42,880 nt of DNA, from positions 1-42,880 of the forward strand of contig JAFTQX010000058.1 in NCBI GenBank assembly GCA_017462545.1, given 5' to 3'. The notes below the pieces were generated by a model. The model worked only from the letters and a program-made list of their open reading frames with translations, had not been told where the DNA came from and searched no databases. Positions 1-42,880 of the stretch are shown in pieces; position 1 is the first letter of the stretch; every line of letters starts with the position of its first letter. The DNA comes from Clostridia bacterium. Lineage in GTDB: Bacteria > Bacillota > Clostridia > Oscillospirales > CAG-272. The translations under genes and the position numbers were made by a program.

Positions 1-2
1 AC

Positions 3-185
3 TATAAGATTTTAACGACTGATATATCCCTTGAAAACAGAAAAACAATTTGGTGGTTGGCGGATCGATTAATCGAACAAGACGAGCATTACATTTTGGA
101 GAGTGATTTGCAAGATTTTGATTCATTCCCCGAAGATTTCACCTTTAAGATCAAATTTGATCGAGCAGAAGTCAAAAGAAAATGA
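3..185 (+). CDS. 3' end of an unidentified protein (partial)
   Basis: An open frame enters from the left edge and runs 60 codons to a TGA at 183-185. The readable C-terminus is polar and charged, with a Trp-Trp pair near residue 15 of the visible part, an acidic middle and a basic tail ending in KRK. No signal peptide, membrane segment or family motif is visible, and I do not recognise it. The two-way terminator at 264-292 lies 80 bases downstream, as expected for a real gene end. The frame could be chance in AT-rich DNA, but its length, composition and the following terminator favour a gene. Confidence 0.5.
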   Translation, partial: YKILTTDISLENRKTIWWLADRLIEQDEHYILESDLQDFDSFPEDFTFKIKFDRAEVKRK

Positions 186-259
186 TATCGAGAATGGTAG
201 ACACCTTTTGTTCGTTTTTACCCTTGTTCAGACACCTTTTATCACGTTTAAGGCAAGAA

Positions 260-293
260 AAAAGCCAAGTCGGATTTCGACTTGGCTTTTTTG
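260..293. terminator. Bidirectional intrinsic terminator
   Basis: The stem GCCAAGTCG (264-272) pairs with CGACTTGGC (278-286) around a five-base loop. It is flanked by an A-run on the left and six Ts (287-292) on the right, so it can stop transcripts in both directions: the partial + strand gene at the left edge and the convergent phosphatase-isomerase gene ending at 306. Confidence 0.9.
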
Positions 294-305
294 CATATAC
301 AAGAC

Positions 306-1919
306 TTATACAGAAGCAGACAGCAGTGTCATGTGACCACGGAGAAGATAGTCACCCATGTTGGCGGGAAGGAAATAAAGTTCCCCCTTGGCAACAGGGT
401 AGGACGTGCCTTCAAAAACGATCTCCCCCGCCCCATCCACGCACAAAAGCGAGACAAAGCTGTCTTGACCGACGGTCTCACGGCGCTCACCCGCGATGTC
501 GAGACGGCGCGCACGGAAGTAGCGGCAATGAACGAGGGTGCTTTCATCATCGAGAGCGTCACGCGCCTCAAAGCGGATCGTCTCAATTTCCGCCTCCGAA
601 AAGGGACGCACGACATCAAGCGCGCGATCAACATGCAGCGCGCGCAGGCTGCCGTCACTCTGCCGACGATGATAGTCGAAAACGCGATAGGTCAAGTCGG
701 AATTTTGCTGAATCTCGGCTACCACGATGCCGGCACCAATGGCGTGCACCAGTCCGGAGGGGATGAAGCACACATCTCCCGCGTGAACGAGGCGAGCATC
801 CAGCACCTCCTCGGTTCTGCCCTCTCGCACGGCGGCAGCAAAGGCGACACGATCCACACCGGGGCGCAGCCCCGCAACCAGCGTAGCCCCCTCCTCGGCG
901 GCGAGGACATACCACATCTCGGTCTTGCCGACATCCTGCTCGACGCGTGCCGCATATTCATCGTCTGGGTGCACCTGCACCGAGAGCTTATCACGCGCGT
1001 CAATCAGCTTAATCAGCAGCGGAAATGTCTCTCCTGTATAGGTCGGCGCAACGGCATCGTTGCCAAGAACGGCAATGGCATCTGCCAGCGTTTTTCCTTC
1101 ATAAATTCCATTTTGGATGTGGCTCATGCCATCCGGTCGCACGGTCAGCTCCCATGTCTCGCCCAGATGCTCAATCCCCGCGGCCTGTTTGCCAAAGGCG
1201 GCTTTGAGGGTGTTTCCGCCCCAAATGCGCTCCTTGGCCTCATAGGTCAATTTCATCGGATACAATGGGTTCACACGCGCAGCGCTTCGCGGCAACCCCG
1301 TGCTCAATTCACCATGGTGGTCGTGGTAGCCCCGCAGAAGGATGCGCACCTCGTCTCCTTCGTATTCCACGACCGTGACAGAGGCATTGGCAACAAAGGG
1401 GATATCCTTTGCCCCGTCTGCACCTGCCCCGCGCCACGCGCATTCCAGTGCGCGAATAGGCGTGGCATGTGTGCCGATCACGACCGTTTGCCCCTCATGC
1501 CGTGCAGCGATCCGCTTGGCAGCCGCACACACGCGGCTCTGCAATTCAAGAAAGGATTCCCCCACCGTACAACGGGAGCGACCGATATCCTGCCGCCAGG
1601 TTCCGTAATCCTCCGCAAAGACCTCAATCAGCTCATCAAACGGTCGATTCTCCCATCTGCCCGCGTATATCTCGCGGAATGCCGGCTCCGGGCGGACGGG
1701 AATATCGAATTTTGCTGCAATGTGGCAAGCGGTGTCGTAGGCACGCTGCAGGTCGCTGGCATAGGCGACATCCACTTCATAATGAGCGGCTACATAATCC
1801 GCGGTCAGCTCTGCCTGCGCATGCCCCTTCTCGGTCAGGGGTGCATCGGTCTGCCCCGCAAAAACGCGGGCAAGATTTGCCGCACTTTCGCCATGGCGTA
1901 CAAAGATCAAACGGGTCAT
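306..1919 (-). CDS. manA: Histidine phosphatase / mannose-6-phosphate isomerase fusion
   Basis: A 537-residue two-domain protein. Residues 1 to about 205 form a phosphoglycerate-mutase-like histidine phosphatase with the RHG motif (His9), Arg59, Glu83 and the second catalytic His151 in GTHA. From about residue 217 a complete class I mannose-6-phosphate isomerase follows, with the zinc-site motifs QVHP, KTEMWY and SGLVHAIG. The isomerase interconverts fructose-6-P and mannose-6-P; the phosphatase substrate cannot be read from sequence. Both sites look intact, so this is a fusion rather than a broken gene. The frame is open to an ATG at 1949, but that codon sits directly behind the -10 box (1951-1956), upstream of or at the expected transcript start. 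The ATG at 1919, preceded by GAAGAAGG, is the better start. The gene stands alone between terminator 260-293 and its promoter. Confidence 0.9.
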   Translation of the reverse strand: MTRLIFVRHGESAANLARVFAGQTDAPLTEKGHAQAELTADYVAAHYEVDVAYASDLQRAYDTACHIAAKFDIPVRPEPAFREIYAGRWENRPFDELIEVFAEDYGTWRQDIGRSRCTVGESFLELQSRVCAAAKRIAARHEGQTVVIGTHATPIRALECAWRGAGADGAKDIPFVANASVTVVEYEGDEVRILLRGYHDHHGELSTGLPRSAARVNPLYPMKLTYEAKERIWGGNTLKAAFGKQAAGIEHLGETWELTVRPDGMSHIQNGIYEGKTLADAIAVLGNDAVAPTYTGETFPLLIKLIDARDKLSVQVHPDDEYAARVEQDVGKTEMWYVLAAEEGATLVAGLRPGVDRVAFAAAVREGRTEEVLDARLVHAGDVCFIPSGLVHAIGAGIVVAEIQQNSDLTYRVFDYHRRQSDGSLRALHVDRALDVVRPFSEAEIETIRFEARDALDDESTLVHCRYFRARRLDIAGERRETVGQDSFVSLLCVDGAGEIVFEGTSYPVAKGELYFLPANMGDYLLRGHMTLLSASV

Positions 1920-1950
1920 ATCCTTCTTCTCCCTCTTTTTTGTCGCCATT

Positions 1951-1980
1951 ATTATAGCAAAAAGCGCCCCTCCTTGTCAA
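1951..1980 (-). promoter_or_regulatory. Sigma-A promoter of the phosphatase-isomerase gene
   Basis: On the minus strand, TTGACA (1975-1980) and TATAAT (1951-1956) are both perfect and 18 bases apart, with a TGC extended -10. The predicted transcript start is near 1944, which rules out conventional translation from the ATG at 1949. Confidence 0.85.
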
Positions 1981-2016
1981 GTTTGATACAATTCTTCTCT
2001 CTTTTTTACTTTAGTG

Positions 2017-2045
2017 TTTACTTTTTCCTTTTTTTATGGTAGAAT
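2017..2045 (+). promoter_or_regulatory. Promoter of the yfhO-ruvAB operon
   Basis: TTTACT (2017-2022), a 17-base spacer and TAGAAT (2040-2045) are followed by an AAGGAG ribosome binding site at 2069-2074. The boxes are weaker than in the divergent promoter at 1951-1980, whose -35 lies 36 bases away. Confidence 0.6.
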
Positions 2046-2081
2046 AATAGATGTATATTTGGTAATATAAGGAGTTCACAC

Positions 2082-5006
2082 ATGAACACTTCCTCTCCCG
2101 TTGAAGCCATCGCCGCCGCGCCCGCAAAGCGCGATCGCTCTTATCTGATATGGACCTTTCTGATCCCCTTTTCCTTCATGCTGCTGGTCTACGCCATAGA
2201 CAAGGTTTTTCCCTTTGGTGACAAGACCGTGCTGGTGCTGGATCTCAACGCTCAATACATCGGTTTTTTTGAGGCGTTGCGCGACTTCGTATATGGAGAC
2301 GCCTCGCTGCTGTACTCCTTTGCGCGCACGCTTGGCGGTGAAATGATGGGCATTTACGCCTATTATCTGGCCAGCCCGCTTTCGTATATTGTGGCCCTGT
2401 TTCCGGCCACCTACATCACCGAGGCACTCTTGACCATGTTCGTCTTAAAGGCAGGGCTTTGCGGCCTGACCTTTGGCATTTACCTGCACAGCCACAAGCA
2501 TGCCGCACCGATTGAGACGATCATGTTCTCTACGCTGTATGCGCTCTGCTCGTACGCGCTTGTCATGCAGCACAATACGATGTGGATCGACAATCTGATC
2601 CTTTTGCCGCTGGTCACACTGGGGGTAGAATCGGTGGTCAAATATCGCCGTTATCGGCTGTTTGTTGCCTCACTTGCACTTGCGCTGCTTTCCAACTTCT
2701 ACATCGGCTTCATGACCTGCATTTACGTGCTGCTCTACTTTTTCTGCTACTTTTATGCCTATTCGTCCGATGGGCGAAACAACCCGCTGCATGAGAAAAA
2801 CCACTACGCGCGCTCCTTCCTGCGCATGGCGGTCTATGCGGCCCTCTCGGTTGCCATTGCGGCCATCATTCTGCTGACGGTGGTCTACTCGCTTTCCTTC
2901 GGCAAGACCTCCTTTACCGATCCGAGCTATATCCCCTACCTGCAATTCAACCCGCTTCAGTTCTTTGCCAAGCTGCTGCCCGGCGTTTATGACACGGTAG
3001 CCCCCGAGGGCTTTCCCATCGTCTTCTGCGGTGTCATCACCCTGCTGCTGGTGCCGCTGTATTTCTTAAACCGCCGTTTTCCCCGCGCGGAGCGCATCTC
3101 CTTTGGTGTATTGCTTGGCGTCTTTTATGTCTCGATGTCGATCAACTCGCTGGATATGCTTTGGCACGGCGGACAGGCCCCCAACTGGCTGAACTTCCGC
3201 TACAGTTTCATGGTATGCTTTCTGCTTTTGGTGCTGGCATCCCGTGCCTTTGCGCGGTTGAGCGATGTGACGACCAGAACCATTCTTTCCGTAGCAGTCG
3301 TCCTCTTTGCGCTGATTGCCCTGACCGCGGCAATGAATTACGAATTTTTCACCACCACCGATGCCGCCTTGGCGGCCACGCTGCTGCTTGCCTTTACCGC
3401 GCTGCTGGTCGGTCTGCGCAAATATCGCGGCAAGGCGCGGCAGTATCTGGCCATGCTGATGCTGTGCGTTGTTTTGGCAGAGGTGCTGTACAACGGGATC
3501 ACGCAGATCACGGCTTTGCATGCCGATGTTGGCATGACCGAGCGTGAGGAATACCGCTCCTACCACGAAACAATGGGTGCTATGATCGACAAAATCAAGG
3601 AAGAGGACGGGGGCTTTTACCGTACCGAGACCCTTTCTCACCGCGTGGTCAATGATGTCATGGAGCTTGGCTATCGCGGCGTGACCAACTCCACCTCGAC
3701 GCTGAATGCCAAGACCATTGATTTCCTGCACCGTCTCGGCCTGCTTTCCACCTCCCATTGGTCGGAATATTTCGGCAGCACGCTGGCGCTGGATTCCCTG
3801 CTCGGCATCCGCTATGTGGTTCTTCCGAATGATGTATGGCTCAACGACATATATGAGGAATGTCTGACAAGCGATCAATATACGGCCTACCGTAACCCCT
3901 ACGCCCTGCCCATCGCCTTTTCCGCTGCCACCAACATACGCGATATGGATATGGCGCTGCGCTCCTCCCCGCTCCTGCGCCAGAATGCAATCATCCGCGC
4001 GCTGCTTGGGGGCGAGGCAAACGATTGCTATGTACCGCTTGCCTCTGACTTCACCTGTGAAAACGCCCTTGCCGAGGTGCTCGAATGGAATGGTGACGAA
4101 TATCATGCCATCTACTCGGATGTCTACCTTGAAAACGAGGCAGCCATTGACAAGGGAGAGATCTTGACCGACGACCTGCACGCGCCCAACACCGCCATCA
4201 CCTTTACCACCACGGTGCCGCAGGACGGGTTCTTGTATTTTTATATTGAAACAGCCCTGCAGAACAAGCTGGATATGTATCTGAACGGACAATATTACGG
4301 CGTGCTGTTCGGCAGCGGCGATGATTTTGTCAAGGGACTTGGCAGCTTTACAGCCGGCACAGAGGTCACCGTGACGCTGAAGATGGAGGAGTGCTGCTAC
4401 TTCTATTTCCCCACCGATACCATTGCCTTTTATATGGAGGAGACAGAGGAAACCCTCCAAAATCTAACCGCGCTGGGTGAAAACGGGCTGGTGCTCACCG
4501 AGTTTGACGAGGACTATTTCCTTGGCAGCATCACCACCACCGCCGAGCGACCGATTGTGCAGACCACCATTCCCTACGATGCCGGTTGGATAGTAACAGT
4601 AGACGGTGTGCGCGTACAGACCTACGAAACGCTGAACGCGCTGCTTGCTTTTGACACCACACCGGGTGAGCATACGGTAGAAATGATCTACCGCCCCACC
4701 TGCTATGTGGTTGGCAAAATCGTATCCATTGCCGGGGTAGTCATCTTCCTTGCCTTGATCGTCATCGAGGAGCTTTGGCGTCGCCGTGTGCTGAAGCCGG
4801 CGAGCGGCAGCGTGATCTACCGTCTGCTTGATACCTTGTTTTACGCAGAGCGCGTAGAGGAGGAGCCCAACTACCTCTCGGACGAGGAAATGCAAAAGGC
4901 AGAGGATGCCCGTCGTCCAAGGCCGTCTGCCGAGGAGGAAGAGGAAGGAACAGAAGAAGCCGCAAGCACCTCTGAAGAGAGGGAGGAAAACGGCCATGGC
5001 GGATAA
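2082..5006 (+). CDS. yfhO: YfhO family multi-pass membrane protein
   Basis: 974 residues with the YfhO layout. A short cytoplasmic start (about 20 residues) precedes the first membrane segment. Next comes the family's extracytoplasmic motif region (LDLNAQYIGFFEAL near residue 53), then a dozen or so hydrophobic segments to about residue 460. A large soluble extracytoplasmic domain follows to about residue 880, then one last membrane helix and a cytoplasmic tail. YfhO proteins resemble GT-C glycosyltransferases; in Bacillus subtilis YfhO is needed for glycosylation of lipoteichoic acid. The substrate here is not visible. The tail after residue 935 is unusually acidic, with runs of Glu. The gene heads an operon and its last 11 bases overlap the next gene. 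AAGGAG seven bases upstream supports the start. Confidence 0.85.
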   Translation: MNTSSPVEAIAAAPAKRDRSYLIWTFLIPFSFMLLVYAIDKVFPFGDKTVLVLDLNAQYIGFFEALRDFVYGDASLLYSFARTLGGEMMGIYAYYLASPLSYIVALFPATYITEALLTMFVLKAGLCGLTFGIYLHSHKHAAPIETIMFSTLYALCSYALVMQHNTMWIDNLILLPLVTLGVESVVKYRRYRLFVASLALALLSNFYIGFMTCIYVLLYFFCYFYAYSSDGRNNPLHEKNHYARSFLRMAVYAALSVAIAAIILLTVVYSLSFGKTSFTDPSYIPYLQFNPLQFFAKLLPGVYDTVAPEGFPIVFCGVITLLLVPLYFLNRRFPRAERISFGVLLGVFYVSMSINSLDMLWHGGQAPNWLNFRYSFMVCFLLLVLASRAFARLSDVTTRTILSVAVVLFALIALTAAMNYEFFTTTDAALAATLLLAFTALLVGLRKYRGKARQYLAMLMLCVVLAEVLYNGITQITALHADVGMTEREEYRSYHETMGAMIDKIKEEDGGFYRTETLSHRVVNDVMELGYRGVTNSTSTLNAKTIDFLHRLGLLSTSHWSEYFGSTLALDSLLGIRYVVLPNDVWLNDIYEECLTSDQYTAYRNPYALPIAFSAATNIRDMDMALRSSPLLRQNAIIRALLGGEANDCYVPLASDFTCENALAEVLEWNGDEYHAIYSDVYLENEAAIDKGEILTDDLHAPNTAITFTTTVPQDGFLYFYIETALQNKLDMYLNGQYYGVLFGSGDDFVKGLGSFTAGTEVTVTLKMEECCYFYFPTDTIAFYMEETEETLQNLTALGENGLVLTEFDEDYFLGSITTTAERPIVQTTIPYDAGWIVTVDGVRVQTYETLNALLAFDTTPGEHTVEMIYRPTCYVVGKIVSIAGVVIFLALIVIEELWRRRVLKPASGSVIYRLLDTLFYAERVEEEPNYLSDEEMQKAEDARRPRPSAEEEEEGTEEAASTSEEREENGHGG

Positions 5007-5217
5007 GATCCTGCGCCTGTTCCCGGGTGACCGACTGGAAATGAAAAAGCCGCACCCCTGCGGCGGGCGGTGCTTTACCGTACTGCGCGCCGGTAGCGAT
5101 GTGCGCGTGCTGTGTGACGGCTGCGGCAGAGACATGGTGCTTGATCGGCTGAAGCTGGAAAAGGCCGTCAAGCGCAAGCTGTCCGACACAAACAACGAAA
5201 ATGAAAGGGAGAATTGA
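4996..5217 (+). CDS. DUF951 family small protein
   Basis: 73 residues from an ATG that overlaps the end of yfhO. Conserved features are the start DKILRLFPGDRLEMKKPHPCG, a Cys-Gly pair, and a second Cys pair around CDGCGRDMVLDR. These match the small DUF951 family of Firmicutes, often found beside ruvA, yfhO or S6-type genes. The family's function is unknown. The Cys pairs could bind a metal. A longer frame opens at 4906 but lies inside yfhO in another frame, so the internal ATG at 4996 is preferred. Its stop is three bases before the ruvA start, consistent with translational coupling. Confidence 0.8.
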   Translation: MADKILRLFPGDRLEMKKPHPCGGRCFTVLRAGSDVRVLCDGCGRDMVLDRLKLEKAVKRKLSDTNNENEREN

Positions 5218-5220
5218 CCG

Positions 5221-5835
5221 ATGTTTTATCACATTGCGGGAAAATTTGTCCACAAGGAAGAAAGCTTTGCCGTGCTTGACTGCTCCGGTGTCGGCTACCG
5301 TCTGACGATCAGCATGAACACATCTGACGCGCTTGGCTATGCGGACGGCGAGAGAACGGTAAAGCTATACACCTACCTGCAGGTACGGGAGGACGACATC
5401 GAGCTATTCGGCTTTTACACCGAGGACGAGCTGGCCGCGTTTCGCCTGCTGATCTCGGCCTCGGGGGTGGGGCCGAAGGCGGCCATGGCCATTCTCTCTC
5501 TCTTGACCCCGGAAAAGCTGGCGCTTGCGGTGGCAAGCGAGGACATCAAGGCCATTTCACGCGCCAACGGCGTGGGTGCCAAAACGGCAGCGCGCGTGGT
5601 GCTGGAGCTGAAGGACAAGTTTAAGGGCATCTCGGCACCGAGCAGCGCGACGAGCCTGTCGAGCACCGGCACGGCCGCCGCACCGAGCGGCGGCAAGCTG
5701 GGAGAGGCGCTTGAGGCCTTGACTGTGCTTGGCTATGGGCGCGCCGAGGTGACCGAGGCACTGCGCAAGCTGGATACAGCCTCGCTCTCGGTAGAGCAGA
5801 TCATCACCGCCGCGCTGAAATATTTTGCAAAGTGA
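5221..5835 (+). CDS. ruvA: Holliday junction branch migration protein RuvA
   Basis: 204 residues, normal RuvA length. The N-terminal OB-fold (1-65) is followed by the helix-hairpin-helix DNA-binding region (ISASGVGPKAAMAIL and ANGVGAKTAARVVLELKDK), a Ser/Thr/Ala/Gly-rich flexible linker (about 142-158), and the small C-terminal domain that contacts RuvB. RuvA tetramers hold the Holliday junction flat while RuvB drives branch migration. GGGAG lies ten bases before the ATG. ruvB starts nine bases after the stop. Confidence 0.97.
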   Translation: MFYHIAGKFVHKEESFAVLDCSGVGYRLTISMNTSDALGYADGERTVKLYTYLQVREDDIELFGFYTEDELAAFRLLISASGVGPKAAMAILSLLTPEKLALAVASEDIKAISRANGVGAKTAARVVLELKDKFKGISAPSSATSLSSTGTAAAPSGGKLGEALEALTVLGYGRAEVTEALRKLDTASLSVEQIITAALKYFAK

Positions 5836-5844
5836 GGGTAGGAT

Positions 5845-6924
5845 ATGCCGAACGAGCTGGAAGAATTTGATTTTGAGAACCGCATTGTCTCTACCGAATC
5901 ACTCCCGGATGACAGAGAGGGAGAGCCTTCCCTGCGCCCGCGCACGCTTGACGAATACACAGGGCAAGCCAAGGCAAAGGAAAACCTGCGCATCTACATT
6001 GATTCGGCCAAGCTGCGCGGCGAAGCGCTTGACCACGTTTTGCTCTATGGCCCTCCCGGTCTTGGCAAAACAACGCTTTCTGCCATCATCGCCAACGAGA
6101 TGGGCGTAAATCTGCGCACCACCTCCGGCCCTGCGATCGAAAAGCCCGGGGATCTGGCCGCCATTCTGACCAATTTGGCACCGGGGGATGTGCTGTTTAT
6201 TGACGAGATCCACCGTCTTTCCCGCCAGGTAGAGGAGATCCTCTATCCCGCGATGGAGGATTTTGCGATCGACATTATCATCGGCAAGGGGCCGAGCGCG
6301 CGGAGCATTCGTCTGCCGATACCGAAATTCACGCTGATCGGTGCGACCACACGCGCCGGGCAGCTCTCTACCCCGTTGCGTGACCGTTTTGGTGTCATTC
6401 AACGGCTGGAGCTGTACACAACCGAGGAGCTGACGGGCATCGTCAAGCGTTCGGCATCGATTCTCAACATGGATATTGCCGAGGATGGCGCGCGCGAGAT
6501 CGCCTCTCGCTCACGCGGGACGCCGCGAATTGCCAACCGTCTGCTCAAGCGGGTGCGTGACTTCGCCCTTGTGAAGGGGGATGGCTGCATTGACGGCGAG
6601 ATCGCCCGAGCAGGACTGCGCCTTTTGGAAATTGATGAGCTGGGGCTTGACAACACCGACCGCCGCATGCTGGAGGCCATTATCAAATTTTACGGTGGCG
6701 GCCCTGTGGGGCTTGAGACGCTGGCGGCTACCATTGGCGAAGAGGCCATCACCATTGAGGATGTGTATGAGCCGTATCTGCTGCAGATCGGCTTCCTCAG
6801 TCGCACACCGCGCGGTCGCTGCGCCACGGTGCAGGCCTACAATCACCTGGGGCTTCCCTACACCTCTGTTTCCCCGATGGGAAGCGCCAAGCAGCCGGAT
6901 CTGTTTGATGGAGAAGACGCGTAA
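5845..6924 (+). CDS. ruvB: Holliday junction ATP-dependent helicase RuvB
   Basis: 359 residues. The AAA+ core has Walker A GPPGLGKT (69-76), Walker B LFIDEIHR, sensor 1 IGATTRAG, and the arginine-finger region LRDRFG. A C-terminal winged helix follows, with RTPRGR near the end, where it contacts junction DNA. RuvB hexamers pump DNA through the RuvA-bound junction, using ATP. The extra C-terminal tail ([13 protein letters not shown]) is common in Firmicutes. GAGGGTAGG before the ATG supports the start. No strong terminator separates it from the rpmG promoter; see 6950-7015. Confidence 0.97.
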
Positions 6925-6949
6925 AATTAAATATTTTTATATTATATGT

Positions 6950-7015
6950 AAAAAACCTCTTGACAAAGGACAAAGGATGTGTTATACTATCCTTACCTCT
7001 GTCGGAGGTTTTTTT
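6950..7015 (+). promoter_or_regulatory. Alternative pairings around the rpmG transcript start
   Basis: ACCTC (6995-6999) and GAGGT (7005-7009) form a five-base stem followed by seven Ts. GAGGTTTTTT (7005-7014) can instead pair with AAAAAACCTC (6950-6959), which is present only in transcripts reading through from ruvB. This may be a weak ruvB terminator or a simple 5' hairpin on the rpmG transcript. Its role is inferred only from the pairing. Confidence 0.35.
6960..6988 (+). promoter_or_regulatory. Sigma-A promoter of the rpmG-secE-nusG-rplKA operon
   Basis: TTGACA (6960-6965), 17 bases, then TATACT (6983-6988) with a TGT extended -10. The predicted transcript start is near 6995. This is one of the best promoters in the window, as expected for ribosomal protein genes. 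Confidence 0.85.
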
Positions 7016-7078
7016 GTTGTGCTTTTCCAACTGGGACGGACAAGCCGCTATTCACCGACACGAGGGAGGTACAATACC

Positions 7079-7117
7079 ATGGCTGACACCATGGTTTTCA
7101 TGGAGCGTAGGCTCTAA
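7079..7117 (+). CDS. Possible 12-residue leader peptide upstream of rpmG
   Basis: An ATG with a strong ribosome binding site (GGGAGG, 7064-7069) opens a 12-codon frame, [12 protein letters not shown], ending 20 bases before rpmG. The start codon sits inside a perfect seven-base inverted repeat: ACCATGG (7076-7082) and CCATGGT (7089-7095). This could be a leader peptide, a protein-binding site, or chance. I have no homologue in mind. Confidence 0.35.
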
Positions 7118-7137
7118 TTTTAACAGGAGGTGCCGAT

Positions 7138-7287
7138 ATGCGAGTCAAAATTACCCTGGCATGCAGCGAATGCAAGCAGAGAAACTACGACACAGAAAAG
7201 AACAAGAAGAACGACCCCGACAGACTTGAGCGGAACAAATACTGCCGTTTCTGCCGCAAACACACCCTGCATAAGGAAACCAAGTAA
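7138..7287 (+). CDS. rpmG: 50S ribosomal protein L33
   Basis: 49 residues starting [13 protein letters not shown] and ending KETK. Both zinc-binding CXXC pairs are present (CSEC at 9-12 and CRFC at 36-39), so this is the zinc-containing form of L33. It sits on the large subunit near the E site. AGGAGG eight bases upstream supports the start. It is the first gene of the L33-SecE-NusG-L11-L1 string, a classic bacterial order; the tRNA-Trp gene often found between rpmG and secE is absent. Confidence 0.95.
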
Positions 7288-7329
7288 TCCCTCAAGGGAT
7301 CCCAAATTTTGATTTGAGAGGTTTTGTAT

Positions 7330-7563
7330 ATGGCAGAGAAAACTGAAAAGAAAGCAAACATCTTCAAGCGCATGGGTTCGCGCATTGCCAAGTTCTGGCG
7401 CGATTTCCGCAGCGAAATGAAGAAGGTTGTATGGATGTCCGGAACGGAGCTTCGCAAGAACTCGGTTTTGGTCATCATTAGCGTTATTGTTTTCACGCTG
7501 GTTCTCGGTTTGGTCGATTTCAGTCTTTCGTGGGCAATCAACAAGCTCGGAAGTCTTGTATAA
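7330..7563 (+). CDS. secE: Preprotein translocase subunit SecE
   Basis: 77 residues: a charged N-terminus, then the conserved amphipathic region (KRMGSRIAKFWRDFRSEMKKVVWMSGTELRKNS) and one C-terminal membrane helix (about 48-70). This is the minimal single-helix SecE of Firmicutes. It clamps SecY in the SecYEG channel. The frame could begin at a TTG two codons earlier, but the ATG at 7330 has AGAGG eight bases upstream and gives the family start. nusG follows after 16 bases. Confidence 0.93.
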   Translation: MAEKTEKKANIFKRMGSRIAKFWRDFRSEMKKVVWMSGTELRKNSVLVIISVIVFTLVLGLVDFSLSWAINKLGSLV

Positions 7564-7579
7564 GTAAAGGCGAACGGAT

Positions 7580-8122
7580 ATGAGCGATATTGATCAGATG
7601 AACCTTGGTCCCAGATGGTACGTCGCACACACGTATTCCGGCTATGAAAACAAAGTAAAGAGCAGCATTGAGCGAATCGTTGAAAACCGCGGCCTCGGCC
7701 ACTTGATTTTTGATGTGCAGGTTCCTGTTGAGATCACCCGCACGGTCAATGACAAGGGTGTTGAGAAAGAGGTTGAGACCAAGGTCTTCCCCAGCTATGT
7801 TCTGGTGAAGATGGTCATGACAGACGAAAGCTGGCATGTTGTTCGTAACATCACCGGTGTTACCGGCTTTGTCGGCCCCGGGTCCAAGCCCGTGCCGCTG
7901 ACAGAAAAAGAGGTTGAGGCACTCCACGTAGAGAGCCACAAGGAAGACGTCGGCTTCCGGATCGGCGATGCCGTATCCATCATTTCCGGCATGTTTGAAG
8001 GTTATAACGGTACCGTTCAAGAGATTTCTGAGGACAAGAAACAGGTTACGGTGCTGGCATCGACCGGCAAACGCGATATCCCGATCATGGTAGATGCTAA
8101 GGATATCAAATTGACTGACTAA
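7580..8122 (+). CDS. nusG: Transcription termination/antitermination protein NusG
   Basis: 180 residues. The N-terminal NGN domain starts at PRWYVAHTYSGYENKVK and includes the conserved FPSYVLVKM and GVTGFVG segments. The C-terminal KOW domain (about 125-180) contains GDAVSIISGMFEGYNGTV. NusG binds RNA polymerase and links it to ribosomes or Rho; in Firmicutes it also promotes pausing. It lies in the usual secE-nusG-rplK-rplA context. A structured 117-base spacer follows. Confidence 0.97.
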   Translation: MSDIDQMNLGPRWYVAHTYSGYENKVKSSIERIVENRGLGHLIFDVQVPVEITRTVNDKGVEKEVETKVFPSYVLVKMVMTDESWHVVRNITGVTGFVGPGSKPVPLTEKEVEALHVESHKEDVGFRIGDAVSIISGMFEGYNGTVQEISEDKKQVTVLASTGKRDIPIMVDAKDIKLTD

Positions 8123-8135
8123 TGTCGTCACGCTT

Positions 8136-8208
8136 GAAGACTGTACAGTCTTCTTCCCCTTCTGTTGGAAGGGTACCCTGTGGGAGGGAGAAAATACTTC
8201 ATTCTCCC
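8136..8208 (+). promoter_or_regulatory. Three-hairpin leader between nusG and rplK
   Basis: Three hairpins stand in a row. First, an 18-base perfect palindrome GAAGACTGTACAGTCTTC (8136-8153). Second, CCCTTC/GAAGGG (8157-8162 and 8168-8173, five-base loop). Third, GGGAGAA/TTCTCCC (8186-8192 and 8202-8208, nine-base loop). None is followed by a T-run, so they are not plain terminators. The position directly before rplK fits a translational control site. In Escherichia coli, L1 represses rplK-rplA by binding the rplK leader, and a similar role here is inference. The rplK binding site CGGAGG at 8225-8230 lies outside the hairpins. Confidence 0.5.
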
Positions 8209-8239
8209 GTATATGTACCACATTCGGAGGTGTATTTTT

Positions 8240-8665
8240 ATGGCTAAGAAAATTATGGGTTATATCAAACTGCAGCTTCCCGCCGGCAAGGCTACTCCCC
8301 AGCCGCCTGTTGGTCCTGCACTCGGTCAGTATGGTGTTTCTATCCCGAACTTCACCAAGGAGTTCAACGAGAGAACCAAGAACGATATCGGCCTGATCAT
8401 TCCTGTCGTTATCACGGTTTTTGCTGACCGTACCTTCACGTTCATCACCAAGACTCCCCCCGCTGCCGTTCTGATTAAGAAGGCTTGCGGCATCGAGACC
8501 GCTTCTGCTGCTCCGAACAAGACCAAGGTCGCTTCTCTGACCAAGGATCAGGTTCGCAAGATTGCAGAGACCAAAATGCCTGACCTGAATGCTGCCAGTA
8601 TCGAGGCTGCCATGAGCATGGTTGCCGGTACCGCACGCAGCATGGGTATCACGGTAGAAGAATAA
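8240..8665 (+). CDS. rplK: 50S ribosomal protein L11
   Basis: 141 residues, exactly typical. The N-terminal domain begins [18 protein letters not shown] and carries PPVGPALGQ(Y)G. The C-terminal rRNA-binding domain contains [13 protein letters not shown] and ends [18 protein letters not shown]11 sits at the GTPase-associated centre and is also the ribosomal partner for Rel activation; a Rel gene lies in this window at 23443. A longer frame from 8165 exists but lacks family similarity; CGGAGG upstream of 8240 fixes the start. Confidence 0.97.
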
Positions 8666-8685
8666 GGCGCAGGAGGATTGAGATA

Positions 8686-9375
8686 ATGAGCGTAGGAAAG
8701 AAATATAAAGAGAGCATGGCTCTCGTTGAGAAATCCAAGCTGTATGACCCCGCTGAGGCTGTTGCTCTGGCTTGCCAGACCGCAAAGGCAAAGTTTGATG
8801 AAACGATTGAGCTTCACATCCGTTTGGGTGTTGACTCCCGTCACGCTGACCAGCAGGTTCGCGGTGCTATCGTTCTCCCGAACGGCACCGGTAAGAGTGT
8901 AAGAACTCTTGTATTCGCCCGTGGCGATAAGGCAAAGGCGGCTGAGGAGGCAGGTGCCGAGTATGTAGGCGCTGAGGATCTTGTTACCAAGATTCAGGGC
9001 GGCTGGTTTGAGTTCGATGTTGTTATCGCATCTCCCGACATGATGGGCCTTGTTGGCCGTCTCGGTAAGGTTCTCGGCCCGAAGGGCTTGATGCCGAACC
9101 CGAAGGCCGGTACCGTTACCCCCGACGTTGCACGTGCTGTAACCGAGGCAAAGGCCGGTAAGATTGAGTACCGTCTTGACAAGACCAACATCATCCACTG
9201 CCCCATCGGCAAGGCTTCCTTCGGTGCTGAAAAGATCATTGAGAACTTCAATGCTCTTGTTGGCGCTGTTATCAAGGCAAAGCCGGCTACCGCAAAGGGT
9301 CAGTACATCAAGAGCTGCGTTGTCGCAACCACGATGGGCCCCGGCATTAAGATCAACTATGCAAAGTTGAGCTAA
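8686..9375 (+). CDS. rplA: 50S ribosomal protein L1
   Basis: 229 residues beginning [10 protein letters not shown]. It has the L1 signature region ([24 protein letters not shown] at about 122-145) and the closing [11 protein letters not shown]1 forms the mobile stalk at the E site and is a known autogenous repressor of L11-L1 mRNA in other bacteria. AGGAGG precedes the ATG by nine bases. A strong terminator follows, so rplJ and rplL, which often come next, are not in this unit. Confidence 0.97.
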
Positions 9376-9382
9376 ATAGCTA

Positions 9383-9420
9383 TAAAAAAACCGAGAACAT
9401 GCTTTGTTCTCGGTTTTTTA
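9383..9420 (+). terminator. Intrinsic terminator after rplA
   Basis: AAAAAACCGAGAACA pairs with TGTTCTCGGTTTTTT around a short TGCTT loop, ending in a run of Ts. It closes the ribosomal protein operon. Confidence 0.95.
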
Positions 9421-9432
9421 TATGGTTCAATC

Positions 9433-9470
9433 AAAAAGAGACTGTGCTTCGGCACAGCCTCTTTTGTTCT
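9433..9470 (-). terminator. Terminator of the lipoprotein/pncB unit
   Basis: On the minus strand, AGAGGCTGTGC and GCACAGTCTCT pair (one G-U) around a CGAA tetraloop, followed by five Ts. It lies directly downstream of the lipoprotein gene and back to back with the rplA terminator. Confidence 0.88.
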
Positions 9471-9472
9471 TA

Positions 9473-9760
9473 TCAGACGGGAACAAAGGGTAGATCAACG
9501 GCCTCGTTCTTACCAATGCCGCCGCTTGTATCCTCCTCGGGCGGTTCTTCCTCGCCACCTTCGTTCTCGCCGCCGGAGGGGTTCCCTTCCCCTTCGCCGC
9601 TACCATCCGGAGGCGTTGTGGGTGTATTGTTCTCATCTTCATTCGGGAACAGCTCGTCCCCGCTGATGACTACATCCGACGGCGTGCTATCGCATGCAGG
9701 GAAAAAGACACACCCAAGCAACAGGGAAAGCAGAAGACATATGGCTTGTAATCTTTTCAT
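9473..9760 (-). CDS. Small low-complexity lipoprotein
   Basis: 95 residues. A classic lipoprotein signal peptide (MKRLQAICLLLSLLLGCVFFPAC) ends in the lipobox FPAC, with the modified Cys near residue 23. The rest is acidic and low in complexity, rich in Gly, Glu, Pro and Asn (for example PPDGSGEGEGNPSGGENEGGEEE). It is likely an unfolded spacer anchored to the outer face of the membrane. The last residues (AVDLPFVPV) are hydrophobic. No functional domain is visible. It starts 11 bases after pncB and shares its terminator, so it is probably co-transcribed; a link to NAD salvage is not implied by the sequence. Confidence 0.75.
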   Translation of the reverse strand: MKRLQAICLLLSLLLGCVFFPACDSTPSDVVISGDELFPNEDENNTPTTPPDGSGEGEGNPSGGENEGGEEEPPEEDTSGGIGKNEAVDLPFVPV

Positions 9761-9771
9761 TGTTCGCTCCT

Positions 9772-11205
9772 TCAGAACTGGCCTTCATGTTTCAGCATAC
9801 GCTGCTTCATATCCCACAAATCAGGAGAAAGATCAACGTAATAGCGATGAGGGTTTTCAAATCGTTTCACCTCATCCCACAGCGCATCCACCTCGGATAG
9901 GCAGTACTTCTTAATATCATCGATCGCAGGGGTGTCATACACACATTCACCGGCAACAAAGACAGGCTCATGCAGCGGGCGAGCGGTATAATTGGTCACC
10001 GTTTTGCGTTTCCATGTACTGATGGGGTCAAACAATTCCAGCGGCTGGCTCTCGTCGATCTCTTCGTCTGCCAGCGTCAGGTAATCGGCAATCGGTTGTC
10101 CGGTTTCATTATCAATGATGCGATAAACCTTTTTATACGAGGGATTGGTAATCTTTTCGTTATTCTCGCTGATTTTGATGCGCGGCACGATGTTACCAAG
10201 CTCGTCTTCCACAGCCGCCAGCTTATATACGCAGCCAAAGACAGGGTCGCTCTTGGCGGTGATGAGGCGTTCACCAACGCCGAAGGCATCAATTTTTGCC
10301 CCCTGTGCAATCAAATCACGAATGATAAACTCATCAAGAGAGTTGCTCGCCACAATCTTACACTGCGTCAAGCCTGCCTCGTCCAGCATCTTTCTTGCCT
10401 TTTTGGAAAGATAGGCGATATCCCCCGAATCAATGCGGATAGCACAATGCTCGATGCCGTTCTCCTGAAACGCGCGAATGGCATTCGGCACGCCGCTTTC
10501 CAAAACATTGTAGGTATCCACCAGTAGCGTGGCATTTTCAGGATAGAGCTTGCAATAGGCGTTGAAGGCAGCATATTCATCCGAGAACATCTGCACCCAA
10601 GAATGGGCCATCGTGCCCGTGGTGGGGATATGATATTCACGATCGCTAATCGTACAAGCGGTACTGCCACAGCCGCCGATATATGCGGCGCGCGCACCAA
10701 GAATAGCCCCCTGTGCGCCCTGGGCGCGGCGAGAACCAAACTCAGCCACGGCACGCCCCTCGGCCGCTCGAACGATACGATTGGCCTTGGTGGCGATCAG
10801 GGACTGCAAATTCATGGTCAGCAGTACAAAGGTCTCTACCAGCTGCGCCTCAATAATAGGAGCGCGAACGGTGATGATGGGCTCGCCCGGGAAAATGGGA
10901 GTGCCCTCCTTCATTGCCCAAATATCCCCCGTGAAATGGAAGTTGCGCAGGTAATCAAGGAAGTCCTCGCCGAACATATTTTTGGTGCGCAGAAAGCGGA
11001 TATCCTCCTCGGTAAAGTGGAGGTTATGGACATACTGCACCAGCTGATCCAGCCCTGCAAAAATGGCAAAGCCGCCACCATCCGGAATGGTGCGAAAAAA
11101 CACGTCAAAATACGCGATCTCATCCTTACGCCCCAGCACAAAGTAGCCGTTTGCCATGGTCAATTCATAAAAATCACAAAGGAGCGTATAGTTTTCTTGC
11201 ATCAT
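9772..11205 (-). CDS. pncB: Nicotinate phosphoribosyltransferase
   Basis: 477 residues, the longer Gram-positive form. Diagnostic stretches are the start LLCDFYELTMANGYF, the region EFGSRRAQG (phosphoribosyl site), the acceptor loop area TMAHSWVQMF with its catalytic His, the VDTYNVL segment, and IDSGDIAYLSKKAR. It makes nicotinate mononucleotide from nicotinate and PRPP with ATP hydrolysis, the first step of Preiss-Handler NAD salvage. The protein begins Met-Met, and AAAGGA lies 13 bases upstream, a rather long spacing. It follows the 40-residue membrane peptide gene by 21 bases. Confidence 0.95.
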   Translation of the reverse strand: MMQENYTLLCDFYELTMANGYFVLGRKDEIAYFDVFFRTIPDGGGFAIFAGLDQLVQYVHNLHFTEEDIRFLRTKNMFGEDFLDYLRNFHFTGDIWAMKEGTPIFPGEPIITVRAPIIEAQLVETFVLLTMNLQSLIATKANRIVRAAEGRAVAEFGSRRAQGAQGAILGARAAYIGGCGSTACTISDREYHIPTTGTMAHSWVQMFSDEYAAFNAYCKLYPENATLLVDTYNVLESGVPNAIRAFQENGIEHCAIRIDSGDIAYLSKKARKMLDEAGLTQCKIVASNSLDEFIIRDLIAQGAKIDAFGVGERLITAKSDPVFGCVYKLAAVEDELGNIVPRIKISENNEKITNPSYKKVYRIIDNETGQPIADYLTLADEEIDESQPLELFDPISTWKRKTVTNYTARPLHEPVFVAGECVYDTPAIDDIKKYCLSEVDALWDEVKRFENPHRYYVDLSPDLWDMKQRMLKHEGQF

Positions 11206-11226
11206 ACGAACAAAGGAATCCTTTCT

Positions 11227-11349
11227 TTATTGAAACAGCGGCAGCAGGAGATAATAAAGACCGCCCGCAATCATCAGCAGCGCAAGCGAAAAGCACACGA
11301 TGCGCACGCTAAGGGGTGTTTTTTTGTTGTTTTGATCTTGATTCTGCAT
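11227..11349 (-). CDS. 40-residue single-pass membrane peptide
   Basis: An ATG at 11349 with GAGGAA upstream opens 40 codons. A hydrophilic N-terminus rich in Gln, Asn and Lys (MQNQDQNNKKT) is followed by one hydrophobic helix (about 14-39) ending LLLPLFQ. Too short for usual gene finding, but it has a good binding site, clear membrane character, and tight spacing: 12 bases after the MreB-like gene and 21 before pncB. The function is unknown. Its place after the MreB-like gene makes a membrane anchor or partner one possibility. Confidence 0.6.
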   Translation of the reverse strand: MQNQDQNNKKTPLSVRIVCFSLALLMIAGGLYYLLLPLFQ

Positions 11350-11361
11350 ATTGGTTCCTCT

Positions 11362-12384
11362 TTACAAATCCAAGCGCATACAACGCTGGGAAATATTGAT
11401 TTTCTCATTTTTCATGGAGGTGGGCAGATCCGCAAGGATCTTACCAAGCCCCACAGCTACCACCTCGTCAGGCCGATCAACCACGCGGGCATTGACGCCC
11501 GTGACACCGGAGATCATTTTATCCAAGCCGTCCAGCTGTGAAGCACCGCCGCACAGCAGAATGCCGCGGCTGAACACCTCACCGACATGAACAGAGGGGA
11601 TGCTGTTGATCGCCTCACAAACAGCGGCAATCAATTTGGCAGTCGGCTCCTCCAATGCGTCAAACATCTCATGCGAGGAAAGACGTACGGTAGCAGGCAT
11701 GCCATCTTCGGCCTGCTTGCCCTTAATGTCAATACGGCGATCCTCTTGGTTGATCCACAGCGTACCGATCTTGTTTTTGACGATACGAGCAGAGCGCGTG
11801 CTGATCTTCATACGATGGCGATTCAGCAGGTAGTCTGCAATGGCATTATCAAAGGAATCGCCCCCGACGGCCACAGTATCCTTATACAGAATTTTCCCGC
11901 CACCTGTCAGCATCAGGCTTGTCCGTGTGGCACCGATATCCACAATGAGCACAGCACTTTCAAAAGAAAGCCCCATGCCGGCCATAGCGGCCACAGGTGT
12001 ATAGACCAAAAAGGTCTCGCGTGCGCCGGCACGAGCGGCTGTCCACTCAATCAGTGCCTCCTCCTCATCGCTGAGGTCAAACGGAATGCCGATCAGCACA
12101 CGCGGCTTGATAATCAGGTTGCCGCAGGTGAGGTGCATCGCGTGCTGAATCATGGTTCGCGTAGCCTCGGCATCGGCCACGATCCCATCGCGGAGCGGGT
12201 GAACCAAACGCAGGTTTTTCGCGGCATCGGCCGCGTCGCGCTCGGCCTCCCCGCCGATGGAATATAACCGATTGGAATCACGCCCAATTGCCACAACCGT
12301 TGGCTCTTTGGCGATGATCCCCTCCTCAGCGGTGCTGATCAACATGGTCGCACTGCCAAGATCTATTCCAATTTCCTTATGCAT
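11362..12384 (-). CDS. Divergent MreB-like actin-family protein
   Basis: 340 residues, the length of MreB. Actin-fold motifs are present: phosphate 1 GIDLGSATMLI near the start, RPRVLIGIPFDL, the connecting region, VGGDSFDNAI, and the adenosine motif LLCGGASQLDGL, with ...RPDEVVAVGLGKIL at the end. Phosphate 2 reads DIGATRTSLML where MreB usually has DIGGGTTE, a marked change. MreB filaments guide cell-wall synthesis along the membrane. The usual partners mreC and mreD are absent here. The frame opens at a TTG (12396), but GGGGGA before the ATG at 12384 favours the later start. It has its own promoter. Confidence 0.8.
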   Translation of the reverse strand: MHKEIGIDLGSATMLISTAEEGIIAKEPTVVAIGRDSNRLYSIGGEAERDAADAAKNLRLVHPLRDGIVADAEATRTMIQHAMHLTCGNLIIKPRVLIGIPFDLSDEEEALIEWTAARAGARETFLVYTPVAAMAGMGLSFESAVLIVDIGATRTSLMLTGGGKILYKDTVAVGGDSFDNAIADYLLNRHRMKISTRSARIVKNKIGTLWINQEDRRIDIKGKQAEDGMPATVRLSSHEMFDALEEPTAKLIAAVCEAINSIPSVHVGEVFSRGILLCGGASQLDGLDKMISGVTGVNARVVDRPDEVVAVGLGKILADLPTSMKNEKINISQRCMRLDL

Positions 12385-12417
12385 GGTTTCCCCCAATAGA
12401 TAAAGTCATACATTTTC

Positions 12418-12446
12418 ATTATACAACAGTATCAAAAAAATTGCAA
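12418..12446 (-). promoter_or_regulatory. Promoter of the MreB-like gene
   Basis: On the minus strand, TTGCAA (12441-12446), a 17-base spacer and TATAAT (12418-12423). It lies in the 110-base AT-rich gap after comF. Confidence 0.75.
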
Positions 12447-12494
12447 TGTGTTTTTTCTATTTTTTCAACTTTGTTTGCCGTTTGGCGATGTTTT

Positions 12495-13256
12495 TTATTC
12501 TCGATAGCTTTTTTTAGAGGGGGTGAGTGCCAAAACAGCGAACACGACCTCCTTCGCGCCGGCCTTTCGCAGCAGCCGTGCGCTCGCCACCAGCGTAGCA
12601 CCGGTGGTCATCACATCATCAACCAGTACCACACGTTTTCCGCCAAGAAAAAGCCCCTGACGCACCGTATAGTTTTCTTTCGCTGCCGTCAGCCGCGCTG
12701 TGCGCGAAAGCCGCTTTTGCTCTATCCCTGCATGTCCCTCACGGACAAGAGTGGGCAAATAGGCACACCCCAAGCCTTTGGCAAGTGCCTTGGCCAGAGC
12801 CGCCGCATGGTCAAAACCATCTCGCCGTTTAGCGGACACGCTGCGCGGCGGATAGGTAATGACCCATTCCTCCGGTTGCTCCACAAGGCCGGAAAGCGGC
12901 TTTGCCAGCTCGTCCGCAAGAAAGCGCTGCAGCGTAATCAGATTCTTATGCTTCAGGTGATAGATCATCTGTGCCGATACCTCATCAGATGCGGGAAGGT
13001 AGCGAAACAGCTTGACCATCCGATGAACGCCGCAACTTGGCAGATCAGGCGGTGTACAAAGGCAATCGCTCATTCGGCCGCCACAGGCAGGACAGGTGGC
13101 CTCCTTTTCATCCTCATACCGCGTGCGGCAAATGGGACAAAGCGGCGTTTTACTGCCGGGTGGCATACGGGTAGCACAAAAGGCACATTTGGGAACGTAT
13201 AGCAGATCCGGCAAGGCGCGCAAGCCGTTCCATAGCCAATTTCCTAGGTGGCTCAT
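12495..13256 (-). CDS. comF: ComF family phosphoribosyltransferase-like protein
   Basis: 253 residues. Two zinc-ribbon Cys sets sit at the N-terminus (CAFC...CPIC and CPACGG...CLC, about 24-67). A phosphoribosyltransferase-like domain follows, with the PRPP-loop VVLVDDVMTTGATL (about 208-221). ComF proteins act in uptake of transforming single-stranded DNA in naturally competent bacteria; their exact reaction is not settled. The start overlaps the recD2 stop by four bases (ATGA), a coupling that fits a joint DNA-handling role. The last codons run into AT-rich DNA, with no clear terminator before the mreB-like promoter. Confidence 0.9.
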   Translation of the reverse strand: MSHLGNWLWNGLRALPDLLYVPKCAFCATRMPPGSKTPLCPICRTRYEDEKEATCPACGGRMSDCLCTPPDLPSCGVHRMVKLFRYLPASDEVSAQMIYHLKHKNLITLQRFLADELAKPLSGLVEQPEEWVITYPPRSVSAKRRDGFDHAAALAKALAKGLGCAYLPTLVREGHAGIEQKRLSRTARLTAAKENYTVRQGLFLGGKRVVLVDDVMTTGATLVASARLLRKAGAKEVVFAVLALTPSKKSYRE

Positions 13257-15487
13257 CCGACAGCCCCCTCGGTCAAGCGTGCAGCAAGGCAGGTGTAGCG
13301 CATATCATGGCGATTGTTTTCTACCATACCGGCAACGATATCCTGCCGCTCCACCACCACCACCATTTCCCGCGCACGGGTCACAGCCGTATAAATCAGA
13401 TTGCGCGTGAGCAGCTGCGGCGCACAGCTGTATGCGGGGAGAATGACTACGGGATATTCACTACCCTGGCTTTTATGCACGGTAATGGCATAGGCGTGCT
13501 CAAGCTCCTCCAGCATGCTATACTCATATTTGGCAAGCCGATCATCGTAACGGATATAAAGCATCTCGTCACGCGCCTCAATACGCTCAATCACGCCAAT
13601 GTCTCCGTTAAAGATGCCGCTTCCGCTGATGCCGCCCTTTTCCCATTCAATATCATAATTGTTACGCACCTGCATCACGCGATCCCCCTCGCGGTAGAGA
13701 TGATCGCGAAAACGAACCTCTCGCTTTTCAGGTGACGGGGGATTCATTTTTTCCTGTAGCAGCCCATTCAGCACCTCTGTACCGGCACGCCCCTTACGCG
13801 AGGGCGTAATGACCTGAATCTTTTCGCGCATTTCTTCACCATAGGCACGCGGCAATCGCTCACAGATCAACGAGGCCACCGTTGCGGCAATCTGATTTTC
13901 ATAGGGGCGTGAGACAAAGAAAAAGTCACTATCTGCGCGGTCAAGCACAGGAGCTTCTCCGCGATTGATGCGGTGTGCATTGGTAACGATCAGGCTTTGC
14001 TGCGACTGACGGAAGATCTCTGTCAAACGCACGGTCTGAAACACCCTAGAGGAAAGCAAATCACACAGGATGTTTCCTGTTCCAACCGAGGGGAGCTGAT
14101 CGGCATCGCCTATCAAAATCAGGCGCGTGCCGTTACGCATGGCACGCAAAAGCCCCTGCATGAGCGGCAGATCCAGCATCGAGGCCTCATCGACGATAAT
14201 CACGTTCTCATCCAGCGGGTTACCGCTGTTTCGATTAAAGCGTGGCAGTGCCGCATCTTCGGTACGCTCCATTTCCAGCATGCGGTGAATGGTACGCGCT
14301 TCATACCGTGCAGCCTCGGACATGCGCTTGGCAGCGCGACCGGTTGGCGCGGCCAAGGCCACCTTGTTGCCAAGAAATTCAAAAATACGCAAAAGCGCCA
14401 GAATGACGGTGGTCTTACCCGTACCGGGGCCGCCTGTCAGCACCAGCACGCCACCGGTAAGCGCGCGGTGAATGGCCTGCCGCTGCAACGAGGCATAGCG
14501 GATGCCCTGCTCTGCCTCGGCTCGCGCGATCATCAGCTCGATATCCCCTGTATCATAGGTCGTACAATAGCGATCCAGGGTGAGCATTTTTTTTGCGACG
14601 TAAGCCTCTGCCTCTGCGTTTTCAGCAGTAAAAATATAGCTGCGGGGCGTTTTTTCCCCTTCATCGACACGTGCATATGCCACCAAGCTGCCCTCGCGCA
14701 AACAGCGATCCAGCGCGACCTCGATCTGCTCAAGAGAAACACCAAGCTGCTCTGCCCCTGCCGCGATCAGCTTTTCCCGCGGCAAGCAGCTATGCCCATT
14801 GGCAATAGCATTATAGCTCAGCACATAGTGCAGGCCGCTTGCAAGGCGCACCTGCGCCTCACGATCAAAGCCGAGCGTAGCAGCAATCTCGTCTGCTTTT
14901 GCAAACCCAATACCAAGCTCCGCTTCGCACAGGCAATAGGGGTTTTCCCGAATCATCCCAACAGCCCCTGCACCAAACCGTTTATAGACGCGCGTAGTGG
15001 TGGCGGCGCCAAAAAAGTCGCGGCAGAACATCATCACCGAGCGAACGCCGCTCTGCTCGCGAAAGGATTCGCTGATGGCGGCCGCTTTCTTGGGCGAGAT
15101 GCCGGGGATGTCAGCAAGCCAATCGGGGTGGTTTTCAATGACATCAAAGGTGTCTGCCCCGTAACGACTGACGATCTTAGCGGCAATGACAGGGCCTACC
15201 CCCTTGACCGCGCGCGAGGAAAGATAGCGCAAAATGGCCTGCACATCGGAGGGGAGACGCTTTTCAAAACTCTCTACGACAAATTGACGACCATAGGTTG
15301 CATGCGTTGTCCAGCGGCCATACAGAATGACCTCCTCCCCCTCGGCAAGGAAGGGCAACTCGCCAACAGCGGTAATCAGACTATCGTCATCACCAACCAG
15401 CTCAACCACGGTATAGTCGTTTGCCTCGTTGTGATAGACAATGGTTTCCACCGTGCCGCTGATGCAAGCCTTTTCGGGTGCTGCCAT
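13253..15487 (-). CDS. recD2: ATP-dependent DNA helicase RecD2
   Basis: About 744 residues. The N-terminal region has the OB-like start and helix-hairpin-helix segments (VKGVGPVIAAKIV, IPGISPKKAAAI) of RecD2. The SF1B helicase core follows: Walker A GGPGTGKTT, motif II VDEASMLD, motif III GDADQLPSVG, motif V VHKSQGSEYP and motif VI YTAVTRARE. It is a 5'-3' helicase that, unlike RecD, works without RecBC. AAGGAGG precedes two possible starts, TTG at 15493 and ATG at 15487; the ATG is preferred. It lies between a small membrane protein gene and comF in a run that begins at the SAM riboswitch. Confidence 0.95.
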   Translation of the reverse strand: MAAPEKACISGTVETIVYHNEANDYTVVELVGDDDSLITAVGELPFLAEGEEVILYGRWTTHATYGRQFVVESFEKRLPSDVQAILRYLSSRAVKGVGPVIAAKIVSRYGADTFDVIENHPDWLADIPGISPKKAAAISESFREQSGVRSVMMFCRDFFGAATTTRVYKRFGAGAVGMIRENPYCLCEAELGIGFAKADEIAATLGFDREAQVRLASGLHYVLSYNAIANGHSCLPREKLIAAGAEQLGVSLEQIEVALDRCLREGSLVAYARVDEGEKTPRSYIFTAENAEAEAYVAKKMLTLDRYCTTYDTGDIELMIARAEAEQGIRYASLQRQAIHRALTGGVLVLTGGPGTGKTTVILALLRIFEFLGNKVALAAPTGRAAKRMSEAARYEARTIHRMLEMERTEDAALPRFNRNSGNPLDENVIIVDEASMLDLPLMQGLLRAMRNGTRLILIGDADQLPSVGTGNILCDLLSSRVFQTVRLTEIFRQSQQSLIVTNAHRINRGEAPVLDRADSDFFFVSRPYENQIAATVASLICERLPRAYGEEMREKIQVITPSRKGRAGTEVLNGLLQEKMNPPSPEKREVRFRDHLYREGDRVMQVRNNYDIEWEKGGISGSGIFNGDIGVIERIEARDEMLYIRYDDRLAKYEYSMLEELEHAYAITVHKSQGSEYPVVILPAYSCAPQLLTRNLIYTAVTRAREMVVVVERQDIVAGMVENNRHDMRYTCLAARLTEGAVG

Positions 15488-15506
15488 GCGCAATCCGCCT
15501 CCTTTT

Positions 15507-15824
15507 TTACGTCAGTTTGTAATAGACCTCACATTCTGCTGCCAGCTCGGCAAGCTCATTGGCGTCAAGGTCTTTGATTTGCCCTGTGAGCAAAATGACC
15601 GGAGGCAACATTTTTCCACGTTGCCCCTCGGTCAAAAAGCGTGCGCGGCGAACACCATCGGCTATCACCGCCGGGTCGGCATGGTCTGATTCGCGCTTGA
15701 TGCGAATTCCTACCGCCAAATCCCCCTTATAACAGCCGTGCGCCAAAAGGCGGCAAAGAATGGCATATATGCCGTAAACCGCCAACATACACACGATAAT
15801 TTCCAAAAAATCCGATACTTGCAT
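15507..15824 (-). CDS. Small membrane-anchored protein of unknown function
   Basis: 105 residues. One N-terminal membrane helix (about 6-30, FLEIIVCMLAVYGIYAILCRLLA) is followed by a soluble domain with a short hydrophobic PVILLTGQI strand and an acidic helix (LDANELAELAAECEVYYKL). I do not recognise the family. GGAGG six bases before the ATG supports it. It lies 13 bases from the recD2 ribosome binding region and 79 bases after metK, in the same run. The fold may be a small mixed alpha/beta domain facing the cytoplasm; function is unknown. Confidence 0.75.
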   Translation of the reverse strand: MQVSDFLEIIVCMLAVYGIYAILCRLLAHGCYKGDLAVGIRIKRESDHADPAVIADGVRRARFLTEGQRGKMLPPVILLTGQIKDLDANELAELAAECEVYYKLT

Positions 15825-15903
15825 CGCACTCCTCCAAAAAAACAGGTTTTACTGCATTCTATGCAACGGAGGGGGGATGGGTGTTTCGGTCTTCCTATGC
15901 GAA

Positions 15904-17085
15904 TTATGCGAGCGCCTTGCGCAGCTCATCTGCCAGATCTGTTTTCTCCCAAGCGACATCCAGATCCTCACGTCCCATATGGCCGTAAGCGGCAAGCGGG
16001 CTATAGATCGGACGGCGCAGGTCAAAGCGCTTGATGATGGCGCCGGGGCGCAGATCTACGAGGCGATTAACAGCCTCAGCGATCTGATCTTCTGCTACCT
16101 TGGCCGTGCCAAAGGTATCAATACGAAGAGAAACAGGCTTGGCAACGCCAATGGCATACGCAAGCTGCACCTCACAACGAGAAGCAAGCCCTGCTGCTAC
16201 CACATTTTTGGCAACATAGCGAGCCGCATAGCAGGCGGAGCGGTCTACCTTGGTCGGATCCTTACCCGAGAAGGCACCGCCGCCATGGCGGGCATAGCCA
16301 CCGTAGGTATCGACAATGATCTTACGGCCCGTCAGACCCGTATCGCCCATAGGACCACCGATGACAAAACGGCCGGTGGGGTTCACAAAGATCTTGGTAT
16401 CCTTGTCCATCAAATCGGCAGGAATGATCTTTTCAATGACCTCGCGGATAATGTCGGCGCGGATGGTCTCCAGCGCAACATCCTCGCTGTGCTGGGAGGA
16501 TACAACGACAGTATCGACACGAAGGGGGGTATCATCTTCATATTCCACGGTCACCTGCGTTTTACCATCCGGGCGCAGATAGGGCAAAATGCCCTCACGG
16601 CGTACAGCGGTCAGGCGCAGTGCCAGCTTGTGGGCAAGCGAAATGGGCAGGGGCATTTTTTCGGGCGTTTCATCACACGCGTAGCCAAACATCAACCCCT
16701 GATCGCCCGCGCCGGTATCCAGCGCGTCGGTCATTTCGCCACTCTTTGCCTCGGCGCAACGGTCAACACCCATAGCAATATCAGGTGACTGCTCATGAAT
16801 GGAATTGAGAACAGCGCAGGTATGACAATCAAAGCCATATTTGGCGCGGTCATAGCCGATCTCCTCTACCGTGCGGCGAACCACACCGGGAATATCGACA
16901 TAGGCATTTGTGGTAATCTCGCCCATAACCATGATAATGCCGGTGGTAGCAAAGGTCTCGCAGGCTACACGGGACATGGGGTCAGCACGCAGCATCTCGT
17001 CCAGGATCGCGTCCGAGATTTTGTCACACATTTTGTCGGGATGCCCTTCGGTTACCGACTCGGATGTAAATAGTTTTCTACTCAT
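15904..17085 (-). CDS. metK: S-adenosylmethionine synthetase
   Basis: 393 residues. All the MetK signatures are present: [20 protein letters not shown] at the N-terminus (ATP and magnesium binding), [15 protein letters not shown] in the middle, and [17 protein letters not shown] (phosphate-binding loop). It makes S-adenosylmethionine from methionine and ATP in the cytosol. The frame is open further upstream, but the ATG at 17085 has AGAGG six bases before it. The gene is controlled by the SAM-I riboswitch directly upstream, a product-feedback arrangement. Three downstream genes on the same strand may share the transcript. Confidence 0.97.
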
Positions 17086-17104
17086 GTTATACCTCTTTTT
17101 ACAA

Positions 17105-17238
17105 CAAAAAAGCCGGGGTGATCGACTGACCATCCCGAGGCTGCAAGAATGTTCTCATCTTCGGGAATTAGCACCTTATCCCATGACAGGTTGCCGGGCT
17201 TCACAGGGCCAGTCCCTCCGCCGCTCTTGATAAGTTGT
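17105..17238 (-). ncRNA. SAM-I (S-box) riboswitch with terminator platform
   Basis: Read on the minus strand, the aptamer starts at about 17235 with CTTATCAAGAG and contains the S-box core: GGCGGAGGGACTGGCCC, TGAAGCCCGGCAACC and the later GCTAATTCC with its GATGAGA return strand (to about 17155). Binding S-adenosylmethionine lets the downstream stem form: AGCC..GGGATGGTC and GATCACCCC GGCT (17111-17142), followed by a T-run (17105-17110). This is an intrinsic terminator placed 20 bases before metK. High SAM should therefore shut off metK and anything co-transcribed. Confidence 0.95.
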
Positions 17239-17252
17239 ATGAAATTTTCTTT

Positions 17253-17281
17253 ATTATAGCACAATTACACCCATATTGCAA
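17253..17281 (-). promoter_or_regulatory. Promoter of the metK riboswitch transcript
   Basis: On the minus strand, TTGCAA (17276-17281), 17 bases, TATAAT (17253-17258) with a TGC extended -10. The predicted start, near 17246, is about ten bases before the aptamer. Confidence 0.8.
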
Positions 17282-17303
17282 GAGCTTTTCGCAGATTTCT
17301 ACA

Positions 17304-17335
17304 AAAAATACCGTCCGGGGTGCTCCTCCGGACGG
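17304..17335 (-). terminator. Terminator after yabQ
   Basis: On the minus strand, CCGTCCGG (17328-17335) pairs with CCGGACGG (17311-17318) around a nine-base loop, followed by TATTTTTT. It closes the hup-rqcP-yabP-yabQ unit just before the metK promoter. Confidence 0.9.
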
Positions 17336-17342
17336 CGTTACA

Positions 17343-17960
17343 TCACGAAATCAGATCAGCAAAGCATGCGCGCAATCGCCGTTTTTCTTCACGACGGCTA
17401 CGGTGCGGCAGATAGAGGCGCTCGTAAAGAGCACTTGTGAGACGGCGCAGGAGCGTAAAGATCAGCCTTGCCACACGCCAAAGCGAACGAAGCAAAAGCA
17501 ACACAGGCACGCGGACAAGCAAAAACAAATAGAAAGCCAGCACACGAAGAAAAAAGGCGACCGTCTCACTTGCGGCCACGATCAGACGCCCAAGCGTGAT
17601 ATGCCAAACGGCAAAGCCCAGCGCAGCACCGACAAGCAAAATAGCGCGGAACTCGCCATCGTTCTGCCAATAGACAAAGAGGGAGAACAAAAAGGAGGAA
17701 AGCAGGCAGAACAGCACATCGGTCAGAAAAACAAAAACCGCACGCAGCCGCTCCCCTGCCCGCCGAGGTGGGCGGGTGGCAAAACCAGGCGGCAGCAGCG
17801 GCAAGCGGCAAGCGCGCAATCGCTCGCTCATACCGCCATGGTAACGCACACCGCAAAGCACGCGCGCGATACGAATGCCGTCATACACAAGGTGAAGCAA
17901 ACCGCCAAACGCAAGCGAATACAAAAGGGCAAAAAGCAGCCCCCACATGGATACCGGCAT
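17343..17960 (-). CDS. yabQ: Spore cortex protein YabQ-like
   Basis: 205 residues. An N-terminal membrane helix (about 3-25) is followed by a basic stretch, then two or three hydrophobic segments (about 74-95, 105-130 and 135-160) and a very basic C-terminal tail (RSRREEKRRLRACFADLIS). YabQ is a polytopic membrane protein needed for spore cortex formation in Bacillus subtilis. Sequence conservation in this family is low; the call rests on topology, the N-terminus (YSLAFGGLLHLVYDGIRI...) and the position directly after yabP in the hup-rqcP-yabP-yabQ order. The divIC gene that often follows is absent. The first ATG has a weak binding site; Met5 is an alternative start. Confidence 0.75.
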   Translation of the reverse strand: MPVSMWGLLFALLYSLAFGGLLHLVYDGIRIARVLCGVRYHGGMSERLRACRLPLLPPGFATRPPRRAGERLRAVFVFLTDVLFCLLSSFLFSLFVYWQNDGEFRAILLVGAALGFAVWHITLGRLIVAASETVAFFLRVLAFYLFLLVRVPVLLLLRSLWRVARLIFTLLRRLTSALYERLYLPHRSRREEKRRLRACFADLIS

Positions 17961-17962
17961 AA

Positions 17963-18244
17963 TTACTTCATCAGGCGGGAGAAAAAGCCTCCCTTTTTAC
18001 CGGTGCTTGCATCCCCTGTGTAGAAGATCCCGCCGATGCGCCCCTCAAGGGCAAGAAGCCCCTTTTCAAGATCCAGGCGGGTGATATGCAGCCCCTCGCC
18101 TTCCACCGTCATGCCGCCCAATGCGGTACGCAGGATCACAGCCGCCTCATCAAAGCTGACAACATCTGAAACACCATCTACCTCCAGACGGGCACGATCC
18201 TTCAAAAGAACGGTTTGGCCGTTCTCATTCTCTTGTAAATTCAT
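17963..18244 (-). CDS. yabP: Sporulation protein YabP
   Basis: 93 residues with the YabP/YqfC pattern: a strand-rich repeat (LLKDRARLEVDGVSDVVSFDEAAVILRTALGGMTVEGEGLHITRLDLEKGLLALEGRIGGIFY). A C-terminal GKKGGFFSRLMK tail follows. YabP is made during sporulation and takes part in spore coat or cortex assembly with YabQ. GGAGG six bases before the ATG at 18244 fixes the start, six codons inside the open frame. It ends two bases before yabQ. Confidence 0.9.
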   Translation of the reverse strand: MNLQENENGQTVLLKDRARLEVDGVSDVVSFDEAAVILRTALGGMTVEGEGLHITRLDLEKGLLALEGRIGGIFYTGDASTGKKGGFFSRLMK

Positions 18245-18256
18245 ACAGCGCCTCCG

Positions 18257-18278
18257 ATACAATGTTACTGCATTGTAT
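18257..18278. repeat. Perfect 8-base inverted repeat before yabP
   Basis: ATACAATG and CATTGTAT flank a six-base TTACTG centre, in the 60-base gap between rqcP and yabP and next to the yabP ribosome binding site. No T-run follows. It could be an RNA hairpin that tunes yabP expression or an operator; nothing more can be said. Confidence 0.5.
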
Positions 18279-18304
18279 GCGAAGACGCTGTTGATTATGA
18301 AGCT

Positions 18305-18547
18305 TTACGGAACAACCTCATACATTTCCGCTGCATCAGCCTTTTTGGTGCTGTCCTTCACATCAAGAACGCGCACCCGCATCACGCGGCTGCCAAAGCT
18401 CACCTCGATCACATCGCCGAGCTTGACATCATAAGAGGCCTTTGCGGGCTTACCATTGACGGTAACATGCGAGGCATCGCATGCGTCGTTGGCAACGGTG
18501 CGACGCTTAATAATGCGCGCAACCTTGAGGTACTTATCAAGACGCAT
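18305..18547 (-). CDS. rqcP: RqcP (YabO) S4-domain RNA-binding protein
   Basis: 80 residues forming a single S4 domain (MRLDKYLKVARIIKRRTVANDACDASHVTVNGKPAKASYDVKLGDVIEV). The strand-rich end matches YabO/RqcP. RqcP works with RqcH on stalled 50S subunits, helping add C-terminal alanine tails to unfinished chains for degradation. The gene follows hup after six bases, the usual Firmicute order, which supports co-transcription with hup. Confidence 0.93.
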   Translation of the reverse strand: MRLDKYLKVARIIKRRTVANDACDASHVTVNGKPAKASYDVKLGDVIEVSFGSRVMRVRVLDVKDSTKKADAAEMYEVVP

Positions 18548-18553
18548 AGCGAA

Positions 18554-18829
18554 TTAGCCGTTTACGCGATCCTTCAAAGCCTTGCTTGCGGAGAATGCGG
18601 GGCACTTGGATGCGGCGATGGTGATCTTTTCACCGGTTGCGGGATTGCGGCCCTCACGAGCAGCTCTCTCGTTAACGACAAACTTGCCGAAACCGAAAAC
18701 CTGTACCTCTTCTTTATTCTCGAGGGCCTTTGCGATTGCCTCAAAAACTGCATTTACAGCAGCCTCGGCGGCCTTCTTTGTGATCTCTGTTTCCTTTGCA
18801 ACCTGTTCAATCAACTCGGTCTTGTTCAT
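18554..18829 (-). CDS. hup: HU family DNA-binding protein
   Basis: 91 residues, full HU length. It begins [32 protein letters not shown] and carries the DNA-gripping beta arm ([42 protein letters not shown]). HU bends and compacts DNA. It has its own promoter and an AAAGGA site ten bases upstream, and lies in the standard place between mazG and rqcP. Confidence 0.96.
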
Positions 18830-18893
18830 GGTGGTGGGTTCCTTTCATAATAAGTTTTTAAAACGCGGCGCATGTCCGCTATTTTCTAAAGAT

Positions 18894-18922
18894 AGTATAC
18901 CATATCTGTTTCTATATATCAA
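18894..18922 (-). promoter_or_regulatory. Promoter of hup-rqcP-yabP-yabQ
   Basis: On the minus strand, TTGATA (18917-18922), 17 bases, TATACT (18894-18899). It lies in the 102-base gap after mazG and separates the hup unit from the long block upstream, although read-through is possible because no terminator is visible. Confidence 0.7.
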
Positions 18923-18931
18923 GGGTTTTTT

Positions 18932-19759
18932 CTATATTTTTGCAATTTTTGTTGATTTTTCTGTATTTTTTAGCTCATACCAGGCAGAAAGCAGCTCGTT
19001 TTTTGTGCAACTTGTCATTTCGCGATTAGAAGATGCAAGATTTTCTTCAAGAACGGCAAAGCGACCAAGGAATTTTTGTGCTGCGCGGACAAGTGCCTCC
19101 TCTGCGTCAAGCCCCAAAAAGCGACCGTAATTGACCAATGCAAACAGCATGTCCCCTAGCTCCTCCTCCTGTTCCTTTCGCGTTTTTGCAGCGGTAAGCT
19201 CGTCCCATTCCTCGCGTACCTTTTCTCCCGCCTCCTCAACACTTTCATAAGTAAAGCCGGCACGCGCTGCTTTATCAGCCATTTTTTGCGCGTACATCAG
19301 CGCGGGCAGGGTTTTGGGGATCGCGCGCAAGGTTTCTGTCGTGCTGTGCTGCCCCTTCTCTGCTCGCTTCAGCTCCTCCCAGCGTGCAGGCACGGCCTCG
19401 GCCGCTACGCGCTCAGGCGTGCTGCCAAACAAATGCGGATGGCGAGAGATCATCTTGCGGCAAACATCGGTTATGATCTCCTCCGGCAAAGAACGCGCCT
19501 GCTCTTCCTCCATCACCATATGGAAGGCGGCTTGAAAAAGGAAATCCCCCAACTCCTCGCGCAGGATAGTGGGGTCATCCCGATCGATGCCCTCGGCCAC
19601 CTCATACGCCTCCTCCAGCAGGTTTTTGCGGACACTGGCGTGTGTTTGGGCACGATCCCACTCACACCCCGCAGGAGAGCGAAGAAAACGGACGAGAGCA
19701 AGCAGATCTTCAAAGGTGTATTGCTCTTTTTTAGAAAAGTCTTGCGGCGAAAATAACAC
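18932..19759 (-). CDS. mazG: Nucleoside triphosphate pyrophosphohydrolase MazG
   Basis: 275 residues with two MazG repeats. The first carries CEWDRAQTHASVRKNLLEEAYEVAEGID and EELGDFLFQAAFH; the second EEAGEKVREEWDELTAA and EEELGDMLFALVNYGRFLG. The acidic EExxE...ExxD sets bind magnesium. It hydrolyses nucleoside triphosphates to monophosphates and pyrophosphate, cleaning the nucleotide pool and, in other bacteria, affecting (p)ppGpp levels. The best start is a GTG at 19759 with AAAGGAG eight bases upstream; the frame also runs back to an ATG at 19840 inside spoVB. It follows spoVB by 13 bases. Confidence 0.93.
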   Translation of the reverse strand: MLFSPQDFSKKEQYTFEDLLALVRFLRSPAGCEWDRAQTHASVRKNLLEEAYEVAEGIDRDDPTILREELGDFLFQAAFHMVMEEEQARSLPEEIITDVCRKMISRHPHLFGSTPERVAAEAVPARWEELKRAEKGQHSTTETLRAIPKTLPALMYAQKMADKAARAGFTYESVEEAGEKVREEWDELTAAKTRKEQEEELGDMLFALVNYGRFLGLDAEEALVRAAQKFLGRFAVLEENLASSNREMTSCTKNELLSAWYELKNTEKSTKIAKI

Positions 19760-19772
19760 GGCGCAGTCTCCT

Positions 19773-21413
19773 TTAAGCAGTTTGTTTTTGACGATACAAA
19801 ATTTGTGCAAGTTTTTTTCCGCCCGGCAGGAGAAGAACATCCTCCTCTGTGACCGAGCGTGTCAGGAATACAGCGGCTACATACACCAAAGCAGCCAGCG
19901 CAATGGCTGCCAAGATCAGCAAACGTCCTCCACCGTCCCCGCCAAGCGCCAGATAAAAGCCGAGTGCTGCCCCCACGGACAAGCAAGCAGCTGCAAATGG
20001 TCGAAAAAAGGTAAAGGAAAGAGATGGAACAAAGGAAAGCCGCCGCAACAGCACCCACAGATTACAAAGCATCGCAGCCAGATAGCAAAGCACGGTGCCC
20101 AGCGGAACGCCGAGCGTGCCGACGACAGGCGTACCGATGAGAAAATAGCTGGTAGCCAGCTTGACACCGCCTCCAACCAGCATGGAAAAAATCGGACGCG
20201 AGGCAAGACCGCTTGCCTGCAAAATCGCGTTGCTGACCGTTAGCAGCGAAAGAAAGAGCGTGCCGATGGCAAGCACAGAAAGCAACGGTGCGGCTGTATC
20301 TGCCATATCCTCGCGAAAGAACAGCCGCAAGATCGGGCGGCTGAAAACGGCCATACCGAGTGCGCAGGGCATGGCGATCAGCGAGGTGACGCGTAAAACA
20401 GAGCCCATCAGCCGCTTGGCACCATGTTGGTTACCCGCCGCAAGTGTCGCAGAAAGCAGCGGCACGGCAGCCGTGGCGATGGGATAGATCAAAGCGGGCG
20501 GCAGATTGAACATGGGCACAACAAGCGTCGTATAGTTCCCGTAAAAGGCGGTTGCCTCTGTTGGCAGGTAGCCAATGCCCTGCAGCCTTCTTTGCACGAT
20601 AACCAGGTCAATCATACCCGTGAGCCCCATGACAAGGGAGGATAGCGTGATCGGCAGCGCAATGCGTAAAAGTCGCGAAAGCAGCGTGCGCCCGGAGGTG
20701 TGCGCGACCTCACCCGCAAGAGGAGACAAGACTGCAAGCCGTCCCCGCTTTTGATAAAGATAGCGGGCAAGCAGCAGATAGAGCATGCCGGCCGCCTCGC
20801 CCACGGCAAGGCCTGCCACCGCATAAGCCGCCACCAGCGGCAACGCATAGCCCCGCCTGATGGCATAAGCAGCCAAGGCAACACCGACCAGCAGCTTGCC
20901 AAGCGCCTCCAGCACCTGCGAGACGGCAGAGGGCGCCATTTCCGAAAAGCCCTGAAAATAGCCGCGCATAGCGCTGGAAAGGCAGATGAACAGCATGGTA
21001 GGCGCGATGGCCGCGATACAATAGCGCGCGTCCTGCGTGCCAATCATCAAGGCAAGCGGGCGCGCGCCAAAAAACATAAGCGCGGTAGAGGAAAGCCCGA
21101 GAAGAAGAAAGGCAGACACCGTCAGCCGCTCAATGCGCCGCACGCTTGCCACCTCTCCCCGTGTGCGAGCCTCCGCCACCAGGATCGAAACCGCCACCGG
21201 AAGCCCGGCGGTGGAAAACATATACAGCCATGTGTAGATCTGGTAAGCCGAATTGAAGTAGCCCATCCCCTCGTCCCCCAGATAATAGGACATGGGAATT
21301 TTAAACAAAAGACCAATGATCTTGACAAGAATATTGGCACCGCCAAGAAAAAGCACCCCGGTCAGAAACTGACGACGATCCTTCTCGCCCGTGGTTTTTG
21401 TAAGCTGCTTCAT
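19773..21413 (-). CDS. spoVB: SpoVB/MATE-like polysaccharide flippase
   Basis: 546 residues with about 14 hydrophobic segments across the whole length and short loops, the layout of MOP superfamily flippases such as SpoVB and MurJ. The N-terminal stretch FLTGVLFLGGANILVKIIGLLFKIPMSYYLGDEGMGYFNSAYQIY is typical of SpoVB. In sporulation SpoVB is needed for cortex synthesis and probably moves a lipid-linked sugar across the membrane. The neighbours (mazG, hup, rqcP, yabP, yabQ) match the Bacillus yabM-yabN-yabO-yabP-yabQ order. GGGAGG precedes the ATG closely. Confidence 0.9.
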   Translation of the reverse strand: MKQLTKTTGEKDRRQFLTGVLFLGGANILVKIIGLLFKIPMSYYLGDEGMGYFNSAYQIYTWLYMFSTAGLPVAVSILVAEARTRGEVASVRRIERLTVSAFLLLGLSSTALMFFGARPLALMIGTQDARYCIAAIAPTMLFICLSSAMRGYFQGFSEMAPSAVSQVLEALGKLLVGVALAAYAIRRGYALPLVAAYAVAGLAVGEAAGMLYLLLARYLYQKRGRLAVLSPLAGEVAHTSGRTLLSRLLRIALPITLSSLVMGLTGMIDLVIVQRRLQGIGYLPTEATAFYGNYTTLVVPMFNLPPALIYPIATAAVPLLSATLAAGNQHGAKRLMGSVLRVTSLIAMPCALGMAVFSRPILRLFFREDMADTAAPLLSVLAIGTLFLSLLTVSNAILQASGLASRPIFSMLVGGGVKLATSYFLIGTPVVGTLGVPLGTVLCYLAAMLCNLWVLLRRLSFVPSLSFTFFRPFAAACLSVGAALGFYLALGGDGGGRLLILAAIALAALVYVAAVFLTRSVTEEDVLLLPGGKKLAQILYRQKQTA

Positions 21414-21430
21414 AGCCCCTCCCTATGCGG

Positions 21431-22960
21431 TCAGAGCTCCTTTGCCTCGTAAAAGCCCTGGATCTTTTCCGCAAGGGAAGGAATACCCACATCCCGATCT
21501 CCCAAGCGGATCTTCTCCGCATCTCTTAAATATTCATATGGATATTTGGGAGTAAATATGCGTTGGATTTTACTGGTACCTGTACGCGGTGCGCAATGGT
21601 GCACCAGCTTGGTAACGGCAGCCGCACCAACAGCAAAGATGCTGTGCAGCTCCTCCATCATAAAGACGTTATAAAGCCCCTCATGCCCCTCGGTCGCGTA
21701 GCCGACATTTTCGAGGTTGCCGACGGTATTCTTTTGCCGATACATATAGTACGGACGATACCCGGCATTTTTGGTGCGAAGCTGGGAATATTCTACGCTC
21801 TTGGCGGCATCGCCACCGCCGAGCTGCAGGGCAAAGCCCTCTTTTTTGCGGATATCTGCGGCGTTTTTCACGCTGAAGCTGTGCACGGTAATGTTGGTGG
21901 GAGCGAGCGAAAGCACCGCATCCATAGAAACCGAGAAATTACTGAAATTATCCCCCGGCAGACCGGCAATCAGGTCCACATTGATATCGCGAATGCCGGA
22001 ATTTCGGGCAAGCTCATAAGCACGGTAAAACTCGTCTACCGTGTGGCGACGACCAATGCTGACGAGCAGCTCATCCGACAGGGTTTGGGGATTGACGCTG
22101 ACACGGGTAACACCATATTCATGCGCAATGGCCAGCTTTTCCTGCGTGATGGTATCCGGGCGTCCTGCCTCCAACGTAAACTCGGCAAGCGAGGAGACAT
22201 CTACATTTTTTGCCACACGGGCCAGCAGCGCCCGCAGGTTTTTGGGGGTCAGAACCGTAGGGGTACCCCCGCCGATATAGACGGTGCTGACCGTTAGCCC
22301 AAGCGACCGGATGACCGAAAAAATATTGTCAATATCGAGAAACAGAGTTGCCAGATAATCGTCGATCAGGGAAAGAAGCCGCCCCGAGGTGCCGGAAACG
22401 AAGGAGCAGTAGGCGCAGCGCGAGGGGCAGAACGGGATAGAAATATAGACGCTGCAGGTGTCGTGAAGCGAAACAGACTTGGTAATTTTCAGCTCGGTAG
22501 CGGCAACCGAAACAGCAAGTGCTGCCTTCTTGGGATTAACGAAGTATTCATCCCGCAAAATGCGCTTGGAGCGCAAAATACCGTTACCGGTGAGGATCAG
22601 CTCGCTTGCCACCTTGGAGGGACGAACCCCTGTTAAAATGCCCCACGGGGGCGTATAGCCCAACAGCTCCTTGCCCGCGCCAAACACGGCACGGCCAACG
22701 GCTACCTTGGCAAGCCGCTCGTCGCTGGCATCGGGAATATCGGAGCGATTCAGCTCCCCCTGTGCGGTAACAGAACGACCTTGGAAGGAGATCGCGGCAG
22801 TCGCGCGGAAGGTATCCCCCTCTCGCACAAAGCAAACATGCGCCTCCGGATTCTCGGGAGAAGGCTTTTCCTCTACCCCGAATTTTGAGCCTGGGAAAAA
22901 CAAGAGACAGAGCGTTTGCACATAGTATGCGCTGATGTCGCCCTCTACTGTCAAAATCAT
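21431..22960 (-). CDS. hemZ: HemZ-type coproporphyrinogen dehydrogenase (radical SAM)
   Basis: 509 residues. After an N-terminal domain of about 160 residues typical of HemZ, a radical SAM core follows with the cluster motif CPSRCAYCSF (CX3CX2C), then VYIGGGTPTVL, RVSVNPQTLSDELL and DINVDLIAGLPGD. These features match the HemN-like oxygen-independent coproporphyrinogen III oxidase group. The in vivo substrate of HemZ is not firmly settled and some relatives are heme chaperones. It overlaps dtd by four bases (ATGA) and ends 17 bases before spoVB. Confidence 0.9.
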   Translation of the reverse strand: MILTVEGDISAYYVQTLCLLFFPGSKFGVEEKPSPENPEAHVCFVREGDTFRATAAISFQGRSVTAQGELNRSDIPDASDERLAKVAVGRAVFGAGKELLGYTPPWGILTGVRPSKVASELILTGNGILRSKRILRDEYFVNPKKAALAVSVAATELKITKSVSLHDTCSVYISIPFCPSRCAYCSFVSGTSGRLLSLIDDYLATLFLDIDNIFSVIRSLGLTVSTVYIGGGTPTVLTPKNLRALLARVAKNVDVSSLAEFTLEAGRPDTITQEKLAIAHEYGVTRVSVNPQTLSDELLVSIGRRHTVDEFYRAYELARNSGIRDINVDLIAGLPGDNFSNFSVSMDAVLSLAPTNITVHSFSVKNAADIRKKEGFALQLGGGDAAKSVEYSQLRTKNAGYRPYYMYRQKNTVGNLENVGYATEGHEGLYNVFMMEELHSIFAVGAAAVTKLVHHCAPRTGTSKIQRIFTPKYPYEYLRDAEKIRLGDRDVGIPSLAEKIQGFYEAKEL

Positions 22961-23421
22961 TTGCCTCTTCCCCTTTTCAATTTTTCGGAATCCATAACGA
23001 TGGTAACAGGCCCATCTGCCTGCATATCAATCTGCATATCGGCACCAAACACACCGCAAGAAACAGGAATGCCCTGCGCCCGAATGGCTTCCACAAATGC
23101 CTCATAGAGCGGCACAGCCTGCTCCGGTCGCGCGGCAGCCAAATAATCGGGACGGTTGCCGTGCGAATAGTTGGCAAGCAGCGTGAAATTGGAAACGATC
23201 AGCGCGCCGCCCCCTACATCAAGCAGAGAAATATTCATTTTTCCCTGTTCATCACAAAAGATGCGCAGGCGCGGAATTTTATCGGCAAGGAGGCGTACAT
23301 CCTCCATGCTATCCTCGACGCTGACACCCAGCAAAATCAGCAGACCGTGCTCACAGCTACCGCTTTCTACACCGTCAGCCTTCACACGCGCATGCCGGAT
23401 GCGTTGCAATACGGCTATCAT
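22957..23421 (-). CDS. dtd: D-aminoacyl-tRNA deacylase
   Basis: 154 residues, full length. It starts MIAVLQRIRHARVKADG and carries the two active-site motifs: SNFTL at 77-81 (the usual form is SQFTL) and GPVT near residue 138 (DGPVTIVMDSE). Dtd removes D-amino acids (and glycine mischarged on tRNA-Ala) from tRNA, a proofreading step in the cytosol. The Gln-to-Asn change at 78 is the only oddity. AAGGAG lies five bases before the ATG. It follows rel by 21 bases, a frequent pairing in Firmicutes. Confidence 0.93.
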   Translation of the reverse strand: MIAVLQRIRHARVKADGVESGSCEHGLLILLGVSVEDSMEDVRLLADKIPRLRIFCDEQGKMNISLLDVGGGALIVSNFTLLANYSHGNRPDYLAAARPEQAVPLYEAFVEAIRAQGIPVSCGVFGADMQIDMQADGPVTIVMDSEKLKRGRGK

Positions 23422-23442
23422 ACTTGCTCCTTATTTTACGTT

Positions 23443-25731
23443 TTATCGTCCTAATCCGCGGCTGACAGACTGCACAGCCGGAATGCTTTGCAGGCGCGAA
23501 ACGATGGAACGGAAATGTCCCACATTCTTACACCCGACCGTTAACTGGATCGACTGCATATCATCCGGTCGCTTTTGCGAATTGATCTGCATAATGGTGA
23601 CCTTCATATCCGCAAGCGCGCCGGTAATATCGGCGATCAGGGTAATATTGTTTTCTGCCACGATGTGAATCATGGCCTCATATACCGAGATGGTGGAGGC
23701 AAAATCTCTCTCCCACTCTGCCTTTACCCAGCGGTCGGCATTGGCAGGATCCTGCCGGCTTGCCGCCACATTGGGGCAATCACGCTTATGAATCGAGATG
23801 CCATAGCCCTTGGTGATAAAGCCAATGATATCATCGCCCGGCAGCGGGTTGCAGCACTTGGCACATTTGACCATACAGCCGGTGGTGCCATCGACAATAA
23901 TGCCGCTGCTGGTACGCAGGTTTTTCGGTTTTTCCACCGTTTTGACCTGCGAGATCTCCATGGGAGAGGGCGGCTCTACTGATTTGACAACGCGGTCAAA
24001 TTCGTCACGCAGGCGAACGGCAATCTTGGCGATCGACAAGCCGCCATAGCCGATGGTGTTATAGAGGTCATCTGCCCCTTGAATACCAAGACGCTTGGCA
24101 ATATTGGTAACGACCTCCTGCCGCTCGGCCTCGGTAAAGGGACGACCGATGCGCGAAAGCTCGCGGTCGATCTCGGCGCGGCCGACCTCGATATTCTCGC
24201 TTCTCTTCTCTTTTTTGAACCATTGGCGGATCTTGTTGCGCGCCTCGCTGGTCTTAACGGTCTTGATCCAGTCTCGGCTGGGACCCTTATTGGACGAGGA
24301 GGTAAGAATTTCAACGATCTGCCCATTTTCAGGCACGCTGTCAATCGGTACGATCATGCCGTTGATCTTGGCGCCGATCATCTTGTTGCCAACCGCGGTA
24401 TGAATGGCATAGGCAAAGTCAATGACCGTGGCACCAAGCGGCAGAGAGATACAGTCTCCCTTGGGGGTAAAGACGAAGGTCTCATCATGGAAGATGTCCG
24501 TCTTGAAGGCCTGCATAAATTCATCGGGATCTCTGGTGTTATCCTCGGTCTCGATGAGACGGGAGATCCAGGCAAGCTTCTCATCCACCTCTGTCCCCGA
24601 GGACTCACCCGACTTATATTTCCAATGCGCGGCGATACCAAATTCAGCCACGCGATGCATCTCAAAGGTTCTGATCTGAATTTCAAACGGAATGCCGCCG
24701 CGGCTGATGACGGTGGTGTGCAGCGAGCGGTACAGGTTCGGCTTGGGGGTGGAGATATAGTCCTTAAAGCGGCCGGGCACCGACTTAAACAGCTCGTGCA
24801 CGATACCAAGAACAGTATAACACTCCAGCTCCGTCTCCACGATCACGCGCAGGGCGTAAAAGTCGTAGATCTCGTCGATGGTCTTATTATTGTTATACAT
24901 TTTCCGATACAGGCTGTAGACCGATTTGACACGCCCCTCAACCATATAGCGGATGTTGTTTTCCTTTAATTTTTCTTCAATCTTGTCGCGCGCAAGCACC
25001 AAAAGATCGCGATTCTGACCGTAGCGGCTGTCAATGGCGTCATGCACCTCTTTATAACCAACGGGGTCAAGATAGGAGAGACTGATATTCTCCAATTCCA
25101 GCTTGATACGCTGCATACCAAGGCGGTGTGCCAGCGGCGCGTAGATATACATGGTCTCCAGCGCAATGGTGCGCTGCTTTTCCGGCGACTTTGCCGCCAG
25201 CGTACGCATATTGTGCAGACGGTCGCAAAGCTTGATAAAGATCACACGGATATCCTTGCTCATGGCAAGCAGCATCTTACGGATGTTTTCGATATGCGCC
25301 TCTTCCTTATCCTCCACCTTCATCTGCAGGATCTTGGTCAGACCGTCAACCAGCAGCGCAACCTCCTCGCCAAAGAGGCGGCGAATCTCGGTAAGATTGG
25401 TCCTATCCGAGCAATCCTCTACGGTATCATGCAGAAGGGCGGCGCAGATCGAATCGGTATCCAGCTCTAAGTCTGCCACGATGGTGGCAACGGCCAAGGG
25501 GTGAGAGATATACGGCTCACCGCTCAGTCGGAACTGCCCGGCGTGCAGAGCGGCCGCATATTGGTAGGCCTCTCGGATCTTATCAAGATAATAAGTACGG
25601 CCGGAGGATGCAAGGCGGGCAAGCAACGCATCAAACTGCTCTTCGATTGCGCGCGTAGCGGCCTGTTTCTCTTCCTCTGTCATAACCTTTTTTTCTTTTT
25701 GCTCCATATTGCTCTGCCGCGCGTGCGGCAT
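23443..25731 (-). CDS. rel: Bifunctional (p)ppGpp synthetase/hydrolase Rel
   Basis: About 762 residues with all Rel domains: an HD hydrolase (ISHP and HDTVED near residue 100), a synthetase region (YSLYRKM and IYDFYALRVIVE), TGS (LPLGATVIDFAYAIHTAVGNKMIGAK), a Cys-rich zinc-finger-like part (CAKCCNPLPGDDIIGF...RDCPN), and a C-terminal ACT domain. It makes and degrades (p)ppGpp on ribosome stalling. The start is uncertain: AAGGAGG lies only one to two bases before the first ATG, and later Met codons at 9 and 17 have weaker sites. It follows recJ by 24 bases. Confidence 0.96.
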   Translation of the reverse strand: MPHARQSNMEQKEKKVMTEEEKQAATRAIEEQFDALLARLASSGRTYYLDKIREAYQYAAALHAGQFRLSGEPYISHPLAVATIVADLELDTDSICAALLHDTVEDCSDRTNLTEIRRLFGEEVALLVDGLTKILQMKVEDKEEAHIENIRKMLLAMSKDIRVIFIKLCDRLHNMRTLAAKSPEKQRTIALETMYIYAPLAHRLGMQRIKLELENISLSYLDPVGYKEVHDAIDSRYGQNRDLLVLARDKIEEKLKENNIRYMVEGRVKSVYSLYRKMYNNNKTIDEIYDFYALRVIVETELECYTVLGIVHELFKSVPGRFKDYISTPKPNLYRSLHTTVISRGGIPFEIQIRTFEMHRVAEFGIAAHWKYKSGESSGTEVDEKLAWISRLIETEDNTRDPDEFMQAFKTDIFHDETFVFTPKGDCISLPLGATVIDFAYAIHTAVGNKMIGAKINGMIVPIDSVPENGQIVEILTSSSNKGPSRDWIKTVKTSEARNKIRQWFKKEKRSENIEVGRAEIDRELSRIGRPFTEAERQEVVTNIAKRLGIQGADDLYNTIGYGGLSIAKIAVRLRDEFDRVVKSVEPPSPMEISQVKTVEKPKNLRTSSGIIVDGTTGCMVKCAKCCNPLPGDDIIGFITKGYGISIHKRDCPNVAASRQDPANADRWVKAEWERDFASTISVYEAMIHIVAENNITLIADITGALADMKVTIMQINSQKRPDDMQSIQLTVGCKNVGHFRSIVSRLQSIPAVQSVSRGLGR

Positions 25732-25755
25732 TCCTCCTTCCGTTAGCTTTTGGTC

Positions 25756-27936
25756 TTATCGTTGTTGGGCACGCAGACGGTGCAGCCAGTTCGATTTTTC
25801 AAGGTCAGTCTTTTTGTTCGTAAATTGGATGCTGAAGCGGTAATTTTCATCGCTTACCTCTTCAATGCCCATCAGGTTCAGCTCCTGCAGCACGCGAATG
25901 ATGATCTTCAGCTTAATGTAGCCGATATCCCCTCGCCCGGCACCTTGCAGCTTGGTCAGGAGTGCACGGTGAGAAAGCGTATCACAGCCCGCCCGCACAT
26001 TGCGGCAAACCAAGGTATACACAGCGGCAAAATCATCCCGCGTGGGAACGAGCCTTTCCTCGGCCGGGAAGGTAGCCCCTGCCCAGATCTGCTCAAAGCG
26101 GGCACGCTCGTCAGCGGCCTCGGCACGGCTCTCGGCACACAGGCGGATATCCCGTACGATCAGCTGTACACTACGACGGCCGTTGTATTCATTGACATCC
26201 AAATTGAACAAAAGATCCACAGAGTCACCTACAAACAGGTTCATCTGCGCCTGACTGCGAGAGAAGCACATGGCCGTGAAGCTGTATGTACCGTCTCCCA
26301 CCACCAGACGGGTATGCTTACCCCCGCTGATCGGCACGCACTCTATGATGTGCGCATCCCGCAGCACAAAGGCAGGAACGGGATTGCCAACGCCATACGG
26401 CTCCAGCATGCGCAGCTCCTCTGCCAGCGCCATGGTAATATCGGCACAGGTGAGCGCGCAATCGGCCTCCAGCACAGGGGTCAATGCCTCCTCGGTCAGA
26501 TGCTCCCGCGCATAGGCATTGATCTTCTCGCGGAAAGCGGGCAGCTCACCACGGGTAACGCTAAGCCCCGCTGCCAGCTCGTGACCGCCGAATTTAACAA
26601 GGTGATCGCTGCAATAGACTAGGGCGTCTACCAGGTTCATGCCCTTGATACTGCGCCCGGAGCCCTTGCCCATATCACTATCCAAATATACACCGTCCTC
26701 GCCCCCTTCAAAGGAGACAAGAATAGACGGCAGCCCATACCGCTCGGTAATGCGCGAGGCCACGATACCAATCACACCGTGGTGCCAGTTCTCGGCATCC
26801 AGCACGATCACCGGATTGCCGGAGAAGGTGGGGTCGCTCTCTATGCGGCGATAGGCCTCCTCCATAATGCGGTTTTCCTCATCCTGCCGCTCACGGTTTG
26901 CTTCACACAGCTCCTCAGCAAGCTTGGCAGCCTCGCTTTTATCACGCGAAAGAAAAAGCTCTACCGCGCGGCATGCGCTGCGGATACGCCCTGCCGCATT
27001 GATGCGGGGGGCGATGGTGTAGCCGATATAGCCGGAGGTGATCTTTTGCTGTTTTTTGGCATGGCGGCCATCGGTGCGAGAGGAGGCAGCCTCCATCAAG
27101 GCCAACAGGCCGGGGCGGCGGCAATTCTCAATTTGGCTAAGGCCAAAGCTGACAATGAGCTTATTCTCATCACGAATGGGCATCACGTCGGCAATGGTAC
27201 CAATGGCAACCAGATCGCCATACTCCTCACACATACGGCGCACGCAGACAGAGCGGCGGTCGCCGCTGCTGCTTTCCTCGTATGCGCAGATCAGCTTGAA
27301 GACCACGCCGACCCCCGCAAGCTCCTTAAAGGGATAGGGGCAATCCGGGCGGTGGGGGTTGACCACAGCCTCGGCCTCCGGCAGCTCGGCACGGCACTCA
27401 TGGTGGTCGGTCACCACAACGTCAACACCAAGCGTCTTGGCGAAGGCGACCTCCTCTCCTGCGGTAATGCCGGTATCCACCGTAATAATCAGGCGGGTGC
27501 CGTTTTCAGCAAGGGCTTTAATGGCAGGGCAGGAGACGCCATACCCTTCCCCTGCGCGATTGGGGATGTAATAATCCACATCTGCCCCTTGCTTTTTGAG
27601 ATACAGGTACAGCGTACAGACGGCGGTAACACCGTCAACATCATAGTCACCGTAAATGGTGATTTTTTCCTTCATACGGATGGCACGGCGAATGCGGTTG
27701 ACCGCACGCTCCACATCCTTCATCGCGAAGGGGTTGTGCAGCAGCTCGCTCTCCATACAGATAAAGGCGCGGGCACTTTCGGCATCACGATATCCGCGGC
27801 AGACAAGAAGCCTTGCCAAAACACGGCTGATGCCGAGCGCAGAAACAATCTCCTCCACAGAAGAGGCGCAAAAGCCTTCTTCCTCCTCATGCAGAAGCCA
27901 CCGTTTCTCTCTGGTGGTTTCAGTTTTTTTCAGCAT
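25756..27936 (-). CDS. recJ: Single-stranded-DNA-specific exonuclease RecJ
   Basis: 726 residues. It has the DHH-family motifs in order: YGDYDVDGVTAV (motif I), VDTGITAGEE, VVVTDHHEC (the DHH motif), the IGTIADVMP region, and the DHHA1 part with GVIGIVASRITERYG and KFGGHELAAGLS. An OB domain and a C-terminal region of about 150 residues follow, the latter common in Firmicute RecJ. RecJ degrades single-stranded DNA 5' to 3' with manganese or magnesium, in repair and recombination. The binding site before the ATG is weak (AGAGTGA). It sits between an RseC-like gene and rel, a frequent recJ-rel pairing. Confidence 0.95.
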   Translation of the reverse strand: MLKKTETTREKRWLLHEEEEGFCASSVEEIVSALGISRVLARLLVCRGYRDAESARAFICMESELLHNPFAMKDVERAVNRIRRAIRMKEKITIYGDYDVDGVTAVCTLYLYLKKQGADVDYYIPNRAGEGYGVSCPAIKALAENGTRLIITVDTGITAGEEVAFAKTLGVDVVVTDHHECRAELPEAEAVVNPHRPDCPYPFKELAGVGVVFKLICAYEESSSGDRRSVCVRRMCEEYGDLVAIGTIADVMPIRDENKLIVSFGLSQIENCRRPGLLALMEAASSRTDGRHAKKQQKITSGYIGYTIAPRINAAGRIRSACRAVELFLSRDKSEAAKLAEELCEANRERQDEENRIMEEAYRRIESDPTFSGNPVIVLDAENWHHGVIGIVASRITERYGLPSILVSFEGGEDGVYLDSDMGKGSGRSIKGMNLVDALVYCSDHLVKFGGHELAAGLSVTRGELPAFREKINAYAREHLTEEALTPVLEADCALTCADITMALAEELRMLEPYGVGNPVPAFVLRDAHIIECVPISGGKHTRLVVGDGTYSFTAMCFSRSQAQMNLFVGDSVDLLFNLDVNEYNGRRSVQLIVRDIRLCAESRAEAADERARFEQIWAGATFPAEERLVPTRDDFAAVYTLVCRNVRAGCDTLSHRALLTKLQGAGRGDIGYIKLKIIIRVLQELNLMGIEEVSDENYRFSIQFTNKKTDLEKSNWLHRLRAQQR

Positions 27937-27976
27937 TATTTCACTCTGCGAGCAGGTAAATCCCTGTTCGCCTTTC

Positions 27977-28405
27977 TTAATTTATCACAGTCATAATCTC
28001 GGCATCCGGCGGGCGTTTGGCCATGCGGGCAGAGACAAGAATCGACAAAAGGAACGCCAGCAGAAATCCCGCCGCGGCACAAAGACCGGCGGGCAGACTA
28101 CTCTCTCCCCATATACCCGCGCCGACAAGATAGCCGACAAAGGAAAGCAAAATGGGAAGAAGAAAGACCAGCGCCGCATAGGCAAGCACACGCCCCTCGG
28201 GCGTGGCAACGCGCACGCGATCACCGGGGCGCGCGCCGATTGGATTTTTGGCGCGGGCGGTATGACGGCGGTCACCACCAAGCATAGAACAGGCAGAGCA
28301 GCCCTCTGCATGACGGTGGCAGCCCTCACAAGCGGAGGCGCGCATAAAGGAAACATGGGCAATATCCCCCTCGGTGCTGATCACAACACCTGTCTGCTCC
28401 AGCAT
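27977..28405 (-). CDS. RseC/MucC family membrane protein
   Basis: 142 residues. An N-terminal cytoplasmic domain with a Cys cluster (ACEGCHRHAEGCSAC, about 24-38) leads into a small beta segment (PGDRVRVATPEG). Two membrane helices follow (about 77-97 and 102-122), then a short tail. This matches the RseC family, whose members are tied to redox systems such as the Rnf/SoxR-reducing complex. The Cys set may hold an iron-sulfur cluster. GAGGAGG seven bases before the ATG at 28405 fixes the start. It lies between a flavoprotein gene and recJ; no rnf genes are in the window. Confidence 0.85.
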   Translation of the reverse strand: MLEQTGVVISTEGDIAHVSFMRASACEGCHRHAEGCSACSMLGGDRRHTARAKNPIGARPGDRVRVATPEGRVLAYAALVFLLPILLSFVGYLVGAGIWGESSLPAGLCAAAGFLLAFLLSILVSARMAKRPPDAEIMTVIN

Positions 28406-28424
28406 ATGGCGACCTCCTCTCACA

Positions 28425-30032
28425 TTACCATTCGGAACGATAGCGTGCCATCACGGCCTCGGCCGTGTGGATTCCATCCAGGGCGGCGGAGGTAATACCG
28501 CCGGCATAGCCGGCCCCCTCGCCGCAGGGGTAAAGATTATCCAGTGTTAAAGAAACACGCGCCTCATTACGCAGGATACGCAAGGGGGCGGAGGTTCGTG
28601 TTTCCGGCCCGGTCAAAACCGCGTCACGCACGGTATAGCCGGCAATACGCCTCTCAAACAGAGGCAAGGAATAGCGCAAAGAGCGCACAACAAATTCGGG
28701 CAGGTATTCATCAGGCAATGCAGGGCGCACGCCGCCGTTCATATAGCTCGGCGCGATGCGACCGTTGATCTCACCGGCCTGCTTGCCCTCCATAAAATCA
28801 CCAAGCAGACACGCGGGGGCACTATAATCGCCGCCACCCGCCCGATAGGCTGCTTGTTCGATCCTTTGCTGGAAGGCGATCGCCGCCTCCGGCGTGTTGC
28901 CGTAATCCTCACGATTGACCGAGACGGCCACTGCGGCATTGGCATTTTTGCCATCCCGCGCGTGAGCGCTCATCCCGTTCACCACAACGCCATGCGTCTC
29001 GCTGGTCGCGGCAACGACCTCGCCGCCCGGACACATACAGAAGGTATAAACACCGCGTTCGCCTGTGCGATCGGACAACGTATATTCTGCGTGACCAAGG
29101 GCAGGATGCCCCGCAAAGCGACCGTACATGGCACGGTCAATATCCTCCTGCAAATGCTCGATGCGCACACCGACCGAAAAGGGCTTTGCCTCTATGGCGA
29201 TATTGTGCGAGAGCAGCATGCGATAGGTATCCCGCGCGCTGTGACCTATGGCAAGAATCAACGCGCCGCAAGGAATCTCGCCGTCCTCCGTTACCACGGC
29301 CGACACGCGACCACTCGACAAGCGCAAATCCCGCACGCAGGTATGGTAGCGCACCTCACCACCAAGCTCCTCAATGCGGGCAAGCATACGAAAGACAAGG
29401 GTACGAAGAATATCCGTACCAATGTGCGGCTTGGCCAGCATGGTGATCTCGGCAGGGGCACCAAAGGCAACAAATTGAGAGAGGACATAGTTGTTCAGCG
29501 GATCGCTGACACGCGTTACCAGCTTACCATCCGAAAAAGTACCCGCCCCACCTGCGCCAAATTGGATATTGGTCTCTTCATCCAGCACACGTGTCTTGGA
29601 AAAGGCAGAAACGGCATTCACGCGGTCATTGACATCACCACCGCGTTCCAGCACCAAGGGACAATACCCCTGCTCGGCAAGCAACAGGGCGGCAAAGAGA
29701 CCGGCAGGGCCTGTCCCTACCACAACAGGGCGTGCAGTAAGCGTCTCGCTGCCGTGCACGCATAGGGGTGCGCCTTCTGCCAAAGGCGAGAGCCCCGCGC
29801 GGGCAAGCCGCGCAGCCGACTGAACAGAAAAATCGCCGCTGGCAGCAACGGAATACACAAAGCGAATGTCCTCCCGCTTGCGCGCATCCACCGAGCGGCG
29901 ATAAATATGATATCGGATCGTCTCCGAGGCGGCTCCTAACCGCTTAAGCTGCCGCGCAGCGGCGGCAAGTGCCTCCTCCGGCGGTGCCGTGATCGGCAAA
30001 TTGATTGATGGGATGAGATATGTGAGTGCCAT
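28425..30032 (-). CDS. FAD-dependent oxidoreductase (COG2509-like)
   Basis: 535 residues. An N-terminal domain of about 85 residues precedes the FAD-binding Rossmann motif VVVGTGPAGLFAALLLAEQG. Further conserved pieces are NIQFGAGGAGTFSDGKLVTR and, near the C-terminus, YPCGEGAGYAGGITSAALDGI, which closes the FAD site. This is the set of uncharacterised FAD-dependent dehydrogenases often found next to cdaA-ybbR-glmM in Clostridia. The substrate is unknown. It begins one base after the ybbR stop. glmM, often next in this cluster, is missing here. Confidence 0.88.
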   Translation of the reverse strand: MALTYLIPSINLPITAPPEEALAAAARQLKRLGAASETIRYHIYRRSVDARKREDIRFVYSVAASGDFSVQSAARLARAGLSPLAEGAPLCVHGSETLTARPVVVGTGPAGLFAALLLAEQGYCPLVLERGGDVNDRVNAVSAFSKTRVLDEETNIQFGAGGAGTFSDGKLVTRVSDPLNNYVLSQFVAFGAPAEITMLAKPHIGTDILRTLVFRMLARIEELGGEVRYHTCVRDLRLSSGRVSAVVTEDGEIPCGALILAIGHSARDTYRMLLSHNIAIEAKPFSVGVRIEHLQEDIDRAMYGRFAGHPALGHAEYTLSDRTGERGVYTFCMCPGGEVVAATSETHGVVVNGMSAHARDGKNANAAVAVSVNREDYGNTPEAAIAFQQRIEQAAYRAGGGDYSAPACLLGDFMEGKQAGEINGRIAPSYMNGGVRPALPDEYLPEFVVRSLRYSLPLFERRIAGYTVRDAVLTGPETRTSAPLRILRNEARVSLTLDNLYPCGEGAGYAGGITSAALDGIHTAEAVMARYRSEW

Positions 30033-30033
30033 A

Positions 30034-30444
30034 TCACGCCTTCTCTTTCAAGCGGACATTGACATTGTAGCTGCCATCAATCGTGATCCCCTCCGGGGTT
30101 TTAAAATATACCGTCATGGTGTATATCCCATCAAGTGCCAATTCATCCTCGGCAATCAGGTCGATCATATTCACATAAGCGCTGACATCCGATGCCGTTA
30201 CCGCCGCAAGAGTCTCCTTTGTGCCTTGAATACGCACCTTGGCCATGACATCGCTATCCAGCTCTCCGGTATAAGCCACACCATCTGCATCGACAACACG
30301 CAAGGACACATTGTTAAGCGTAGCGCCGCAAATGGGAGGAGAGACGCGCATCACACACAGCCAGGTAATCACGGCAAGCAAGAGACAAACAACACGCGCA
30401 ACAAGGTGCTGCGGGCGGCGGGCAAGCCATTCTTTGGTTTTCAT
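30034..30444 (-). CDS. cdaR: Single-domain YbbR/CdaR-like protein
   Basis: 136 residues. One N-terminal membrane helix (about 15-34) leads to a single extracytoplasmic YbbR domain, with the typical strand TLNNVSLRVVDADGVAY and the end YTMTVYFKTPEGITIDGSYNVNVRL. CdaR proteins bind and regulate CdaA; most have three or four YbbR repeats, so this one is short. AAGGAGGGG before the ATG supports the start. It follows cdaA by 12 bases, so it very likely modulates that cyclase. Confidence 0.85.
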   Translation of the reverse strand: MKTKEWLARRPQHLVARVVCLLLAVITWLCVMRVSPPICGATLNNVSLRVVDADGVAYTGELDSDVMAKVRIQGTKETLAAVTASDVSAYVNMIDLIAEDELALDGIYTMTVYFKTPEGITIDGSYNVNVRLKEKA

Positions 30445-30456
30445 CCGTCCCCCTCC

Positions 30457-31266
30457 TTACTTACGCACGCACAGCTCGGTGAGCGTTTGCTTGAGCGTCT
30501 GGTAGTTCTGATTTCTCTTCAATTCACCATCAAAGGCGATCGAAATGGTACCTGTTTCCTCGGACACCACGATAATCAGCGCATCGCTGATCTCACTCAT
30601 ACCGAGGGCGGCACGGTGACGTGTGCCAAGATCCTGATTGATGGCACGCTCGGTCAGCGGCAAAAAGCAGCTGGCAGCGCAGATACGACCGTTGCGGATA
30701 ATCATCGCACCGTCATGCAGCGGCGCCTTGTTGTAAAACACGTTGCGGATAAGGTAAGCCGTGACCTTGGCATCCAGCTCAACGCCCGAGCGAATAATAT
30801 CCCCCAGCTTGGTCGAACGCTCCATCACGATCAGCGCACCCGTTCTGGTACGAGACATATCCGAAACAGCCTCACAAAGAGCCTCTACCATTTCGGCACG
30901 GCTGGCAAGCGAGCGCTGCTCACCAAGGCCCTTAAAGCCGCGAAGCGGCTCCTCACCCATCTTCTCCAGCGCACCGCGAAGCTCGGGCTGGAACAGGATA
31001 ATCAGCGCAATGATGCCGACCTGGAAAATGTTGCCGAGCAAGAACCGAACGGCATACAGGTTGAGAAAATCACTCACGACCATCACAATGGCGATCAGCA
31101 AAATGCCAACCGTCAGCTTGCCGGCGCGACGCTCGCTGATAAAGCGATACCCGTAATAAAAGAGTACCGCAAGAATCAATATATCCAAAATATCCGTCCA
31201 CCGGATGGTGGTGAACTGCAGTTGAAGGAACGAAAGGAAATCCTCAAAGCTCTTAAAATAATTCAT
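30457..31266 (-). CDS. cdaA: Diadenylate cyclase CdaA
   Basis: 269 residues. Three N-terminal membrane helices (about 20-80) precede the DAC domain, which has both signature motifs: LHDGAMII (DGA) and GTRHRAALG (RHR). CdaA condenses two ATP to c-di-AMP, which controls potassium and osmotic balance and cell-wall homeostasis in Firmicutes. The frame is open 14 codons further upstream, but the ATG at 31266 starts the conserved MNYFKSFEDFL. It heads the cdaA-cdaR cluster and has its own promoter. Confidence 0.96.
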   Translation of the reverse strand: MNYFKSFEDFLSFLQLQFTTIRWTDILDILILAVLFYYGYRFISERRAGKLTVGILLIAIVMVVSDFLNLYAVRFLLGNIFQVGIIALIILFQPELRGALEKMGEEPLRGFKGLGEQRSLASRAEMVEALCEAVSDMSRTRTGALIVMERSTKLGDIIRSGVELDAKVTAYLIRNVFYNKAPLHDGAMIIRNGRICAASCFLPLTERAINQDLGTRHRAALGMSEISDALIIVVSEETGTISIAFDGELKRNQNYQTLKQTLTELCVRK

Positions 31267-31348
31267 ATTTATCACCCGAAAGAGAGGATTGGCACGCAAC
31301 GAAGCCAAAAGGCTACCGTTTACGAAAAAATACAGATAATTATATTAT

Positions 31349-31377
31349 AGTATAACATACCTATTTCGTATTTTCAA
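31349..31377 (-). promoter_or_regulatory. Promoter of the cdaA block
   Basis: On the minus strand, TTGAAA (31372-31377), 17 bases, TATACT (31349-31354) with a TGT extended -10. The long same-strand block from cdaA to mazG shows no other clear promoter or terminator. Confidence 0.7.
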
Positions 31378-31404
31378 TGTTTTTGTCTACATTTTTTATA
31401 AAAA

Positions 31405-32682
31405 TCAAGGATTTTTCTCGTTTGTTTTCGTGCTTTTGTCCGTTTTCGCCGTCTTTTTGTGTGGAGATATGCCAAAATCACTGGATATGGTAGCACCGGA
31501 GGAGATAGCGGCCTTGCCGTAGCGGGCGCGGATCTTATCCATTGTATCCTCAATGCGGGTGGTTTTTTCGCGGCGGCGATCCTTCTCCTCGTCAAAAAAG
31601 CCGATCTGTTCCCCGCCCTCGTCCAGCGGAATGAGATTCATGGCTGTCACGGTCAGGGCACGAATGGGGCGACCGATGTTCCACGCCTTGCGCGTCAGCA
31701 CCATGGCAGCATCTGCCAGCTCACGACCGAGATTGGTGGGGGCAGGCAGTGGCATCTGCCGCGAGATGGTTTGCAGCAGCGTATCCTTCACAGCAAGTGC
31801 AATGGTCGTAGCGCGCAGCCCGGCCGCACGTAAGCGAGCCGCGACCTCCTCGGACAAAAAGCCCAGCCCGGCGCGAATCTCCTCCGCGCTGACAAGATCG
31901 TGGTGAAAGGTCATGCCATTGCCCACGCTTTTGGGGGCGGAGCGCTCCTCCCTGCTGTGCACGGGGCTGTCATCCATCCCGTTGGCATAGGCGTGCAACG
32001 CCTCCCCTGCCTTGCCAAAGCGACCGACAAGAAATGTGGGCGAAGCAGCCGCCAATGCACCAATGGTGCGGATGTTACAATTTTCAAGCGCAGCCGCCGT
32101 GCGAGGGCCAACATACATCATGGCGCGAACCGGGAGTGGGTAGACGATCTGCTTGAAATTATCTCTTGAAATGATGGTAACGGCATCCGGTTTTTGATAG
32201 TCGCTGCCGATCTTGGCAAACATTTTATTAAAGGAGACACCAATGGAAATGGTAACACCGATCTCGCGCTTCACATCGTTTCTGATCTTCTCGGCAATGG
32301 TGGGGCCATCGCCAAACAGGTTGGCAGAGCCGGTCACATCCAACCATGATTCATCAATGGAAAATGGTTCTACCAGGTCGGTGTACCGATCATAAATGCG
32401 GTTAATGCGGTGAGAAAATTCCACATAGGCATCGTGGTGCGGCGGGGCAATCACCAGATCGGGGCACTTTTGCCGCGCCGACCAAACCGTCTCTGCCGTT
32501 TCGATACCGTACCGCTTCGCCAACTCGTTTTTGGCAAGCACGATGCCGTGCCGCTCCTCCTCGCTGCCGCAGACAGCCATCGGAACGCCCGCATAGCTTG
32601 GGTTAAGCACCGTCTCAACCGAGGCAAAAAAGCTATTGCAATCACAGTGCAGGATCACACGATCCTTCCGATCCTTTTCCAT
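31405..32682 (-). CDS. dinB: DNA polymerase IV (Y-family)
   Basis: 425 residues. The Y-family palm has the first catalytic Asp in LHCDCNSFFASVE and the second acidic pair in SIDESWLDVT. Next come the helix-hairpin-helix-like region (KMFAKIGSDYQKPDAV, VGPRTAAALENCNIRTIGAL) and the little-finger domain. A basic C-terminal tail ends in repeated Lys/Thr (KKTAKTDKSTKTNEKNP). It copies past lesions with low fidelity. The frame opens at 32742, but that stretch is the terminator of the upstream operon; AAAGGAG before the ATG at 32682 gives the true start. I see no clear promoter, so it may depend on read-through. Confidence 0.93.
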   Translation of the reverse strand: MEKDRKDRVILHCDCNSFFASVETVLNPSYAGVPMAVCGSEEERHGIVLAKNELAKRYGIETAETVWSARQKCPDLVIAPPHHDAYVEFSHRINRIYDRYTDLVEPFSIDESWLDVTGSANLFGDGPTIAEKIRNDVKREIGVTISIGVSFNKMFAKIGSDYQKPDAVTIISRDNFKQIVYPLPVRAMMYVGPRTAAALENCNIRTIGALAAASPTFLVGRFGKAGEALHAYANGMDDSPVHSREERSAPKSVGNGMTFHHDLVSAEEIRAGLGFLSEEVAARLRAAGLRATTIALAVKDTLLQTISRQMPLPAPTNLGRELADAAMVLTRKAWNIGRPIRALTVTAMNLIPLDEGGEQIGFFDEEKDRRREKTTRIEDTMDKIRARYGKAAISSGATISSDFGISPHKKTAKTDKSTKTNEKNP

Positions 32683-32711
32683 CGGCAGCTCTCCTTTCTT
32701 TTGTGGCATAG

Positions 32712-32754
32712 GGGGTAAAAAGACCGAGAACGGCAAACGCAATTCTCGGTCTCT
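32712..32754 (-). terminator. Terminator after the ispH-rpsA fusion gene
   Basis: On the minus strand, GAGACCGAGAA (32743-32753) pairs with TTCTCGGTCT (32721-32730) around a loop of about 12 bases, then TTTTTA. It ends the rpiR-to-ispH operon 30 bases before dinB. Confidence 0.88.
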
Positions 32755-32767
32755 TGTTTTGTTACAA

Positions 32768-34816
32768 TCAGATGCTCTTTACGATGTAGGGAGCCATCTC
32801 GGCATCGATCTCGGCCTGCTCGGCAGCCTCAGCGGCGGCAGCGGCATCCTCTTCCTTCTTCTTCTCGGCAAGGAGAAGAGCCTTGATAGACAGGCTGAGC
32901 TTACGCTTCTCGTCATCTACCTCGGTGATCTTCACACGAACAGTCTCGCCAACCGTAAGAACATCCTCCGGCTTTGCGATCTTGTCAAGCGAGATCTGGG
33001 AAATGTGGATCAAACCATCAACACCATCAAACACCTCAGCAAAGGCACCAAAGGGCATCATGCTGACGATCTTGGCGTCAACCTCATCCCCCTCGTTGTG
33101 TACCTTTCTGAACTGATACCAGGGATCCATCTCCTCGGTCTTGTAGCCAAGGGAGATGCGCTTTGCCTCACGGTCAAGCTCCTTGATGTAAACCTCGATC
33201 TGCTGACCAACGGATACAACATCAGCGGGGCTCTTGATTCTCTTCCAGGACAGTTCGGTATTGTGAACCATACCGTCAACACCACCAAGGTCGATAAAGG
33301 CACCGTAGCTGGTCATGTTCTTTACCGTACCGGTAAAGTGCTGGCCAACCTCCAGCGTGCTCCAAAGAGCCTCTTCTCTTGCCTTGCGCTCTGCGGTGAG
33401 AACCACACGGATAGAGCCCTTGGCACTGTTCTTGCGCTGTGCATCGATCTCAATGATCTTAAAGCGCTGGGTGGTGCCAACCAGGGTAGCCAGATCGCCA
33501 TCCTTCGGTACACCGGTGTGGGATGCGGGAACAAAGATCTGTGCGCCGGAGTACAGAATGATCACGCCACCCTTGATGGCCTTGATAACCTTACCCTCAA
33601 GGATCTCGCCGTTTTCCTTGGCAGCAACCACATTGATCCAATTCTTATCGGCATCAATGCGCTTTTTGGAGAGGGTTGCCATACCGTCCTTATCGCTGAC
33701 GCGTACAACAAAAACCTCCACCTCATCACCTACATGGAACAAATCGGACAGCTTGGCATTGTCATCATCGGTAGCCTGGTCACGGGCGATCACGCCGGTA
33801 ACCTTAGCGCCGAGGTCAACATAAACATCGTTATTCGTAATAGCGGTAACGATGCCACGTACGGTTTCTCCTGTATGTAATGTTTTGAGTGAATCTTCCA
33901 GCATTTCTTCGAAACTAATTTCATTATTCATAGCTTCAAAAACCTCCTTTATTATATCGCCGGGTGTGGAAGCGCCCGCCGTAATAGATATGCGTTGGCG
34001 ACCGAGGCAGGCCTGCACAGCCGCAGGCAGATCGGCCGAGGACTCAACCCAAAGGGTCAAGGGGCAGACGGAGGAGCAAAGCTCGTACAACTTGTGTGTA
34101 TTGGAGCTGTCGTGCCCGCCAATGACGATCACGGCGTCAGATGCTTTTGCAAGATCAAGTGCCTCGGTCTGTCTTTTTTCCGTCACTTTACATATTGTAT
34201 CAAATTTTTTTCGATTTGTATATAGTTTTTCGATAATTTTTTGACTTTTTTTCCATTCGTCCAAGCTTTGGGTCGTTTGCGCGGCAAAAATTGGTGTTTT
34301 TTCCCCGATTTTTGTTGAAGAAAGCAGCTCCTCAAGCTCATCAGCGGTCGAAAAAACATAGCACTGCCCGCGTACATGGCTGACAATGCCCTCCACCTCC
34401 GGGTGGTTGCGGCTGCCAAGCAGGAAGAAAGCGGTATTCTCTCCCGTATTCTCATCGGCAATGCGGTGAATTTTTTTGACAAAGGGGCAGGTCATATCCA
34501 GCACCGAAAAATGCGGGTATCGCGCGGAGAGCGCATGTAGCCTTTCCTCTTCGGCAAGCGGAATGCCGTGCGTACGGATCACCGCTACGGCAGCAACGCC
34601 GTCACGCGCGCTTTGCGCGGCGAATTCCTCTACCTGCTCCACCGTCAGGTGGACAACCCCCTTTTGTTCAAGCGTCTCATTGTAGACGCGATTATGAATC
34701 AGATGACCAAGTATGGCAACGCGTGCCTGCTTTTCGGCAAGCAGACTTTCCACCGCGTCGGTGGCGCGCTTGACACCAAAGCAAAAGCCGGCGTTTTCTG
34801 CAATTTTGGCACGCAT
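32768..34816 (-). CDS. ispH: IspH / ribosomal protein S1 fusion
   Basis: 682 residues. The first about 285 form HMBPP reductase, with cluster Cys in AENAGFCFGV (Cys12), the DMTCPFVKKIH site and TAGASTPGDIIKEV. The rest holds four S1 RNA-binding domains; examples are VRGIVTAITNNDVYVDLGAKVTGVI, FTGTVKNMTSYGAFIDLGGVDGM and VDAKIVSMMPFGAFAEVFDGVDGLIH. IspH makes IPP and DMAPP in the MEP pathway; the S1 part probably binds mRNA at the ribosome. This fusion is known in Clostridia, where it stands in for a separate rpsA. Its start overlaps the plsC stop (TGATG). Confidence 0.95.
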   Translation of the reverse strand: MRAKIAENAGFCFGVKRATDAVESLLAEKQARVAILGHLIHNRVYNETLEQKGVVHLTVEQVEEFAAQSARDGVAAVAVIRTHGIPLAEEERLHALSARYPHFSVLDMTCPFVKKIHRIADENTGENTAFFLLGSRNHPEVEGIVSHVRGQCYVFSTADELEELLSSTKIGEKTPIFAAQTTQSLDEWKKSQKIIEKLYTNRKKFDTICKVTEKRQTEALDLAKASDAVIVIGGHDSSNTHKLYELCSSVCPLTLWVESSADLPAAVQACLGRQRISITAGASTPGDIIKEVFEAMNNEISFEEMLEDSLKTLHTGETVRGIVTAITNNDVYVDLGAKVTGVIARDQATDDDNAKLSDLFHVGDEVEVFVVRVSDKDGMATLSKKRIDADKNWINVVAAKENGEILEGKVIKAIKGGVIILYSGAQIFVPASHTGVPKDGDLATLVGTTQRFKIIEIDAQRKNSAKGSIRVVLTAERKAREEALWSTLEVGQHFTGTVKNMTSYGAFIDLGGVDGMVHNTELSWKRIKSPADVVSVGQQIEVYIKELDREAKRISLGYKTEEMDPWYQFRKVHNEGDEVDAKIVSMMPFGAFAEVFDGVDGLIHISQISLDKIAKPEDVLTVGETVRVKITEVDDEKRKLSLSIKALLLAEKKKEEDAAAAAEAAEQAEIDAEMAPYIVKSI

Positions 34817-35496
34817 CAGCTCTTTCCCCCTTCAACGGGCGCAGTCGGAACAAAGCCGCCAAGCGCACAGATCTCTTCAAAGATTTTTTCGCTGGCAGCA
34901 CGGTATGCCTCGCTGCCGGAAAGCCCCTCGCTCACCAGCTCCTCATGCGGGATCGGCTGACCGAAAATGACCTCTACACGGCGAAAGAGGGCGTACCGTT
35001 GTTTTTTCATTTTTAAGCAAACGGGAATAACCGGGCAGCCCGCACGCAGGGCGATCATGCCCGCGCCGTTTTTGATGGGTGTATCTGCCGGGTTTTTACC
35101 CCCATATCGGTGCCCCTGCGGGAAGATAGCAACCAATTCGCCGCCCGCGGCAAGCGCAATGGTTTTTTTAATAGCGGCTACGTCTCCGCCACCACGATCA
35201 AGCTTGCAGGCACCAAGTGTGGTGATCAAGCGACCGAGGAGGGGTACACGAAACAGCTCTGCCTTGGCAAGGTAGCGCACCTGGCGAGGCAAAACGGCTG
35301 CAATGGAAACCACATCGCAAAACGCAACGTGATTGGCACAAATGAGAAAGCCCCCCTCGGCAGGCACGTTCTCCCTCCCCTGCGGCCGGAGGCGCAAAAG
35401 AAAGCGGAATATCCCCGCCAGCACACGGTGGGCGCGCATATAAAAGCGGTGGTTTTTCTCTTCCTTGGTTAGCTTCTTTTTCGGCGGCTTTTTCAC
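34816..35496 (-). CDS. plsC: PlsC-like 1-acyl-glycerol-3-phosphate acyltransferase
   Basis: 226 residues from a GTG. After a basic Lys-rich start, one hydrophobic segment (about 25-40) leads to the catalytic HX4D motif NHVAFCD. The third block reads FPQGHRYG where most relatives have FPEGTRS, followed by GAGMIALRAGCPVIPV. It acylates lysophosphatidate to phosphatidate at the membrane in phospholipid synthesis. The open frame begins at a TTG overlapping cmk, but AAGGAGG six bases before the GTG at 35496 decides the start. The cmk-plsC-ispH-rpsA order is usual for Clostridia. Confidence 0.88.
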   Translation of the reverse strand: MKKPPKKKLTKEEKNHRFYMRAHRVLAGIFRFLLRLRPQGRENVPAEGGFLICANHVAFCDVVSIAAVLPRQVRYLAKAELFRVPLLGRLITTLGACKLDRGGGDVAAIKKTIALAAGGELVAIFPQGHRYGGKNPADTPIKNGAGMIALRAGCPVIPVCLKMKKQRYALFRRVEVIFGQPIPHEELVSEGLSGSEAYRAASEKIFEEICALGGFVPTAPVEGGKS

Positions 35497-35510
35497 AAGC
35501 TGCCTCCTTT

Positions 35511-36175
35511 TCAAACGGTTATTTTTTCACGAATGATCGCAATCGCAGCAACAACAGTCTCCTCGGCGGTCAGGTCGGAGTTGTCAAGGAATACCGCGTC
35601 TGCCGCAGGAATGGCCGGTGCGGTCTTCCGTGTACTGTCGTTTTCATCACGCTCCAGCATTTCGGCAAGCACCTGCTCATAGGTGATCGGGTTCCCCTTT
35701 GCATGCAGCTCAAGGGTGCGGCGCTTGGCTCGCGCCTCAGGAGAGGCAGTCAAAAGATCTTGACCTCGGCATCCGGCAGGATGACGGTGCCGATATCGCG
35801 GCCATCCATAATCACATCGGTCTTACGGGCGATGGAGCGCTGCGTTTCCAATAAAAATTCACGCACGGCGGGAATGGCAGAAACGGCGGAGGCATACATG
35901 GAGATTTCAGGCGTGCGAATGCGGTCGCCCACATCCTCGCCGCAGAGATAAATATGCTGCTCTCCCCCTTCAAAAACCATTTCCAGCTGAATGTCCGGCA
36001 GGCAAGCAATCACAGCGGGGGCATCCTTGGGGTCTACCCCACGGCCGCGAACAAACAGCCCAATCGAGCGGTAGAGAGCACCGGTATCCACATATACAAT
36101 GTGCATTTCACGGGCAATGGCCTTGGCAAGGCTGCTTTTACCTGCCCCGCTGGGGCCGTCTAATGCGATTTTCAT
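35511..36175 (-). pseudogene. cmk: Cytidylate kinase, split by a single-base frameshift
   Basis: The N-terminal piece (36175-35750, 141 residues) has the P-loop LDGPSGAGKSS, VDTGALYR and MDGRDIGTVILPDAEVKIF. It then hits a TGA. The next piece (35753-35511) continues exactly where the family does, LTASPEARAKRRTLEL, in the -1 frame, giving about 221 residues in all. One missing T in the TTTT run (35752-35755) explains the break. It may be a real mutation, a sequencing or assembly error, or two chains joined by TTGA reinitiation. The enzyme phosphorylates CMP and dCMP. AGGAGG precedes the ATG at 36175, which overlaps the upstream stop by four bases. Confidence 0.85.
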
Positions 36176-37449
36176 AACGATTCCTCCTGATTGATATAGG
36201 CTGCAGCCGCACGACCGGCGCATACGCCGGTGGCAAAGGCGATCTGCAGATTGTAGCCGCCTGTATACGCATCTACATCCAAAATCTCGCCCGCGAAGAA
36301 CAATCCGGGCAGTTTTTTGGACATCATGGTCTTGGGGTCAACCTCCTTGACCTCAATCCCACCCGAGGTGATAATGGCCTCCTCAATGGGGCGAAAGTCG
36401 CTAAGCGGAACACGAAAATGCTTGAAGCAGGCAAGAAGACGCTTGCGCTCCTCCCGCGTAATCGCATTCACCTTTTTCTCCCCCGCAATGCCACTACGCC
36501 GCACCATCACGGGAATCATCCCCGAGGGAAGCAGATCGCCCAGGGCATTGGCAAAATTGCGATTGGCATATTTGGCAAAATCCGAACAGAGGCGGGCATC
36601 CAGTGTTTTTTCGTCCAACGCGGGCTTGAGATCGATCTCAGCCACCAAGCTGTTGATCGCCACACCGCGCAAATGCGCGGAGGCACTTAAGATCATAGGG
36701 CCGCTGAGCCCAAAGTGGGTAAAGAGCATCTCACCAAAATCCTCATAGATCAGCTTGCCTCCCGCTGCGGGCAAAATACGCAAGCCAACATTTTTGAGGG
36801 CGAGTCCCATCAAGAGAGGGCAATCGGGATCGGGCGAGGTGAGTGGTACCAGTGACGGGGTCAGCGCAGTTACGGTATGCCCCAGCCGCGCAGCAAGCTG
36901 ATAGCCGGAGCCATCCGATCCGGTAAGCGGATAAGACTTGCCGCCCGTGGCAAGGATGACGGCATCGGCGACATACGCCCGCTCTGCGGTCGTAGCAACC
37001 CATTTGCCATCCTCACGATGACAAAGCCCTTCCACCTTCTCGTGATGCCACTCTGCCCCGCCGGAATACCCAATCAAGGCATCTACAATATCCAGCGCGC
37101 GATCGGATTGCGGAAAGACGCGGCGCCCGCGTTCGGTCTTCAGCGGTACGCCGTGTTCTTCAAAAAACGCCATGGTTGCAGAGGGGGGAAAGGCCGCCAT
37201 GGCAGCATATAAAAAGCGCGGATTGCGCGGCACATTGGAAAGCAGCTCCTGCGGCGTACAATCATTGGTAACATTGCACCGCCCCTTGCCCGTAATGGCA
37301 ACCTTGCGACCGGGGCGGGATTTCCCCTCCAGCACGGTCACAGCAGCCCCCGCCTCCAAGGCGCTTCCTGCCGCCATCATACCGGCGGCACCGCCGCCAA
37401 TAACGAGCACGCGCGGACATTCAGCGCTTGGCATAGACATCATACTCAT
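36172..37449 (-). CDS. HI0933/YhiN family flavoprotein
   Basis: About 425 residues. The FAD-binding start is RVLVIGGGAAGMMAAGSALEAGA, followed by GKGRCNVTND, ILATGGKSYPLTGSDGSGY and the closing LPGLFFAGEILDVDAYTGGYNLQIAFATG. These are hallmarks of the HI0933 (BaiN/YhiN) group; some members reduce bile acid or other double bonds, most have no known substrate. The start overlaps the rpiR gene in another frame. Several Met codons (37449, 37443, 37440 and 37434) compete; GGAG ten bases before 37449 makes that one slightly better. The 3' end overlaps cmk by four bases. Confidence 0.88.
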   Translation of the reverse strand: MSMMSMPSAECPRVLVIGGGAAGMMAAGSALEAGAAVTVLEGKSRPGRKVAITGKGRCNVTNDCTPQELLSNVPRNPRFLYAAMAAFPPSATMAFFEEHGVPLKTERGRRVFPQSDRALDIVDALIGYSGGAEWHHEKVEGLCHREDGKWVATTAERAYVADAVILATGGKSYPLTGSDGSGYQLAARLGHTVTALTPSLVPLTSPDPDCPLLMGLALKNVGLRILPAAGGKLIYEDFGEMLFTHFGLSGPMILSASAHLRGVAINSLVAEIDLKPALDEKTLDARLCSDFAKYANRNFANALGDLLPSGMIPVMVRRSGIAGEKKVNAITREERKRLLACFKHFRVPLSDFRPIEEAIITSGGIEVKEVDPKTMMSKKLPGLFFAGEILDVDAYTGGYNLQIAFATGVCAGRAAAAYINQEESL

Positions 37450-38278
37450 CCCAAATGCGCTCCAGCTTATCAAAGCGGGCGGTCACCTGTTCTCTATGCG
37501 TTTTGGTGATAGCCACGATAATGGCATTCAGAATGCTGAGCGGTGCAACCAGCGAATCGACGTAAGAGACCATATCGCTTTGCGCGGTCAGCACGTATTT
37601 GGCGTATTTCGCAATAGGAGACATGGTGCTATCCGTCAAGGAAGCAACAACAGCCCCCTGCGCATGCGCATATTTTACGGCATTGATCACGTTTGTAGAA
37701 TAACGCGGGAAGCTGATAGCAAAGAGCATATCCTCCGGCCCGATATCCAGAATCTGTTCAAACACCTCGCCCTTGCTGTGCGCCTGGATCAAAAATACAT
37801 TCTCCGAAATCAGACGCAGGTTAAAATTGAAAAACGAGGCAAGCGACGCCGTGGAGCGTGCGCCGATGATAAAGAGGCGCTTTGCCTTTACGATGGCATC
37901 GACCGCAGCGTGGAACGATGCACGATCAATGTTTTCCAGCGTATATTTGATCTTGCTGATATCGGCAGTCAATACGCCATCCAGAATATCCCCATCCCCA
38001 TAGCGCAGATCAGAGATCTGAATGCGCTGATTGGAGGTCAGCTTGGCACGTACCAGCTCCTGCACGGCACGTTGCAGCTCGGGATATCCCTCATATCCCA
38101 GCTCAAGAGCGAAGCGAACAACCGTGGATTCGGATACCTGCACCATCTCGCCCAGCTTGGCGGCTGTCATGTAGGCTGCCTTGTCATAATTGTCGAGAAT
38201 AACAGTGGCAATTTTTTTCTGCCCCTTGGAAAATTCTGAAAATTGGCTTCGAATTCTGCTTTCGATGTCGTTTTCCAT
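37421..38278 (-). CDS. RpiR family transcriptional regulator
   Basis: 285 residues, normal for RpiR. The N-terminal winged helix-turn-helix (about 1-77) carries ESRIRSQFSEFSKGQKKIATVIL and VSESTVVRFALELGYEGYPELQ. The SIS sugar-phosphate-binding domain (about 125-260) has FIIGARSTASLASFFNFNL and DMLFAISFPRYSTNVINAVKYA. Such regulators sense sugar phosphates, often amino sugars or sialic acid products. GGGAGGG before the ATG at 38278 gives the start. The frame reads back further, through the promoter, but that part is not protein-like. It heads the operon to ispH-rpsA and lies beside a sialidase-like gene. Confidence 0.93.
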   Translation of the reverse strand: MENDIESRIRSQFSEFSKGQKKIATVILDNYDKAAYMTAAKLGEMVQVSESTVVRFALELGYEGYPELQRAVQELVRAKLTSNQRIQISDLRYGDGDILDGVLTADISKIKYTLENIDRASFHAAVDAIVKAKRLFIIGARSTASLASFFNFNLRLISENVFLIQAHSKGEVFEQILDIGPEDMLFAISFPRYSTNVINAVKYAHAQGAVVASLTDSTMSPIAKYAKYVLTAQSDMVSYVDSLVAPLSILNAIIVAITKTHREQVTARFDKLERIWDEYDVYAKR

Positions 38279-38331
38279 ACCATGTCCCTCCCAATTTTGC
38301 CCCTTCTTACAGGGCACGATGCGATAGTTAC

Positions 38332-38360
38332 AGTATAGCACAGTCTTTCTGTTTTTGCAA
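38332..38360 (-). promoter_or_regulatory. Promoter of the rpiR operon
   Basis: On the minus strand, TTGCAA (38355-38360), 17 bases, TATACT (38332-38337) with a TGC extended -10. The -35 box lies inside a 24-base palindrome (38352-38375). Confidence 0.78.
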
Positions 38361-38375
38361 GATGTCTTGCAAAAA
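38352..38375. promoter_or_regulatory. 24-base palindromic operator candidate
   Basis: TTTTTGCAAGA and TCTTGCAAAAA are perfect inverted arms around a two-base centre. The site covers the -35 box of the rpiR promoter, where a bound dimer would block RNA polymerase. Self-regulation by the RpiR protein is the simplest reading, but it is inference. Confidence 0.6.
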
Positions 38376-38425
38376 TATTCACTTTTTCTTATTTTTGCAG
38401 GAAGTGCTCTCCTGTCAAAGGCAAA

Positions 38426-38457
38426 GAAAATCGCGGCAGTATTCTGCCGCGATTTTC
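38426..38457. terminator. Terminator after the sialidase-like gene
   Basis: GAAAATCGCGGCAG and CTGCCGCGATTTTC pair perfectly around TATT. A- and T-rich flanks allow action on either strand. It stops the pnuC-sialidase unit just upstream of the rpiR promoter; the sialidase stop codon abuts the stem. Confidence 0.88.
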
Positions 38458-39603
38458 TTATTCGATGACAAGGCGACGAATGGTCATTTCTGACAGAACA
38501 TGCGAGCCGCCGACCAGCTTCTCGTAGATAGGACCGCCGCTGCAATAGCTGAGCAGCATCGTCTTTTCATCCACAAAAAAGATAGCGGGATAGCAATAGC
38601 CGCGTGTGGGATCATTTTCCAAAATGGTCGGTCCACCAAAGTTGATGCCATCCGTGCTTTCGGCAATCACAAGCGGATTGCGGTTCCAATGCACCTTAAC
38701 GTCCGGCCGGCCGTTATAATAGGGCATGGGGTTCCAGACCGCGTAATATTTGCCGTTATAGGGATTTCTTGCCACCTTCAGTGGCGATTCCGGCGAGGTA
38801 AAGCGCGAGGGCTGTGCCCCTGTCCAATTCATGCCGCCGTCATAGGAATAGCTTTCGTACTGAAAACCGAGATCGGTACGCGCATGCAGCCACACAACAC
38901 CGTTTGGCAGCTCGACAAGGCCCGGCTCCTGCATGCCGGATCTTGAAACGCTGATGTTCGGCAGCTGAACAGCACCGGGTGCCTCGCACCAGCTACGGCC
39001 ATCGTCATCCGAATAAAAGATATGCGCCTCTGAGCGATGTTCAATGGCCATGCGGCCGTTTACATAATTGAGGATATGCCGCCCAAAGGGCAGCAGCAGG
39101 CGGCCGCTTGAAAGACGAAGTGCACGGTCATTGTTCATCACATAATAGGCGCGCACGCCGGTGGTGCAGAGCACCTCGCTCTCTCTTGTAAAGGGCTCGT
39201 TATCCTTTGCACGACGCAAAACGAAATCAAGATGACCGTCCGCGCGACCGTATTCATCCTTAATTAGACCTATATGCTTGACACCGAAGAACATACCGAT
39301 CTCCCCGTTTTGCATACGGGCAAGCGAAACGCTCATCACATTTTGCACATCGTTGCCATATTCATCGGCAGAGGCAAGCGTGACCGGCTCATCGGTCAGG
39401 CAGGTCTCTCCCTTTTCATCAAAATAGAGGCCGGCGATCCGACAGGGCGCATCATCGCTTGCGCCGTCTCCCCCCTTCAGAAAGCGGCTGTAGGCAAACA
39501 GAATGCGTCCATCGTTCAAGCGGATAAAGGAGCCCTCACTATTTCGCGGATTGTCCCCCGTTGGAGACAGTGTGGTGACAACCTTCGATTCAAGAATTCT
39601 CAT
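38458..39603 (-). CDS. BNR-repeat sialidase-like protein
   Basis: 381 residues with a six-bladed beta-propeller pattern. Asp-box motifs SDDDGRSW and YDGGMNW are clear. The N-terminal GDNPRNSEGSFIRLNDGRILFAYSRF, with Arg and Glu, resembles the first blade of exo-alpha-sialidase-like proteins. There is no signal peptide, so it is probably cytoplasmic and would act on an imported or intracellular substrate. Catalytic identity is uncertain; many such proteins are neither true sialidases nor assayed. AAAGGAG before the ATG at 39603 fixes the start and excludes 31 upstream codons. It overlaps the pnuC-like gene by 14 bases, so translation is probably coupled. Confidence 0.8.
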   Translation of the reverse strand: MRILESKVVTTLSPTGDNPRNSEGSFIRLNDGRILFAYSRFLKGGDGASDDAPCRIAGLYFDEKGETCLTDEPVTLASADEYGNDVQNVMSVSLARMQNGEIGMFFGVKHIGLIKDEYGRADGHLDFVLRRAKDNEPFTRESEVLCTTGVRAYYVMNNDRALRLSSGRLLLPFGRHILNYVNGRMAIEHRSEAHIFYSDDDGRSWCEAPGAVQLPNISVSRSGMQEPGLVELPNGVVWLHARTDLGFQYESYSYDGGMNWTGAQPSRFTSPESPLKVARNPYNGKYYAVWNPMPYYNGRPDVKVHWNRNPLVIAESTDGINFGGPTILENDPTRGYCYPAIFFVDEKTMLLSYCSGGPIYEKLVGGSHVLSEMTIRRLVIE

Positions 39604-40267
39604 TGGCAATCTCCTTTTGTTGTTTTTTATATAGTGCGTTGGCGCGGAAGATCGCACGCACAGCAAAGAAGCAGGAACAAGCAGACTGAATGACATAGGT
39701 GATCTGTCCCGGGTTTTCTTTCATAAGAGATATTTGAAGCAGGATGCCAACAATGTTGGAAAGAATCTGCAGATAGGTATATTCAATGAAAGAGAACATT
39801 GTCAGAATGTAAATCAGGACACCGAGCAGCGTGCTGGTATTATCCAGAATTTGCGAGGCAGAGCCTAGTTCGCGCAGAACAAAGTAAACTGCCACCCATG
39901 CGGCAGCAAAGAGTGCCAGCGTTAATAGCGCCCCTCCGCCCCCCAAATGACGCAGGCGTGTGGAATGTCCATCTGCCCTTCGCCGCCACATAAAGAAGGT
40001 GGCCATCTGCAGGGGAAAGGAGATCAGCAATGCCTGTGCAGCCGAGGCATAGACACCAAGCCCGATGTACACGATCGCATACGCAATCGAATTCAACGAG
40101 CCAAGCAGATAGGCGTAGCGGCTGACGCGGGCTTGCAGAAAGTAGATAATCAGCGACACACATAGCGGCAGGAACCGAAACGGATGCTGTTTGAACACGA
40201 TCGCCGTGATGGTAATCAACACAAACGTAAATAAAACGAACAACTTGTCAAAGTTCTTTCGTAGCAT
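39590..40267 (-). CDS. PnuC-like vitamin transporter
   Basis: 225 residues with about seven membrane helices. Features of the PnuC family include the N-terminal pair of helices, ISFPLQMATFFMWRRR after helix 4, and the late ILDNTSTLLGVLIYILTMFSFIEYTYLQILSNIVGIL, which carries the substrate-site region. PnuC moves nicotinamide riboside by facilitated diffusion, while relatives carry thiamine or riboflavin; the substrate here is not certain. AAAGAGG five bases before the ATG at 40267 gives the start. It is the first gene of a two-gene unit with the sialidase-like protein, an unusual partner. Confidence 0.82.
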   Translation of the reverse strand: MLRKNFDKLFVLFTFVLITITAIVFKQHPFRFLPLCVSLIIYFLQARVSRYAYLLGSLNSIAYAIVYIGLGVYASAAQALLISFPLQMATFFMWRRRADGHSTRLRHLGGGGALLTLALFAAAWVAVYFVLRELGSASQILDNTSTLLGVLIYILTMFSFIEYTYLQILSNIVGILLQISLMKENPGQITYVIQSACSCFFAVRAIFRANALYKKQQKEIANENS

Positions 40268-40295
40268 AGCGTCCTCTTTAAATATTGTTACGTTT

Positions 40296-40324
40296 ATTGT
40301 ACCGCGCACACCGCGCTTTTGCAA
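40296..40324 (-). promoter_or_regulatory. Promoter of the pnuC-sialidase unit
   Basis: On the minus strand, TTGCAA (40319-40324), 17 bases, TACAAT (40296-40301). The spacer is GC-rich. The 5' leader would be only about 20 bases, too short for a riboswitch. Confidence 0.65.
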
Positions 40325-40330
40325 GCAGCA

Positions 40331-40363
40331 AAACGGACATTTTAAAGAGAGTTATGTCCGTTT
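40331..40363. repeat. Inverted repeat upstream of the pnuC promoter
   Basis: AAACGGACAT and ATGTCCGTTT flank a 13-base AT-rich centre. The pair ends six bases before the -35 box of the pnuC-sialidase promoter and 5 bases after the upstream terminator stem. The place and perfect ten-base arms fit a site for a dimeric regulator; a weak second terminator is possible. Confidence 0.55.
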
Positions 40364-40366
40364 CGG

Positions 40367-40405
40367 AAAAGAACCGCGAAGGATTTTTCCTTCGCGGTTC
40401 TTTTT
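40367..40405 (-). terminator. Terminator after the redox fusion gene
   Basis: On the minus strand, AAAGAACCGCGAAGGA (40388-40403 in complement) pairs with the matching 16-base arm at 40368-40383 around a four-base loop, with flanking A and T runs. The stop codon of the fusion gene sits at the stem's edge. Confidence 0.92.
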
Positions 40406-41882
40406 ATCGCTGCCCCTCAATCAGAGCGGCCAGCGTCTCGTAGGAAACCTTGCCCTCGTAGCGAGCCAACACAAAGCCGTCCCCATCCAGCACGATGGTC
40501 ATAGGATAGGTATCCTTACCACCAAGCAGCGTATAGCAGGTATCCTCCTTTGTATCCTGCCCAAAGAGCATGACACTGTTCGGATAATAGGCATCAATAT
40601 ACGCAGGGGCTTGCGCGGCATCCAACGCGCTGTGAATGGCAAGCACTGTCACCTCATCGGCATAATCGGCGGCGATGGCGGCAAACGCAGGCAGCTCCTC
40701 CTTACAGGGGGCGCACCACACGCCCCAGAAATTGATAATGGTCACACGTCCGCGATGCGCGGAAAGCGTGTAGCTTTCTTCTCCCGCGCCGTAGAGCGGA
40801 ACGGTCAGGTCATAGCAAAGATCGCCTACTGTGCTGCCGTGCACGCCATCACTTGGCGTGTTGGGCAGACTTTGATCAAGGAAATTGTAATAGACAAGTG
40901 CAAAAATCAGTACAGCCGCCAGCAAAACGCTGATGACGATGCGCAAGCACTTACCGCGCTTCACCGATTTTGCAGGAGCAGTCCCCTCCTCCACCTCGTT
41001 CGGCGGCAAAATGAGACGGTTTCCCTTGCGGGTGATCGCTTTTGTAGGGCACACGGCAGCGCACTCGCCACATTGGATGCACTCGTGGTCACCCACGCGG
41101 CGCACATCCATGCCGCAGTAGCCGGTGCAAAGACCGCAATCAATGCACCTCTCTTCCTCCACCTTCATGCCAAGCAGGCAAAAACGGTTGAAAAGACCGT
41201 AGATCGCGCCAAGCGGACAGAAAAAGCGGCAGAAAAACCGATAAACAAAGACAGAGCCTACAAGAAAGACGACCAGCAGCACGAATTTCCAAGTAAAGAG
41301 TGGCCCAAGCATGCGGAACATATCCGAATTGCCGACATAAGACAGAAGACTGACTGCCCCCTCCAGTGTGCCGGCAGGGCAAACGTATTTACAAAAGGCG
41401 GGCAGCGTACCGTCCTTCAGCATATATAGGATGGGATAGGCCACCACAAGAAGAGCCAGCAGCACATATTTGAAATACGAAAGCAGGCGCGTAAAGCGAT
41501 TTTTCTTCAGCTTGGGCGTTTTGATCTTATGCAGCAGCTCCTGCAGCAGCCCAAACGGACAGAGAAACGAGCAAATGGCGCGGCCAAACAGCAAGCCGTA
41601 CAGCAGAAGAATGCCAAAAATGTAGTACGGCACGCGCGCCCCACTCGCGGCAAGAGAATTTTGCAAAGCGCCAAGCGGACAGGCGGTGGTAGCACCGGGG
41701 CAGGAATAGCAGTTTAACCCGGGTGCGCAAAGTGCCTTAGAAGGACCCTTATAGAGACGACCGGTGGCAAAGCCCTTGAGGTTGGCGTTAAACAGCAGCG
41801 CGGCATAGAGCTGAATCAAACGGCGCTTGCTGGGTCTGTGGGCGGCAAGCCACTGCCGCATATGTGAAAGCATCTTCTTCAT
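40404..41882 (-). CDS. Iron-sulfur membrane protein fused to thioredoxin
   Basis: 492 residues. The first about 235 form a NapH/CcoG-like membrane part with four cysteines at 52, 58, 61 and 68 and three CXXXCP motifs (104-109, 164-169 and 218-223). Two 4Fe-4S ferredoxin motifs follow (246-256 and 268-279). A further membrane helix (about 313-334) leads to a C-terminal TlpA/ResA-type thioredoxin domain with the active site WCAPC (389-393). Established NapH topology puts the ferredoxin part in the cytoplasm and this thioredoxin outside. The likely role is to move electrons across the membrane to reduce outside thiols; this is inference. The ATG at 41882 follows the partner gene's stop almost directly. 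Confidence 0.88.
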   Translation of the reverse strand: MKKMLSHMRQWLAAHRPSKRRLIQLYAALLFNANLKGFATGRLYKGPSKALCAPGLNCYSCPGATTACPLGALQNSLAASGARVPYYIFGILLLYGLLFGRAICSFLCPFGLLQELLHKIKTPKLKKNRFTRLLSYFKYVLLALLVVAYPILYMLKDGTLPAFCKYVCPAGTLEGAVSLLSYVGNSDMFRMLGPLFTWKFVLLVVFLVGSVFVYRFFCRFFCPLGAIYGLFNRFCLLGMKVEEERCIDCGLCTGYCGMDVRRVGDHECIQCGECAAVCPTKAITRKGNRLILPPNEVEEGTAPAKSVKRGKCLRIVISVLLAAVLIFALVYYNFLDQSLPNTPSDGVHGSTVGDLCYDLTVPLYGAGEESYTLSAHRGRVTIINFWGVWCAPCKEELPAFAAIAADYADEVTVLAIHSALDAAQAPAYIDAYYPNSVMLFGQDTKEDTCYTLLGGKDTYPMTIVLDGDGFVLARYEGKVSYETLAALIEGQR

Positions 41883-41883
41883 A

Positions 41884-42300
41884 TCAGCCAAGACCTATAC
41901 ATTCGGTGCAGATGCGGACGGCCTTTTCCATCACATCCCGCATACTACCATTGAACACTCCCAAAACAATCATGCAGAGAGCCGCAACCAACACCGTCGC
42001 GTGAAGCACACGCTCCTTGCGCGGGGACATGTGTGGTTCTTTCGTCGGCTTGCTGCCGCGAGCAATACCTGTTTTTTTACGGCAAAGGATTGCGGTGGCG
42101 AGCGCAACGATGGCGGTCAATCCGATTGGCAATGCAAGGTAACCAAGCGCGGCAACCACACGCTCTCGTGTGTAGGGGGCATCACCCGATAGCCCAATGC
42201 GGACACAGAAAACGATCAACAGGAGTCCGCACAAGAGAATCAAGGCAGTAAGCATCCAGGAGAACAAACGACAGGTACGATCAAGCGATTCTTTTTTCAA
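41884..42300 (-). CDS. CXXC membrane protein, partner of the redox fusion
   Basis: 138 residues from a TTG with AAAGGAG seven bases upstream. Three membrane helices (about 12-34, 50-72 and 100-118) are followed by a short end VRICTECIGLG with a CXXC pair (131-134). The last 40 residues resemble the small CD1871A-type CXXC proteins of Clostridia that are found beside 4Fe-4S and thioredoxin genes. Here that part appears fused to two extra helices. The CXXC pair probably exchanges electrons with the neighbouring thioredoxin or iron-sulfur protein. The function is not established. It has its own promoter and ends one base before the next gene. Confidence 0.72.
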   Translation of the reverse strand: MKKESLDRTCRLFSWMLTALILLCGLLLIVFCVRIGLSGDAPYTRERVVAALGYLALPIGLTAIVALATAILCRKKTGIARGSKPTKEPHMSPRKERVLHATVLVAALCMIVLGVFNGSMRDVMEKAVRICTECIGLG

Positions 42301-42359
42301 AGCACGGCTCCTTTCATAAAAATCGATCTTCCAATGACAGCTTATATGATCGCTGTATC

Positions 42360-42388
42360 ATTATAGCACGAAAAAGAAAAAACTGCAA
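42360..42388 (-). promoter_or_regulatory. Promoter of the redox module
   Basis: On the minus strand, TTGCAG (42383-42388), 17 bases, TATAAT (42360-42365) with a TGC extended -10. The leader is about 50 bases. The rest of the 42301-42560 gap, apart from the tRNA promoter, shows only AT-rich sequence. Confidence 0.78.
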
Positions 42389-42502
42389 TCCCCTTTTACC
42401 ATCATCACAAAATCAAAAAACCTTCGCATACTCGCACGCCCTCTCTTGTGCAAGCCGGTCTTGCGTCATTTTTGATTTTTTTATAAAAAACGAAAAAACA
42501 TC

Positions 42503-42531
42503 TTGCAATCCCTTTTCTTTTGTGTTATAAT
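42503..42531 (+). promoter_or_regulatory. Promoter of tRNA-Ser
   Basis: TTGCAA (42503-42508), 17 bases, TATAAT (42526-42531) with a TGT extended -10, 29 bases before the tRNA. Confidence 0.8.
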
Positions 42532-42560
42532 ATATTGGTCAGCGAAAGCAAGACAAACTT

Positions 42561-42649
42561 GCAGAGATATCGAAGTGGTCATAACGGGGCTGACTCGAAA
42601 TCAGTTTGTGCGAAAGCACACGAGGGTTCGAATCCCTCTCTCTGCGCCA
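42561..42649 (+). tRNA. tRNA-Ser (anticodon CGA)
   Basis: 89 bases. The acceptor stem GCAGAGA pairs with TCTCTGC; the discriminator is G and CCA is encoded. The anticodon stem GCTGA/TCAGT encloses the loop CTCGAAA, so the anticodon is CGA, which reads UCG (Ser). A long variable arm (TTGTGC GAAA GCACAC) marks it as a class II tRNA. The T arm is GAGGG-TTCGAAT-CCCTC. Confidence 0.95.
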
Positions 42650-42689
42650 TCAAAAAGAGCATCCGATTTTTCGGATGCTTTTTTTGATA
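42629..42689 (+). repeat. Direct repeat copy A: tRNA-Ser 3' end plus terminator
   Basis: 61 bases from CGAATCCC in the T arm through the CCA end and the terminator. It matches 42820-42880 with only two differences, T/A in CTCTCTGC versus CTCTCAGC and T/A in the T-run. Confidence 0.88.
42659..42686 (+). terminator. Terminator after tRNA-Ser
   Basis: GCATCCGA and TCGGATGC pair around TTTT, followed by seven Ts. A near-identical copy ends the window at 42880. Confidence 0.92.
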
Positions 42690-42724
42690 TTGAATGCGCA
42701 GGGATGGGATTCGAACGCAGCGAA

Positions 42725-42810
42725 GCAACGCTCCGGGGGTGCGTTGCGGAACGGTGACCGAAGCATTTTGCAAAGCACAACCTTCTTCTTTTTTCGAGGT
42801 GCTTTGCAAA
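42725..42810. repeat. Two inverted repeats between the tRNA-tail copies
   Basis: GCAACGC and GCGTTGC (42725-42731 and 42741-42747) form one hairpin. TTTGCAAAGCAC and GTGCTTTGCAAA (42767-42778 and 42799-42810) form a second with perfect 12-base arms. The stretch 42696-42720 resembles, on the minus strand, a tRNA T arm (TTCGAATCCC). The region holds no gene and looks like rearranged tRNA debris or a small repeat element. Confidence 0.6.
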
Positions 42811-42819
42811 CTGCAAGAA

Positions 42820-42880
42820 CGAATCCCTCTCTCAGCGCCATCAAAAAGAGCATCCGATTTTTCGGATGCATTTTTTGATA
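42820..42880 (+). repeat. Direct repeat copy B: degenerate tRNA-Ser tail plus terminator
   Basis: A second copy of the tRNA 3' end and terminator, 191 bases after copy A. The upstream part of the tRNA is not recognisable, so this is a pseudo-tRNA tail rather than a gene. The copy runs to the window edge and may extend beyond. Confidence 0.85.

Follow-up and report, generated by a model that had tools for sequence, protein, structure and literature searches.

Two adjacent genes on the minus strand of a Clostridia genome encode a CD1871A-family membrane protein of 138 aa (positions 41884..42300) and a 495-aa protein (40404..41891) that joins a NapH-like membrane Fe–S part to a thioredoxin in a single chain, and together they probably form a membrane complex that would move electrons from the cytoplasm to an extracytoplasmic thioredoxin. 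A trans-membrane electron relay had been proposed here by a sequence-only reading of the window, by which we mean the whole 42,880-nt stretch of DNA that was analysed. The gene pair is real and a relay is its best explanation, although we infer, rather than observe, the direction of flow and the binding of clusters.

Results

The window is an entire contig (C30) of a 2.0-Mb genome (G000) that comprises 78 contigs and is 81.3% complete. Both ORFs lie where they had been placed by the sequence-only reading, with the CD1871A gene directly upstream of the fusion gene on the same strand, and the start of the latter overlaps the stop of the former, so that translational coupling would be expected. 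The 495-aa ORF is listed with a TTG start, with an ATG at codon 4. Further down the minus strand, Pfam and NCBIfam matches identify ORFs for a PnuC-like transporter, a BNR-repeat protein and an RpiR-type regulator, none of which has an evident link to the pair.

The 495-aa chain, assigned as an ORF with family matches, begins with a NapH-like membrane domain (residues ~20–240; 41172..41834, on the minus strand like all features given here) of four predicted helices, which is supported by a match to PF12801 Fer4_5 (61.6 bits, over the cut-off), by AlphaFold2, by alignment to E. coli NapH and by charge bias. This domain carries, in order along the chain, the predicted outer-loop motif CAPGLNCYSCPGATTACP (C55, C61, C64 and C71; 41676..41729), CSFLCP at the predicted inner face (residues 107–112, C107 and C111; 41556..41573), CKYVCP at the predicted outer face (residues 167–172, C167 and C171; 41376..41393) and CRFFCP, again predicted at the inner face (residues 221–226, C221 and C225; 41214..41231). 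It is followed by a dicluster ferredoxin with two CxxCxxCxxxC motifs (C249–C259 and C271–C281; 41046..41147), predicted to be cytoplasmic and scoring 37.5 bits, over the cut-off, against PF00037 Fer4; by a fifth membrane helix (residues ~315–338; 40878..40949) with a hydropathy of 2.88, modelled by AlphaFold2 as a helix over residues 307–338; and by a thioredoxin domain of the TlpA/ResA/DsbE type (residues ~355–485; 40437..40829), assigned by Pfam and Foldseek matches, with a CAPC active site (C393 and C396; 40704..40715) inside WCAPC at residues 392–396. The motifs that had been read from this chain (three CXXXCP, two ferredoxin motifs, a further helix and WCAPC) are all present, but the list drawn up for the membrane domain stopped at the three CXXXCP motifs and left out the fourth, CAPGLNCYSCPGATTACP.

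Against Pfam, the thioredoxin domain exceeds the cut-offs of PF00578 AhpC-TSA (39.5 bits), PF08534 Redoxin (33.3 bits) and PF00085 Thioredoxin (26.9 bits), and against NCBIfam it stays below those of TlpA (47.9 bits, cut-off 230), ResA (46.8 bits, 170) and DsbE (37 bits, 123.15). The best NCBIfam match of the fusion as a whole is NapH/MauN TIGR02163, at 74.1 bits, short of the curated cut-off of 213.05; one unfused relative scores 59.6 bits against the same model. AlphaFold2, given an alignment of 68 fusions (the window protein and those of 67 of the 80 fused loci described below, with long, tandem and cut ones left out), returned a mean pLDDT of 83.6 and a pTM of 0.78, with pLDDT below 50 at residues 56–69, including C61 and C64. 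The best 50 of 1220 Foldseek matches to this model (best E-value 8e-9) are all thioredoxin-type, many of them DsbE, ResA or TlpA; none of these is a solved structure related to the membrane domain. At the sequence level, none of the best 60 of 131 matches to solved structures spans the membrane domain, and the best-matched stretch is the ferredoxin part (profile positions 213 onward).

The 138-aa protein belongs by score to the NCBIfam family CD1871A_fam (NF040920, 44.8 bits against a cut-off of 32, residues 102–138). As had been proposed, it is a predicted three-helix protein (hydropathy helices 17–33, 57–73 and 98–114) with CTEC near its C-terminus, where the tail reads ICTECIGLG; AlphaFold2 (mean pLDDT 81.6) places helices at 2–37, 45–77, 93–116 and 120–134, the last of which includes CTEC. 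A match to cytochrome b561 (E-value 0.011) is below the cut-off and was taken as chance. The CTEC motif (C131–C134; 41899..41910), assigned by conservation and predicted to lie at the outer face, stands four residues before the chain end, and C131, E133, C134, G136 and G138 are invariant in alignments of 13 and 32 CD1871A proteins, the larger made up of 31 of 79 CD1871A proteins and the window protein. Across 152 loci examined, 146 CD1871A proteins have the motif C-x-[EQ]-C-x-G-x-G, and 144 of these end exactly there. The six loci without it are one that is cut (L044), one with CKAC (L052), one with TGA (L135), two entries for a single frameshifted copy (L153 and L163) and one below the cut-off (L154). 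The CKAC variant retains two cysteines and is compatible with either a thiol relay or a ligand role. Members linked to fusions are longer than those linked to unfused genes: with uncurated starts, the former have a median of 259 aa and three to six hydrophobic segments (73 of 81), whereas the latter have a median of 48 aa and mostly a single segment (53 of 65).

Not one of the 18 cysteines in the membrane and ferredoxin parts is missing from any of the 149 homologues aligned (66 unfused and 83 fused, window excluded), counted, as in the tree described below, at a domain E-value under 1e-60 and a length of ~230 residues or more, after removal of duplicates and of one broken NapH-type copy (L126). 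Because the 80 fused loci were found by patterns that hold C55/C61 or C167/C171, the fair test of conservation lies in the 66 unfused homologues, which, except for one (L183), came from searches with CD1871A. Aligned to NapH of E. coli MG1655, the fusion shares twelve of these cysteines, namely the inner four and the eight of the ferredoxin; the outer six (C55, C61, C64, C71, C167 and C171) are absent from E. coli NapH. The inner CX3CP motifs form a pair, and the outer CX3CP is single. The CxxC of the thioredoxin region is found in 80 of 80 fused relatives, with both cysteines invariant in the 68 aligned fusions. Conservation of this order, in the 18 cysteines of every homologue and in the thioredoxin motif of every fusion, makes the pair and its motifs more than chance.

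Charge bias points to an extracytoplasmic thioredoxin. Averaged over the 68 fusions, net charge alternates along the chain, from +5.6 at the N-terminus through +1.8, +5.0 and +0.2 in loops L1, L2 and L3 to +4.9 in the ferredoxin loop, and that of the thioredoxin domain is −17.4. On this pattern the N-terminus and the ferredoxin would be inside and the thioredoxin domain outside, carried there by the fifth helix, with CSFLCP and CRFFCP on the cytoplasmic side of the membrane and CAPGLNCYSCPGATTACP and CKYVCP on the outer side. The first helix is weak by hydropathy and not among the segments above 1.5, so the helix count leans partly on AlphaFold2 and on the NapH alignment. Likewise, in 64 CD1871A sequences the mean charge is 2.23 before the last helix versus 0.03 after it (more positive before it in 50 of 64), which makes an outside position of CxEC probable. 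Most of the unfused thioredoxin partners resemble lipoproteins: of 61 thioredoxin-type ORFs, three partial ones were skipped, and a simple rule applied to uncurated starts found a lipobox-like signal in 54 of the remaining 58. Among the other four, one is a cytosolic-type TrxA and three were judged by eye to have a hydrophobic segment at the N-terminus. The thioredoxin had been described as outside-facing, and the prediction agrees, with nothing in the charge pattern that would place this domain in the cytoplasm.

Fusion and CD1871A protein, which had been expected to co-occur, are tightly linked. A pattern scan of species genomes gave at least 594 matches, 590 of them coding for a relative; the top 80 were kept, all of them fusions, and they come from MAGs or uncultured isolates, many gut or rumen by name. 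In 79 of these 80 fused loci the gene immediately upstream, in the same orientation, is a CD1871A gene, the exception (L044) being at a contig end with just 64 bases before the match. Beyond the pair, 12 of the 80 is the highest count reached by any other gene family: one neighbour cluster of 12 loci, on the opposite strand, is represented by a subtilase, and two further clusters of 12 loci are ORFs antisense to the pair.

At the level of the order, CD1871A occurs at 13 places in 12 of 147 genomes, and strong NapH-type matches (E-value under 1e-100) also occur at 13 places in the identical 12 genomes, the next match being a partial one of 5e-35 in another genome; the NapH model used was built from CD1871A-linked genes, and at most 16 first-look candidates per genome were scored. 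Twelve of the 13 CD1871A places adjoin NapH-type and thioredoxin-type parts (11 of 12 outside the window, plus the window itself). At the remaining one (G009) the CD1871A gene stands alone within 11.9 kb, and the NapH-type gene is on another contig with a thioredoxin beside it. The module is patchy, as its presence in 12 of the 147 order genomes and in two of nine sampled genomes of its own family shows. In the class, CD1871A was found in 47 of 293 genomes at 49 places, and among the 30 places examined a NapH-type gene adjoins it in 30 and a thioredoxin-type ORF lies within at most 3.1 kb in 24. Taken over 70 loci from the order, the class and one family (two of which, L153 and L163, are one place), the sequence covered holds CD1871A in 68, a NapH-type gene in 68 and a thioredoxin-type part in 60, and one of the loci is fused.

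In a tree of 150 NapH-type domains, a single branch splits the 84 fused from the 66 unfused ones (SH-aLRT 99; quick method), a split most simply explained by fusion having occurred once. The unfused locus of the order closest to the window (L024) has 54% identity in the NapH part, and its thioredoxin ORF, which has an N-terminal hydrophobic segment, overlaps or abuts the NapH-type gene; this arrangement is a plausible picture of the step before fusion. Of the 80 fusions, 71 were kept by a non-overlap rule, and at least six of these contain two thioredoxin domains; at least 17 of the 80 fused loci encode an additional thioredoxin-type ORF, both counts being lower bounds. Such tandem and extra thioredoxins fit a reducing hub. 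In the fused lineage, the whole of the proposed relay would be held in two proteins.

One CD1871A gene (L135, in genome G228) reads KAVRV-TGA-LECIGIG-stop, with TGA in place of the codon for the first Cys of CxEC, and adjoins an intact NapH-type gene with all Cys motifs; no thioredoxin-type ORF was found within 15.5 kb around it. The genome encodes a SelB match (385.5 bits, cut-off 242.25), and a small hairpin after the TGA is a possible SECIS, not stronger than shuffles (z −0.34). The TGA form is one of 91 distinct CD1871A rows. No second case was found, the genus of G228 being represented by one genome, and a UxEC pattern scan of 398 genomes of the phylum, few of them from the class, found none. 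The accessible text of the selenoproteome review PMC13188914 yielded no CD1871A entry. We put decoding of this TGA as selenocysteine at about an even chance; if real, it would mark the first Cys position of CxEC as redox-active.

The pair had also been suggested to do the job of CcdA/DsbD, the presence of which we scored as PF02683 matches. PF02683 was not found in the window's own genome (81% complete) or in the other fused-type genomes identified (G020, G306 and G338, which with G000 make four), and it is not among the matches of either window protein up to an E-value of 0.1. In the order, 59 of 147 genomes have PF02683, including two of the 12 with CD1871A (p = 0.07, not significant; kinship not corrected). 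In the class, it is present in 150 of 293 genomes, with no match in 143, and occurs in 14 of the 47 with CD1871A, a negative association (one-sided Fisher p = 0.001; kinship not corrected) that is weak at the genus level (14 of 35 CD1871A genera, one-sided p = 0.040; kinship not corrected). Neither CD1871A nor PF02683 was found in 110 of the 293, so absence of both is tolerated; among nine sampled genomes of the window's own family, two have CD1871A without PF02683, two the reverse and five neither. Substitution therefore finds moderate support, in the four fused-type genomes and the class-wide association, but co-occurrence in 14 of 47 genomes makes the exclusion a tendency and no rule.

Discussion

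We propose that reduced cytoplasmic ferredoxin, which in anaerobes of this kind is the central carrier of low-potential electrons, would hand electrons to the fusion's own two [4Fe-4S] ferredoxin clusters, from which they would pass to a putative cluster held by the inner CX3CP pair (C107, C111, C221 and C225) and on to the outer face. There, the six conserved cysteines and the CxEC of CD1871A may constitute an outer cluster, a reducible disulfide or both, and this site would reduce the CXXC of the tethered TlpA-type domain, which in turn would reduce disulfides outside the cytoplasm. The thioredoxin of most unfused relatives examined is an apparent separate lipoprotein, and here it is fused via one extra helix. 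On a broader reading, which we consider evenly balanced, the pair would represent an unrecognised class of trans-membrane disulfide reductase, in which an Fe–S wire leads to an outer [4Fe-4S] cluster by a reducible disulfide, CD1871A is an obligate subunit that passes electrons on to thioredoxins outside the cytoplasm through a thiol, or in one genome perhaps a selenol, and the system replaces or complements CcdA/DsbD in part of the Clostridia.

The alternative closest to this proposal keeps the same complex but assigns CxEC a different role, in which it would be no thiol relay and would instead complete an Fe–S cluster with the outer C167 and C171, making CD1871A a structural ligand subunit. 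The pairing of the inner CX3CP motifs beside a single outer one, the one-to-one occurrence of CD1871A with the NapH-type protein in the order and the chain end directly after the motif in 144 of 146 proteins all speak for such ligation, but the candidate selenocysteine at the first Cys favours redox catalysis, and we regard the ligand role as possible, if the less probable of the two. Electrons might also run the other way, from extracytoplasmic thiols or menaquinol, in an oxidase or a branch of respiration. NapH is part of a quinol-oxidising system, and NapH/MauN, with which the inner motifs are common, is the best NCBIfam match of the fusion; its 74.1 bits, however, fall far short of the 213 that the family requires, studied members of the TlpA/ResA/DsbE class act as reductants, and low-potential ferredoxin favours outward flow, which together render reverse flow unlikely.

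Still less probable is a defence against extracytoplasmic peroxide or oxygen, with the redoxin domain acting as a peroxidase fed by the Fe–S part. AhpC-TSA is indeed the best Pfam score of this domain (39.5 bits), yet CxxC is retained in all 80 fusions and the best 50 of 1220 Foldseek matches are thioredoxin-type, with many DsbE, ResA and TlpA among them. That ordinary redox genes without a common function have merely come to lie side by side may be set aside almost entirely, given adjacency in 79 of 80 loci, an identical distribution over 12 of 147 genomes and invariant motifs. The outward relay from ferredoxin to the thioredoxin domain is thus the reading that we retain.

The proposed relay resembles several known systems in part. 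CcdA and DsbD are thiol reductant conduits that pass reducing power outward to thioredoxins of the TlpA/ResA type; the job proposed here is alike, but the window proteins have Fe–S domains instead. NapH, for which menaquinol has been proposed as the electron source, aligns along the chain with the fusion and has in common with it the inner CX3CP pair and the dicluster ferredoxin, whereas E. coli NapH is without the outer six cysteines and the thioredoxin, both of which the fusion has. Ferredoxin:thioredoxin reductase, in which a disulfide is reduced with electrons that come from ferredoxin by way of a [4Fe-4S] cluster, is alike in idea to what we propose; it is a soluble enzyme, unlike the window membrane protein with its thioredoxin predicted outside, and its catalytic-subunit family is not matched among the 18 Pfam and the best 25 of 41 NCBIfam families.

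In the literature searched, the name 'CD1871A' was not found. A bioRxiv preprint from 2025 (PMC12637426) describes, in its accessible text, an operon of a 4Fe-4S protein, a CxxC protein and a TlpA disulfide reductase in six species of the class Clostridia and one of the phylum Firmicutes, which its authors term previously uncharacterised and for which they suggest electron transfer for redox homeostasis, proposing in the discussion the reduction of extracellular or cell-surface targets. Compared by description, it has the same three components as the window pair, there separate and here with two of them fused. We found no other account of this operon in the literature searched. The suggestion that the window holds an undescribed system is thus narrowed: the unfused operon is already in PMC12637426, as uncharacterised, but the fusion and the outer Cys set are not mentioned in the accessible text, and neither are CcdA/DsbD or selenocysteine. 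The fused form and the outer cysteines accordingly add to an already reported, uncharacterised three-gene module.

The 143 of 293 class genomes without a PF02683 match raise the question of how these anaerobes keep their outside thiols reduced; if the model is true, ferredoxin would supply electrons straight to the cell surface. For mutants, the CxEC tail and the outer cysteines, which are invariant, are clear targets. CD1871A serves as a marker of the module, present in 47 of 293 genomes of the class, and, since the abundance of the 4Fe-4S protein is linked to adverse events of immunotherapy in the accessible text of PMC12637426, a mechanism that can be tested would be useful beyond the physiology of these bacteria.

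Thioredoxins and other neighbours at fusion and other loci

At several loci where the NapH-like membrane iron-sulfur protein, the dicluster ferredoxin and the TlpA/ResA-type thioredoxin form one chain, more than one thioredoxin is present. Tandem thioredoxin domains, two in each chain, occur within the fusions of L053, L061, L074, L076, L090 and L103, and additional thioredoxin-type ORFs adjoin the fusion in 17 of the 80 fusion loci (e.g. L064:1155-3095 and L074:2007-3500). Judged by eye, most of these additional ORFs have signal-like N-termini, and some of them are long, including regions without assignment. Locus L020 (L020:4927-10248) combines a cytosolic-type TrxA with a lipoprotein-like thioredoxin, with two further NapH-like ORFs close by.

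In 12 of the 80 fusion loci (e.g. L050:1-3083), the upstream region holds a large, oppositely oriented ORF; the representative of these ORFs codes for a subtilase containing PA and Fn3-like domains. While the contig labels of the other fusion loci are mostly clostridial, that of L105 is Fretibacterium, possibly reflecting transfer or misbinning. In the window at 42561-42880, a tRNA-Ser(CGA) is located near the contig end, and by eye its end, together with an adjoining hairpin-like stretch, appears to be partially repeated near 42820-42880.

Variant CD1871A and NapH-type genes

In L170 (about 5001-5984; genome G451), a segment resembling CD1871A, the small membrane partner ending in CxEC, is spread across two frames next to a NapH-type gene, and may represent a decayed copy, an error or a natural join. 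A NapH-type gene in two pieces adjoins CD1871A in L126 (367-1272).

The CD1871A gene at L135:1480-1614 (contig C17 of genome G228, about 29424-29534) carries an in-frame TGA replacing the first Cys of CxEC. A SelB match is present in the same genome, and the product of this gene is a candidate selenoprotein.
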